Origin: Polychytrium aggregatum
Taxonomy: Eukaryota; Chytridiomycota; Chytridiomycetes; Polychytriales
Direction of reading: 5' to 3'
DNA length: 64,000 nucleotides
Assembly (NCBI RefSeq): GCF_025602895.1
Contig: NW_026516205.1
Location: 930,001-994,000 of the forward strand
Part shown: piece by piece, positions 1-64,000 of the stretch
Layout: each line of letters starts with the position of its first letter
How positions within the stretch are numbered: position 1 is the stretch's first letter
Position numbers and translations under genes: made by a program
Notes under the pieces: model-generated
What the model was told of the DNA's origin: nothing
Databases searched by the model: none
The model's input: the letters and a program-made list of their open reading frames with translations, nothing else

Positions 1-3000
1 GTGACCGTTATGGCATTTTGATAAGCCGTTCTTGACAACTGTGGGCTGACAATGGCACTCCTCTGGTGCTTGTTCTTCACAATTGGTTGACATATCGAGA
101 ATCAACAGTTTCGATAGTCCGGATGATATAATCAACTCACAAAACTGAAACATGTCGAGGGGCGTGTTACATATCAGTTATAGTGTTTATGAATTGTTTA
201 TAGAATCACAATTCAGTACCCTTTTCCCATTTCCTTCACATCAGCCGCAATATTCTACTTACGCTGATGAGCTGTGGGGTCACTCCATCGACTAGGAGGG
301 CTATATACTTGGTCCTCTGTGAGAGGATTCGGATATTCGTCATGAAGTTCGATTGAGGCTCGTGGTACAGATCCAGATGGAACGAATAGTGGATATGCCC
401 TTCCGCAAACCTATTTTTGAAAGTAGCAGCCATCGTTTCGAAATGTGCCCGTCAATTGATGTGGGTCGCTCAGCATCTTCTCAGCTGGTCTTCTCCAGCT
501 GATTCCGATTGATCAATTCGCTCATTCTTCCATCGAGCACATCCGATATGTATATCCACATGCAAGTCACCACTCTCCCTCAATACATTTCCCAGATTGC
601 AATGCCATCCTCCCCCCGTCTGTGGCCACATCTCTTTGCCATATGGCCCGACTTGTACCACCCCGAGAACTTGTCGATTTCCCATTGCGCCAGCTCGCCC
701 AACGCCGTCACGATTACAATCTGGCATGCTCCCCAGATCTGATACTCACGAGTCACGTGTATCCAAGATTAAGGATATGCTCTTGATTTGCGAAAAGTCC
801 TTCACCGATATCCATGGCAGCTCTGCATGGCTATCTCCCTTGTGTTTGCCGATCTTATTTTATATGTTGTTTCGCGGACTTGTTAGCCCAAAGTTCCCAA
901 AGCTCGATCTATTTCTGTTCAAGTATCGGCTGCTGGTGGTAATTTACCTCAGACTTTCTTGGCTGACTTCGGAGGTTGTCATAGAAAGAGGGAGGTGTTG
1001 TTTTGAATGTAAAGTTGGCATCGGAAATTGCTGCCTCGATTTCGATGTTGGGCAGTTCCGAAAGCAGGACCATGCACTGAAACACGGTTGATCAAGGGAG
1101 AGGGCCGTTAATATCACCGATCGTATCGTTGAAAGTCGTTTTCAATATCCCCTTGGGGTGTTGAATCGATGTGCAGTCGGTTCAATAGAATTCACCGATG
1201 TTGCCCTACCTGGTTGAAGTCGTGATGAATGATCTGATCCCGCAGTTGCGTCAAGATCGCAAGACCGAAGTGTAGACCCACATAGTCTCCGCCAACCAAA
1301 AGGTTATCCCATAGAGGATATATCTTATCCAGTGGGAAGATATCTGGGTTTAAGAGGAGCTCACATGAGTCTTCATTACGTCCACAACCAGTGTTCAATC
1401 TGGATCCCCGTATCTTTTCATTGACTGTAGCTAACTGATACGGCTGTCTTGTCAATGTACCCAGAGCATCGCAAGCTTTCACTTCTTTGCGATCATTCCA
1501 TCGAAATGAACTCTAACTCCCACTCATGGCATCGCCTCGCTTCAATTAAGAACTTACGTGCATACATGGTCATGAACCTAGACAGAATTATGTTATAGGA
1601 GCAGTTCAGAATGAGACATGCGTCAAATAAGAAGCCACACTGGTTTGTAGCTCTTGTCTTACCAAGGAATTGCATACAAGCTCGGCTGCAGGCCAAGTGT
1701 AAGCATATGCAGTGCCAACTCCGGATCGTGAAACGCAATCAACTTGGAAAACACAGTCATGTACCTATATCGATGAGGAGCTTAGGCTGGTGTATCTCAT
1801 CACAAGCTATATGGTTCAAAGTCCAGCTGACGGCTCGAAAGCTTTGTACTCACTTGTTGATTGTGATGGTGTTATCCACAACGAAGAAATCGGACAGAAA
1901 TCGCGATACGAATTCCTTCAAGCAGCTATACGCCAGAGCCTGTGCGTCGTTTTTGCAACTGAGTCGTCATCCTCTGAATGATCCTCGTGGAACCAGTTCT
2001 GTACGCCCTTCCGTAATATGTAATTCGTGCGATCTTGTTTATTTGTAAGAACCTACCTCATCGTGCAAATTCAGGCACAAAAACGGAGCACAAACAGAGT
2101 CGAGTCCTGGATATTCCGGTACAAGCGCATATCAGACGACCCTTCAGAAGTGAACACACTGCTGTATTCTCTCCCTCCAGCTCAGCGACCGGTCATCGGT
2201 ATTCCCGAGTTGACCGGGAGTATTACGATCAAAACCTCGCATGTTTGGGCATGGGTGACACTCAGACCACTATACCTTGCCAATAAACCATCCGGTGCTC
2301 TTCACTCGCCACCCATGCCTTGAGGATGCGCTTGAGTTTTTGGTGGCCAAACGGCGACGCCAATACCTCGTTGTACTATTAGCGTATGAAGTTGCTATCA
2401 GCGATATGGCGGGGGGATAGCAGGTTTCCCTGCAGAGCCTCATACCTGGTGGCATCGTGGAATATCTAGCTCGAGCTGCATCAAAACAGCCCAAAAAAAC
2501 GCGGAGGTCAATCCAGAGGCACTCATGGCAACTCGTTCTTGGGTCGTCGATGTTTCTGAGTCGAGGCTTTTCAATAATCACTCACTTGTCGATCCATTAG
2601 CCCTTCACTATCCTTGTCGATCATATCGTATTCGATTTGAGGATTTCCGCTGATGCCCAGGATGGCAGCCCAAACTCGGTTTCGTACAAGCTTTGTAGAA
2701 CGCTGTGATCAGATAGCGTTGCGAGCCAGTAGGAATCGACTTTCCGATTGTCGCGTCGTACTGAGCGCCATTAACTCGCCAGATTGCTGCTCCACGCACC
2801 ACCCACCACATACCGCCGGGATTCCGATTGTGGCTTCCTCAATGATTCGTCTTTGAGAATGGGGATATTCGGCGAGATGGCGATTAAACATCACAATGAG
2901 TCTCGCTTGGTGGCTTGGATCACGCTGCTTCTCCGTCAACTGACTGCTTCGTTTTGTCCAGTAATCTGGAGCCTCCAGAAGAGACTGGGCCCATCGCTGA

Positions 3001-5219
3001 ACATTTCTTCCCTCGATACTCTTGTAATAGAGGCCCAGGTCATCCATGGCGGCGAGTCCCTTTGGTAGAGAAGGCTGGGTAGTTGTGGCCAACTTTTCGG
3101 CCAGAGGCTCAAGCGGGAAAATGCAGATTGAGTCGGAAAACAGCGGGGCGACATCTGTGAGCGATAATATGTCCTCGACGTCGTCTTTGATTCTAATGAC
3201 TTGTGGAAGGCGATTGATAGCGCTCGTCGAGATGCCATTTCTCTTCACCACTGGGATATCGAGGATTCCCCCGGCCAAGATCCAGAGATGAAAAATCTGA
3301 TAGAGACTGAAACTGGACAAGAGCCTTTCCGTGTCCGAGAGAACGGCGTTCGAATTGCCAGAAGCATCACTGTCTTCCTGGAGCAAAGGCAAGTGCGGGT
3401 GCAGATGCCAGCCCGTCAACGAGGGTGTCGGTGGCACTTGAGGCAGACCAATAAACACTGGGTGGCCCAGTAGCTGTCGGAAATCGGGTCTATCCTCGAC
3501 CGAAACGACAAGACAGCTCTGGATAAAATGAAGCAACTCGGGATGCTCTGAAACAGTGACGCTTGCTTGTCTTGGCAAAGCCTCTGTAGCAATCTCGGAG
3601 TCGAGTTTCCACTGCGAGATATAATCGACCCAGTCCTTGAGCTGGCCCGATGTCAAACCGAGCTGCTCTGGTGCTGTTACCACGTTCATACTCAGCATCT
3701 CAAGGGCGAGGATGCCAAGCGACCAAACATCTGCCTATAAAAGTGAAGTCGAAAGAGAGGGAGGAGCGGTCAGCAGAATCATGATGCTCACAATTTCTGT
3801 GCTGCTTGCATAGATTTCGTCGGTTTTGCAGCACAATCCCATGCGTGGTTTGAGTGAAGGACACGTTGAGTGACTCTCTCGGAAACCATCACTGGAGTTG
3901 GGAAATAGGGCCAGATTGCCTCGCATGGAGCCTGTTGTATTTCTCGCGTATGGCACTGATGGCGGAAAGCCAGTGAAACCGCCCGCGAGACCACAACAAC
4001 AGTAATCGTTTCTTCCACTCATCAACCGACTTAGTTCCTCCGACCATACCTTGGCAGACGATCGATACAAAGATTCTTGGTCACCGATGAGCACTTCCGG
4101 GGGTAGATAAGGGGGATACCTTTGCGACAGAGCCACGGCGCAAGCGATTATGGGTATTAAGGATACCCGCCGGGTTATCGAACAGGATTCGCAAATGTGA
4201 TTGCGTGCGTTCAAGTGCGACCGGCAGAGATCCTCACCCAATCGGAAAGGATGCATCTCTTCCACAGTCCGTCATGCAATATAGACCGTAGTTGAATAGT
4301 CGAACAGAGTCCTGTGGTGGCGTGGGTTCAGCAATTACATGGAAGATATGCCAAGGCACTCCTTGCACAAACTGTGGACGCAAGAAGTGTTTCAGAAGAG
4401 TGGATGATAGACGATGATACTGACATGCTCATCGAGAAGCACATTTTTCAAGCACAGATTGCGGTGGACAATGCCCCGCTCAGCCAAGAAGCAGAGGGCC
4501 TCAAGTATTTGTCTGATCCATGTGATAACTTTCTTGATGTCAACTTGGGGGCTGTAGATTCAAGTGATGCCAGAGAATGTATACGAATATCATTGTTAAT
4601 CAACGACCCACACTGGCAAAGCCAAAAGTTGCGTCGAAACAGAGACAAGCAGCGGTGTTTGTAGCGAGACTGGGATAGCGATCGATGGAGGGACACACCT
4701 CTCCGTGAGGCGGCGATGAACCGAGTTTTTATGGAAGGAGCTGACGACGTAGATCTGCCCTTGAGGGATCAGTGTTGACCAGAGCGTTGACATGAGCGAA
4801 ATATTCGTCAGCCTGGCGGCTGATCGGCACAAGTCTCATCGGCATCGTCGGCACTCAATACGACCGATACACGCGGAACCATCACTCAGACGAAAGCATA
4901 GCAGCGTCATGTGAATCAGGTGGGATGCAAAACCTCGGTGTTTCTTCACAATGTCGACGTATTCGCAGAGAAAGGGCCCGTTGGCTGACGCTCGCTTCAG
5001 GGCTTGGAACTGGCCAAAGATTTTCGCAAGGGGGGTATACGTCGAGACTGGCGTGGGAGCAGGGGGGCTGGGATTTCCGGGGCCACTGGTGTCATCAGAA
5101 GGATCGGCCGATCCCCTCGGAGCAGACTGGGACTTGTCGGCAGGGAAAAAGGATATGGCAGCCAGGACCGAGGTGGGCGGCTGCTGGCTCTGGAATGTAG
5201 CGGCTCGGAGTCCAAACAT
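1..5219 (-). CDS. TBCK: TBCK: pseudokinase-TBC-rhodanese protein (3' end off the window)
   Basis: Model: complement(join(<1..144,263..410,750..838,948..1076,1210..1343,1558..1577,1663..1764,1854..1939,2057..2106,2276..2375,2446..2475,2586..2690,2814..3734,4050..4119,4238..4311,4425..4551,4699..4759,4934..5219)), 892 codons to the edge, close to the roughly 890 residues of animal TBCK. All exon phases match. The N-terminal kinase-like domain has HRN (145-147) for the catalytic HRD and NYG (165-167) for DFG, so it is a pseudokinase. ADVWSLGIL opens the 921-nt exon. The TBC domain holds the Arg finger in LELDIPR (R555) and the Gln finger in YWQ (Q591). A C-terminal rhodanese-like domain (from about 770; [17 protein letters not shown]) shows no active-site Cys. 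TBCK belongs to the FERRY endosome/mRNA transport complex in animals and is linked to mTOR and Rab signalling; its role here is inferred. The join at 410/750 is the least certain. Confidence 0.93.
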
Positions 5220-5996
5220 GGCTCTTGGTGGGAGCAAAGCAAAGCGAAGCGACGGGTTCGGGAAACGACGCAGTGGATTGAGGCTGGATGGCAAGGGGCG
5301 GATGTGGGCAGATTTGTTTGGAGATGGCGAGGCGGATCAGCAGAAGCCAGGGTTGGGTTGGGCGTGGGTGAGTTGGAGTGGGGTCAAACCAAACACAACC
5401 GCTGCGCCAGAGTGATGGAGCGAGAGAGAGCGAACCGCAATGGTGCGCAGAGAAACCAACGGAGATTCGTCCTGGTCGCCTCACCACGTGGATAGCAGAC
5501 TGGAATCGACCTGGCTGAACGACTTCGATCGGCGCTTGCGGTGCTGTGAGAGGTTGCGGTGCTACTCTCTGCTTCCTCTCTCATCCCAGGCACGCCTTCT
5601 CGCCCCGGCTTGCAGCGACAGCATCTGCAGCGACTCGCTGGTGCCTGTCCTGCCCACTCACTTCATGCATCTCCATGCATCTTCTGCTGACGCTGGACAC
5701 CCCGGGGAAATGCCTCGCACCACTCGGCCATTGCTGGCCGAGCGCATGATACCGTATGAAATGATATCAGATCATATGTGATCCAACTGCAGCGTGCGTG
5801 TCGGAAAGAGGCGGTGTGTCCCATTGGCTGTTCAACCCGCCGGGCCAGCGTCGCCAGCCGCAGACCGCGTAGAGTTGCCGTCCCAACTCACCCAAGCCGC
5901 ACCAACCCAACACCACACCCAATTCCACACCCAGCACCACCGCTTCCTCCTTCCTCCATCAGCTTATCCTCATTCTGTCCCGCCCAAGTGTCCTCT
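5220..5996. promoter_or_regulatory. Divergent intergenic region TBCK/NDE
   Basis: A 777-bp gap separates two start codons pointing away from each other, so it should hold both promoters. An inverted CCAAT box (ATTGG, 5823-5827) lies about 170 bp before the NDE start. The last 130 bases before that start are C/T/A-rich with many CACC and TCC runs, as in many fungal 5' leaders. No conserved reading frame was recognised in it. Confidence 0.5.
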
Positions 5997-8900
5997 ATGA
6001 TGCTCCGTGCCCGTTCTGCCCTTTCGGCCTCATCCCTCCGTCCTGCTCTGCGACAGACGCCTGTTGCCTGGCTCGTCTACACCCCCGCTTGCCGCTCCTT
6101 CCATGCCTCTCGGGCTCGGGTTGCCACCCTTGCCTCGCCTCGCATGTGGGCTGCTGGGGCAGTGGCCTTGGGCGCCGCCGCCCTGCTATCGCTCAACTCG
6201 GTCGCCAGCGATTCGCCCTCCCAATCGCCTGCCTTGCTGGGGACCGAGAGCACCGGACCTGATGGCATCCCCATCGCTACGAATTGGATCCAAGATCCGC
6301 AAAAGCCTCTGCTCGTTGTCCTGGGCTCGGGATGGGGCGCTACCTCCCTGCTCAAGGTGTGTTCTCCCGGATCTGTGTCATGCAGACTTTTCCCGCTCCT
6401 ATGCTCTTGATGTGGATGCCGGTTTGGGCGGTTGACCAGGGCTGGGAAGGGAGTCCGTCGACGTCGATGGAGGATGTCGACCCCCGCCGCAATTTCTCTC
6501 TGCGTTGGTCAAGCACTGGCCATTCAATCCCATCTCTGCGACTGCTCATCCTCTACGCTCGCATGCACTGACGGCCCCTGCCAACGCACAGGAGCTCGAG
6601 CCTGGTGCTTACAACACCCTGGTGATCTCTCCAACCAACTGTGAGTTCCGTTCCTGCATGATCTTCCGTTGCCATCAAACTCATCTGCAGCTGCTGGTCC
6701 ACGCATACCATCTGACACTATTGATTGTCCATGTCTTTGTCAGATTTCCTGTTCACTCCCTTGCTCCCCGAGGTGAGTCAGGGGCTCTTTCCCAAGCACT
6801 TACAGCTCAACCGCTACCTGACACATGTCACCCAGGCCTTCCCAGCCCGAGCTCTAATACCATCATCATCATCATCATCGTCGTCGTCGTCGTTGTCGTC
6901 TTTGATAGGCAACTACAGGAACAGTCGAGACTCGCAGCCTGATGGAAAGCATCCGTCGCATCTGCCAACGAGTCCGCGCGACATACTTTGAAGCACACGC
7001 TTATGACGTTGATGTCCAGCGGAAACTTGTTCTCGTCGAAGTCGATGATTCCATCGCGGTATGCATCGCGTGCACTCCGCCACCATCACATCGTCATCGC
7101 GTTGCCGTGAAGCTGTCATCCCATTGCCGCGGGATTGCCATCGCCATGAGGCATGTGAATCCTCCATCGACTAATATTCTCCTCTCTCATCAACCATGAC
7201 AATGCCCCTGTGCCCTGTTGGTTGGATGTTGCCTCCATGTCGACAGGACCAAGCTGTCAAGCGGAGGTTCTATGTCCCCTATGATCGTTTGGTGGTTGCC
7301 GTTGGTGCCCAAAACAACACCTTTGGCATCCCTGGTGTCTCTGAGAACTGCAACTTTCTCAAATCCATCAAGGATGCCCGCGCGATCCGAGCCAAAATGA
7401 TGGATTTGTTTGAACACGCTGCTCTTCCAACCACGACCGAGGCTGAACGAAAGGCATGTGCATTCTTGGCATGTCCCTTTCGTGTGGACCTGCTTCTGCC
7501 ATCCATCACGATATCCTCATACCACCTAGCCCCTAAAACACAGAGGTATCCGTGCTGGACTGTAGAGCCCCCAGCATGTTGTTAACTGTCTGACACGTCT
7601 TCGTATCCCTTCACTCTCTCAGAAATTCTTGAGCTTTGTCGTCGCCGGAGGTGGTCCGACCGGCGTCGAGTATGCAGCCGGTGGGTGCATACATCCGGCA
7701 TGGTGTAGACGCAGTCGATTGTGCTATGGCACTACAGATTACGAAGGCATTGGGATCCTCGCCCTCGCCCGCTTACTCGCTTTTTGGGGCCACTCACACG
7801 AGTTACTGTTTCTGCATCCAATATCCAGAGCTCTCGGACTTCCTGCACGAAGATCTCATCAAGTTTTTCCCCGATCTCGTCCGCAACGATGTCAGCATCA
7901 CCGTCATCCAAAGTGCCGACCACATCCTCAACACTTACTCGAAAGGTAACGGGAGTGCAGCCCTTGATCCAGTCGCCATCGGTGTTTCTGAGGTTGGCCT
8001 GGTGCGCATATCCTTTGCTGCGACCCGATTTCGGCAACAAGTCTCCGCCCTTAACCTGTCGATCGAATAGCCATTTCAGAGTTTGCCGAGCAAAAGTTTA
8101 AGCGCCAGAGCATCAATGTTGTTACCAATGCTCGCGTGACCCGAGTCAACAGCGACACCATCGAATACAAGCTCAAGAAGCCCCAGGCCGGAGGCCCGGA
8201 ATCCATCGAGTAGGTGACACTGGCCGGTCCATATTGACGTCCCGTTCGTAGCCTTGGAACGATACAAATCATCCTGGGCAGAGCCATAATATTATCGGCA
8301 CAGCAGGCCAGACTCGATACGCCACTCTGCTCGTATCTGTGGGCGCCGTCCGAGTTTTTACCCAATTAGCGGTCGCTCGACCAACTGACCATCCCTTCTG
8401 CGCCACTCCCGCTTCCCAGGCTACCCTACGGCATGTGCGTCTGGAGCACTGGAATTGGAATGAAGCCTATCACCAAAAGACTCACTTCGTCCATTTCAGA
8501 GCAAAAGAACTCCAAGGCTCTGCTTGTGGATACGCGACTCAGGCTCTTGGGTGGTGCGGGTGTCTATGCGTAAGTGTGCGCAGTTTCGAGCAATTACTGC
8601 TTGTCCTTGCCTCACCGGCGCCGGACTGTTGGCACCTGTCGGCAACGCCGCGCTCTTCGCATCGCTTCACGAGAGTCATGACCATGCTATCCTATCCCAT
8701 CAACAGTCTAGGTGATTGTGCCACAATTGAAACTCCGCAAATGCTCAAGCTTGTCAATGAACACTACCAAAAAACTGGCCGCGATCTCTGGAGCTACGGC
8801 GAGTTTAAAGAGGTATTTCAACTCTCCCCCCCCCTCTTCTGAAACGGATCGCGTCTCGTCTCAGAGTTGACTCGGTGGTCGTCACTGTCTGTGCTCTGTT

Positions 8901-9779
8901 TGCATCGATCGATCAACGCCGATAGACCTGGCATTTGCTGAGAATCGAATACCGGTGCATTGCTCGTGTCTGTAAATGTACTTTTAGGTCGCCGACGAGC
9001 TCGTTGAGCGATATCCACAAACCGCCGTTCACTTGGGCCAGTGCACTCCTGAAGATTTTGAGAAGCTTGATCTGGACCACAACGGTCGTCTGGATCGCGA
9101 TGAGATCAAGGTTCGTTGACGACTTGCGTTCTCCTTGCGGGTGGCCCTCGGAGTGTGTATTCGGTTGGCTCAGCGATACGCTCGACAAGGCAAAGAAGCC
9201 ATACGGTTAGGGAATCGCCCCCTCCCCACCCCGTTTGGCTGGAGCAGTGGGCACGATTGCAGCGTCCCGGTTGCCAGAGGGCACAGACTATGGATTGCTT
9301 AGAATTGAAACATCAGAAGCAACCATGTCGGGCTTATTTATCAACGACCTTTTGATGAGGCTCCGAGGGATTTTCTGACCCGTGTCGTTCTCGCTCCGAA
9401 ACAGAAATGGCTCGATGACGTCAACAACCACCTGACGTCGCTCGCGCCAACCGCCCAGGTGGCGTCGCAGCAGGGCGCCTATCTGGCACATCAGCTGAAC
9501 CAGCTCTCCCTCATCCCGCGTGAAACCTGGGATCACTACGAAAACACAAAGCTCAAGCCTTTCCGATACCGCCATTTTGGCAGCTTCTCCTACGTGGGAC
9601 ATGGTAAGAAAGCATCCGCTACTTTCGCAAGGGACTCTGGCCCATGCCCGATTTCTGTCGATACCGGCACCATGCAGGTTCCCTTCTGATATGGGCAGCA
9701 AAGGGGCCGAAGCGCTGTTGAGCCCCATGCGCACATCCATGCAGGCCTCGTCTTCTCACATGATTGATTGTGATGTCCG

Positions 9780-9852
<73 letters not shown>

Positions 9853-10211
9853 GCAATTCATCGTAGACAATGCTGTGCTGGACCTTCAAAATGTGTGGTC
9901 GTCCGTTGGCCACATCAATGGCGTGGGCGCCTACTTCCTGTGGCGCGGTGCTTACTTGAGCGAGCAAGTGTCGCTTCGAACCCGAGCCCTTATCGGTTTT
10001 GACTGGGTCAAGAAGCAGCTCTTTGGAAGGTATGATCAGATATATCTGTTGCTCAAGGGAATGGTTGGTGGGGCCAAGGACAGTTCGCCCGGCCCTTTTG
10101 ACCAGGGAAGTAGAGGGGATCCGGTTGACTTTGTCTCTGTCTTTGCCGGTGCAACTTTTTAACAAACCAGTATTTCGTTGCATCACACGCAGAGATATCA
10201 CCCGATCCTGA
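5997..10211 (+). CDS. nde1: External alternative NADH:ubiquinone oxidoreductase with EF-hand
   Basis: Model: join(5997..6356,6592..6640,6744..6772,6909..7058,7247..7453,7623..7680,7829..7945,8071..8209,8420..8569,8707..8812,8988..9110,9405..9603,9867..10029,10193..10211), 622 residues. This type II flavoenzyme oxidises cytosolic NADH and reduces ubiquinone at the mitochondrial inner membrane without pumping protons. Seen: an Arg/Ser-rich presequence (1-45), a hydrophobic anchor (about 48-66), the FAD-binding glycine motif VVLGSGWGA (108-115), the second Rossmann motif VVAGGGPTGVE (271-281), and the C-terminal family ending FGRDITRS. A single EF-hand loop D-L-D-H-N-G-R-L-D-R-D-E (483-494) sits between the FAD and C-terminal parts, as in calcium-sensitive fungal and plant NDB/NDE enzymes. 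Intron 5 (7454-7622) starts with GC rather than GT. Two starting Met codons are adjacent (5997, 6000). Confidence 0.95.
6861..6900 (+). repeat. (CAT)n/(CGT)n trinucleotide tract in NDE intron 3
   Basis: A run of CAT then CGT triplets ends a few bases before the acceptor at 6907-6908. It lies within the intron, so it does not code. Confidence 0.8.
9781..9852 (+). repeat. (TCACTC)12 hexanucleotide tract in NDE intron 12
   Basis: Twelve perfect TCACTC copies fill the 3' part of intron 12 (9604-9866) and stop 14 bases before the acceptor. They therefore sit where the polypyrimidine tract would be expected. Confidence 0.95.
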
Positions 10212-11583
10212 GCGGATCATGTGCTTCTCAAGGGGCTTTGTAGATGTACAAACAAGTGCGCTGTCGTTCCTGTCTTCATGTGGTCAATGTGGGGTCTTGT
10301 GTCGGTAACTGGGGGGGGGGAGTCAACCAGCGTCGATACGGCTGTTATCCCAGAGCTCTTCTCCGACTGTGGCGGTCTATTTCCTTCGTCTTTGCACAAA
10401 GTCTTCGATTTTCAAATCCTCAAGTCTCATTTTCTGCAAACGGCTGTCTGTCTGTGGGGCTCAGCCGCCTCGCACTCTTGCACATTCTCGCAGTCTCTTT
10501 CCTTCTCTCTCTCGATCTCTCATTCAGTATTCGATCTGCTTCAAAGAGCATCCGCATTATTTCTGGGGCAGGCGCCCTGATCCGTTGTGCATTTGCAATC
10601 TTTCTCGCGCAAGTTTCTGGCATCATATCTGGACCGCAATATACATGTGCCGCCCCCCTTCCGTTCTGAGCCCTTCCCTTTTCTCCCCAGACCAGAACCA
10701 TATTCTTTTCGTTGGCAGCTGTTGTTCTATATTGGGTTACGGATGGGATCCCACAGAGCCAACAAAAGAGCATATTCGAGAGAGAGAAAATAGATGGCAA
10801 GAGAAGAGAGAAAAAAGGCAAGGGAGCACGCAATGCAGGATGATTTCCATGGATATCAACGACAGTATTGCCGCCGCGAGTGCGGTTGTGAAATGAAGAA
10901 AAGGCTAGGTTTGTCCGCCATTTTCGGGTGCGATGCGAGCAGGTAGGTATGCAAGAGGATTCTCCCCTCACAGGAACGGGATATTTTGGTTGGTAGCAAC
11001 CGGATATGAAGTTGTCCAAGACAAAAAGTGGCCTTCAGTCCGAGCAGCGGGACATGCGCGGGACCAAAGCATCGACCGAGAGAGAGAGATAGATGGAGAA
11101 GGAAGGAACCAAAACACAGGAGGAGTATATAGAGGGAGAGAGAGAGCGAGCGAGAGAGAGAGAAAAAGGGTGGTATTTTGAACATACATACAGGGCAGAG
11201 AAAAACACATGGGCATGGAGTAAACTCCGTATTGGGATGATATCAACAAATGATGGGATGGTCGCAATGGATGATGGTCGCAATGGATGATGGTCGCAAT
11301 GGATGATGTCGATGGATGAGCGGTGAGAGAGCGGCGAGCTGTAGGATGTGTAGTTCTAGCAGAGATGGGAGAGAGATCAATAGAAGCGGAAAGGCAAGCG
11401 ATAAACAATAAATAGGATGGAAAAAGGTGCGGTTCGATAGAGCATAAATAGAGGCGTTTGGGTCGGGGCGAGTGCGCTATAGATCATGGGTAGCAAGGCA
11501 CAACTTGTTGATTGAGGGGTCCGTTTTGACGAGATCGTTGTCTGGCCCACATGATTCACATACGAAGGACAGCTTCGTCTCCT
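10212..11583. other. Convergent intergenic region, no gene seen
   Basis: This 1.37-kb stretch lies between the stop of the NADH dehydrogenase and the stop of the RRM gene on the opposite strand, so it should hold two 3' UTRs. It contains CT/GA-rich runs (for example about 11080-11165) and a 16-nt tandem repeat at 11257-11315. Open frames here are short and low-complexity; none resembles a known family. Confidence 0.6.
11257..11315. repeat. 16-nt tandem repeat
   Basis: The unit ATGATGGTCGCAATGG occurs in about three copies (a partial one at 11257-11270, then 11271-11286 and 11287-11302), followed by a degenerate fourth. It lies downstream of the RRM gene stop on the minus strand. Confidence 0.85.
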
Positions 11584-14500
11584 TCAAGGCTCGTAGATAC
11601 CACCCCAGGGCATGGCGATATGTTCGTTCGCGTGCACGGCTGTGGTCGTAGGGGTAACGCGGCCGTCGAGCAGACCAGATCCTCTGTTGCCGAGGCCAAA
11701 GATGCCAGGAGCGGGGTGGTGGTGATGGGGAGGGCCGACAGGAGCGCCGACAGGGGCCCAGCCAACCATGCCGCCGTTGATCTCCTGGGGACCAGCGTGC
11801 ATCCAGGGCTGGGGAGCAGCAAAGCCCTGGTTGTTGATGGGAGACAGAAGCGACTGCGACTTTTGAGGGAGAGCCTGGTTCCACATCTGAGCGCTGAAGA
11901 TACCGTTGGCAAGTCCCTTGTGCATGGGAGGGGCATGCAGATCGTAAGGATCCTTGGCGACAAACTGCTCGGACCAGCCGCTGAACGACTTGCTGGGGCG
12001 ACGGTTACGCGGAGGGAGCTCGGGCATAGACGGGTAGCCGCCAGAGACGCCCCCCCATTCGGGGGCCATCGAGGGCTGTGCTTGGCCGATGACGCCCCAG
12101 TCGGCTTCGGGGCTGCTTCTTGGGGGAAGCGAGTCCAGCACAAGCGAGTGGCGAGGGGAATGTCCTCCGGGAGTCTTGGAGAATCCACCGGCGGCAGGGA
12201 GCCAGTCGGCCGAGGGGGTGCTTGGAGGATTGATCAGGGACGAGCTCGAGGTGCTCTTGCGAAGAACCTTGTCTCCCCAAATGGGGTACTCTTCGCGAGG
12301 GGCGCTCCAGAGCGTAGTGCTGGGGGTGAGGGCGCTGGTGACAAGCTGGAGCGGATGGTGGTTCCACTCGGGAGCATCAGTCAGGCGGATGTTGGCAACC
12401 CGGTCCCACTCGGAGCCGAGCACATCGTCGTCTGCAGGACCGCTGGCGTTCGTAGCCCAGGCCGGGGGCGAGGCAAGGCCGGCGGCGGCTGTACCAGGCA
12501 GGACAGTGGCTGAGGGGCCAAGGTAGTCTGCGCGGTGATCGGTCGAGCGCTCGGGGAGGGTCAAGAAGTCATTTTCAAAGTCATCCAGCCAGGGAGCGAA
12601 CTGGGATGCGCTTGCAGCCGGCAGAACGTCCGAGTTGGAGCGCATGGTCTCCAGCGAGCGAGCTGGGACGGGAGGGTGATGCGCAAAGGCAGAGTTGATG
12701 CCAGAGACAACATTAGACTCACTCCAGTGAGCGCCGGCATTCCAGGCGGCTCTGTTGTGGCGCAATTCGGGCGCAGAGTGCTTGTGAGGGAGCCTGATGA
12801 TAGCAGCGATGTGCCAGACGATGGCTGGTTAGCGGCCGCGGCCAACACCGACAGAAAGCTCATCGAAGCTGTTTAAGCACGCAAGCTGGGGGCTCGGGCT
12901 TGGGCCTGAGCTTGGTCGAGACACCCAGACCAAAAGCTGCTGCCAATCCAGAATCAAGACCATTCATTCCCAAGCGAGCAAGAAGATACTTACTTGCTGC
13001 GAGCCAAGACGTCCTGGGCCGCAGCAGAAGCGCGAGGGGTAGCCCAGGACGGGGTGTAGCCGGACACATCACGGCTCTGATCCAGCTCAAAGGAAACCTT
13101 CTTCTTCATGACCGCAGGGTCGCCCTTGGGAGCGGGCCAGGCGGCTGCGCCAGAGGCAGCATTTGCCGGGCCGAAGGACGGTGGCTCGCCCCAGCCGCTG
13201 GCCTCGCTGGGCGGGAAGCCACCGGATCGAGAGAGGGAGCGCTGGCGGCCAGTCTCCTCCTGGGGCATCTCGGTAGTATCGCCGTAGAGCGGCTGGGCGG
13301 GGAAAGCGGTTGTTGCGGGCTTGGAGGGCGAAGACTTCCAGCCAGCAGGGAGGCCCGAGGACACAGGCTTGGGCGGAGAACTCCACTGGGCTGAAGGGGC
13401 CGGGGCCGCCTGTCGAGAAACGGATGCGCTTGAGCCCTTGTTGGCCTGAAGGTTTTGGGATGCCCAGCCACCAAGAGCCGAAGGGGCAACAGCAGGGGCG
13501 CCGGTGGAGGGTCGGTCCCAGTTGGCGCCGCTGCAGAAGCTGGCGGTGTCCTTTCGAGGAGGCGAATTCCAGGTCGGAGCTGAGATGGCCCACTGCGAGG
13601 GAGACTTGGGTGCAGGAATCTGGGTGGGCTCGGAGCGCTCAATTTGAGGGGTGCTATCTGTGACCTTGGATCCACTCCAGGCCGCGGTGCAGGCTGGGTT
13701 TGGTCCGGATACGGGAACGGCAGGCTGAGAGCTAGTGTCTGAGCCCTGAGAACCGGCACGGACAACTTGAGGTTGGCTCGGGCCGGACGAATTGGACACG
13801 GTGGGGACTTGGGCAGAGTGGCTCTGGGCTTGCGCAGATGCATCGGTCTTCCATGTGGACGGAACCTCGAGTCTAGTGGAGATGCGGGTGGAGGAGGACG
13901 GGTATAGGGGTGAGAAATGAACCAGGATACACAAGCGCAGATCTGGGGGGGGGTTGCGCAAGCTGGCGGACGGGGACTGAAGCAGCAGCGAGAGCAAGAG
14001 CGAGACACTCCTGCTTACTTGGAATTAACGTCCGGTCGAGAAATGATGATCTTGAGGGTCTGTTTGGATTTGATCTTCTTGATACGGCCTGGACGAACAT
14101 GATGACGCGGCGAGGTGAGCAAGGGGAGCGAAGATCAGGATGGGGGGCTGAGGACGAAGCGCACAGGCAAGCTGTGATCATGAACATGGCAGACAAGCTA
14201 TGACGATCATGGCAGACAAGCTGTGATGATCATTCATGACAGGCATCCCTGTGAAAACGCCAGCACTTCTCGGAGCCACCAGTCACACCAACGAGCGACA
14301 AGACCTACATGGGTCGTATTCAATCTTGAGACGAGTGCCGTGGAGCCTCTGCGGATACAAAAGATAAAGGCTTGTTTGTTAGGTTGGCGACTTTGGTGAG
14401 TCGATGGATGCCAAATACCGAGAGAATCAAGCAGCCGAGGACTCACCTCGCCGCTGAGTCTCAAAACCTTTTCGAGAGCGCTCTGGTCGGGAACGTCGAC

Positions 14501-15526
14501 ATAGGCACAGGGTCGGGTATCCGGGTTGTTGGAGAGACGGATTCTCAGAATCTGCAGGAGAGGAGAGAAGCACAGAAATGGGCGGGGGAGCGATGAGCCG
14601 TTATGCAGGGTTCGTCGGGTTGACGGGAAGGAGTACGATGATACTCGATTGATGTCGCTCGCCGGAGGGGGGATCGCGGTGCTGAAGCGAGCCTTGTCGT
14701 CGCCAGAGAGATGCAGGGTCAGGGACGAGCGAGACGCACCGGCGAGTTCTTGAAAAAGTCAATCAGGTCCTGTTCGGTGACGGACTCGTGCAGGTTGCCG
14801 ACCCAGAGGGTCTTGACTTCGGGGGTCTGCGGAAAGCGGAGCGAGGGTCAGCGCAAGCCCAAGCCTAAGACGACGCGTGACCGTGTCCGAACGAGGCGGA
14901 TGGATGAAGATGGGTGGTGGGCAAGCACAAGCTGGGTGGATGCGGGCGGGGCAGCACAGAGGACCCAGGAGCGAGCACCGAAGCGGTACAAACGATCTGC
15001 GTCGCGCTGCTCGAGGATCCGCCAAGGGCCCGAGGAAACCATGGGAGCTGTTTGGCGTGTAGCCAACGAAGGGGGACGAGATCATCACGAGAGCGGCCCA
15101 GAAGCAGAAGAACAGCGATCGCACCTTTTCGAGGGTTGAAGAAGAGCTTTCGAGCTGCTGCTGGTGCTGGTGATGGTGGTGATGGTGGTGGTCGGCGGCG
15201 TGGGCAGGTTGTGAAGGGCTGTCCTTAAGCGAGATGCGCGAGTCGATCCGGTGAAGGGCACGGCGGGGATCAGGGCGAGTAAGGTCGTCGCTATGGGACG
15301 AGTGATGGCCGGCGCGAGCAGAGGGCTGCGACCACAGCGAGGACTGCGAGGCAGCCGAGACGGCAGCCCAGGAGTGCGCCGGAGCAAAGCCGGACGACGA
15401 TGACGATGACGACGACGACGATGGGGTGGTGGTGGTGCTGGAGAAGGACATGCCCGGAACCAAGGATCGGTCCTTGGGCGCCGGGTCGACGGCATAGTAC
15501 GAAGATCGCTTGCTAGTCAAAGTCAT
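11584..15526 (-). CDS. RRM-domain RNA-binding protein, family not recognised
   Basis: Model: complement(join(11584..12793,12994..13872,14019..14088,14309..14348,14447..14551,14740..14826,15125..15526)), 930 residues, all phases consistent. The one recognisable domain is an RNA recognition motif at about 135-211, spread over four short exons. RNP2 is clear (LWVGNL); RNP1 is degenerate (RPCAYVDV, without the usual basic-Gly-aromatic start). A basic segment follows (RIKKIKSKQ). The N-terminus is Ser-rich with a His/Gln tract just before the RRM. The C-terminal 690 residues are disordered, rich in Pro, Ser, Gly and Trp, with many isolated Trp in S/P context (SGW, PSW, AAW, SNW-like). This suggests an mRNA-binding regulator with a long disordered tail, but no precise function can be assigned. 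The start is the first ATG, at 15526. Confidence 0.85.
14168..14244. repeat. Imperfect direct repeats in RRM-gene intron
   Basis: Three imperfect copies of CAAGCT(A/G)TGA followed by GATCAT and GGCAGA segments lie in the 220-nt intron at 14089-14308. Confidence 0.7.
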
Positions 15527-15946
15527 GGCTGGAGCGACTGGATGGATGGTCGCGAAAGAACAAGGTATAGAGTGGAAGTATAGAATGGAGGCGAGGGCGC
15601 TTCGATAGAATGGGGGAGAGGTAGTGCCGAAGAAAAGGCAGAAGCGAGGGGACTTGATGACCAGAAGAGGGGAAAGCGGATCAGGAAGTCAAAAAGAGCC
15701 GAGCAGCGGCGGTTGGTTGGGCGCAAAAAAAGTAAGGGTGTGGAGGGCGAGAGCAAGGACAGCGGATGGGTCAACGGACGACGGCCGTGGCTTCGGACCT
15801 GCACGAGCGGGGACAGCCGGACGGGCGGTATTGGCGAGGGCAAAGAAGAATAGAGTGAGCGAGAGGAGCAGTGTGCGATCGCAGAGACGCCGTTGCATAT
15901 ATGCGGGGGGTTGAGTTCTTGCCGATGGCGCTTGCAGCGCGATGTG

Positions 15947-16028
15947 CAATGCAGTGCAATGCGATGGGCGTAATGCAGTGGGTAATGCAGTGGGTGTAAT
16001 GCAGTGGGTGTAATGCGAATGCAATGCT
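15947..16028. repeat. TAATGCAGTGGG(TG) tandem cluster
   Basis: Copies of TAATGCAGTGGG, with or without an extra TG, follow one another, flanked by GCAATGC variants. Confidence 0.8.
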
Positions 16029-16522
16029 ATCACCAACGAGAACTATACGCCAACGAGATAATTCACAATTCCAAACGAGTAAACCAAATCGGGCCCGTAC
16101 CAGATGGCAAAGCGATAGAGCGGAGGACAGGCGCAGGGACGATGGCAAGAGCAAAGGTGCCGCCCGAGAGCCAAAGGCAAAGAGCGAATTTCCAGAGAGA
16201 TGATGGGTCCGGACGAGCGGCGTGGGGAGAGCGAGCGCAAACGAGCGAGAGAGAGAGTGAGAGAGAAAGAGAGAGATGATGGAGGGAAGAAGTAAGACCA
16301 CAAAGGGCGGGAAGCGGCGAGGCTGAAGAACCAAACCGAAAACCGGCTCAGGGCAGGGCGGGACGGCGGTTATAAGAACGGCGCAAGGAGCGCGGGGGGG
16401 GGCGAGCAGGATCGCCGCAGATCGACGCAGATCACAGCAGCGAGAGCCCATTGGCGGGGGACGGGACAGAACGGGCCGGGATGGGCCAGGAAGGGCGACG
16501 AGCGAAACGCTTTGAGCCGGCG

Positions 16523-16600
16523 GCATTGCATTGGGCGAATAGCATTGGGCGAATAGCACTGGTGAATAGCACTGGTGGATAGAATTGGGCGAATTGCATT
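16523..16600. repeat. ATTGGGCGAAT/AGCACTGG tandem cluster
   Basis: ATTGGGCGAAT occurs three times with related AATAGCACTGGTG units in between. Each ATTGG is an inverted CCAAT pentamer. Confidence 0.8.
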
Positions 16601-17419
16601 AGTGTACGAAGTGGGTGTGAGGACTCGCAGAGACACAGTGCCCGCAGAGACTGTGCTCGTGGGAACGCTTGCAAGCACTCGCAGAACACAATCCTCGTGC
16701 GGGAACAAGACCCGGGCTGGAGCGAGGCGTGGCCGACGGGGGCGTGGGCGGCCGCTGGCGGGTGTGGGGACGGCGCTGTTCATGTCGCCGATACGATCGC
16801 TGTCGCCGATACCATCGTTGCCATTGGTACTATCACCGTCGTTAATGTCATCACATCATTAATACCATCGCATCATTAATGCCATCGCATCGCCAGCGTC
16901 GCGGCTGCTCCTGCCAATGATTACTGCACCGCCCGCCCGCGAAATGCGCTCCCGTCCCAGGGTGCCCGTCCGTTGCTGCATCCGTGGATCCCGATGCCGC
17001 TGGAATCGCCTGCCGCATGGCGCTCGCAACCGACGCTCGCTCAGCTCCCTTCGCGCAAGCACATTCGCTGGGCATGTCCAATCGTCGCTGGCCTCCAGAG
17101 CAGCCCAGCCCAGCCCAACAGCAGCAGCAACAGCAGCAGCAGCACCTTCCCCCCCCTTCCTCCCGAAACAAACGTGGCTGCCCGATAGCGCCATATGGCC
17201 GGTGGGTGCCGGCGTCCCATCCAGACCAGAGCCCCCGCGACAGGGCACCTGCACGCCGGCCGGTGGGGAGCCCCGCTGGATGAGAACGTGCTCGTTGGTG
17301 GCGCTTGCCGTTGTGCTCTGCGAGGGACGGTCGCATGCTCGCTGGCCTGCCACTGGCCGGCAACAATCGTTGCCATCCACAAGAGACAGTCACAACCGCT
17401 CTGCTCAACTTGCAATTCG

Positions 17420-17514
17420 CCATCACCTATCCATTCACGCTCCTTCACCTATTCACTCCATCACGTATCCACTCTATCACCTATGCATTCACGCTCCATC
17501 ACCTATTCACTGCA
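17420..17514. repeat. Imperfect TCAC-rich tandem repeat
   Basis: CATTCACGCTCC(T/A)TCACCTATTC occurs twice, about 52 nt apart, within a run of related TCACNTATNCACT segments. Confidence 0.75.
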
Positions 17515-18081
17515 TCGCTCCTTTCTCCCCTTCCCCCCTGCCTCCCACGTTTTGCCATCCAGCCTCCTTCGCTCTGGAACCCGTTCCTCGTTTCGCCTGC
17601 AGCGGCCATCCTCCACCACGTGGCCGCCGCTGCTGCTCTCTCGCACACGCCTCACCGGATCTGGACCAAGCGGACCACGAGGCGTTTTGCTCAGGTGCGT
17701 TCTTCATCGCCCGCGGGCCATGCGAGCCCTCACACCATGTGCTTGGCGATCGGCGGGCGGTGCACCGCTCCTGTCAGCGGGACTCATCTCGCCATGGCCG
17801 ACCAACCGGATTCGAGGCACCTCCCCTCGGCCACGCCTGCTGGCTCAGCGACCCCGATCTGCTCTGCCTGCTCAGCCGCACCAGGCCGTCACCGCACCTC
17901 CACCACGCCGACTGCTTTGTCTCCTCTGGTCTGGACTGGTCTCGTCTCGTCTGATCTGGTCTGGCCTGGCTCGGCTGAAAGTGGGTCGATACAGCTCGTT
18001 GTTGACTCCGGGATGCAGGCAGCACATATGGACCCGGACTGCCTCGGACAACGTGGCCCCCCATGCCCTCGTTCTCGTCCC

Positions 18082-20438
18082 TCACTGGATGTTGAGGTGC
18101 TTTTTCAGCTTGACCACCAGTGCCCAGTCGTCTTTGCTCAGATCGTTGCGGAAGGTGGTCTTCAGGATGTCGATCGAGCCGCGGTTGATCTGTGTCCGAG
18201 GAGAAACCAGCATGCCCCTCTCTTGTCAGCCACTCGTTCTGCATCGACCTCGCCATCGGCCAAAGCCTGCCCCATCGTCACCGCAAGGATACTCACATGG
18301 CTGTAGAGCTCGTTTTGCTCGTTAAAGTGGCGACCAAACATCTTGGGGGTGTCGTAGCCCGGCGACTCGACACGGATCGAGACTGAGGGCTCGCCGCGCT
18401 TGACAACGTCACGCGGCTTGCGATTCATTTCGATACCAACGACCTTGCCAATGTTGATCACCGTCTTTTTCTGCACGGCGTGAGCACAAAGATGCCGAGT
18501 CGCAAGGGATCAGTTCCAGAGTCCAATCGTGACGTGCAACCCCGCAGGCGATACTTTCCTCTCCCCACTCTGCGACCCTGTCGAGTTATGCCTGCTCATT
18601 CGATTCATCGGCCACATCACCAACTTGTCCGCCTGGCAGACATGACATGGTCCACCCACAAAATGTGCCGCGCATCGCATCGCATCGCATCGCATCGTAT
18701 CGTATCGTATCGTATCGTATCGTATCGTATCGTATCGCGATCCCTACCTCGGGCTCGACAACGGCCAGTGGAGTGCCAATCTTGAGTATACCCTCCACAA
18801 CGTCCACGCCCAGGATGATCGGGTCGCGCTTGTTGAAGATGGCGCCGGGCACGATCTTGAGCAGGCACGGGAAGATGGCCTTGGGGGCTTCGTCGCGCCG
18901 CTTCTGCTCCTCGAGCTCCTTCATGTACGCCGTGAACTGGTCAAACAGGTGGTAGATGATGTTGGCCTTGAAAATCTTGACGCCGCACTCGTCGGCGAGC
19001 TGCTGGGCGTCCTTGTCGATGGGGACATCAAAGGCCAGCAGCTGCGCGTACTCGCGCGCACGGTCGAGCATGATCGACGCTCGAATCACATCCTTTTTGT
19101 AGACCGGTCCAATGTTGATGCCAGACACCGGGATGTTGGACGTCTTGAGGAAAGCCAGCAGCGCCTCGAGCGAACCCAGAGTCGACGCCTGGACACAGAC
19201 ACCCTTGCCCGACTTGTCGATGGCGGACAGCAGCGAGGTCAGGTCCTGCATCACCTCATCCTTGATGTCGTCCTCGTCGTCGTCGGGACCAATCACCATC
19301 AGGCGCGAGCCGGCAATGGCCTTGTCGAGACCAGGGGCACTGATCTTGATACCCTGGGCGGCCTTGACGGAAGCGTGGTGAACATAGGCCGACTTGACAC
19401 GCAGCTCGCGCATGGGTTGCGGCGTCAGCAGCGCACGGACCTGGGTAATGATCGGTCCGTCCAGACCGCACACGCAGATTCGGTCACCTTCGTTCAGGAC
19501 ACCGTTCGAGAGAATGACATCGATGGTGGTGCCGTGACCTTCGATCACCTTGACCTCCAGCACCGTACACTCGAGCTCCGAGATATACATCAGGCGCTCC
19601 GTCATTCGCGTCTGCGTCAGGTCCACCAGCAGGTTGATGAGATCGGGGATACCCTCGCCCGTGTGTGCCGAGGTCGGCACCAGCGAGACGTATTTGGCAA
19701 AGTTGCGGTTCTCGTAGTACAGGCAGGCGTTCAGGCCCTGCTCGGCAAAGGCCAGGATCGTCTTTTGCACACGGTCATTGTACTCCTTGATGACAAAGTC
19801 GGGTTGCTGGGCAAGCGACTCCTCGACAGGGTGGTCCGGCAGCGCCTTCCAGCCAAAGAGACGGTCGATCTTGTTCAGCGCAACAATGAAGGGCGTCTTG
19901 CGGTCGCGCAGCAGGCCAAGCGACTCGATCGTCTGGGGCTCGAGCCCGTGCATGATATCGACAACGAGCACGGCGATGTTGCAGAGCGACGAGCCTCTGG
20001 AACGCAGGTTCGAGAAGGACTCGTGGCCGGGGGTGTCGATGATGAGGAGACCGGGGATCTTGTACTCGACGTGGTTCTTGAGCAGGGCGGTCTTCTTTGC
20101 GATGGCCTCGGCGGGCATGTACGTGGCACCGATCTGCTGAGTGATACCGCCGGCTTCGCCCTCCTGGACGTTGGTCTGACGGATCTTGTCCAGCAGCTTG
20201 GTTTTGCCAGTGTCGACGTGGCCGAGGATACAGCCGATGGGCGAGCGGAGGTTATCCTTGGACCGCGCAGCCATGGCCGCAGCGACGCGGGCCTGGCGAT
20301 CGGACTGGGCCTTCATCTTGCGCTCCCAGGCCTGCTTCTCGGCGACCGTCATCTCGTCGTCGCTATAATCGTCCTCGTCATCATCGTCGCTGTCATCGTC
20401 GTCGTCATCGTCCTCGTCCTCGTCGTCGTCGTCATCCT

Positions 20439-20469
<31 letters not shown>

Positions 20470-23135
20470 GTCCTCATCCTCTTCTTCGTCCTCCTCGTCC
20501 TCATCCTCTTCATCTTCTTCGACAGGCTTTTTGGCGCTGGACTTGGCGGCGCTAACAGGGGCCGCCGGCTTGGGCTCGGTCTTGGCAGGGGCTACAGATT
20601 TTTCAACCTTGGCTGAAAACAGCGGGGAAGCAAGACGAGCAGCTATTAGAGAAACGCATGGCACGACGAAGGCACCAAGGCATCAGCCAACCGGCCAGCC
20701 AACCGACCAGCATATCAAATCGTGCCAAGTGGCCCAGGACGGACCGTGTCCGAGGAGATGCTGCAGTATTGAGGGGGGGGGCGCTGCTTCCAAAGACACA
20801 CAATACAGCACTAGCACCCCCCTTTAGCCTCAAATGCAGCGATATGGAAATGCACATACCGGGCTTTTCATCCTCGCTTTCCTGCTCCCAGTCGTCCTTC
20901 ACGTCATCGTCCGAGTCCTCCCAGTCTTCCTTGACGGCTTGGCTGGCCTTGGGGACTGGTGACGCGGCGACGACGCTGGGGGTAGCAGCAGCCACGATCG
21001 CGGCGATGCGGCGGGCCTCTTCGTCCTCAAACTCGTCCTCCTTCTTGGTCTCTTCGATCTCAGCGGCCTTCTGGACGGGGGTGGAGCTTCCACTATCGGC
21101 CTCAGCGGTCTTGGTCGAGGTCTTCTTCTTCTTGCCGTAGACGACGCGCTTGGGCTTGGCGATCTCCTCGCCCTCGTTCTTGGCAAGGGCAGGGACGACA
21201 ATGCCCTGGTTGTCAATCATCTGCTGCAAGCGGCGCTGCTGCTGCTGTTGAGCCGCCTTCTGGGAAGGAGTGAGATACTTGCCGCTCTTCCTGAGCTCAT
21301 CCTTCTTCTGCTTCTCCTTCTCCTTCTTGCGTAGACGAGCCTCTTCCTTCTTCCTCTCCTCCTCCTCAACGCGCCGCCGCTCTTCCTCTACACGTCGGGC
21401 CTCTTCCTCTTCCTGGCGCCGCTGCTCGGCCTCCTGGGCCTCACGCTGGGCTTGCTGCTGTCTCAGGAGCGTCAGGAGGGCATTGTTGCGCTTGGGGCCC
21501 TTGGCTGTGGCAGGAGGCTCCTCTTCTTTCTTGGCAGCGGCAGCCTTCTTCTTCTTCTTCTTCTTTTTGTCCTTGTCGCCGCCGGTTTCTTGGTCATCAT
21601 CGTCCTCATCCTCGGCCTGCTCGGTCGGGGCCGCAGACTCGGCAATCGGAGCTGGAGTCGGTGCTGCGGCACTGGTGCCTGTAGTGGCCTTCTTGTTCTG
21701 CTTCTGGCGCTCCTTGCGCTCACGCTCCTTTTCCTTCTTGGACTTGAGACGCACCTCGCCCGTCTCTTGTTCGTCGTCTTCAGCATCGGCAGCTGCCACC
21801 GGGGCAGGAGCAGGAGCAGGAGCAGCAGCCGCAGCAGGGGCCGGAGCAGGGACTGGGGTCTCTTGTTGAGCGGGAGGAGCATTGCCCTCCAGCTCGGCCA
21901 TGATACGCGCAACCTCGTCGTCTTCATCCGCGTTCTGCTTCTTTCCCTTCTTTCCCTTCTTGCCGCCCTTCTGAGCAGCAGGAGCAGGAGCAGGAGAGGA
22001 GACAGGGGCTTCGTCCGCCACGGCATCAGCGGCAGCAGGCTCGGGAGCACGGCCCTCCAGTTCAGCCATGATGCGTGCCACCTCGTCGTCTTCTTCGGCC
22101 GACTTTTTGCCCTTCTTGCCCTTCTTGCCACCTTTCTGGGCCGGCGCCGGGGCAGCCGCCGGAATGGGCTGCGACTCCTCGTCGGGTTGGTCTGCCAGAT
22201 CATCAACGTCGGCATCAAGATCTTCAAGAGCGGCAAAGTCGGCGGCGGCAGCCTTGGCCTTTCCCTTCTTCTGCTTGTTCTTCTTGACCGGCGCAGCGTC
22301 GACCATGGGCTCTTCGTCGTCGAGGGGCTCTCCAGCATCGTCGCCATCATCGAGTAGCGAGAAGTCGGCAGCAGCGGCAGCGGCCTTGCCCTTCTTTTGG
22401 TTCTTCTTGTTCTTCTTTGCGGGAGCAATGTCCTCTTCCGGCTCCTCCTCGATGTTCATGGCATCAAGCTTGGCCAGAATCTCGGCAGCATCTTCGTCGC
22501 TGTCGATGGCGCGGTTCTTCTTGGGCTTCTTGCCGCCCTTCTTCCTGCTTGCAGACGAGGCCAAGGCAGCCATCAGACCACCAAGGTCGTTTCCTTCCTC
22601 ATCGGCATTGAACTTGACGCTATCATCGGCTGCGGGCTCTTCAGCGGGCTGCTCGGCGGGCAGAGGCTGTGGGGCCTCATCAAAGGCAATTTCGATATCC
22701 GAATCGTCGTTTCGGCGACTGTTCAGTTTGATACATCCCCACCACGATGTACCAGAAATATGTCCATATGTCCGGCGGGTTGTCGAGGTGCGTGATCCCG
22801 AGGGTCGATTGGGGTGTGCAGCCAAGAGATATCCGCAGTGGCGCCGCCGCGATCGGCAAATCAGTATACATGATGTAAGATGGAGGTAGATTGATTAGGC
22901 GAGGTGCTAGGCTGCACGCCGGGAGATGAGCATCGCCTCTGGGCCTTACGATGGCGCTGGCAAAGTGCATTTCCAAGCCAGGTCCGGCTCGCATGGTCAC
23001 AGGCCCAGCCCCGACATCGATGGCGAGCCGGCATTGCTCCCCTGGTGCACAGAACAGCGGGCCTGGATTGCGGTGTCTTGGGACGAGTACTGACCCTTTG
23101 TTTCCTCCCTTTGCGTTCTTCTTTTTCGGCGGCAT
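18082..23135 (-). CDS. EIF5B: Translation initiation factor eIF5B (IF2 family GTPase)
   Basis: Model: complement(join(18082..18189,18297..18470,18748..20612,20860..22718,23095..23135)), 1,348 residues. eIF5B is the GTPase that drives 60S subunit joining at the end of initiation. GTPase motifs: G1 GHVDTGKT (about 766), switch [12 protein letters not shown]3 DTPGHE (about 828), G4 NKID (about 881) and TSAHTGEG. Domains II-IV follow, with PKMFGRHF near the end and a short C-terminal helix. The first half is the typical long, charged, disordered region: KKGKKGKK blocks, Ala/Pro linkers, a Lys/Glu coiled-coil stretch, then an acidic tract of about 50 nearly pure Asp/Glu residues (about 664-715) just before the GTPase domain. 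The start [11 protein letters not shown] is encoded by a 41-nt exon. The length exceeds yeast Fun12 (1,002) and animal eIF5B (about 1,220) because of the N-terminus. Confidence 0.97.
18671..18735. repeat. (CGCAT)5(CGTAT)8 pentanucleotide tract in eIF5B intron
   Basis: Thirteen pentamers, five CGCAT then eight CGTAT, lie in the intron at 18471-18747. The tract starts 12 bases inside the donor site on the minus strand. Confidence 0.95.
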
Positions 23136-23820
23136 GATGGCGGCAGATATGGATCCGACAGGACTGTCCTGGAATCGGCAAGGGACGATGGTCAGATACG
23201 ACTCGAGCAAGAGGTGCCCGACGAACAGCAGAGCAATTTAAGGACCGTGCTGCAGAGCGGCAAGTGGGACAGTCGATGTGGCAGTCTCGGCCAGCAATGA
23301 GACTCGGTCCGAGGCAGCACAGCGACGCAATCTCAGGCGGGACAGCGGATCGCCGCAGGCCCGCATATCCGACACCCCAGGCCCGACATGCATCGTAGCA
23401 GCGGTGGCAGATGCATGCGCCACATCATTGCAGCAGCCTCCACCACGACGAGGGAACAGCCGCACAGGATGGTGACAGGCAAACAGACTCACTTTTCTCG
23501 ATGGAGCAGACGAGGGTGTCGCAGGATCGCTGGATCGCTGGATCGATGGATCGATGGTGGGTGTGGGAGAAACGGCCAGCCGGACGCCGCCCCCAAGACA
23601 GAGGGCCGAAAAAAAAGAGCAGCCAGGCTCGATCCAGGCTCGACCCAGCGACAGCCACACACACACACACACCTCCGCCCCCGACCTGCTGCGCACACAC
23701 ATGTTTTTCTGCGCGCAGCACGCGACCGCCGCCGCCGCTGATTCGCCGGAGCGGCCTCCGCTGCCCGAATCGTCGCCCGATGCAGCACCGGCCACCCCCC
23801 AAGAAGCACTGCTTGCAAAT

Positions 23821-23852
23821 CGCAATTCGCAAACTGCAGTTCGCAATTCGCA
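23821..23852 (+). promoter_or_regulatory. Paired 11-mer CGCAATTCGCA upstream of PdxT
   Basis: Identical copies lie at 23821-23831 and 23842-23852, 21 nt apart start to start (two DNA helical turns), immediately before the TATA box. This is a plausible activator or repressor site; its function is inferred. Confidence 0.45.
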
Positions 23853-23863
23853 GCGCCGGACGA

Positions 23864-23869
23864 TATAAA
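23864..23869 (+). promoter_or_regulatory. TATA box of PdxT
   Basis: TATAAA sits in the context GATATAAACC, 59 bp before the ATG. This is a reasonable distance for a short 5' UTR. Confidence 0.55.
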
Positions 23870-23922
23870 CCGCACTCTGGCCGTCTCCTGCCGCTCTCCC
23901 CAGCCATCTCTTCCCTGCAGCC

Positions 23923-24895
23923 ATGTCCCAGGATAAGAAAATCAAGATTGGTGTCCTCGGTATGCCCTGGACAGATGCGCTGCCCTCTCCCGACAACACC
24001 GACTTGCCATCGCCATCGCCATTGCCGACCTGGGCCCTCTGACCGTCCCGCTGCTCTCTGTCCTGCTCTCTGTCCTGCTCCGCCTCGATTCCAGCTCTTC
24101 AGGGTGCCTTTGTCGAGCACATCCACGTCCTCAAGCGGCTGCCCCAGGTCTCGGACGCCGTCCCTATCCGAACCCCGGAGGAATTCCAGGGTTCGCAGAT
24201 CGATGCCCTTGTCATTCCCGGCGGCGAGTCGACCTCCATTGCGCTGGTTGCCGAGCGGTCTGGACTGCTGGATCACCTCCGAAACTGGGTCAAATCCGGC
24301 AAGCCAACATGGGTAAGTCGCCGGGGCGAGATCACTGACACACCAGCGCCAGCGATCGATGTGGGCCCTCGGAGCCAAGACCCGGAGAATGAATCGCATG
24401 GCGCACAGGCTGCTCACTATCGCTTACGACCATTGCATCGTATCGACACTCTCTTCATTCGCCACTTCGCCCCCTCCCAACTTCCAACATCCAACGCCCG
24501 AATGACTCGTGTTGCAGGGCACCTGCGCTGGCATGATCCTGCTCTCCAACCACGCCACCCATACCAAGCTCGGCGGCCAGAAGCTGATCGGCGGCCTCGA
24601 TGTCGTCGTCCAGCGCAATGCGTTTGGCGCCCAGGTCGATTCGTTCAGCGCACCTTTGACCATCGACGGTGTCGCTGGCGAGCCCTTTCCGGCAGTGTTT
24701 ATCCGGGCCCCGATCATCGAAAGCGTGGGCTCGGACGTCGAGGTCATTGCTCGCCTCGATGCCAGCCGTGATGAGCGCATTGTTGCTGTCAAGCAAGGCC
24801 ATCTGCTCGCTACCGCATTCCATCCCGAACTCACCAGCGACGACCGCTTCCATCGTCTCTTTGTCGAGCACGCTCTGGCACACCTGTCGTCTTGA
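23923..24895 (+). CDS. SNO1: PdxT/SNO glutaminase subunit of pyridoxal 5'-phosphate synthase
   Basis: Model: join(23923..23959,24095..24312,24518..24895), 210 residues, close to the family's usual 190-220. The protein hydrolyses glutamine and channels ammonia to the PdxS/SNZ synthase subunit for vitamin B6 synthesis in the cytosol. Motifs: GVLALQGAFVEH at the N-terminus, the oxyanion segment PGGEST (54-59), the nucleophile elbow GTCAGM with Cys88, and the His/Glu of the triad in FHPEL (H187, E189). All key residues are intact. The partner SNZ gene is not in this window. The two intron positions keep frame precisely. Confidence 0.96.
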
Positions 24896-25575
24896 GACCG
24901 GCTCCCACAATACACTCAAGCCCTATGCACCATGACCACTCACTCACACCCATGGCTCCAAGTCCAAGCTCCGCCCAACCAAATCACGACGTCGTCAGTG
25001 GCAACGGAGCACTGTCGCTGATGGTCGTCCCACGGCTCGGGCGGTGATTCCATCTTGTTTTCACTCTGGACGGCAATATCTACAAATACATAACGATGAG
25101 AAAACGAAGTGATGCTGGCGGGCGGAAGGTACAGCGTGTTGGAAGAAAAGCAATGGAACATATCGTCTGTCTCGGACAAAAGCATGCCGCAGTTGGATCG
25201 TATCGTGCACTCGGCCGAGATCCACCAAATGGGTAAGATCGCTTCCTCGGGTGCTCGTCCCATGGAGCCCGTCCAAGACCGTGGCATCTCCGCGGTCGAT
25301 ATCTCATCGGCCGAGTCCATCACAATCGTGCGAGCGCCAATCGATGTCATCCAGCCTGGAGATCGATCAACATCAACATCAACATCATTCAGCCAGGAGA
25401 TCAACCAGCATTCACGTATGTACTGTATCCCATTTCAATTTTGGGTGGAATGCAAGGCGCGCGAAAGCGCTCCTGACGCTGGTATGGCCAGTAACACTTG
25501 TACGAACAAACGAGTGGTCATAGAAGTGCTGCTGAAGGATTCGAGGTTTGACTCGAGCACGCAATCGCGACGCTG
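24896..25575. other. Convergent intergenic region, no gene seen
   Basis: 680 bp lie between the PdxT stop and the stop of the MCUR1-like gene on the other strand. It contains a short ATCAAC repeat (about 25367-25387). No protein family or RNA gene was recognised; it presumably holds both 3' UTRs. Confidence 0.6.
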
Positions 25576-26853
25576 CTACTTGACGAAGCGCAGATAACCT
25601 GCGGTGTGGAGCAGTGAATGTCAGTGGAGCTGGCGTCGCTTTACCCAACGAGGAGGGGGGCAATCGCACGGACTCGCTGATCCTGCGGTCGGTCCAATCA
25701 GCACGACTGTGCATATGAGCGAGGATACTTACTGAAGAAGAGGGCTCCGCCGGCACAAAACAGAGCTGCAGCCAACAGGACAAAGTTTGCGTCGTTAGCA
25801 GCCGCGATGCACAGCTGGACTTTGGCCAGTTGAGCAGAGTGCTTCCCCCTCCCCGATGGAAAGCGATCGCAGGATCGGCATGGCCCCCGTGTCCACAAGG
25901 CACTCTCTCCAGGTAGCGACAACGTACGAAAGAGGGTCTTGAACAGGTCCCACTGGATTGTCTCCATCTGGCCCTTCATCTGAGACACCTCCGAGTCGAT
26001 CTTGGTGTCGGCCTCCTTGATCTTAAGCTCCTGATTGCTCTGTTCGTCGCGAATTCGGCCCTTTTCAAGCGAAAGCTCCAGCCGAACGCTGGACTGCAGC
26101 TGGCGATACTCCTCTGATATTTTCTGGCGCAGCTTCTCCAGCTCAGCTTGCAGCCGAAGCGTGTCGGATTTGATCAAGGCAAAGTCGTTCTTTTCGAGAA
26201 GCGACATCTCGTTGCGGACGTGGGCAAAGTCGACCTTGTTCATGTAGGCCACCTTTGCGCATTGGATGATTGTATGAGTAAAAATGCGGGGGAGGGATGT
26301 TGCAGAGTCGTCACGGTGGCATTAACACTTTTGCAGCAAGCGTCGTGTTGGGCAGGGCCGTCATATCGGCTGCTGGACTGGAATATCGCTGGCGGAACAC
26401 ACCTTTTCAAACTCGCTCGTTTGCACTGAGGTCTCCGAGATGCTCTTGATGCTGCTTCGATCGCGCGGAACGCACGGGATTCACGGAGCAGAAGCAGAAG
26501 CAGAAGCAGAATCGAGAGCGAGGCGGGAGTCAACATCCGCCTGGGACGCCGGAAGGCTGGCCGTTGGGTGTATGTCGATATCCAAGAGCCCCGCGGTGCC
26601 GAGTGCGAGAGCCGCTCAGAGGACGGGGCGACACGGCAGCCAAGACCCACCTTTCTTCCAGCACCTGCGAAAGCGAGTCCATGAGGGCCTCTGACTGCTC
26701 GCGCTGAAACCCTTCGGCCTCGAGCCTCTGCACGAACTTGTACGTGTCGAAGCTGTGTACCAAAGTCTGGTTCAGGCGCACCGGGACGAGGGCTGCTGGG
26801 ATTTGGCGGCGCAGATGGGCGCTCAGTGTCGCCGATCTGAGGGAAGGAAGCAT
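25576..26853 (-). CDS. MCUR1/CCDC90 (DUF1640) family mitochondrial coiled-coil protein
   Basis: Model: complement(join(25576..25598,25733..25765,25928..26252,26403..26442,26651..26853)), 207 residues. The family signature is clear: FDTYKFVQRLEAEGF followed by REQSEALMDSL, then VDFAHVRNEMSLLEKNDFA, a long coiled coil, LSLEKGRIRDE and IDSEVSQMKGQMETIQWD. A hydrophobic segment (LFCAGGALFF) and YLRFVK end the protein, giving the usual single C-terminal membrane span. The first 30 residues are basic and Ser/Ala-rich, as expected for mitochondrial import. Yeast Fmp32 and animal MCUR1/CCDC90B are the relatives; they are linked to complex IV assembly and to the calcium uniporter. Which role applies here cannot be told. 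The 33- and 23-nt last exons were placed by frame and the expected membrane anchor. Confidence 0.92.
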
Positions 26854-26887
26854 GGCAGCAGCGGATGCAAGCGCAAGTGAGAATGCC

Positions 26888-26929
26888 AGTGCAAGTGCAA
26901 GTGCAAGTGCAAGTGCAAGTGCAAGTGCA
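26888..26929. repeat. (AGTGCA)7 hexanucleotide tract in a divergent promoter
   Basis: Seven perfect copies lie in the 309-bp gap between the MCUR1-like start (26853, minus) and the ligase start (27163, plus). The tract is flanked on both sides by GTGAGAATGC. Confidence 0.9.
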
Positions 26930-27162
26930 AGTGAGAATGCGGGCGAGAGGCTGGTGTTGCCGTTGCAGACAAGCCAGGCAGGTGCGCAGCAGTGTGGCTG
27001 TGGCGATGCATGTGGCGGCGGAGTGATTGTTTGGCTTTGCCAAAGCTGCTTTGGAGCCCGAGGCATACAAAAGGAATCCACCACCAGCGACACCCATCCG
27101 CCGCATTCACCAGCACTCATCAGCACCGCATCTCCTCTTTGCCTCGCTCCGCTGCGTCCGAC

Positions 27163-28962
27163 ATGTCTGCTCCTGCCGTGCCCTGCAAGTACGGCGCCAG
27201 CTGCTACCGACAAAAGAACCCTGCCCACTCGCAGCAGTACAGCCATCCGTCCCCTGCAGCCCCTGTCTCGACCCCGCCGTTGCCGCAAGCCCAAGATTCG
27301 GCTCCCTCGGCCGCTCCGTCGGCTTCTCTGTCAGCGGCGACTGCTGTGACTACTGCGACCGCTGCGACTGCTGCGACCCCCAAGCCCCCGGCTGCACTTG
27401 TCCCTGACAGTACGCTTGTCGATGACAACGACCCTGACACCGATAAGGATTCCAGCGACGCCGAGGACGGCTCTCCCGATGTCAACCGCCCGTCGACACA
27501 AACCTCGATCAACGACGACCCCGACACAGGCGGGGCTGCTGCTGCCTCGGTCAATTCCACCGCCTCCCACGCCCCGGATACTGGCGCTGCACCTGTGTCC
27601 GCTGGTGCTCCGGCACTGCCGCCGTGCATATACGGCACAACTTGCTATCGGCAATCCAACCCTCGCCACACGGCACAGTACTCGCACTCGGCTGGACCAA
27701 CTCCACCTGTGGCTCCGCTGAAGCACAAGCAACTTTCATCGACCTCCAAGTCTGGCTCAGGCGCCAGCAGCGACGACAACGACGACAACAAGGGCACCAG
27801 GAGGAGCAGCAGGAAACGGCCTGCAAACGACACCGATAACGACGACGACGACGACGATAAAGACGAGGACGCCGACGCCGACGCCGACGATGATGACGAG
27901 GCTCAGATTATCGTCACAACCAAAAAGTCCAAGAAGCCCCGGATCGTCCAGCTCGGCTCCTTCGACGACATCTTTGACCCGGCAACTTCAACTGCCAGCT
28001 CGTCCTCAACACGCAGCTCCCACCTCATCAACCCATCCATGTCTGCAGCGATCGTCGGCGAGAAGAGTGTCCCCGGCTTTCTCCTTGCCAAGAGCTGGAA
28101 TCCTGAAAGCGACGACCCCAAGGACTGGTTTATCTCGGAGAAGCTTGATGGTGTCCGGGCCATGTGGAACCCCGTGAAGAAATCCTTCTACACACGACTC
28201 GGCAACCCGCTCTCGGCCCCGCGCTGGTTCACCAAGGATCTGCCCAACTTTTTCCTGGACGGCGAGCTGTTCTCGGGCCGCAGCCAGTTTGCCCAAACGG
28301 TCTCCATTGTGCGGTCCCAGGACTCGCCGCACTGGGATAAGATTGTGTACCATTGCTTCGATGCCCCCAACCTCAGCGACAAGGTCTTTGAAGATCGCCT
28401 CGCCGAGGCCCAGAAGTACTTTGCCGCCAAGCCCGTTTCCCATGTCAAGATTGTCCGCCATGAGCCGTGCAAGTCTGTGCAGCAGCTCAAGGACATGCTG
28501 GACCAGGTGCTCGACCGCGGCGGCGAGGGACTGATGCTCCGCCAGCCCCAGTCGATGTACGAGGGCCGCCGTTCGCCGACGCTGCTCAAAGTCAAGGCCT
28601 TTTACGAAGCCGAGGCCCGCGTCACTGGCCACCAGCGGGGCACCGGTCGCAACTCCTCCGTCATGGGTGCGCTGATGTGCGTGATGGCTTCGGGTGCGAC
28701 TTTCAAGGTCGGCACGGGCTTTACGGACGCCCAGCGCCGAAACCCGCCCAAGATCGGCTCGATCATCACCTATCGGTTCCAGGAGCTGAGCAAGAGTGGA
28801 AACCCACGCTTTCCGTCGTATGTTGGTGTGCGCATTGACATGACCCAGCCTAAGGATGCCGTCATTCGGCTCACTCGCAAGGACCGTGCGAATGCCGCTG
28901 CCGACGACAAGGACAAGGACAAGGACAAGGACGATGAAGACGGCAAGGATGACAGCAGCTAG
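27163..28962 (+). CDS. PBZ-PBZ-ATP-dependent DNA ligase (LigE-like core)
   Basis: Intronless, 599 residues, with the first ATG in frame. Two poly(ADP-ribose)-binding zinc fingers match the pattern C-x-Y-G-x2-C-Y-R-x4-x-H-x5-H: C8, C14, H22, H28 and C155, C161, H169, H175. A low-complexity linker follows (Ala/Pro/Thr, then Asp-rich) with basic clusters RRSSRKRP (213-220) and KKSKKPR that could be nuclear signals. From about 295 there is a compact covalent nucleotidyltransferase: motif I EKLDGVRA with K327 as adenylation lysine, LDGELFSG (E368), GGEGLMLR (E455), and motif V LLKVKAF (K476, K478). An OB-fold ends with GSIITYRFQEL. The core resembles short bacterial LigE ligases rather than LIG1/3/4: there is no DNA-binding domain, BRCT or PCNA box. 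The tail is Lys/Asp-rich. The likely role is PAR-directed strand-break sealing in the nucleus (inference). Confidence 0.93.
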   Translation: MSAPAVPCKYGASCYRQKNPAHSQQYSHPSPAAPVSTPPLPQAQDSAPSAAPSASLSAATAVTTATAATAATPKPPAALVPDSTLVDDNDPDTDKDSSDAEDGSPDVNRPSTQTSINDDPDTGGAAAASVNSTASHAPDTGAAPVSAGAPALPPCIYGTTCYRQSNPRHTAQYSHSAGPTPPVAPLKHKQLSSTSKSGSGASSDDNDDNKGTRRSSRKRPANDTDNDDDDDDKDEDADADADDDDEAQIIVTTKKSKKPRIVQLGSFDDIFDPATSTASSSSTRSSHLINPSMSAAIVGEKSVPGFLLAKSWNPESDDPKDWFISEKLDGVRAMWNPVKKSFYTRLGNPLSAPRWFTKDLPNFFLDGELFSGRSQFAQTVSIVRSQDSPHWDKIVYHCFDAPNLSDKVFEDRLAEAQKYFAAKPVSHVKIVRHEPCKSVQQLKDMLDQVLDRGGEGLMLRQPQSMYEGRRSPTLLKVKAFYEAEARVTGHQRGTGRNSSVMGALMCVMASGATFKVGTGFTDAQRRNPPKIGSIITYRFQELSKSGNPRFPSYVGVRIDMTQPKDAVIRLTRKDRANAAADDKDKDKDKDDEDGKDDSS

Positions 28963-29626
28963 AGAGCGCGCATGGCACATCGAGTGTGCGTCAATTGTCA
29001 GGGGTACAGGCCGTGCTGACTATGGCCAATCCAATAAAAACGGGACATTCCGGATTTTGGTCGTTGATCAAATATGTTACTGCCTCAGAACATCGTGTGC
29101 TGGCCATGACCACTCAGCGATGCCAGAGAGTGACTGTCCCGTTTCTCCATGAATTGACTGTATACCATGACGTCGACTGCCGCAGCCATCCCCAGCGATT
29201 CGCACGCCTGGGCGTCTGTTTGGGCGGCCAGCGACCCAGGTGTCGGTGGCACTCGAGCGAGGCGCCCGAGATGGACTCGCCACGCCGAGGCCGTCCTCGC
29301 GAGAGCGCACCCCTCGGCAACCAGGGCCTCTCGCCTGCATCAGGCGCTCTCCCACCCCATCTGCCAGACTCGCAGCCGGCTATTCCCAAGAAACGAGAGC
29401 GCCATCCACAAATTCGCATCCTTCCGTGTCCTGTTGCCCGGCTCCTCGGTAGCCCGACTGCGTTTCTCTCGGTAATGGCTGTTGTCTTGATCGCAGCTGG
29501 CCAGACCTTGCCCGTCCATCTTTGTGCTCATCCTCGTCTGTTGCTGCTGCTGCTGCTGCTGCTCCTGCAGGCCTCCAGCCCATCCTCACAGCCCGGGCCA
29601 CACGGCCAGCTCAGAGACACCGCACC
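28963..29626. other. Intergenic region ligase/BEACH gene
   Basis: A 664-bp gap between two plus-strand genes. A poly(A) signal (29033-29038) lies 70 bp past the ligase stop, and a (CTG)n run (about 29550-29571) lies in the expected 5' leader of the next gene. Nothing else was recognised. Confidence 0.6.
29033..29038 (+). terminator. Polyadenylation signal AATAAA of the ligase gene
   Basis: A canonical hexamer about 70 nt after the ligase stop codon, followed by AACGGGACATTC. Confidence 0.55.
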
Positions 29627-32600
29627 ATGAACTGGATCAAGAAAAACGTCTCGTCGCTGCAGGTGCATCTGCGCCGTGCTTCAACCGACTCGCAAGCCAT
29701 GGCCTCGAGCCCCCTCCCGACCGAAAACGAAAAGATTCGGCTCTGCTGCATGCTCCACGGTCAGGAGCCCGACCAGCAGCAGCCTCATGATCACTCCGCA
29801 GCCACCCGTAGCTCTGAGGGTCAAGAATCGTCTGAGCCGACCAAGCGACTGTGGACATCATGGGCCGCGTACAAAAAAATCGTCGACCAGGATGCTGAGA
29901 GCCACGACGCCGACGACAGTGTCATGCAACAGAGCTCCAAACATGCTCGCTCGGACGCTCTCTTCATCTTTATCGATGCCCTCGTTTCGCATCCGGCCAC
30001 GGCATCCGTGGTACTGTATCGGTCTTGTCGTTGGATGCTCTGGCTCGGAGTGGCATCGTCCGCGTTTGGATGGGGCAGTGTCTTCAATGCCGCTTGCACT
30101 ATTGGTGCTGCAGAAGCGGCCAGTCATCCGTCCTCGTGCGGCAGCAACAGCAGCAGCAGCCGACTTTGTCCACTAACGCACTGTCGTCCACGACCTTTCG
30201 GGGCTCTGTTTTTGGCACCCTTCCACCACAATGCCTCAATCAAACTTGTAATGGCAACGCGGGATATGCAATTGTCGGGCATGCTGAACCATTCCCGAAC
30301 TGCACCCGTCGTCTCAATGGCGCATCTGCTCGGGAATCACGGGCCCTGTGGCAATCTTCTCTCAACCTCAATCGCAACACCCAAATTGCATCCCTCTCAT
30401 CCCGGCCATTGTGAACCGATATCTGCCTTGTCTCGCCGGATCCTCGGGACACCAGATCGACCCTGCCTCGGCCACTGATGTGCCAAATCCTTTCGATTCG
30501 CTGCAGTCTGTCGAGGACCTGCCTTCGATCATCCAGTCGCCACCACCGACAGTAATCCAGCCTGTGCCGCTGGCATCAAGCCCCAAGCGGCCCCGCAAGC
30601 TCACCATCGAGACCAACACAGCAACCCTGGTTCCTCCAGAGATTCGCAAGAAACGCGTTTCCAAAGCCCCACCAGCTGTCCCCCCGCTTCCCCAGCCGCA
30701 TGGCACCCTGATTGCTGTTCTGCAGGAGCTGGACATTCTCGTCGAAGCCTTCGATGAGCTCGTCAAGATGGGCAACCCGATGTGGCCATCCAAGCTGCCG
30801 CGCATCAAAGCGGTTGCGCGATGTCTGTCGTTGCTCAGCCGGCCCTTGGCATTCCAGGACTCCCTTTTGCGACATAACGGAATATCGTACATCGCCAGCT
30901 TAGCCGAGTCAATCATATTTCTTCTACTCTCTCGTATCAACCCGGCTGCACCCAACCATCAAAAACTCTGTCGAGTCGAGACCATCAAAGTTCCTCAGAA
31001 CGGCGAAATCGTCCTGGCCAACATCAACCTCCTGCTCGAAGAAATCGCGATGGATCTCTTTGCCACCATCCAGCGCTGTGTGGACTCGGAGCACCGGTGG
31101 CGCCGATACCTCGAGACAGCCAATATCTTCGAGTCGATCAAGGGTGTCTACAGAGGGTCCAAGCACGCGCTCGACTCGGCCTCGGCCACGAAGCTTGCGA
31201 CAGTATGCTTCCGTGTCCTGAGCCCCGAGACCAGGGAGTGCTTCCGACAGAGACCTATCGGATATGCTCTGAGCATACACGCCCTCAACATCGTCGCCAG
31301 CATCATGGTTGGCCGCACGCGTTCGGGGAGGAAGATATTCATGGATCAGGATGGCTGTCAGAAGGTATTGGGGCTCATCGGCTGGCCAAGCTTTATCCTG
31401 CCCATGCTTTTGCCCAATCCAAGCGCCGGGCCGTCACCATCGTCACCATCGTCACCACCGTCACCACCGTCACCACTGTCGCCCCCCTCCACCCCGGCCA
31501 CGCCTCGGCCACACGCTGGCGCCAGTACACCGCCTGTCATTGATTCGCAGGTCCTTCGATCGGAATTCAAGCTGCAGCTTCTCGCTCTCTATGTTTATAA
31601 CTGCTGGATCCACTTGTCTGGATACACACTGGAAGAGATCCATCTCGACGATCGCTACCTGACCGTCATTTCGCAGCTGTTCCAGTGGACCAGCCTTGTT
31701 GCCCATGGCGTTGCCGCGCTCCAGGCCTTTGCCTCCGATGAAACATCCTACGACTGGTTTGCCCAACCCCCTGTCCGTCCGCTTCAGACGGCGCTGCCGT
31801 CCTCACAGACCTGGCCCGAAGCCCACAAGCACACCTTCACCAGCCTGGAGGAGGCCTACTTGAAAGAAGCGGCTGCCATGCCAGTGGAGCCTCCTGCGCG
31901 TCCGCTGTGGGAGCAGGCCCCGCCTCACATCCACCGAGATCTGCCGCAGATTCAATCGATCGAAGTCGATCTGCTCTTCCACACCGTCTATTCTTTCTGT
32001 GTCTGCGATAACGAGCCTATTGTCCTGTCCGTTGCCAGTCCCATCGGCCCAACGGCCAGTGACTCGGAAGGCAAGGTCACCAAACGCTATCCGGCCATCG
32101 AGGTCTTCTTTGCAGCCTTTGCAGCGTGCTTCTCGAATGCTTCCACGACATTCGGCCTCCCAGCACAAAGTCAACTCGAGCAGCTGCGTTTGGTGTCCCT
32201 GAGCATGCAATCCCTTGGCTCCTTGAAGGTCGTGCCCCGCATCCAGATCAAGTTCATTGAGTTCGTCGCCAAGCTGATGTCGTCCGAGCAGCGCAGCGAC
32301 GACGTGGATGAGACCCTTCAGAGCATCACGACCCGTCGCCAGGTCTGCCTCAACGTCATCGAGTCAAACCGCCTCTGGGACTCGCTCTTCTCGGCGCTGT
32401 TTTATCGATGGCAGCCGCCGGCATCCGCAGATGGTAGCATCAAGGGCGAGGATATCTTTAGCCGCGAGCTGCGCTACCTCGTCACCAAGATTGTCCTCTT
32501 TGCTGCCACGATCCCGGGCATCCCCAACGTCAACCTGTGCAGGGTTGTGCTGCGGGTCATATCAGAGCTCCATGCCGCCAGCCTCGATAGCGCGGTGGAT

Positions 32601-35600
32601 ATTATTGATCTGCAGCGACAAATCATCAAGGAGCAGCGGCTTGCCACCCAATCGGCCCTGAAGGAGATACAGTGCCTCGAAATCCTGACGCCGATCCTGC
32701 AGTCAAGCCTGTCAACCGATAGCGCAACGATGTGGCCGCTGTTTGCGCTATACCAATGGATTCTGGTGGCCAACAACGACCAGTGTCTCGCTGTCTACGA
32801 TGACAAGCCCACGCTCAAGGCCATTGTCATGGCCCTCAAGCGCGAGCACGAGGGCATCTCCCGCTTCGGCCTCGAGGCAACACTCTACATTATTCGCGCC
32901 CTGGCGTCGGTACCACCTGCTCGGCATCCCGAAGAGCATCCAACCGCACCGACAGCACACAAATCCCCTCTTGTCGACATGCTCTCCATGTTTTTCGAGT
33001 GCTTTCCTGCCGAGATCCAGACAGAAGCTTGCTACAGACTGCAGATGGCGCTTCTGCGGGGCTTGATGCGCATCGTATCGCTCTTCCCACCAGCCTCCAC
33101 TCGGAGGCGTCGCATCCTCAGGGCGCTCCTGAAAGCACGGGCATTCGAGTATCTCCTTGGCGTCCTGAGTGTCGTCAATCGGATCGATAGCCCAGCCGTG
33201 AACGAGCACAGCGCAATCACTCTGGACCAGCGCTACGACGCCTGCGTGGTTGTGGTCCAGACCCTCACCAACTTCATGAACTCAAGCGATGACTGCAAGA
33301 AGGCGTTCCGTGATATTCTGGGCTATGACGAGCTGCGGGCACGGATTTTTGTGAAGGGAGTGTGCTGCGACTGCGATCGCCTGATTGACTCGTTCATCGC
33401 GATGATGATGGACGACGTCGCTCCGGGAAGCACCTCTCCCCGTCTGAAGGTCATGCAAAACCGAGACGTTGTGGACTTTCTCCTGGGTCTCTTTCCAATC
33501 ATGGGCGAGTTCAGCCGTACTCGAATGCTGGAGCAGTTCATTTTCCTGACCGAGTCTCATGAGATGAACCAGGTCTTGTTCACTCAGCTCGCCCTCGTCC
33601 GAAAGCTTCTCGAGGACGAGACGTTTTTGGCATCCAGCCCTGAACATATGAAGAAGGTCGTCAGGCTCATCGAGAAAGTCGCGCTCCACAGCATCAGCAT
33701 CACCGACACCCGCTTGATCCTGGGTAGTCTACGCCACCACGAACTCCTGGATCTGACTGAGAGCGAAACCAATGCCGGCACGCTCCCGCGGAAGAAGCCG
33801 GCCACCTGGGCGATCGCCTTGGATCGCAAATCGGCCGACGAGCGAACGCACACACTGCCCTCGTGGTACGACGACATGACCCAGGCTTTCCTAAACGTGG
33901 CCCTCAAGAAGGAGGCCGATCTGGACTTTTTCTACTTTGAGGGCCGCGAGAGCGGGATCATTCTGCCCGTGCTGGAGCGGTGGCCCTACAACACCGGATA
34001 TGCTGGGGGCTACACCATCTGCACCTGGTTCAAGATGGATCCGTCGCTTGATACCGAACGAGCCGGCCGGGCTGAGCAGGGCTCTGCTGCACCGCCTGCC
34101 CCCCTCGAGGACGTCGATGCCAAAGTCGAGCCCCGCATCTTCTCGATCCTGAACACCCACGGTAACGGCGTCGAAATCTTTGTCCGGGACAAGGCTCTCT
34201 ACCTCTCCCTGAAGCGTGGCGCCGTCCACACCGTGATTGCCATCCCCGACGTCAAGATTATCACACAAAAGTGGTACTTTGTCGCCATTTCGCACGCAAG
34301 CCCGAAGCTGCTCTGGACCTCGCAAACAGATCTGGTCCTGCTCGTCAATGGCGTCGTGCGCCTCAAAATCAAAGTCGACTTCCCGGATGTCGACAGCTAC
34401 TCGATGTGTCGCATAGGAGCCTCGGCGATGACTTCGGCTGAAGATTTGGCCGCTACCGAGGCGGGTGCTTCAGGCAAGGACAAGAACAAATCCATAAACT
34501 CGTCTCTCGACAGTGTCGCGAGCAACGGACCCCATCTCGATATCAAGGAGTTGATTGACTACACCGGGGCACTCTTTCCTGACAGCTCGCTCGCCCGCAA
34601 CCCCAGGAAGGGAAACGCGGGATCCGACGACTGCTACAACTCCTTCCAGGGCCAGATGACGTCCTTCTATCTCTTTGACGACGCCCTGACGGTACCGCAG
34701 CTGAACTCGATCTATGGCCTTGGTGTGGGTCACTCGTCCCAGTTCCGAGTCGACGACGCCATGTACTACCCGTCGCTTGAAGCGCCGCTGTTTGACGGGA
34801 CGGTGCACGCCAAGTTGTGTCTGCAGTACCATCCGATGGCATCGCAAAGCCAGGCCGTCTGCACGAACGTTGCCCCCAAGGAGCTCTACCGAGACATGGA
34901 TGCACGGCTGCACCGGACGCTTACGTGCTCGACAAAGTGCCTGCGCACGGCCATCCATGTCTTGGGCGGCATCGAGATCCTGCTGCCCCTGATCTTCCAC
35001 TTTGACATGTCCACACTGGAGCAGCGTCAGGGTGAGAGTGACTCGACAACGTCCTTTAGCGCCCAGCGCGTGTCCACGTTCTTCCGCCTGCTCAGCGTCT
35101 TACTCGCCGACGATGCGCTCCATCAAGCGCATTTTCTGTCAATCAAGGGGTCGCAGATCACGTCGATGCTGCTCCAGCAGGTCGACCCCAAGCATCTCAC
35201 CATGTCGACCCTGGATGGAATCATGGATCTCGTCAACTCAGTCTCGGAGAACGAGCAGCTGGCACAGTCGCTGCACGAGTCGTTCGTATTTGAGTTCCGG
35301 TTGTGGGCCTGTGCCTCGTTTTCGGTGCAGCAAGAGTACTTTGAGTTCCTGTTTCAGTACCTATCTGTGCACGCCGATTTCCGCGCAAAGTACGGCGTGG
35401 CCTTCTTCGTGGATGTGCTCGAAAGCTTTTACTGGTATTTACTGCCGGACGTGATCAACACGGACCTCACAAAGCTCCTCAAGGCGCGCTCGACCACAAC
35501 CAACCTCAAGAGTCTCCGGAGCGGCGCCATCCGCATTCTGAAGCACTTTATTGCACAGGGCATCAGCGAAGACGAGGCCTCGCGCATCGTGCGGTCCATC

Positions 35601-38600
35601 TGGACCTGTACCGACGAAGACCATCTCCTGGAGCTGATGGGCGTGGCCATGGAGTTTATGCTCGTGCCGACCAGCGGTCTCTTGGAGAATTTCCTGACTC
35701 ACAACGGCCTCGACTCGCTGCTGCGGCTCTGGATCTCGTGCAAAAAGGAGGCCACGCGGGTGGCCGTCCTGCATCTCCTGTTCGTGATCATCCGCAGCCC
35801 GAACACGGCCGAAAGGTGGAGACGCAAGGCCCGCTTTGATGATCTGGCTCTCACAGGCGCAAGTCTCCACGCCGTTTCCTCCCTCTTCCAGGCGCCAACG
35901 TTCACAACGCCCATGTACCACGCCCTCTTGCAGCTTGCTTTGGAAGAGCCCGTCATCGACTGCAGCAGCGGCGAGTTGATCATGCTCCCGACGGATCTGC
36001 CCGGCAAAGTCCTCAGGAACTCGTTCTATCTGCACACCATCTTCCACCTGCTCGTGAATGCTGAGGCGACTGTTGATCTGCGCAGAGCCGTTCTGGGTGA
36101 TCTGCTGCTGTTGTGCAGCAGCCTGCCATCCAACTCGGAGCGAATTGCGCTTCTCTACGGCTGGCAAAGGTACTTCTTGAACCTGATTCCGGAGTGTCCG
36201 CGACGGGTGCTGACGCTCAAGCGCACCCCCAGCCAGTCGCGCGTCTGGCTCGAAACCTCCGAGAGCACTCAGAGCATCCGCATTTCGCTGGAAGACTCGG
36301 GCTTGACGAAGCTGGCCGAGTCGCCGGAGCAGCTCCAAGCGTATGCATCGCAGCTCACTGACGATCCAGACCAGATGCTCGACATGTCTACTTCGAGCGC
36401 CGCCGTCTCGGCCAGTGCGGTAGGCATGGACGCCGACGAACCCACGACCAACCTGGTGATGCAGCTCATCAGCACCGTCATCAATGATGTTTTTGCAACC
36501 GACAGACGCTCCTGGAAGATGATCGAAGACATCCTTGTCATCATCTGGTCCACCTCCACCAGCATCGACAGCGGCATCTTTGTTGTCCGCCAGTTTTTCC
36601 TGTCGTTTTTCCAGCGTATCCGCAAAGACGTCCATCTTGCTGCATCCTTCAACCTGACCAAGATTGTAAGTTTAGTCGTGCGGGAGGCGGTCGAGTTGAC
36701 GGATCCACGAGTGAGAGCCGCGAGTATCGACAAAACCGGGCCCAGCCACCGCCTGCGCTAACCCGTGTCTGTCTCCAAGGAAAATCTCATCCACACCGTG
36801 ATGCTGTCGGAGGAGATCATGTTCAACCATCAGGACCTCCGCGAGGCTGTCTTGAAGGAGCTGGATGCAATGAGCGCCGACATGACGACACCGTCGGGTA
36901 AGCGCCTGGACGGAATTCGAATTGCACCTGCATAGAATGAGGCCCTTGCTGATAGCAGACCCTGCTATGGATATGCTGTGATCGTCCCCTGGCATCAGAG
37001 CGCTACCAGCCGTCAAACCCAACCGAGGTCATTGTTCGGATGTCGTATCCGCTGGTGGAGTCCAAGCAGCTTGCAAGCGAGTGTCTTTCGCTGTTATCGA
37101 CCATGATCGATCTTCGATTCACGCTGACAGACTTGTCAGAGAAGGTAAGTGCTTTGTAACAAGCATTGCATATGGCCGAATGCGCGTAGGCTGACCAAAG
37201 TACGGGATCGGTGGATTTGTTACAGTCACATTCGCGTAAAAACGGACTCGTGCTGCTCGCCCTCCGGCTGCTCCTCAACGCCCTCAATGTCGCCGACGAA
37301 GATGTTTGGCAGATGGTGATCCATTACATAGTCCCCATCATCGACATGGATACCGTTTTTGCGGACATGGACGACAAACTCAAGCACCGCTGGGTGTTCC
37401 AAATCATCGGTCACATATATGATGCGTTTCAGAGGTGGGTTTGGTTTCCCGAGAAAGCCCCGGGATATTGCCTCGCTTGAACAGCTGTCTGATCGGCCGT
37501 GCATTGTCCGCCACAGAATCCAGGACCCGCCCGCCCAGCGGAGCGATGAACCCGCGGCTCTGCCGTGTGGAGAGACAGAGAAGCTGGACGAAGTTATTCT
37601 CCCGCTGTATATGCTCATTGTGGGACAGTTCCGCGATGCCATCCTCGCGCTCAACAACGCCAAGGGCGAGCGAATCATTACCGAGGAGGCTCTCGACCAG
37701 GCCGAGTCGAGCCAAGAGCGCTTCCTGTCGTTCATAGCATCCCCAGAATGGACGCAGGTCTATGATCTCTACTGCTTCCCGGCAATGAAGACGATTCAGT
37801 CCGAGGACATGGAGATGATCCCACACATGACCCGGCGGATTGCCAAGTCGGTGCGAGTGTTTTTCACCAAGGTGCTCAAGGACGAGAACAGCGGTGCCAA
37901 GACGTACCAGTCCATGGAGAGCTTTTTGTATTCGATCTCCAAGAAGCGCAAAGACGAAGAGACATCGCGGCTGTCGCTGCAGAAGGCCACAGCCGATGCC
38001 GAGCGTCGAGCCTATTCTCGCTCCTGGGCGTTGATTCACCGCGAGCTGACGCAGGAACGCGCCATATGGTATGTGGACGAGGGAAGCTCTGCGCCGCCAC
38101 AGCGATGGAAGCTCGATACTCGCGAGGGCTTTGGCCGGATGCGTCGACGACTTGTGCCCAACTTTGAGTTCGACGACCATCGACTGGCATCGGCCAAACG
38201 GGACAAATCCACAGTTCTTGATCGGGCGAGCCCCTCGCCGCGCATGTCCCGTATCGGCTCGACAACGCCTGGCCGGAAGAAGCAGCAGCAGCTCGAGAAG
38301 ATCAAGAGCCAGCTCGAATCAGGGTATTTGTCCGAAGACATTCTCAAGGAACTCGCTGCATCATCGGCCGAAGCCATGGATGACGAAAGCGAGGACGACG
38401 AGGAGTGGAACGTTTTGAAGGACGAAGATCTGACAATTCAGATGTCGACCTCGACTGCAGACTCGGAGCGCTTCCTGTGCTCGGTGGAGTGCGAAATGAT
38501 TCTGCTGATGACGGCAGTCAAGGGCCGGCTCGAGCTCACGACCAAGAGTCTCGTCTTTTACGCCGACTTCCATAGCACCACTGCTGAGCTGACCGACTAC

Positions 38601-41600
38601 GAAAAAACCGTGCTGATGCTGGTTGAATCCGAAGTGATTCGGGAGCGGCGCTGGCCTGTCCAGAACTTGCGCGAGATGTACCTCCGCCGATATATGCTCC
38701 GTCGGTCGGCGCTGGAGATCTTCTTTGTCGATCAGACGAGCTACCTGTTCAACTTTCCCCAGCTCAAGGACCGGACGCGGCTCTTTTCGAAGATTGTGAG
38801 CATGAGGCTCCCCAAGCTCATAAGCGCCGACGTGCGTAATCCTGCCGAAGCGTTCCGCAAGAGCGACATGACCGAGCGCTGGAGGCGACGCGAGATCTCC
38901 AACTTTGAGTATCTCATGTATTTGAACACTGTGTCAGGTAAGCGATCAGCGAACGACTGCAGCTGGCTCGGCGCCGATCGGGTTGAATCTGCTGCCGGAC
39001 TTGATCTAATGCCGGATTCGGTCTCGACGTCCCCTCCAATCTTGAAGGACGCACGTACAACGATTTGACCCAGTACCCGGTGTTCCCGTGGTAAGATATG
39101 CTCAGACGCCGCTCCGATCTCGGGACGGAAAACAGCCACTCCCCTGCTGGACCAGTTCTGATCACTTCTTTCGCAACTCTGTGGCGGGCGGCACATAGGA
39201 TTCTGCGCGACTATACATCGGACACCATTGACCTCAACGACCCCAACGTCTATCGAGACCTGTCCAAGCCGATTGGCGCCTTGGATCCCACACGCCTTCA
39301 GCAGTATCTCGAGCGTTACTCGTCTTTCGAGGATCCGTCCGGCAAGATCAAAAAGTTCATGTACGGCACACACTACAGTTCCGCGGCAACGACGCTGTAC
39401 TATTTACTGCGAATGGAGCCGTTTACAAGCTTGCACGTCGCCCTCCAAGGCGGAAAGTTTGACCATCCCGACAGGTCAGTAACCTGTGCTGTTTGGGGGC
39501 ATCTTGTCTTTGCAGCCAACTTGGCGGGTACACGATAGAGGCGCATTGGTGAGAAGCAGCTCTCCAAAGCTTGGCCAGGCCACTAACGAGTCCAGTGACT
39601 GCGGCGACTTGCCTGGAATAGGCAGTTCCACTCGCTGGAGCGGTGTTGGAAATTTGTCCTGACAGGCAACGGCGATGTCAAGGAGCTGATTCCGGAATTC
39701 TTCTACCTGCCCGAGTTCCTGATCAACGAGGTAGGTCGGGCCTGGCATCTGGATATCCGGCATACTCAGCTGATCTTCCTTGGTCTTCCCTGATCTTCCC
39801 TGGTCTTACCTGGTCTTACTTGCTCCGCTGACCCCCACCGCCGGGACCTGTGATTGCTTCTCAGAATAAGTTTGACCTGGGTCGCCGCCAGAGCGGCGAG
39901 CATGTCGATGACGTCATTCTCCCACCGTGGGCGTCGTCGGCTGAGGAGTTCATCCGCATCCACCGCGAGGCCCTCGAAGGCGACTACGTCTCCGACAATC
40001 TGCATCTCTGGATTGACCTTATCTGGGGCTATCGCCAGACGGGCGAAGAGGCAGTTAAGGCGCACAATGTATTCTATTACCTCACTTACGAAGGGGCCAT
40101 CAACATCGATTTGGTCAAGGACCCAATCGAGCGAAAGTCAATCGAGGACCAGATCAACAACTTTGGACAGACGCCGTCGCAGCTACTCAAGAAACCCCAC
40201 CCTCCTCGAATGAAGGTCAAGGCTGGGCTACCGCGAGTCAATCTCTACGGAACACTGCAAGGGCATCAGAGCTACCTGATCCAGCTGCGTGGGCTTCAGC
40301 CGCTCCAGTTCGTGCGCATCACGGCAGAGGCTGGATCGAATGCAAACCAAAGTATGTCGATCTCTCCATTCAGCGGCCTTGGCGGTGCAAACCAAGAGCG
40401 CATCATCACGGTCTCCTCGGACTATGTCATCGGAGCACACAAATGGTCTTCGCAGTCGTATGAAAGCTCCGAGTCGCTTACGTTCCCGTTCGAGCCCGAT
40501 GGAACGCCTATCGCCAAGCGGTAAGTTGAGCATGTCCAGCAGACATCCTGCCGGACGACTACTCTTGGACCGGTGTTCTCGTGAAATTCGTTCCGCTGAA
40601 CGGCTTGCCCAGCATTAAGTCCTCCTTTATCATCGGCATCGCCATGTGCACCGGCGCATCTTTGGCAGACGCCTGCCGTCACAGTTCGCCTCCAATCTAC
40701 CCCTGGCGACCAAGAAGCTTACGGCAACGGCGTCTGGCAAGTTCATTTTCTCAGCGGGACACTGGGACTCGTCGTTCCACATCACAGCCGTCGACAGCTT
40801 CAAGACTGTGGCGATCGTATATGGGCACCACGACGTTGTCACCTGCCTGGCGCTCTCGGAAGACGAAAGCATGCTAGCGACCGGCTCGCGGGACACGACA
40901 GTGATCATATGGGATCTGCAGCACTCGCCCGGCGACGGTCTCATCGTCCATCAAGAGAGCCGACGGATCATGTTTGGCCACGAGCAGGAAATAACTGCGG
41001 TCGCGATGAGCATGGAGCACGACCTCGTTGTGAGTGGCTCCAAGGACGGCTCGTGCATCCTTCACACAATCTACGAAAGCCGATACTTGCGCACGCTGCG
41101 TCCGGCAACAGAGCTGCCCGGCGACGCTCTCACGATCCAGAACGTACTTGTTCCCAGCAGGCAGGGCTTCATTGTTGTGATCACGACGATTCAGCCCGGC
41201 AAGCGGACAGGCGTTTCCCCAGGCATGGCCGTCGAGACGAGCAAAATCGCCGGCAACCACAATTCGTCTGGTGTGGAGCTGTACCTGCCCCCGACACCTG
41301 TAACAACAACACACCCGCAGCTCAAGAACCCCGGCGACTCGGCGGCTGGCGGCACCACAGGCAGCTCCTTGGACGATGCGGCCTCTGTGCTTGGACACGA
41401 TCGCATCCGCGCGGCAGCAACAGCGTCGTCTGGGATCCATCTTTACACCGTCAACGGCAAATGCATCCGAAACCGGTACTTCAACAAGCAACTGTTTGAC
41501 TTCCAAGTGTCGACGGATGGGGCATCGATCGTCATGGCTGACAGCCTTGGCCGGATTTCTGTTATGAAGACCCATAGGTAGGTGGCGAGTCCCATTCATT

Positions 41601-41874
41601 GGCACGCTATGGCTGCTGAAGCTCAGAGTTGCACTCATGCTGGTTCTCCAGCGCAAACTGCCCATGATCCAGCCGGATACATCGACTAACGGCACCGAAT
41701 GATGGTCACTTTCCGCTTTGTATCTCCAGCTTGCAGACTGTCCACCACTTTGACATTGGAGTCCCGGCTCTGTCGCTCTCTGTGGCACGCAACGAACAGT
41801 ACATGTTTGTGGGCCGCACGGATGGCAAGATGATGATGATCACTGTCGAGTCCGGAAAAGTGATGTTTGTCTGA
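29627..41874 (+). CDS. Giant BEACH-domain protein (neurobeachin/LRBA-like)
   Basis: Model: join(29627..30010,30456..36665,36780..36897,36999..37144,37226..37434,37517..38937,39048..39090,39199..39474,39622..39730,39865..40520,40669..41577,41730..41874), 3,541 residues. Order: a long helical-repeat N-terminus, with a Pro/Ser linker encoded near 31430-31490; a concanavalin A-like domain (about 1300-1560; GGYTICTWFKMD); a second helical region; a PH-BEACH domain (from about 2670; RFLCSVECEMI); BEACH proper (about 2800-3085; NFEYLMYLNTVSGRTYNDLT, YPVFPWILRDY, KFMYGTHYSS, HLWIDLIWGY, FGQTPSQLL); and C-terminal WD40 repeats (about 3190-3541). The BEACH core is closest in wording to neurobeachin-type proteins. 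These act as scaffolds in vesicle trafficking, lysosome biology and autophagy. Intron 1 (30011-30455) is the weakest join, since the first exon shows no family signature; all others are well supported. Confidence 0.93.
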
Positions 41875-42616
41875 TGGCACACAGAGCACTGCGGACGCGG
41901 ATGCCGAGTGTGCAGGTCCGGTCTGGACGGAAGCGGGGCGGACGAATCTCACCCGCCCGCAAGTCAATCTCGAGTGCCGGCTTGGAGACCGAAACGGTCC
42001 GGCCGGCACTGTCCCTGTCGATTTCTTTGTTTCTTTGTTTCACTCTTTCTCTCTTTTGGCTGTGCAGCAAGAATATACAGACTTTTCAAACATATAGCGC
42101 TGGGTCACATCCATCTTGAGAGCCAGGTGCATCCACGGCCTCGATGGCCAAATGCGCCGGGCAAGTCCGTCGCTGCCGCCCAGATCGCCACGAGTGACTC
42201 GCGGGCACAGCGACCACGTTTGGGCGCACATTGAACTTGCACTCTTCGGCATGCTGGATGACGATGTGTATATTCAGGATCCAGAAAACAGCATCAATGC
42301 CAATTGAAACGGAGCATTTTGCGAGCGGTAAACGGATCATTCCCTCGGATGATGAAATGCCTTCGCCCCGCCGAGCTCGTGGGTCGGGACATCGACAGGT
42401 TCGAGAGAGACGAATCTATAACCATGGGGCTGCATCCTCGGCAACAAGTGCAGGGTGATGCTGTCCAAAAGTCATGCATGTGCCTCGGTCCAGAGCCAAA
42501 AACAGGATCAATATCGCGGCACGGAACCAAGATGGCCCTCCGAGAAGTTGTGGGCGAGCCAAGGTGGCCGACCAACAGCGGGATGGGCGGCGAGCAAGGA
42601 GACGACGGTGACAAGT
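41875..42616. other. Convergent intergenic region, no gene seen
   Basis: 742 bp lie between the stops of the BEACH gene and RBM8A. A 22-nt sequence at 42264-42285 recurs exactly at 49071-49092. CTTTG/TTTC runs near 42024-42060 are typical of 3' UTRs. No gene was recognised. Confidence 0.6.
42264..42285. repeat. 22-nt dispersed repeat, copy 1
   Basis: Identical over 22 bases to 49071-49092; the core is TATATTCAGGATCCAGA. It lies between two convergent genes. Confidence 0.75.
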
Positions 42617-43797
42617 TCAATCTCGGCGGCGATCGTCCCGGCGGCCGCTGCTTCGTCCTGAGTGGTAGCCGCGTCGGCCTCCCTGTTGACCGCCTTTGCC
42701 TCCGCTCGGCCCACGCACAAAGCAAAAGTCCGAATGAATGGTCTGGCCGAGGAATTCGATGTTGTTGGTATCCTCGATAGCGGCTTTGGCTTCCTTCAGC
42801 GTCTCGTACTCGACAAGCGCGTATCCCTGATGTGCCAGAGCAGCGATGGGGGGGGTGAAAGTCAGGCATATGATGGTGAGATTGGCGTTGGTCCGGCTGC
42901 GGTGCTCGCTCGATTGTATCCGTGGCTGTAGAGACAGCAACGCTACCTTGACATATCCCGTTCGGCGATCCAGGTTCAGGTGGAGGTTCTTGACGTCGCC
43001 GTACTCTGAAAACTTTTCCGAGACGTCGTCCTCGGTGGCTTCCTCGTGGATTCCGGTGACGAGCACGATCCAGCCCTCGACGGCTGTGGCAGCGACAGAC
43101 GCCCGGGTCAGAAAGGGGACACACCAGGGTATAGGACAAAGCATAAACCAAGCAACAGACTCGGGGTCGAGCAGCAAGCCCGCGGGTAAGCCTGCGAGCA
43201 GGACCACTGGGATATCGTTGCAGGAGAGAGAGTGGATAGGTATGCTTACATCGCTGGGCCATGCCGCTGGCGCCTCCCTCCTCGACGGTATCGAAGGCTT
43301 GCGTGTTGAAGACCTGGCGGCCTGTTGGTCGATGAGCCAGATGGGTTGGCGCATGATCGCTTCCACAGCTGCACTGGGCAGCAAAACCCTAACGACGGCG
43401 TGGTCGTACCTGATCGGTCGTTGTCGAAGCCTCGGCCCTTTCGCTTGGTCGCCTGAGCCATGATGCGGGTAGTCGAATCTGGATCATGCGGGGTCGGAGC
43501 CGGGTAAGGCGATGAACAGGACCACACGAGCGAGCAGAGCACCGTATAAGACGGACATGAGCGACTCAGCCTGAAGGCGGACCCAAAAGTTCGAGATCTC
43601 GAGGCGGAGGGACACGAGATTCTGCTTTTGGACTGAGCCAGGCCGAATCTTTGGTCGGGTTGCAGCAGGATCGGCTGCGCTCAGGCAAGTCGATCTGGAC
43701 AGAGATCGAGTATGGAAGTACCTTCGTCCACGGCCATATCATCGGCCGGGCCGATGTCGACCTCGGGGTCGAGATCGATGTTGACGTCCTGGGGCAT
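42617..43797 (-). CDS. RBM8A: RBM8A/Y14, exon junction complex core protein
   Basis: Model: complement(join(42617..42826,42947..43083,43250..43321,43410..43478,43722..43797)), 187 residues (human Y14 has 174). Y14 pairs with MAGOH and locks the exon junction complex on spliced mRNA in the nucleus, supporting mRNA localisation and nonsense-mediated decay. Seen: an acidic N-terminus ([16 protein letters not shown]), KRKGRGF, then [36 protein letters not shown] and FCFVRGP, all matching the Y14 RRM (about 73-150). A basic Arg/Gly-rich tail follows. The RRM starts at an exon border, with the family's QRSVEGW spanning it. An intact Y14 fits the very high intron density of this genome. Confidence 0.96.
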
Positions 43798-45215
43798 GGC
43801 TGGTGGTGATGGGGGTGGATGGCAGAGAGACGCCGAGGCCGAGACCAAAGAGCGAGTGAAAGGCGTTGTGGCCGTGTGTGTGTGGCATTGGATCGAGCCA
43901 ATACGATGGCTGGATCCACCCCGGATAACATGGCGAGCCAGGCCGACGACCGAAATGCAGCATCACCAAATGCAGCATCACGAAGCACAATGCAGTGAGC
44001 CACGAACTGAGGGCACTTGACTCAGCGCTGGGCCTATGCGAGCCCATCGCCATGTATTTCTTGGCTGAGCCCATCCGTTGCGCTGGACAGCTGGAGGGGC
44101 ACGACGAAGTAATCCAGCTGCACGACAAGGATCGAGGCATTGAGGCGAGGGGAGGAGGCGTGCGATCCCAACGGATATTTGCTCCGTTTCAGTGATATCG
44201 TCGCAACGGACGTATATTGAGCCGCGACACAGCGCGGCCAGAGTCGGCCCAGTGGCAGCAAACGTTATGCGTCATCGATGATATCCGAGGCAGTGAACTG
44301 GAGCATGGCCGCACTCTGGAGGCAATTCGACAGCGAGGCAGGGAGCTGGAAATGGAAGCGTTGAGGGAGATGGACATCAGTGTCTCGACGATGTGACGGG
44401 AGTGGTGAACACATGTCATGGAGATCCCATGGCAGCGGATAGCAGGATGCAGGTTTAGGAATGCAGACATACTCGGCTGGCACAGGCTGCTGTGGAGGAG
44501 GAAGGGAAGGTACAGCCCGGCTGTGGTGATGTGCTGGGCCGTGAGCCAGCGGATGCAGTCTGAGAAGTGCAGGGAGATGGTGACGGCGACGACGATGGCG
44601 ACGGGCGGGATGCGCTGGCAGCAAAAAACGAGCGTGCTGTTGAGCTGGGTGCGGCAAAGGTTTTTGGTGCTGCCGAGCGGCGAGCTGATGTGAAGATCCG
44701 GCGAGATGCAGATGCGCTCATGCTGGCAAAGCGAGAGGATCCGACAGGGATGGCCCAGGTTAGTCGAGACTGGTACTGGCGGCTGGGACTGCAGAACGGA
44801 AGTGGGGTGTGGAATCGCGTGCTCTCTCGGTGATGCCGAGGGAGGGCTGGGCTGCCTGTGGGACCTCCGCACCTGACAGACGGGACGAGCGATCGCAGGA
44901 TGAATCGGTAGATGAATCGGTGGATGGACAAAATGTGGTCAGTGGATCGACGAAATGGATCTACGGATCGACAGCAAGCGAGTCGGCAGTTGCGGTTGCA
45001 ATCGGAACGAATGACACGGCAAAAAAAGCGAGAGAGCCATGAACAGCCGAGAGCGAGCGAGAGCAGGCGAGAGCAGGCGAGAGCGGGCGAGAGCAACCAG
45101 GCGAGAGGGACGGGCAAGACGCAAGAAAGACGCAAGACGGACTCGGGGAAGCAGGGGAAAGACAGCCTCTTGCGTCTTCCCGCGGACCAATCGGCGCGCG
45201 CGGACGCGAGTCACG
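43798..45215. other. Divergent intergenic region RBM8A/RasGEF, gene content unresolved
   Basis: 1.4 kb lie between two diverging start codons. Open frames exist on both strands (minus, about 44189-45135; plus, about 44192-44396 and 44567-44833), but none gave a recognisable domain or a consistent splice model. A CCAAT box lies at 45187-45191, 25 bp before the RasGEF ATG, and a decamer repeat at 45051-45090. Confidence 0.5.
45051..45090 (+). repeat. Decamer repeat GAGCAGGCGA (x4, two imperfect)
   Basis: Four consecutive 10-nt units (GAGCGAGCGA, two GAGCAGGCGA, GAGCGGGCGA), 126 bp before the RasGEF start codon. Confidence 0.8.
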
Positions 45216-48200
45216 ATGAGCAACACGCATTCGAACCGCAAACCGGGGCGGCTGTCGCGGACCCCCATGAGCTCGGGCACGGGCGGCTGTCTTGCTGGTC
45301 TGCCCACTCTCACCCCGCCGTCGGCTCGATCGTTCCACACCCCCAGCCCGCCTGTTCATCCCGCCTGCCCATCTTCCCGACGCCTGGTGCCCTCTGAAGC
45401 TGCTCCTGTATCCGAGGTAGGTCGCCAACGAATCCTTGGGAGCCAATATACGCCCATCTGTGTCTGGCAGACTCGGGACGACGGCTGCACACCGCCTGTC
45501 CAGCAGCCGGTCTTGTCCTGGCTTAGTTTATGCTTGCTTGGGGTCGTCCTGTCTTGCCACGAACCTCACCCGGCTGCCTCTGCCACTCTCTGCAGCATTT
45601 GCAAGTTTCAGCCTTCTCCATCCCACACACACTCACTTCACTGGAACGCCATGAACCCTGCTCTGGTCGGCCCTCGAGACAGCGGCTTCGAGTCGCACGG
45701 TCCTCTGAGCCCCGAGAGTCCGCCTGTCCGATATGTTGTGCCAGCAACCATCGACAGCCTGATTGAATACATCACGTCGCCCAACACCCATGATATGGAG
45801 CTCACCAAGGTGATTCTGATGCTCTACCGCAAGTTCATGAGTCCCTGTGATCTTCTGGACAAGCTCGTGGACCGCTTCGACGTCGTCGACCTCAGCTACG
45901 ACAGAGGAGTGGAGGATCCAGCGTCGCCCATCGACCCGGTTCAGCTGAGGTGAGTCGGTCCTCGCCAGAGCATAGCCTCTTGGTACCGCGTGGGGGCGCT
46001 CATGAGAAGAGCCGCGCCGGCACACTGTATCAGCGTGCGATCAAACTTGGAGGCGACCACTGGCCCTGCCTCGGGAGTGCGTCGGGAGGGGTCGATAGAG
46101 GCGGCGGGCTCGTTGGGAGACAGCCACGATGTGCCTAACGCTTACGCGAGGCCAGGCTCGTTCGAGCCATGGCAAGATCCGCTATGGTGGCCGGGCTGGA
46201 CCGCGGCCGGGGTACTGCGCTGCCAATATTCGCTGGAGAGCGTTCGCTGGATGCCCAGGCATGGGAATACTCGCGGGACTGGTTTGCTAACTCGATTGCA
46301 ACCCCTCCGGAACAGGGTTTGCAACATCATCATCCACTGGTGCGAAACGTACTGGTGCGACTTTCGTCCGGCCAAGATGCGGCTTACTCTGCACATCTTC
46401 CTGAGCCGGTGCCGCGGCCGTCAAGAGTACACTGCGATTGTCAAGAAGCTCGACGATTTCCTGCGCAACGACGTGCATTTCCACGAGAACGAGCCCGATT
46501 GGGGCATTGGCTACTGTGCTGAAGACGAGGACGAAGACCTGCCCGATGACGCCTCCTCGAGCCTGAATCGAGACAGTCTGGCCGAAAAGGTAGCGTCGCA
46601 TTCACATCATACTGCAGCACCATCTCCCGACGATGAGGACGCCCCCTCGACAGCTACTCCCCGCTCGATCAAGCACCGTCTCAGCACGCTATCCCTACTG
46701 CCGCTCCCTTCTCACAAGACCTATGATTTGTTGAAGAGGATGACTTCGGGGAGCGCCGATAGGTCATCGGCGCACTCGGCTGTCTATTCCGAAGAAGAAT
46801 ACAACGCCCGGTGCAAAGCACTGCTGAAAATCGATGCCGACCAGATCGCGCAGCAGCTCAACCTGATTGACTTTGACTATTTCCAAAAGATTCAGGTATG
46901 CCGCTGTCAGCTTGACGAGTGGCTGTAGTGGTGTCAGGGATCCAATTGCTGTTTCAAGCGATGATGCCTTTGCACTTGAGCGACGCTGTACTGATGCATT
47001 TCTTTCGCCTGCCCGCCTGCTCCTTGGTCACCATCCTGTCGCATTGGCTCGCCTCCACTGTCACAACCACTTGTACCAACGATTGCTCTGGCTCATTTTC
47101 GTCGGTCGATCCTGTTCGTTGGCTATCCGTTACAACTGCGACGGCCTGCGACGGTCTGCAAACCTATCTCGCCAATCCGACAATGGCATGATATACCGCT
47201 GCCGCCCTGTCTGCGGATGATAGCCCCGAGATCTTGTCGAGCACATCTGGAACAAAAAGAGCAACTCGCAATACTCCAACTCGGTCGCTGCGAGTATCGC
47301 TCACTTCAACTTTATTGCATCATGGTGGGTAATCGAGGTCGAGTGGCACATGTCCTCGTCCTGGCGTGCTTGCAAGATGGTGGATCGCCATTGGAACAGA
47401 CTATGCGCATATTATCGATCGTTTCCCCGCGGCTGATGTGATCAACTTGTGTCCTGGTGGCTCCGTACAGGGCAAAGTCGCTTGTTTTGTCACAGAAGAA
47501 GCCCAAAGCCCGTGCTGTGATTATGCTGAAGCTGATGCGGGTCGCTCTGGTGAGACGCCAAGACCGGGGAGCATCGACTATGGCACTGTACAATCGGAAT
47601 CATTCATCTGACCTTTTGTCTGCCCCTTGCACCCTTGTCCTCGCTTCCACGCTGTTGCAACTGCGACAGTACCTGAGAAACTTCAACAACTTCAACTCGG
47701 CCATGGCCCTCGTGGCTGCGCTTTCAAGCGGCCCCATCCAGCGCCTCAGGCTGACGCAGCACTACTATTACGATCAGCCGACGCACCAGAACTTCCGCAA
47801 GCTCGAAATGATGTTCACGTCGGAGCGGTCATTTGGCATCTATCGGGCCGTCTTTCGTATGAGCCCGCTGCCGGCAATACCGTATCTGTACGTACCTGGC
47901 ATGCGCGTGAAGCAGCACACTCGCGGCTGTATCGACTGAGCGGCGCCGAGGGGCGGTCTGGATGCCGGCGTATAGAAGAAAGCGTCACCCGCAACATGCG
48001 CCATCGTCACCGATGGACTGAAGGATTGACTGCTGACGGATTGCTGACGGACTGCGGAACCATGGCCCCTCCTAGCGGTGTGTTTCTACGCGATCTTGTG
48101 TATCTCGAGGAGTGCTACCGGGACTTTAAGGAAGACGGGACCCTCAACCTCGGCAAGTTTATTGCCATTGGCGACGTCATTCTCATGTTGATGAGTATCA

Positions 48201-48669
48201 AGGCAAGGTATGTGCACAACACAGGGACAGACATTGTTGAGATCGAGACCTTGCCGAATCGATCAATGGGAGAGTAGATCATGTGTCCCCCATCCGATTT
48301 CGAGCTAGATCCAAAGATGCGTCGGTGGTTGGTGCAGAGGGGCTGTAATCTGAATGCGGGGATGCGATGCCACTTCTGGTTCGACTTCTGGGTCAACTCA
48401 CGTCCCGAGTCCGTCTTTTGTTTCTGTAAGGCCCTACACCGAAAAGGTCAACCCCGAAATCGTGAGCCTGATCCTCGGAAAGGCCGTCCTCTCTGACGAG
48501 GTTTGTTCCATGACCATACACGCATTCCTGTGCGGATGGGGGGGGTGTATGTGTATGGAGCATCCCGCATTCGCCCACGCAACCAGCACTTGACTGATGA
48601 ATTCGTGCCGTCGTTCGGTAGGATTGTTATACCATATCCCAGCAACTCGAGCCCCGGACCGAGTCCTGA
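45216..48669 (+). CDS. Ras-family guanine nucleotide exchange factor (REM + CDC25 domain)
   Basis: Model: join(45216..45416,45612..45949,46316..46895,47224..47324,47471..47549,47670..47887,48076..48207,48431..48500,48643..48669), 581 residues. It exchanges GDP for GTP on a Ras/Rap-type GTPase at membranes. The REM (RasGEF_N) domain starts near 107 (RYVVPATIDSLIEYITSP) and runs through LTLHIFLSRC. An acidic/Ser linker follows. The CDC25 catalytic domain (about 345-575) shows LKIDADQIAQQLNLIDF, NSNSVAASIAHFN-like text, KARAVIMLKLMRVAL, YLRNFNNFNSAMALVAALSS, IPYLGVFLRDLVYLEE and the family ending QLEPR. No SH3, PH or Rap-specific domain is present. The exon 2 acceptor (45612) has in-frame alternatives upstream. 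It is much shorter than yeast Cdc25 (about 1,590). Confidence 0.92.
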
Positions 48670-49189
48670 TCCCCGAGCCCCCCAAGCTGCTGTTGGAGAG
48701 CCGGCACGATGGGCCATACTGTCCCTCGGGCTCTAATAGCAATATCGTCATGACGATGCTGTGCACCCGAGCGACGTTTCACTTGGGTGCTCTGACAGGG
48801 CAGCACACCGAATCCGTTCTCCCTCCCGCCGTGTGATCTGCTGAAAAGTCAGTCATATGTATCAGAATATATTCTCAATACCGTTTCCTTGAGGCCAAAT
48901 CGGAGGGTGTGATGTCGATGGCCGATGGGCTCCATCATGTTTGGAATGCGTGCATCGACCGAGCTGGGATGCCCGCCAATTACTCCACAGGCATGCTACC
49001 CGTCGTTGCATTCGCTGACCGTCAATGGCCAGCTCATATCCGGATACGATAGATGAAGGAGCGAGGGCACATGTGTATATTCAGGATCCAGAGGAGATGT
49101 AAGCTTGACAGAGGTCGATCAAAATCAAGTGTTCCGTTACAATCGGTGGGGCGCAGTGAATGAGACGGGGACGAGGGGCCGGCATGCTG
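48670..49189. other. Convergent intergenic region
   Basis: 520 bp lie between the RasGEF and CGR1 stops. It holds the second copy of the 22-nt repeat (49071-49092) and AT-rich text near 48850-48890 (ATATGTATCAGAATATATTC) that looks like 3'-end DNA. No gene was seen. Confidence 0.6.
49071..49092. repeat. 22-nt dispersed repeat, copy 2
   Basis: Identical over 22 bases to 42264-42285; again between convergent gene ends. Confidence 0.75.
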
Positions 49190-50350
49190 TTAGCGCTTCT
49201 CGAGGGCCCGGATCTGCTTCTTCTTCATGCGTTTGACTTTGCTGGCCGAGACCTGGATGTGGGGAAGAGACGGAGACAGTGAACACTGGTCAGGATTGGC
49301 AAATCGGACGACCGAGTCTGTCCACAGGAAGCCAGACCATCGGTATTGCTGGTCAGGCCGACCCGAGCAGGTTGCCAGATGGGCAATTATCAGGTGCCAT
49401 CGTGCTGACCTTTTGGACCACCTCGGACATCTTTTCGTTCTCGAGGCGGCGCTTTCGGCGCTCTTCTTCCTGCAGCCGTTTGGACTTTGAGGGATTCCAC
49501 CGAATCATGGTCATTGAGGTTGGGCATTGCATTCCAAGTTGTCGTCGGTAGAAAGGCCGTGGTGCGGACGAATGTACGTTATGTGAGTGGGATCTCTCGG
49601 CATGATATGTGTCGCCGGTGTCGACGACGGTAGCTCTGGTAGCTCCGGGAGCGACGGTATTGACGGTCCCCCATATTTGTGGTATCCAGGATAGCCCACG
49701 AACAGCTGAATCGCTTGCCAGAGGACAAGGCGCAGTTGCATCCTGATGAGGGCGAGTTGCGAAGATGAGAGCGGCAAATGATCAGTACCTCCTTTTCCTT
49801 CTTGACCTGTTCCTTCATTTCGTTCTCGGCAGCCTTCATCAGGGACTTGCGCCTCCGCTCGGCCTGCTGGATTTCCCAGCCTGTCGCACCCATCCATGGC
49901 CGACCGCAAAGGGCAGTAAACCGGTCAAATTGAGTCAGTTGAAGGCTATGGCCCAAGGCACCGATGAGAGACATCGCAGCGTCGGCTATGGCTGTTGGGG
50001 AAGAGGGCGGGTGATGGTGGCATTGACGGTACCTGGGCGGACAGAGACATTGCGCTTTGCCGACGATCGCTTGGTTTGCACCGACTTCCAGACACGGCCT
50101 GGCTCAGCAGAGAGGGAAAAGACACAATCGAATGAAGCGTCAGCGGCGTGCATGCTCCAGCCAGGCAGGATGAGGTTCAGAGGCGCCTCGCCCCATGTGT
50201 GTCGATGCTGGCCACGGCGGAAGTGGAGGAGATTGAAAGGACATGCACACCATTGACGGGGACTTTGCGGGGGATTGCCAGTCGCGACGAGGTTTCAGTG
50301 GCATCGTCGGCAACAGTGGTGGCCAGGCTGGGCTGGGTGGTGTCGGCCAT
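49190..50350 (-). CDS. CGR1: CGR1/CCDC86 family rRNA-processing protein
   Basis: Model: complement(join(49190..49252,49410..49484,49789..49880,50033..50098,50251..50350)), 131 residues, near yeast Cgr1 (120). This nucleolar protein is needed for pre-60S rRNA processing. Seen: a family signature split by an intron (VNGRVWKSVQTKRSS), a long Arg/Lys/Glu helix (WEIQQAERRRKSL, SKRLQEEERRKRRLENEKM), then VVQKVSASKVKRMKKKQIR and ALEKR at the end, as in CCDC86/Cgr1. All five exons keep frame. The first 30 residues are Thr/Ala/Ser-rich and not conserved. The acceptor of exon 4 (49484) is a CAAAG site, chosen because it alone joins the helix in frame. Confidence 0.92.
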
Positions 50351-52726
<2,376 letters not shown>

Positions 52727-54934
52727 TTCGAAAGAACAGAGATTTCAGCGTCGAGAAACGAGATGCCGAGAGAGCGACGGAAGGGAGGCTGCTTTTTCTA
52801 CCCTCGGCGCGGCGAGAGGGCGAAAAAAAGGGGAGCAGGGCGGATGGGGGAGGGGCGCTGGCTGGAGCCGGCTCGAGTGCAGCGACAATACCCAGGCAGG
52901 CGAGCGCCGAGTGGGCGGGCGCGCGACCAATCGGGGCGGGCGGGGGTGCGGCGGCCCATTGTGGGTGCGCGAGGGCGGCATTATTTGTTGGAGCGACGCG
53001 AGCGCGACGAGAGGATTTTGGAGGTGTCGACAGAGACTGCGCGGCCGGGGCTTTGCCTGTGGGAACCACGGGCTGTGTCGGGCCAGGCCGCGAGCCCGAT
53101 CAGAGAGAGAGAAGGAGAGAGGGAGAGAGAGAGGGAGAGAGAGAGGGAGAGCAGCCCTGGATCGGCTCGCGCGACTGTGGGCCGGCCGGGACACCGCTGC
53201 CTGTTTGGGCCGCCTTTGCCGCCGCCTGGCGCGCACTCTCTGTCGACATCGGTTCGGGGAGAGTACTTTTGCGCGGCGCGTGCGGGATCGGCTCGCCGCG
53301 ACAAGGTTTGCAGACCGGGCATTTGTGTTGGTGCGTGCGACTGCGCGGGCGGGGCAAGCGATTGGGTGCGGGGGGGCAAGAAGGCTGCATTTGCTGAAGC
53401 ATTTGCAATGGCACCTGCAAGAGCGTCGGCGATAGCACTTGCGTTTGAATTAGAATTTGCTGCTGAGCATCTCCGTTGGCGCCGCCAGGACGACCGCGGC
53501 TGTCTCTAGCATCGGCCCCGACACTGCCATTGGCGGCATTGCAAATGTGCGCGCTGGTCTCGTCCCGGCCCTTCTCTCTCGGTCTCTCCCGTCCCTCCCG
53601 GTCCTTCTCGCTGTGGCGCGTTGCCCGTGGCGCAATCTCCCCACGTGCCCATCCATCCGCGCCCGCCCTGCCCCATTGGCCCGAATTGTCGCGTCGCGCT
53701 CCTGCGCAGCCGCGCCGCTGTTCTCCCGTTTCTCCCTGGCTGCAGCACTGATCCTCTCGGCTGCCATGGAGCGTCCTCCTTGCCTGCCGTCCCGCAACAT
53801 CGCCTGCGCGGCCCGTATCTGTCCCGTGTGCCTGTCGCTGGCCGTTTGTTCTAGAACTCGTTGTTGCGAGCATATGCTTGCGCCAGTTTGCGCTTGCGCT
53901 TGCCCGCTTGGCTGTCTGCCTGGACGCCGTCTTCCGACTGGGACGTTGCAGACGCAATCGCCACCACCAGACCCGCCACCTGCAATTCGCCAGAAATCCC
54001 GTGCTCCCCCCCCCGATTTCGCCCTCCATCCGCCCAGAGCGCAACCTTGTGTCTGACAAAGATGCTGGCCCCCCACCCCCGATTCGCGCAGGATCGTCGA
54101 GTGGTGCTGCCGCTGCAAATCGCGCTGCGTATCTTGCAGATGCTGCAGCAGCCGCACCGAGTGCGCACCATCCCCTCGACTCCGTCTGCTGCATCTGCCA
54201 TCCCAGCATACCGCCCCTGTCCTTCGGCCTGCATCGGTCCTCCATCTGTCCTCCATCTGTCCTGGCCTGCCTGGCATTGCGCGAACAACAAGCAGCCCTA
54301 TCTCGATGCGCCAGCCAATCGCATTTGTGCTGGAGCGTCACGACCGACCAATTGGGCTCGGGCGCAGTCAGCCGCTGCGCAATCCGACGCGCGCTCGCGG
54401 CCCCATGTCGGTCACGAGCCGCACAGCCCTTCAAAACTCTATTTTTTCCATTTCTGTGGCACATTCCATTTTTGCACCGCTCCCGGCTCCTTGTGGCTCT
54501 GCTCCCGAACTGGTTTCGTGGCCTTGGGGTTTGCTTGCGCGTTTGCCTTCCCGCCCTGCCGGTCCATCAGCGGTCCCCGGTCGCCAGGAACCTTGTCGAC
54601 AATGCTCCAAGGTTTCGTCTCCGAGTTTGCAAGACCGCCTTCTTCGTGCATCCACGCGCCGAAACCCAGCCCTGCATCGATGCATCTGCCAATGCACGCG
54701 CCGATGCGTCTGCCAATGTACTCGCCAATGTGCGGGCCAGCCCAGTCGCTCTGTGTCATCCAAAAGTGCATTCATTCATGTGTCTGTCTCGCAGCCGTCG
54801 AGCACCAACCGCCGTAAACTCGGGAACTTTGCTCGTATTGCATCCAACTCACTGTGTGGTCGGTGTTGCTCCATCGTGGTGTGCCAACAGCCAGTCCTCT
54901 CCCTCTCTGCCCTTGCGTCCGGCTGTATCTGTGC
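52727..54934. other. 2.2-kb intergenic region with long but unsupported frames
   Basis: It lies upstream of calmodulin and downstream of the SMC1 stop. Open frames of 270-450 codons overlap on both strands, but every translation is low-complexity (Arg/Ala/Gly on one strand, Pro/Ser/Cys on the other), with no domain and no splice structure. It contains a CCAAT box (52927-52931), a GA-rich tract (53101-53151), and related GCCAATG units at about 54678-54732. The part near 52727 is presumably the calmodulin promoter. Confidence 0.55.
53101..53151. repeat. GA-rich (CT-rich on sense strand) tract upstream of calmodulin
   Basis: A run of GAGA/GGGA about 375-425 bp upstream of the calmodulin start. 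CT-rich sense-strand tracts are common in strong fungal promoters. Confidence 0.6.
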
Positions 54935-57900
54935 TCATTGCTCCAGCGGTGTCTGCCCTGTGCCGAACCGGGATTCGAGATCCAATGTCAGCACTTGGCT
55001 CGTCTGTTCGGCCTGGTCCTTGTAGATCCCAACCAGGGCATCCGCCTTTTCGTACAGCGTGTTCTTGAGAGAGATCACGATGAACTGAACGCCGCTTTCG
55101 TCTTTGTGTGCCTGCTTCTGAATGTATCTTGAGATGCGTGCAACGTTGGTGTTGTCGAGGGCAGCATCAACCTCATCGAGCACAAAGAAAGGCGCCGGTC
55201 GATAGCTGTGGGGACGAAGAGAGCCGATGTCAGACCAGACCAGACCAGGCCAGATCAGTGGGATACTAAATCTCGATATCGCCTTGCCATCTACCTGTGG
55301 ATCGCAAACAGCAGCGCCAGAGCCGCCACGGTTTTCTCGCCGCCAGAGAGCTGCTCCATGTCTCGGAATCCTTTCATCGGAGGGACCGCATGATATCGCA
55401 CCGAGTCCGTAAAGGGCTCCTGCGATCGAGAACCAAATCGTGGTGAGCCGAGTGTTGTTGTGCATCATTCCAGAGGAGCCGCAGTGTCTCAGCTTTCTTC
55501 TGCTGCCACCATAACTGCATCAAGCCACTCACGTCGCTGTCGTCGAGGTTCAGCTGGGCAACACCACCCGGGAATCCTGGCGAGGATGTGAGCTCTTCGT
55601 AGATCCGCCCAATGTTCTCCGAGATGTGAAGATACGCCTTGTAAAACCGCTCGTATCTGCCCAGAGCACCGATATCTACGTTAGATTGATCACCATCTCA
55701 CCATCACCATCACCATCACCATCACCATCACCATCACCATCACCATCACCATCACCATCACCATCACCATCACCATCACCATCACCATCACCATCACCAT
55801 CACCATCACCATCACCATCACCATCACCATCACCATCACCATCACCATCACCATCTCCATCTCCATCTCCATCTCCATCTGTTTCTCGGTCGTCGCACAC
55901 ACCTTTCTTGCTTGATCGTGTTGAACCTATCCTTGGCCGACTTGGCTTCTCGTCGCGACTGCTCAAATTCCCTTGCCGTGTTGCGGTATCGCTCCTCGAC
56001 ATCATCCAGCCTGATCAGTCGCAATCACCCCAGAGTCAGAACCATTCGGCCAGACATAGCACTCCGCAACTCCAATGCTCGCTCGCGGCTCGTTTCAATT
56101 GCGGCTGTGTCGGACTCACCTCTCAACTGCCTTCATGTTGGGTGCCAGGCGCTCAATCTCTGCCGCGAGGCCCTTGATGTTCTCCTCAAGCTCGACATCA
56201 AGCTCGCTGCTGCCGTTCTGAGGGTCGCAAGCAATCGCGCACGAAACATCAGCGACAGTGGCCACAGGACCGGCGTACTTTCTGTTTCAATTACAGGATT
56301 CTGGATCGGCCCACTTTTGCTCGCTTTCCTCTCCCTTTCACATATCCCAGGCGATGTCCATACCTCGCGATAATCTGCCTTGAGTGAGCGGTAGTCGATC
56401 TGGATGTTGCTGAGCTGAACCGTCGAGCTCGAAGGACCCGATGGTTCATCGACGTCCATCTGGTCCTCGCCCAATCCGTGGCTCCGCTTCAGTGAATAAG
56501 CAGCAGCGGAATCAAAGTCAGTCAACAGGTTACCAACAGCAGCAGCTCCATAATCAATCATGACTTCACCCGCCGTTCATGTATCAGATTGCATCGCTCA
56601 ACGCACCTCAAGCTCGTTCAGGGGGATAGCTTCCAGTTTTCGACCAACGAGCGGCAGCGGAATCTCCTCCAGCTTGGCTTTGCGTAGCAGCGCAAACCGC
56701 TCTTCGTTGAACTTTTCAATCTCGGTCTCCTGTTGGCCCGAAAGTCGGTGGCCGGTGCGATTTGTTCAAGTAAGAATCCGGCTTTGCTGCCGCCAAATCG
56801 GCCTACATTGACACATTGCTCAGCACGCCATGTGTGTCGCTTCAGGTGCCGTATACTGACCGCGTGGGTGATCGCCGTGGAGCTGTCCTCGGCCCGTTTG
56901 ATCAGACTCTGCAGTTCCTTCTTGACGTCATTGACTGCATCGCGGTGGCCATCGAGGCTCTCTTTGAGCTGCAACAACTCAGCTTGCGATTGCGCGAGCG
57001 ACTCGTTGAGCGCCTCGGCTTCCTTGGCATAGCTCTCCTTCTCCTCTTCCAGCTCAGCCAGTAAGCTTTCATCTTTTGAGATGGCTGTCTGGATGCGCTC
57101 GAGGCGGGTCTGAACCTCCTGGCAGAGCTGCTGGTTGAACGAGATTCTGTTGGACGTGGTGTTGTCGAAAGTCGTAACGACAGTAACCAAAGCAGCATTG
57201 GGCGTCGTCCGTGTTAGTATTCCAAAGTCAAGTTTGCATCTCATCGCAGCGCACTCGGACACGCATCCCGTTGAGAGTAAAGTCCCGGACGTGCAGCGAC
57301 GCTCTACTTTGGCCCACATTCAGTCGAGGGAGTGCACGTTCACACCCTGCACAGCTTGCCAAAACAGAGAGCGTGACAGGTACGGAGGGGAGATGAAAGC
57401 GAGGGGTCAACTTACTCTCCCTCGAGCTTAGCTTTCTGAGTCGTAAACTGCAATCGTTTCTGCGAGACCTCCTCCTGGCTGCTCAGGAGCTTGTCCTCGT
57501 ATTCGCGCACACTATGGACTCCAATGCGCCGACAAAAGTCTGCAAAGATCGTGGCTTCCACTTTGGCGATCGCCGCCTCGGCCGACTCGATCTGCTCGTT
57601 GATACTCTCAAGGCCAGCGTCTGTCTCGGCGCTTTCACTGCGCAGCTCGCGCATCTGGTCCGCGCAGAACTTGATTTCCTTCTGGACTGCTTCCAGTTTG
57701 CGCTCCGTGGCCTCCTACTCAGGATGGAAGCGTCAGTCCGAGGAGGGCGGTAAGTACATATTTTACAAGGCAAGCGCCGCTGGCCTTCTCGCGGTCAACT
57801 CTACTCACCAGATCGCTGGTTGTAAACTTGAGCTTGTTTTCCAGCATAAAGATTGCATGCTTCATTTGCTCGTCATATCCGGCTTTGCGGCGACTCTGCT

Positions 57901-60900
57901 GTACTTCGGCGAGCTGATTCGCCAGCGAGTCCTTGACTTTGCGGAGATCTGTGGGTACAGAGCGCCGAATAAGTCCCTCGCATCCTTCAGTGCGGCTTTG
58001 GGCTGTCGTGGTCGTCCTCATATCGCCCGCCGGACGCTCAGGATCCCAAGGGGGCAACTTACTATCAAGCTCGCGCTCTTCCCAGCGCCGAGCGTCCTTC
58101 GTAACACCGCTCTGACCGCCGGTAATCAATCCGCTCTTGTGGATCACGGTTCCGTCGAGGGTGACGGCTTCGGCGCAATGTAAAAACATGAACGTCAACG
58201 GACACGTGGATGCCAACATGCTAGTGGACACAAGTGGACGCCAACATGCAAGTGCACACAAGTGGATGCAAGTGTGAGCGAGCGCCGTGCCGCGGTGGAC
58301 ATCCATACACCTTACCTTTCACATCCTCATTCTTGTCGTAACAGATCGATCGCGCCACCTCGAGGGTGTCGCAAACCAGTCCGCTTCCACAAACGTAGCG
58401 GAACACTCGCTCGTACTGCGGATCGAACTGGATAATATCGATTGCCAATCGCGCCCCCTTTGCGAATGACCGATACTTTTCATTGATGGGCTTGGCAACG
58501 ATCCCGTCGAGTGGCAAGAATGTACCCTGGCCAGCGCGCTGGTCTTTTAGATACTGTACCAGCCAAAGGAATGTCCAAATTGAGCCTTGGTTAACGCTCG
58601 CTCGCACAATGGGCGAATCTGACGAGGCCCTCAAGACACTCCAAACTCTGCGTGCGCGCGCACTTGGTCACTCGCCCTGGCCCAGACCAGATCAGATCAG
58701 AGTTTGGACCCTGGGGCTTACCTTGATGCACTCGATCGCCGTCTTTTCGTCGTCCACGATGACGGCGTCGATGTTGCGCCCCAATATAATCGAAGCGGCA
58801 ACGTCGTACTTTCGCTGTGTTGGCTTGCACAAGTCAACGACTCGTCCATGCACGCCTGGAAACAGCTGCCTCATGCCCTCGAGGCTCTGCTTGAACTTGC
58901 GCTCACGCTCGTTCTCGCGCTGATCGGTTCTTGCGTCCATGAGCTTCTGCATGGTGTCAGCCATCTTTTCATTCAGCTCGTTTTCGAGTTGCCTGTTGTG
59001 GTAGTGATACACGGCGACTGGGGTCAACCTGTTGTCGTCAACTCACAGCTAAGGCTCTGCTCCTGCCCAGCCCTGCCGATGGACCTACCACAACCGCCGG
59101 CGCTCCGATTGGGAGAACTCATAGTCCCGGCGGGTTTGCTCCAGTTCCCGCGTCTGGGTCACTAGATTATCTTGCAGCTGGTGATCGAATCGAAATCGAG
59201 TCTCGATTTAGTGTTTCGCTCATCGGGGGCAGCTCGAGACACTCGCTCCCAAGAGAGAGCAAAGCCGTGGCATCTGAGTCGTCCTTGACACACTTTTCTC
59301 GGCCAGTGTTTGAGCGGCACACTCTTCCCTGTCCATTCCGGTATCCTCGCTCCTCGATGTTCAAGGCTATTTTCGCTGCCCCCGTGTACATACGTCGCGC
59401 TGCCGTTCTTGGAACTTTTCTTTTTCCTCGAGAAGCTGCTGGTGCCGAGCCTTGGCTGAATCAAGCTTGTCTTGAGTGCGCTTGATCGACTCGGTCAGTG
59501 ACTTTTGCTGGCGCTTGAGAGAGTTGAGTTGCTGCTTCTCTGCAGCGGTCTTGGCGTCGGCTTCGTTGCGTCTAGATCAAGAGGCACGCATTGTCCATCA
59601 GATTAGCCTGCTGAATCTCTCTGCCATCCGGTCTGCCATCCGGTCTGCCACCTCACTGGAGTGGCGTCTACTCCGGAGAAGACAGGCGTCTTCGTACTTT
59701 TCTCGATATTCTGCTTGTGCGCGCTCGCTGATCTTCAGCGCTTTCCCCTTTTCGGATGACTTGAGCGACTCTATTGGGATGGGAAGCGACGATGGTTGTG
59801 TTCAGTGGCTGCGTCCTCAACGCGACTCAGCGCGGGCCGCCATGCGGCGGGTCACTTTGGCTCCCACCTTCATATCGCATAATGGCCTTTTCGACGTCTT
59901 TGAGCTGCTTTTCGAGGTCCTTGACAACGTCACTCTGCATCGAAGGATACAATCCATCCACATCCAGAATTAGCACAGCAGAACACGCTGCAGCCGTGTA
60001 AGCTGTGTCTAAAAGAGCGATCGTGATGATACAAGGCACAGCGCCACTTGCCTGCTTGGATAGATTGCCCTCGGTCTTGCTGAGATTCTCGCGGGTGTTG
60101 GCCAGTTTGCCGCGGATATGCAGGATTCTCTCGTCAATCTTGAGCAGCTGGGGTTTCTGTTCGTGCCCACGGATAAAAGATAGCCAAAGAGGGTTAGCGC
60201 CACTCGTCCCACAATCAGTAATGCGCCGAAGAGTAGTAGATGCTGTTGCATACAACGTCTCCCAACCTTGCTGTCGATCTGTCGAGTCTTGTCCTTGACA
60301 ATCTTTTCGCATTTGAGTAGCTCCGCATTGACCTTGGCCTGCTTCTTCTTGGCATCCTTAAAGGCACGCTCGAGGCGATCCTATCCGCGGACGCAAAGGG
60401 GTAGTATTAGCATCGCGACCGAGCGGTGTCTCGGCTTGGATCCCCGGATCGCCATTGGCGCGCACCTGTGTTTCGTTAAAGTCGCCTGTCTTGGCCTGCT
60501 CCTCGCCGATTACTTGCTCCATCTGGGTGACTTTGCCTTCCAGATGAAAGAGCTTCCAGAGGAAGTGAGTGGTGAGCAGCTTGGCCTGTAAACCAGAGCG
60601 AGATTGAAACCGTGCAAGGTACAAATACGTTAGTGGCAGGACACCCAGCTCTTTCCGCCAATTTCAAGCTGGGTGTTGTGCTGATGGCAATCGGAAGAAG
60701 GATGAGCAACCAAGTTCCTAATCAATTGCATTGAACTTTGATCCAATGATGCACGCACCCTTTGGCTCTGGAGTCGCTCGTATTTCTCTGCCTCGTCTTT
60801 CTGCTCACGGAACTGTTTCATCTCTGCAGTCACGCCGCGCTTCTTGTTGAAGTTTTGCGTCGAATTCTCGGTCGCTCGCTCCTGAACTGCCTTGAGCTCC

Positions 60901-61951
60901 TCGTACTCTTTCTTGAACTCGAGGGATCTAGGAGGTGCGACAGAGGTCAACACGCGGACCAGGCTGAGTCGCACGCTGCCAGATGCTCGACTAATTGCTT
61001 TCTCTCGACATGCTATCGCGCTGCCAGAGTCATGCTCACCCGCTGATCTGCTCAATGAGCCGGGTCAGGTCCTTGGACGACTGCGAAGCAATCGCTTCAA
61101 TGTCTCCCTAACAGCCGAGTGGTGCGATGCAGTGTGGGCATTATAGTCTCGCATATATGGCTGCTCAGATCTGATCCAAACGGGTGCATCGGATTCCATC
61201 ACCGCTCTGCGACCCTGTGCGCCCCCCTCACCTGGAAAACGAGAAAGTTGCGAGCCTTGACCAGGATATTTTCCAGCTCCAGGGTCTTGAGATATACATC
61301 GACGCTGACGACACGGTTGTTGATCCGATACTGACTGCCTGACGATGAAATACTATTGGCGACCCCAGCGAGTCAGTGTCGCAGCCAGCAGCAGCATAGT
61401 GGACCGCACTGTCCCCTCCCCGTTCGACAATAGGGCGACTGCATTGGACCTGGTATGGTCGACTGGGAACGCACCTGCGGGAAAAGGTGACCTCGGTGCC
61501 GTCATCCTGTCGATAGACAGCTGTCACCGATGCTGTCTTGGGACGGACATTTTCCACTTCATCGCTGTCCTCGTCATCGCCACTGCGGCCCTCGTCGTCT
61601 TCGTGCTCCTCGGGGCCTCTGGTGTAGATGAGCTCGCGGAGCTGTTGCGAGCGCAGCTGTTGCGACTTGATGCCGAGAACAAACGAGATGGCGTCCATCA
61701 GATTGGACTTGCCTACGGAGCTTAAAATCAGTGGTTCTGCCAATGGTTTGATGCAAATGGAGCAGCACACAAAGGCAGCAGCGAGGCATCTCTCGCCCGA
61801 GCTCTCTCTGGTTCGGATGGCCCTGCAGGCCGCCTGACTCACCAGCTCCGTTGGGTCCGATCACAGACGTGAAGCTGCTGAACGGACCGATGGTCTGCTT
61901 GCCCCTGTAGGACTTGAAATTCTCCAGATCGATGCGAACGAGTCGTCCCAT
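54935..61951 (-). CDS. SMC1: Cohesin subunit SMC1
   Basis: Model of 25 exons: complement(join(54935..55205,55295..55419,55533..55656,55903..56010,56120..56217,56364..56486,56607..56729,56861..57146,57416..57714,57809..57948,58063..58167,58316..58553,58722..58992,59089..59177,59394..59571,59698..59770,59868..59934,60052..60156,60267..60380,60466..60585,60759..60927,61040..61107,61232..61352,61475..61712,61843..61951)), 1,253 residues; animal SMC1 has 1,233. It is the ATPase of the cohesin ring that holds sister chromatids together. Walker A GPNGAGKS (32-39) spans the first intron. Then come an acidic insert (about 70-90), coiled coil, hinge (about 520-690; [19 protein letters not shown]), coiled coil, signature LSGGEK (1146-1151) and Walker B FFVLDEVD (1170-1177). 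LDNTNVARI and the N-terminal MGRL..ENFKSY identify SMC1 rather than SMC2-6. One intron has a GC donor. Confidence 0.96.
55699..55878. repeat. (CACCAT)26(CTCCAT)4 hexanucleotide tract in SMC1 intron
   Basis: A perfect 26-copy CACCAT tract (55699-55854) is followed by four CTCCAT copies. It fills most of the 246-nt intron 55657-55902 and ends 24 bases from the donor. Frames through it would give Ser/Pro, Asp/Gly or Met/Val repeats, but splice sites place it outside the coding sequence. Confidence 0.95.
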
Positions 61952-62351
61952 GGTCGCTGCTGCTCTGGTCGGTGCGCTTGTAGGCGGCTTGATCGAAGCA
62001 AGCCGTGCGGGGGGAGATGCGGGGCTGGGTGAGCCCTCCTGGGGCCGCCCAACATGCCTCGCTCTGCGAAGCCAGTTCGAGCCAGCGCGCGGTTCGAGTC
62101 TGCATTTGCCCAAATAAGGCAAGATTCATCGCTGCAAAGCGCGGCACAACTCCAGGATCGCGGCCTGCATTCGGAGCTCTGGACAACATTCGCCAGCCGG
62201 ACGGGGTCTCGCTGCGACTTTGCCCAAGTTCGGTCAATAGTGCAGATCCGGCATTTTGACCCCCGAGAGCCGCAGAGTGCCTTGGAAACGCATCGCCCCG
62301 CACACCGCTGCCTCGACGCTTCGCACACTGCCGCCCAAATTGCGTGCCAGG
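61952..62351. promoter_or_regulatory. 400-bp bidirectional promoter SMC1/CDC6
   Basis: The start codons of SMC1 (minus) and CDC6 (plus) are 400 bp apart with no gene between. No exact MCB (ACGCGT) site was seen. CCGCCCAAAT at 62331-62340, close to the CDC6 start, is a near match to an E2F-type site. GCGC-rich text lies at 62084-62091 and around 62139. Confidence 0.6.
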
Positions 62352-64000
62352 ATGGCCAGAAGCGCTGATACCAGGAAACGAGTCCGAGAAGAAGATCCAA
62401 AGGATGAGCACAATGTCTCGGTGTGCTGTGCCGTCAGCAAGTCTGGCGACGAGAACGCATCAGCCCAAGATACCCCCGTACGGCGAAAGAGCTCCCGGAT
62501 CGCCGGAAGGGCCGTGGTCGCCGAGACCAGCCCAAAGAGTCGCCAACGCCGCCTGTCGCCCGTCTGCGAGGTTCCCCGCTCGCCGCACCGCAAGCCCCTC
62601 GGCTCTGCAAATGGTATGATGTGTTGATGCTGTGTCGATGATATACCCGTCACATCTTTGACAGCCACCGCATGGACTTGTGCACGGCATGCACATGCTT
62701 GGTACTGGCTTTGCGCAGATACCTATCGTAGTTGCCAGTGGATCGGCCACTGACTCTGTCGATGCGTCTGGAATATCTCTACCCAATAGGCCGGCTCAAC
62801 TCCAAAGCACAAGGCTCGCCCTCCCGGAGCCCCCCAGCCGACGATGAGCCGCGGACGCCAAAGTCGGTCAGAAAGCCATCCGATATTTCGCCAAAGCCCT
62901 GCCCGGCGACCCCACGCACTCCGACGCAGATCTATCTAGCCGGCAAATCCATCTTTCGCAGATGTGCCACCCCATCGCGGCTCATCGGGCGAGAACATGA
63001 ACGCAGCGCGCTGAGCCAGTTCTGGAGCGATCATGTTCTTGCTGGCGTGGCCGGCTCGCTCTATATCTCGGGCTACCCTGGGACTGGCAAGACCGCGCTC
63101 GTCGAGGAGATCATGCGAGAAATGCATCCGCAGTATGCCAAGGTACAGAGTCGAGTGCTCGCTGGCTGTTCCGACAGTGCCATATCTATGCGTCTCGGCC
63201 ATCACCGCATACATGGCGTAGCTTGGAGCCAGCAACGCATCCCGCTGGCCTCGGCACACTTGATCTCGCTGCAACCGACCCACACCCCTGCGCTCATATT
63301 TCACGGGGATCGCCTCACAGTTGCCACACAAGGTCGAGGTCATCAAGCTGAACTGCATGACCATCAAGGACCCGAAGCAAATCTACTCCAAGCTCGTGTT
63401 CCAAATGGAGAAGGAGGCGTGTCCATACAAGGGCGCACTCGACCGGCTGGAAGCATTGTTCATTTCCAAAAAGACATCATCCAAACCCAAAGCCAAGTCC
63501 AAACCGACACTCTTGTAAGTCGCCAAACCCCTGCCATTGCCACCCGTCCTTTCCAACTTTGATAAACACTCTCGCCGAACCGTCCGTCGGACCGACATCA
63601 CCCCCAAACGAGGAAGATCCACTCGTAACTTTTGATTTTCCACAGCTTAGTCATCCTGGACGAGATCGACCACTTGCTCACTGGCGACCAGGAGGTGCTG
63701 TACAAGCTTTTTGAGTGGCCCACGCTCAAATCATCCAGCCTGGTGCTGCTTGGAATCGCCAACGCATTGGATATGACCAATCGCTTTCTACCGCGGCTCA
63801 AGGCCAAGAACTGTGAGTGTCATTGATATGCGCGTGCTCTCTGCACCGTGAATCGGTTCGGTGCCGTGCCGACGCTGCCGCTTGCTGCCTATCCACGGGT
63901 GCTTCCCTTCTTGGGCTGGGCACTGACATACCCACGCTACTCGGCCATCAGGTGAGCCAGAGCTTCTCAACTTCAATCCATATGACCATCCGGAGATCAC
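62352..64000 (+). CDS. CDC6: CDC6 replication licensing ATPase (3' end off the window)
   Basis: Model: join(62352..62613,62790..63142,63333..63514,63646..63812,63952..>64000). CDC6 is the AAA+ protein that, with ORC and Cdt1, loads MCM helicases at origins in G1. The N-terminus is basic and carries CDK-type sites TPVR (T41), SPKS (S60) and SPHR (S77). The AAA+ domain: LIGREHE, Walker A SGYPGTGKTA (G182-T189), VIKLNCM, Walker B LVILDEID (267-274), then YKLFEWPTLKSSSLVLLGIAN, DMTNRFLPRLKAK and the start of sensor 1/2 region PELLNFNPY. The FEWP and RFLPRL wording favours CDC6 over ORC1, and no BAH domain precedes it. The missing 3' part should hold sensor 2 and the winged helix. Confidence 0.95.

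Follow-up and report, generated by a model that had tools for sequence, protein, structure and literature searches.

The window analyzed here, a stretch of 64,000 nucleotides of the Polychytrium aggregatum genome, contains a gene that joins two PBZ zinc fingers to a compact DNA ligase of the Lig E type. The features identified at this locus were:

27010..27162, + strand: possible in-frame N-terminal extension of 51 aa, basic and uncertain, from an upstream ATG
27163..28962, + strand: whole PBZ-PBZ-linker-Lig E ligase gene, one open frame of 599 aa, with an intact second copy on contig C60
27181..27252, + strand: PBZ finger 1, residues 7-30, with C8, C14, H22 and H28; Y10, Y15 and R16 are present (PF10283)
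27253..27612, + strand: disordered linker 1, residues 31-150, rich in S/T/P/A (composition; pLDDT mostly <50)
27619..27687, + strand: PBZ finger 2, with C155, C161, H169 and H175 (PF10283 at G000:C223:957619-957687)
27694..28062, + strand: acidic disordered linker 2 with basic clusters, residues 178-300 (composition; pLDDT)
28117..28596, + strand: ligase nucleotidyltransferase domain, residues 319-478, with catalytic Lys327 (PF01068; motifs)
28639..28833, + strand: Lig E-type OB domain, residues 493-557 (PF14743, E=3.4e-28)
29033..29038, + strand: AATAAA, possible polyadenylation signal 71 bases 3' of the stop

Translation of positions 27163 to 28962 ran through 599 codons without a stop, which confirmed that one uninterrupted frame unites the fingers and the ligase core, as the initial annotation had proposed. 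The frame is open back to position 26935 and holds a single upstream in-frame ATG, at 27010, so that 27163 is the likely, though not proven, translation start; the 51-residue leader read from 27010 has many basic and few acidic residues. A short tandem run of 'agtgca'-type units (26886-26932) lies about 230 to 280 bases upstream of the gene start. The near-identical, intact copy on contig C60, which we read as the other haplotype, differs at 2 of 1800 nucleotides; both differences alter linker residues (31 and 200) and none falls in the fingers or the core. The gene is real, intact and sensible. Downstream lies a gene of the neurobeachin/BEACH family, split over two or more open frames (30288-36758 and 37332-39065, + strand), and a frame with IF-2/EF-Tu family domains at 18589-20682 on the minus strand probably encodes an organellar translation initiation factor.

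Both fingers were recognized by PF10283 (E=1.4e-19; 70.1 bits, cut-off 22.7; two stretches), and the first one matched human APLF (2kqb) in a phmmer search with E=1.3e-6. Each shows the C-x5-C-x7-H-x5-H spacing together with the aromatic residues and the arginine, which we take to be the PAR-contacting residues, and all eight zinc ligands that had been listed for the pair are in place. In a six-frame translation of all 64 kb, the pattern C.[YF]G..C[YF]R...H.....H matched at just two places, both of them the fingers of this gene, which rules out a chance occurrence of the pattern. In APLF such aromatic residues and an arginine have been named as PAR contacts (PMC6264785, available text). Both linkers are of low complexity: S, T, P and A account for 76 of the 120 residues of the first, and D and E for 26 of the 123 residues of the second, whose acidic, disordered nature with basic clusters agreed with the earlier description and with its low pLDDT. 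In the AlphaFold model the core has the predicted fold of a Lig E ligase, and all ten-residue pLDDT means outside residues 301-560 were below 60. The fingers themselves were left unmodelled (pLDDT <50, no zinc), and we counted this against our main reading.

The core matched PF14743 with 97.9 bits (cut-off 28) and PF01068 with E=2e-11. The five catalytic motifs that we looked for were all found, as expected for the compact ATP-dependent ligase of the initial annotation; we take them to be motifs I (K327-LDG), III (DGEL, 366), IIIa (FDAP, 399), IV (GEGLMLR, 454) and V (LLKVK, 474). The choice between Lig E and the eukaryotic LIG1, LIG3 and LIG4 was made with family models (PRK09125, dnl1 and Pfam). 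The core scored 303.9 bits with NF006592, the NCBIfam equivalog model for the PRK09125 DNA ligase (cut-off 200), and 38.6 bits with the dnl1 model, below its cut-off of 217.8; no PF04675 DNA-binding domain was found in the 599-residue protein at E<=1, and the core shares 21% identity over 142 residues with a piece of one larger ligase of its own genome. A place inside LIG1/LIG3/LIG4 was rejected on these grounds, and comparison at the sequence level supports a Lig E-type core, in line with the earlier proposal. The protein falls outside the canonical leader-peptide subgroup of Lig E, since 300 residues with two PBZ fingers precede its core. Its OB domain carries the motif [YFH][QN]EL[ST].

We scanned prokaryotic genomes with a five-sequence alignment as query and kept the best 80 of 587 relatives. 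These loci were picked by similarity to the P. aggregatum sequence, so the proportions given for the clade are biased. Among these best 80 of 587, a SWIM-like CxC...CxH finger precedes the core in 62, a WGR domain follows it in 46, all of which also have the finger, and 18 have neither. Pfam itself called WGR in 44 of the 80 and SWIM in only 2 at E<=1 (best 0.034), so the label 'SWIM-like' refers to our own CxC...CxH regular expression; when the bacterial finger was compared with PDB sequences, the matches were weak and mixed. The cores of the 62 SWIM-bearing loci (best 80 of 587) are 46-53% identical to that of P. aggregatum, with a median of 50%, and 57 of them have the [YFH][QN]EL[ST] motif. 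These proteins, from Myxococcota, Planctomycetota and others, thus contain the closest cores in this set and share the QELS-type OB motif with P. aggregatum, but they carry a SWIM-like finger and often a WGR domain where the fungal protein has PBZ. The leader-peptide periplasmic enzymes (such as 8u6x, 6gdr and 4d05) share the core fold and the catalytic motifs, whereas the 16 leader-type loci, three of them plasmid-borne, are 35-44% identical to the P. aggregatum core (median 42%) and lack the OB motif in 16 of 16 cases. Counting hydrophobic leaders failed to separate the groups (14 of 16 leader-type rows and 16 of 62 SWIM rows). PBZ was found in none of the 165 relatives examined. In an Obscuribacterales MAG, a single frame (L081:1551-4769, + strand) combines a Lig E ligase with four stretches of WGR. 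A finger-bearing Lig E was present in 13 of 80 viral loci and WGR in one of 80; the SWIM-like N-terminal motif occurs with Lig E on the viral contigs L129, L134, L144 and others, and additionally on L038 (LR745208.1). When only the core was used as query against viruses, a single distant locus came up. A planctomycete proteome study describes a WGR domain on a short Tuwongella ligase (PMC8567305, available sections), and the available main text of three Lig E papers (PMC6264785, PMC10665377 and PMC8455567) mentions neither WGR nor SWIM.

In a first tree of 103 rows, whose outgroup was very long, the P. aggregatum core had no resolved position: it fell beside a fingerless viral-contig row with a long-branch warning, and viral contigs were its nearest rows by path. 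For a second tree of 83 rows, 20 long, partial or near-duplicate rows were dropped, including the three plasmid-borne leader-type ones. Here the 11 leader-type rows were split from P. aggregatum and the SWIM clade at 100/99, the placement of P. aggregatum inside that clade was weak (93/32), and its core branch was long, at 1.99 changes per column. Tree and motif together put the core outside the periplasmic Lig E and with a myxobacterial/planctomycete clade; its bacterial relationship is well supported. On the same tree the SWIM+WGR label needs 10 changes, so WGR was gained or lost repeatedly. The bacterial kin suggest a source for the core, and there the ligase is joined to break-recognition parts and once to a PARP. 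This bacterial side, missing from the initial annotation, is in our view the most interesting part of the case.

A late acquisition of the core by transfer or retroposition had been proposed from the lack of introns. A scan indeed found no canonical introns inside the ORF. The inference is weakened because the other PBZ gene of the genome is also uninterrupted, the third-position GC is host-like (0.80 in the core, 0.69 in the PBZ-linker part and 0.74 in the neighboring BEACH-family frame) and the family occurs in many fungi, according to the available text of PMC6264785. Missing introns were therefore rejected as a sign of recent transfer, as that other finger also lies in one long frame.

The fusion of PBZ and ligase is real but less novel than had been implied, since PBZ with a Lig E core in one protein, the published definition of PBZ-LigE/LigK and the arrangement found here, was already described (PMC6264785 and PMC10665377, available text). 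In the accessible parts of these papers, LigK with PBZ is reported from bdelloids and Mortierella, many fungi are said to have LigK, and further domains such as PBZ are generally N-terminal in it (PMC6264785); LigK was then renamed LigE, with PBZ in bdelloids, Thecamonas, Mortierella and three other animals, and the ligase function and radiation induction of the rotifer enzyme were described (PMC10665377). The bdelloid AvLigE-A/B share with P. aggregatum the PF01068+PF14743 core and a disordered region, rich in S/T/P, that holds one or two PBZ fingers, but their core is N-terminal and their fingers C-terminal, the reverse of the order seen here (PMC6264785, PMC10665377, as far as available). 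Likewise, the Mortierella verticillata LigE is a fungal Lig E with PBZ, reported as radiation-induced (PMC10665377, PMC6264785, available sections); its PBZ is C-terminal, in contrast to the two N-terminal fingers of P. aggregatum. Other eukaryotic LigE/LigK proteins with N-terminal PBZ, from three animal species, resemble ours by their description in the available text of PMC10665377, and the published figures may already include a fungal example with N-terminal PBZ. Leaderless myxobacterial Lig E sequences were found to cluster with a few, mainly fungal, sequences (PMC8455567, in the portion available). Our search of a collection of open-access papers found no paper combining PBZ, DNA ligase and chytrid. 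The P. aggregatum gene is a new fungal member of the published PBZ-Lig E kind. Few PAR-reading Lig E proteins are known, and it extends this group by one with two PBZ fingers in tandem at the N terminus. According to the accessible text of a 2014 survey (PMC4245714), PBZ 'could not be found' in Fungi; Mortierella has been reported since, and the P. aggregatum genome has at least two PBZ genes.

We looked for partners of this gene in the 64.7-Mb assembly (418 contigs), in which chitin synthase N-terminal domains gave 13 matches, taken by us as the sign of a fungal host. Two gene pairs encode PARP catalytic domains and one pair encodes PARG. Besides the Lig E gene there are two other ligase genes, at C223:1066630-1069530 and in the pair C364/C162, and both match DNA_ligase_A_N and A_M. 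At least one more PBZ gene is present (C101/C376): L034:1580-3010, + strand, within C101:321500-326000, has one PBZ in an uninterrupted frame of 477 aa that is long, acidic and of low complexity, with no other Pfam domain.

Because PARP and PARG are encoded in the genome, PAR targeting of the ligase is plausible, as the initial annotation had suggested, although the recruitment itself is our inference. Our preferred reading, to which we assign a probability of about 0.72, is a eukaryotic PBZ-Lig E (LigE/LigK) enzyme that works in DNA repair in the nucleus and is targeted to breaks by PAR. At a break, the P. aggregatum PARPs would deposit poly(ADP-ribose), and the two fingers, which a flexible linker sets 147 residues apart, would bind the chains and keep the minimal core close to the damage. 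Lys327 would then accept AMP from ATP and the core would seal the nick, with the fingers directing the enzyme to its target, which a Lig E core on its own has no means to do, and the linker allowing the small core to reach the nick. PAR binding, nick sealing and a nuclear location would all be expected of such a protein, presumably used in single-strand-break or excision repair alongside the two full-size ligases.

The fingers could instead bind mainly partners other than PAR, such as histones or other proteins, with the ligase acting in double-strand-break end joining. The acidic second linker (26 of 123 residues D or E) would suit this, but the zinc ligands and the PAR-contacting aromatics and arginine are intact in both fingers and the genome has PARP and PARG genes, and we consider it unlikely. 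More improbable is a mitochondrial ligase started at the ATG at 27010. Alternative starts of animal LIG3 yield a mitochondrial form, and the single in-frame ATG in a frame open to 26935, with a basic-rich, acidic-poor leader, would allow something similar; however, PBZ fingers point to nuclear PAR and the leader may be plain 5' UTR. Least credible is a passenger gene that came in by transfer and is decaying or has no function, for the long core branch (1.99 changes per column) is set against two open copies with only two, linker-confined differences and the presence of all five motifs.

For the PAR-targeted nuclear ligase, a functional analogy is LIG3-XRCC1, where a ligase is brought to PARP-marked breaks, although with another ligase family and another recruitment module. 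That PBZ-Lig E replaces the XRCC1/LIG3 route, as had been proposed, is possible but unproved: XRCC1_N had no match in the genome, though the same search was also silent in every control, and zf-PARP gave two weak matches (best E=2.9e-4), on C364 and C392, with a PARP catalytic domain following about 5 kb downstream. As both precede a PARP catalytic domain, this genome showed no finger of the LIG3 type next to a ligase, an absence that is itself unproved.

In the bacterial kin, WGR and the SWIM-like finger may act as readers in the way proposed here for PBZ. In one locus (L077), the single such member among the best 80 of 587, the Lig E frame continues into a WGR-PARP whose PARP part retains HGS, GIYF and DEYVVY, presumably the H-Y-E triad. 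A PF00644 search covered 50 genomes out of the 80 that stand for the best 80 of 587 relatives: a PARP domain exceeded the cut-off in 4 of 36 SWIM-clade genomes, that of L077 included, and in none of the 14 others, and a fifth SWIM-clade genome (G011) had a match below the cut-off. PARP is therefore no regular partner, and this scarcity counts against the PAR-recruitment reading. In the remaining three PARP-positive genomes, all five scanned PARP frames were WGR-PARP_reg-PARP with no ligase domain.

Since SWIM-like, WGR and WGR-PARP modules all occur in these kin, the ligase of this clade is joined to different modules related to breaks or to PARP, with PBZ as the one used by eukaryotes. A tentative extension, which we hold as doubtful, is that this is an old break-signalling clade and not a bare minimal ligase, with ADP-ribose coupling either pre-eukaryotic or independently re-arisen. 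Under it, bacteria would have combined SWIM-like finger, Lig E and WGR, with at least one Lig E-WGR-PARP chain, and eukaryotes would have used PBZ instead, a succession that we also rate below even odds. The WGR of PARP2 spans the gap between DNA ends (PMC8190142, available text), and the available text of a survey of bacterial PARPs does not contain the word ligase (PMC5966428). One question that the case raises is whether attachment to PAR, or via WGR to nicks, would give a Lig E core a role in repair. An Archangium MAG (L208; genome G007, that of L055) has two adjacent WGR-PARP_reg-PARP frames and also a SWIM-LigE-WGR ligase. In another genome (L209; G006, that of L052) a WGR-PARP frame adjoins a macrodomain frame, suggesting a writer-reader/eraser pair.
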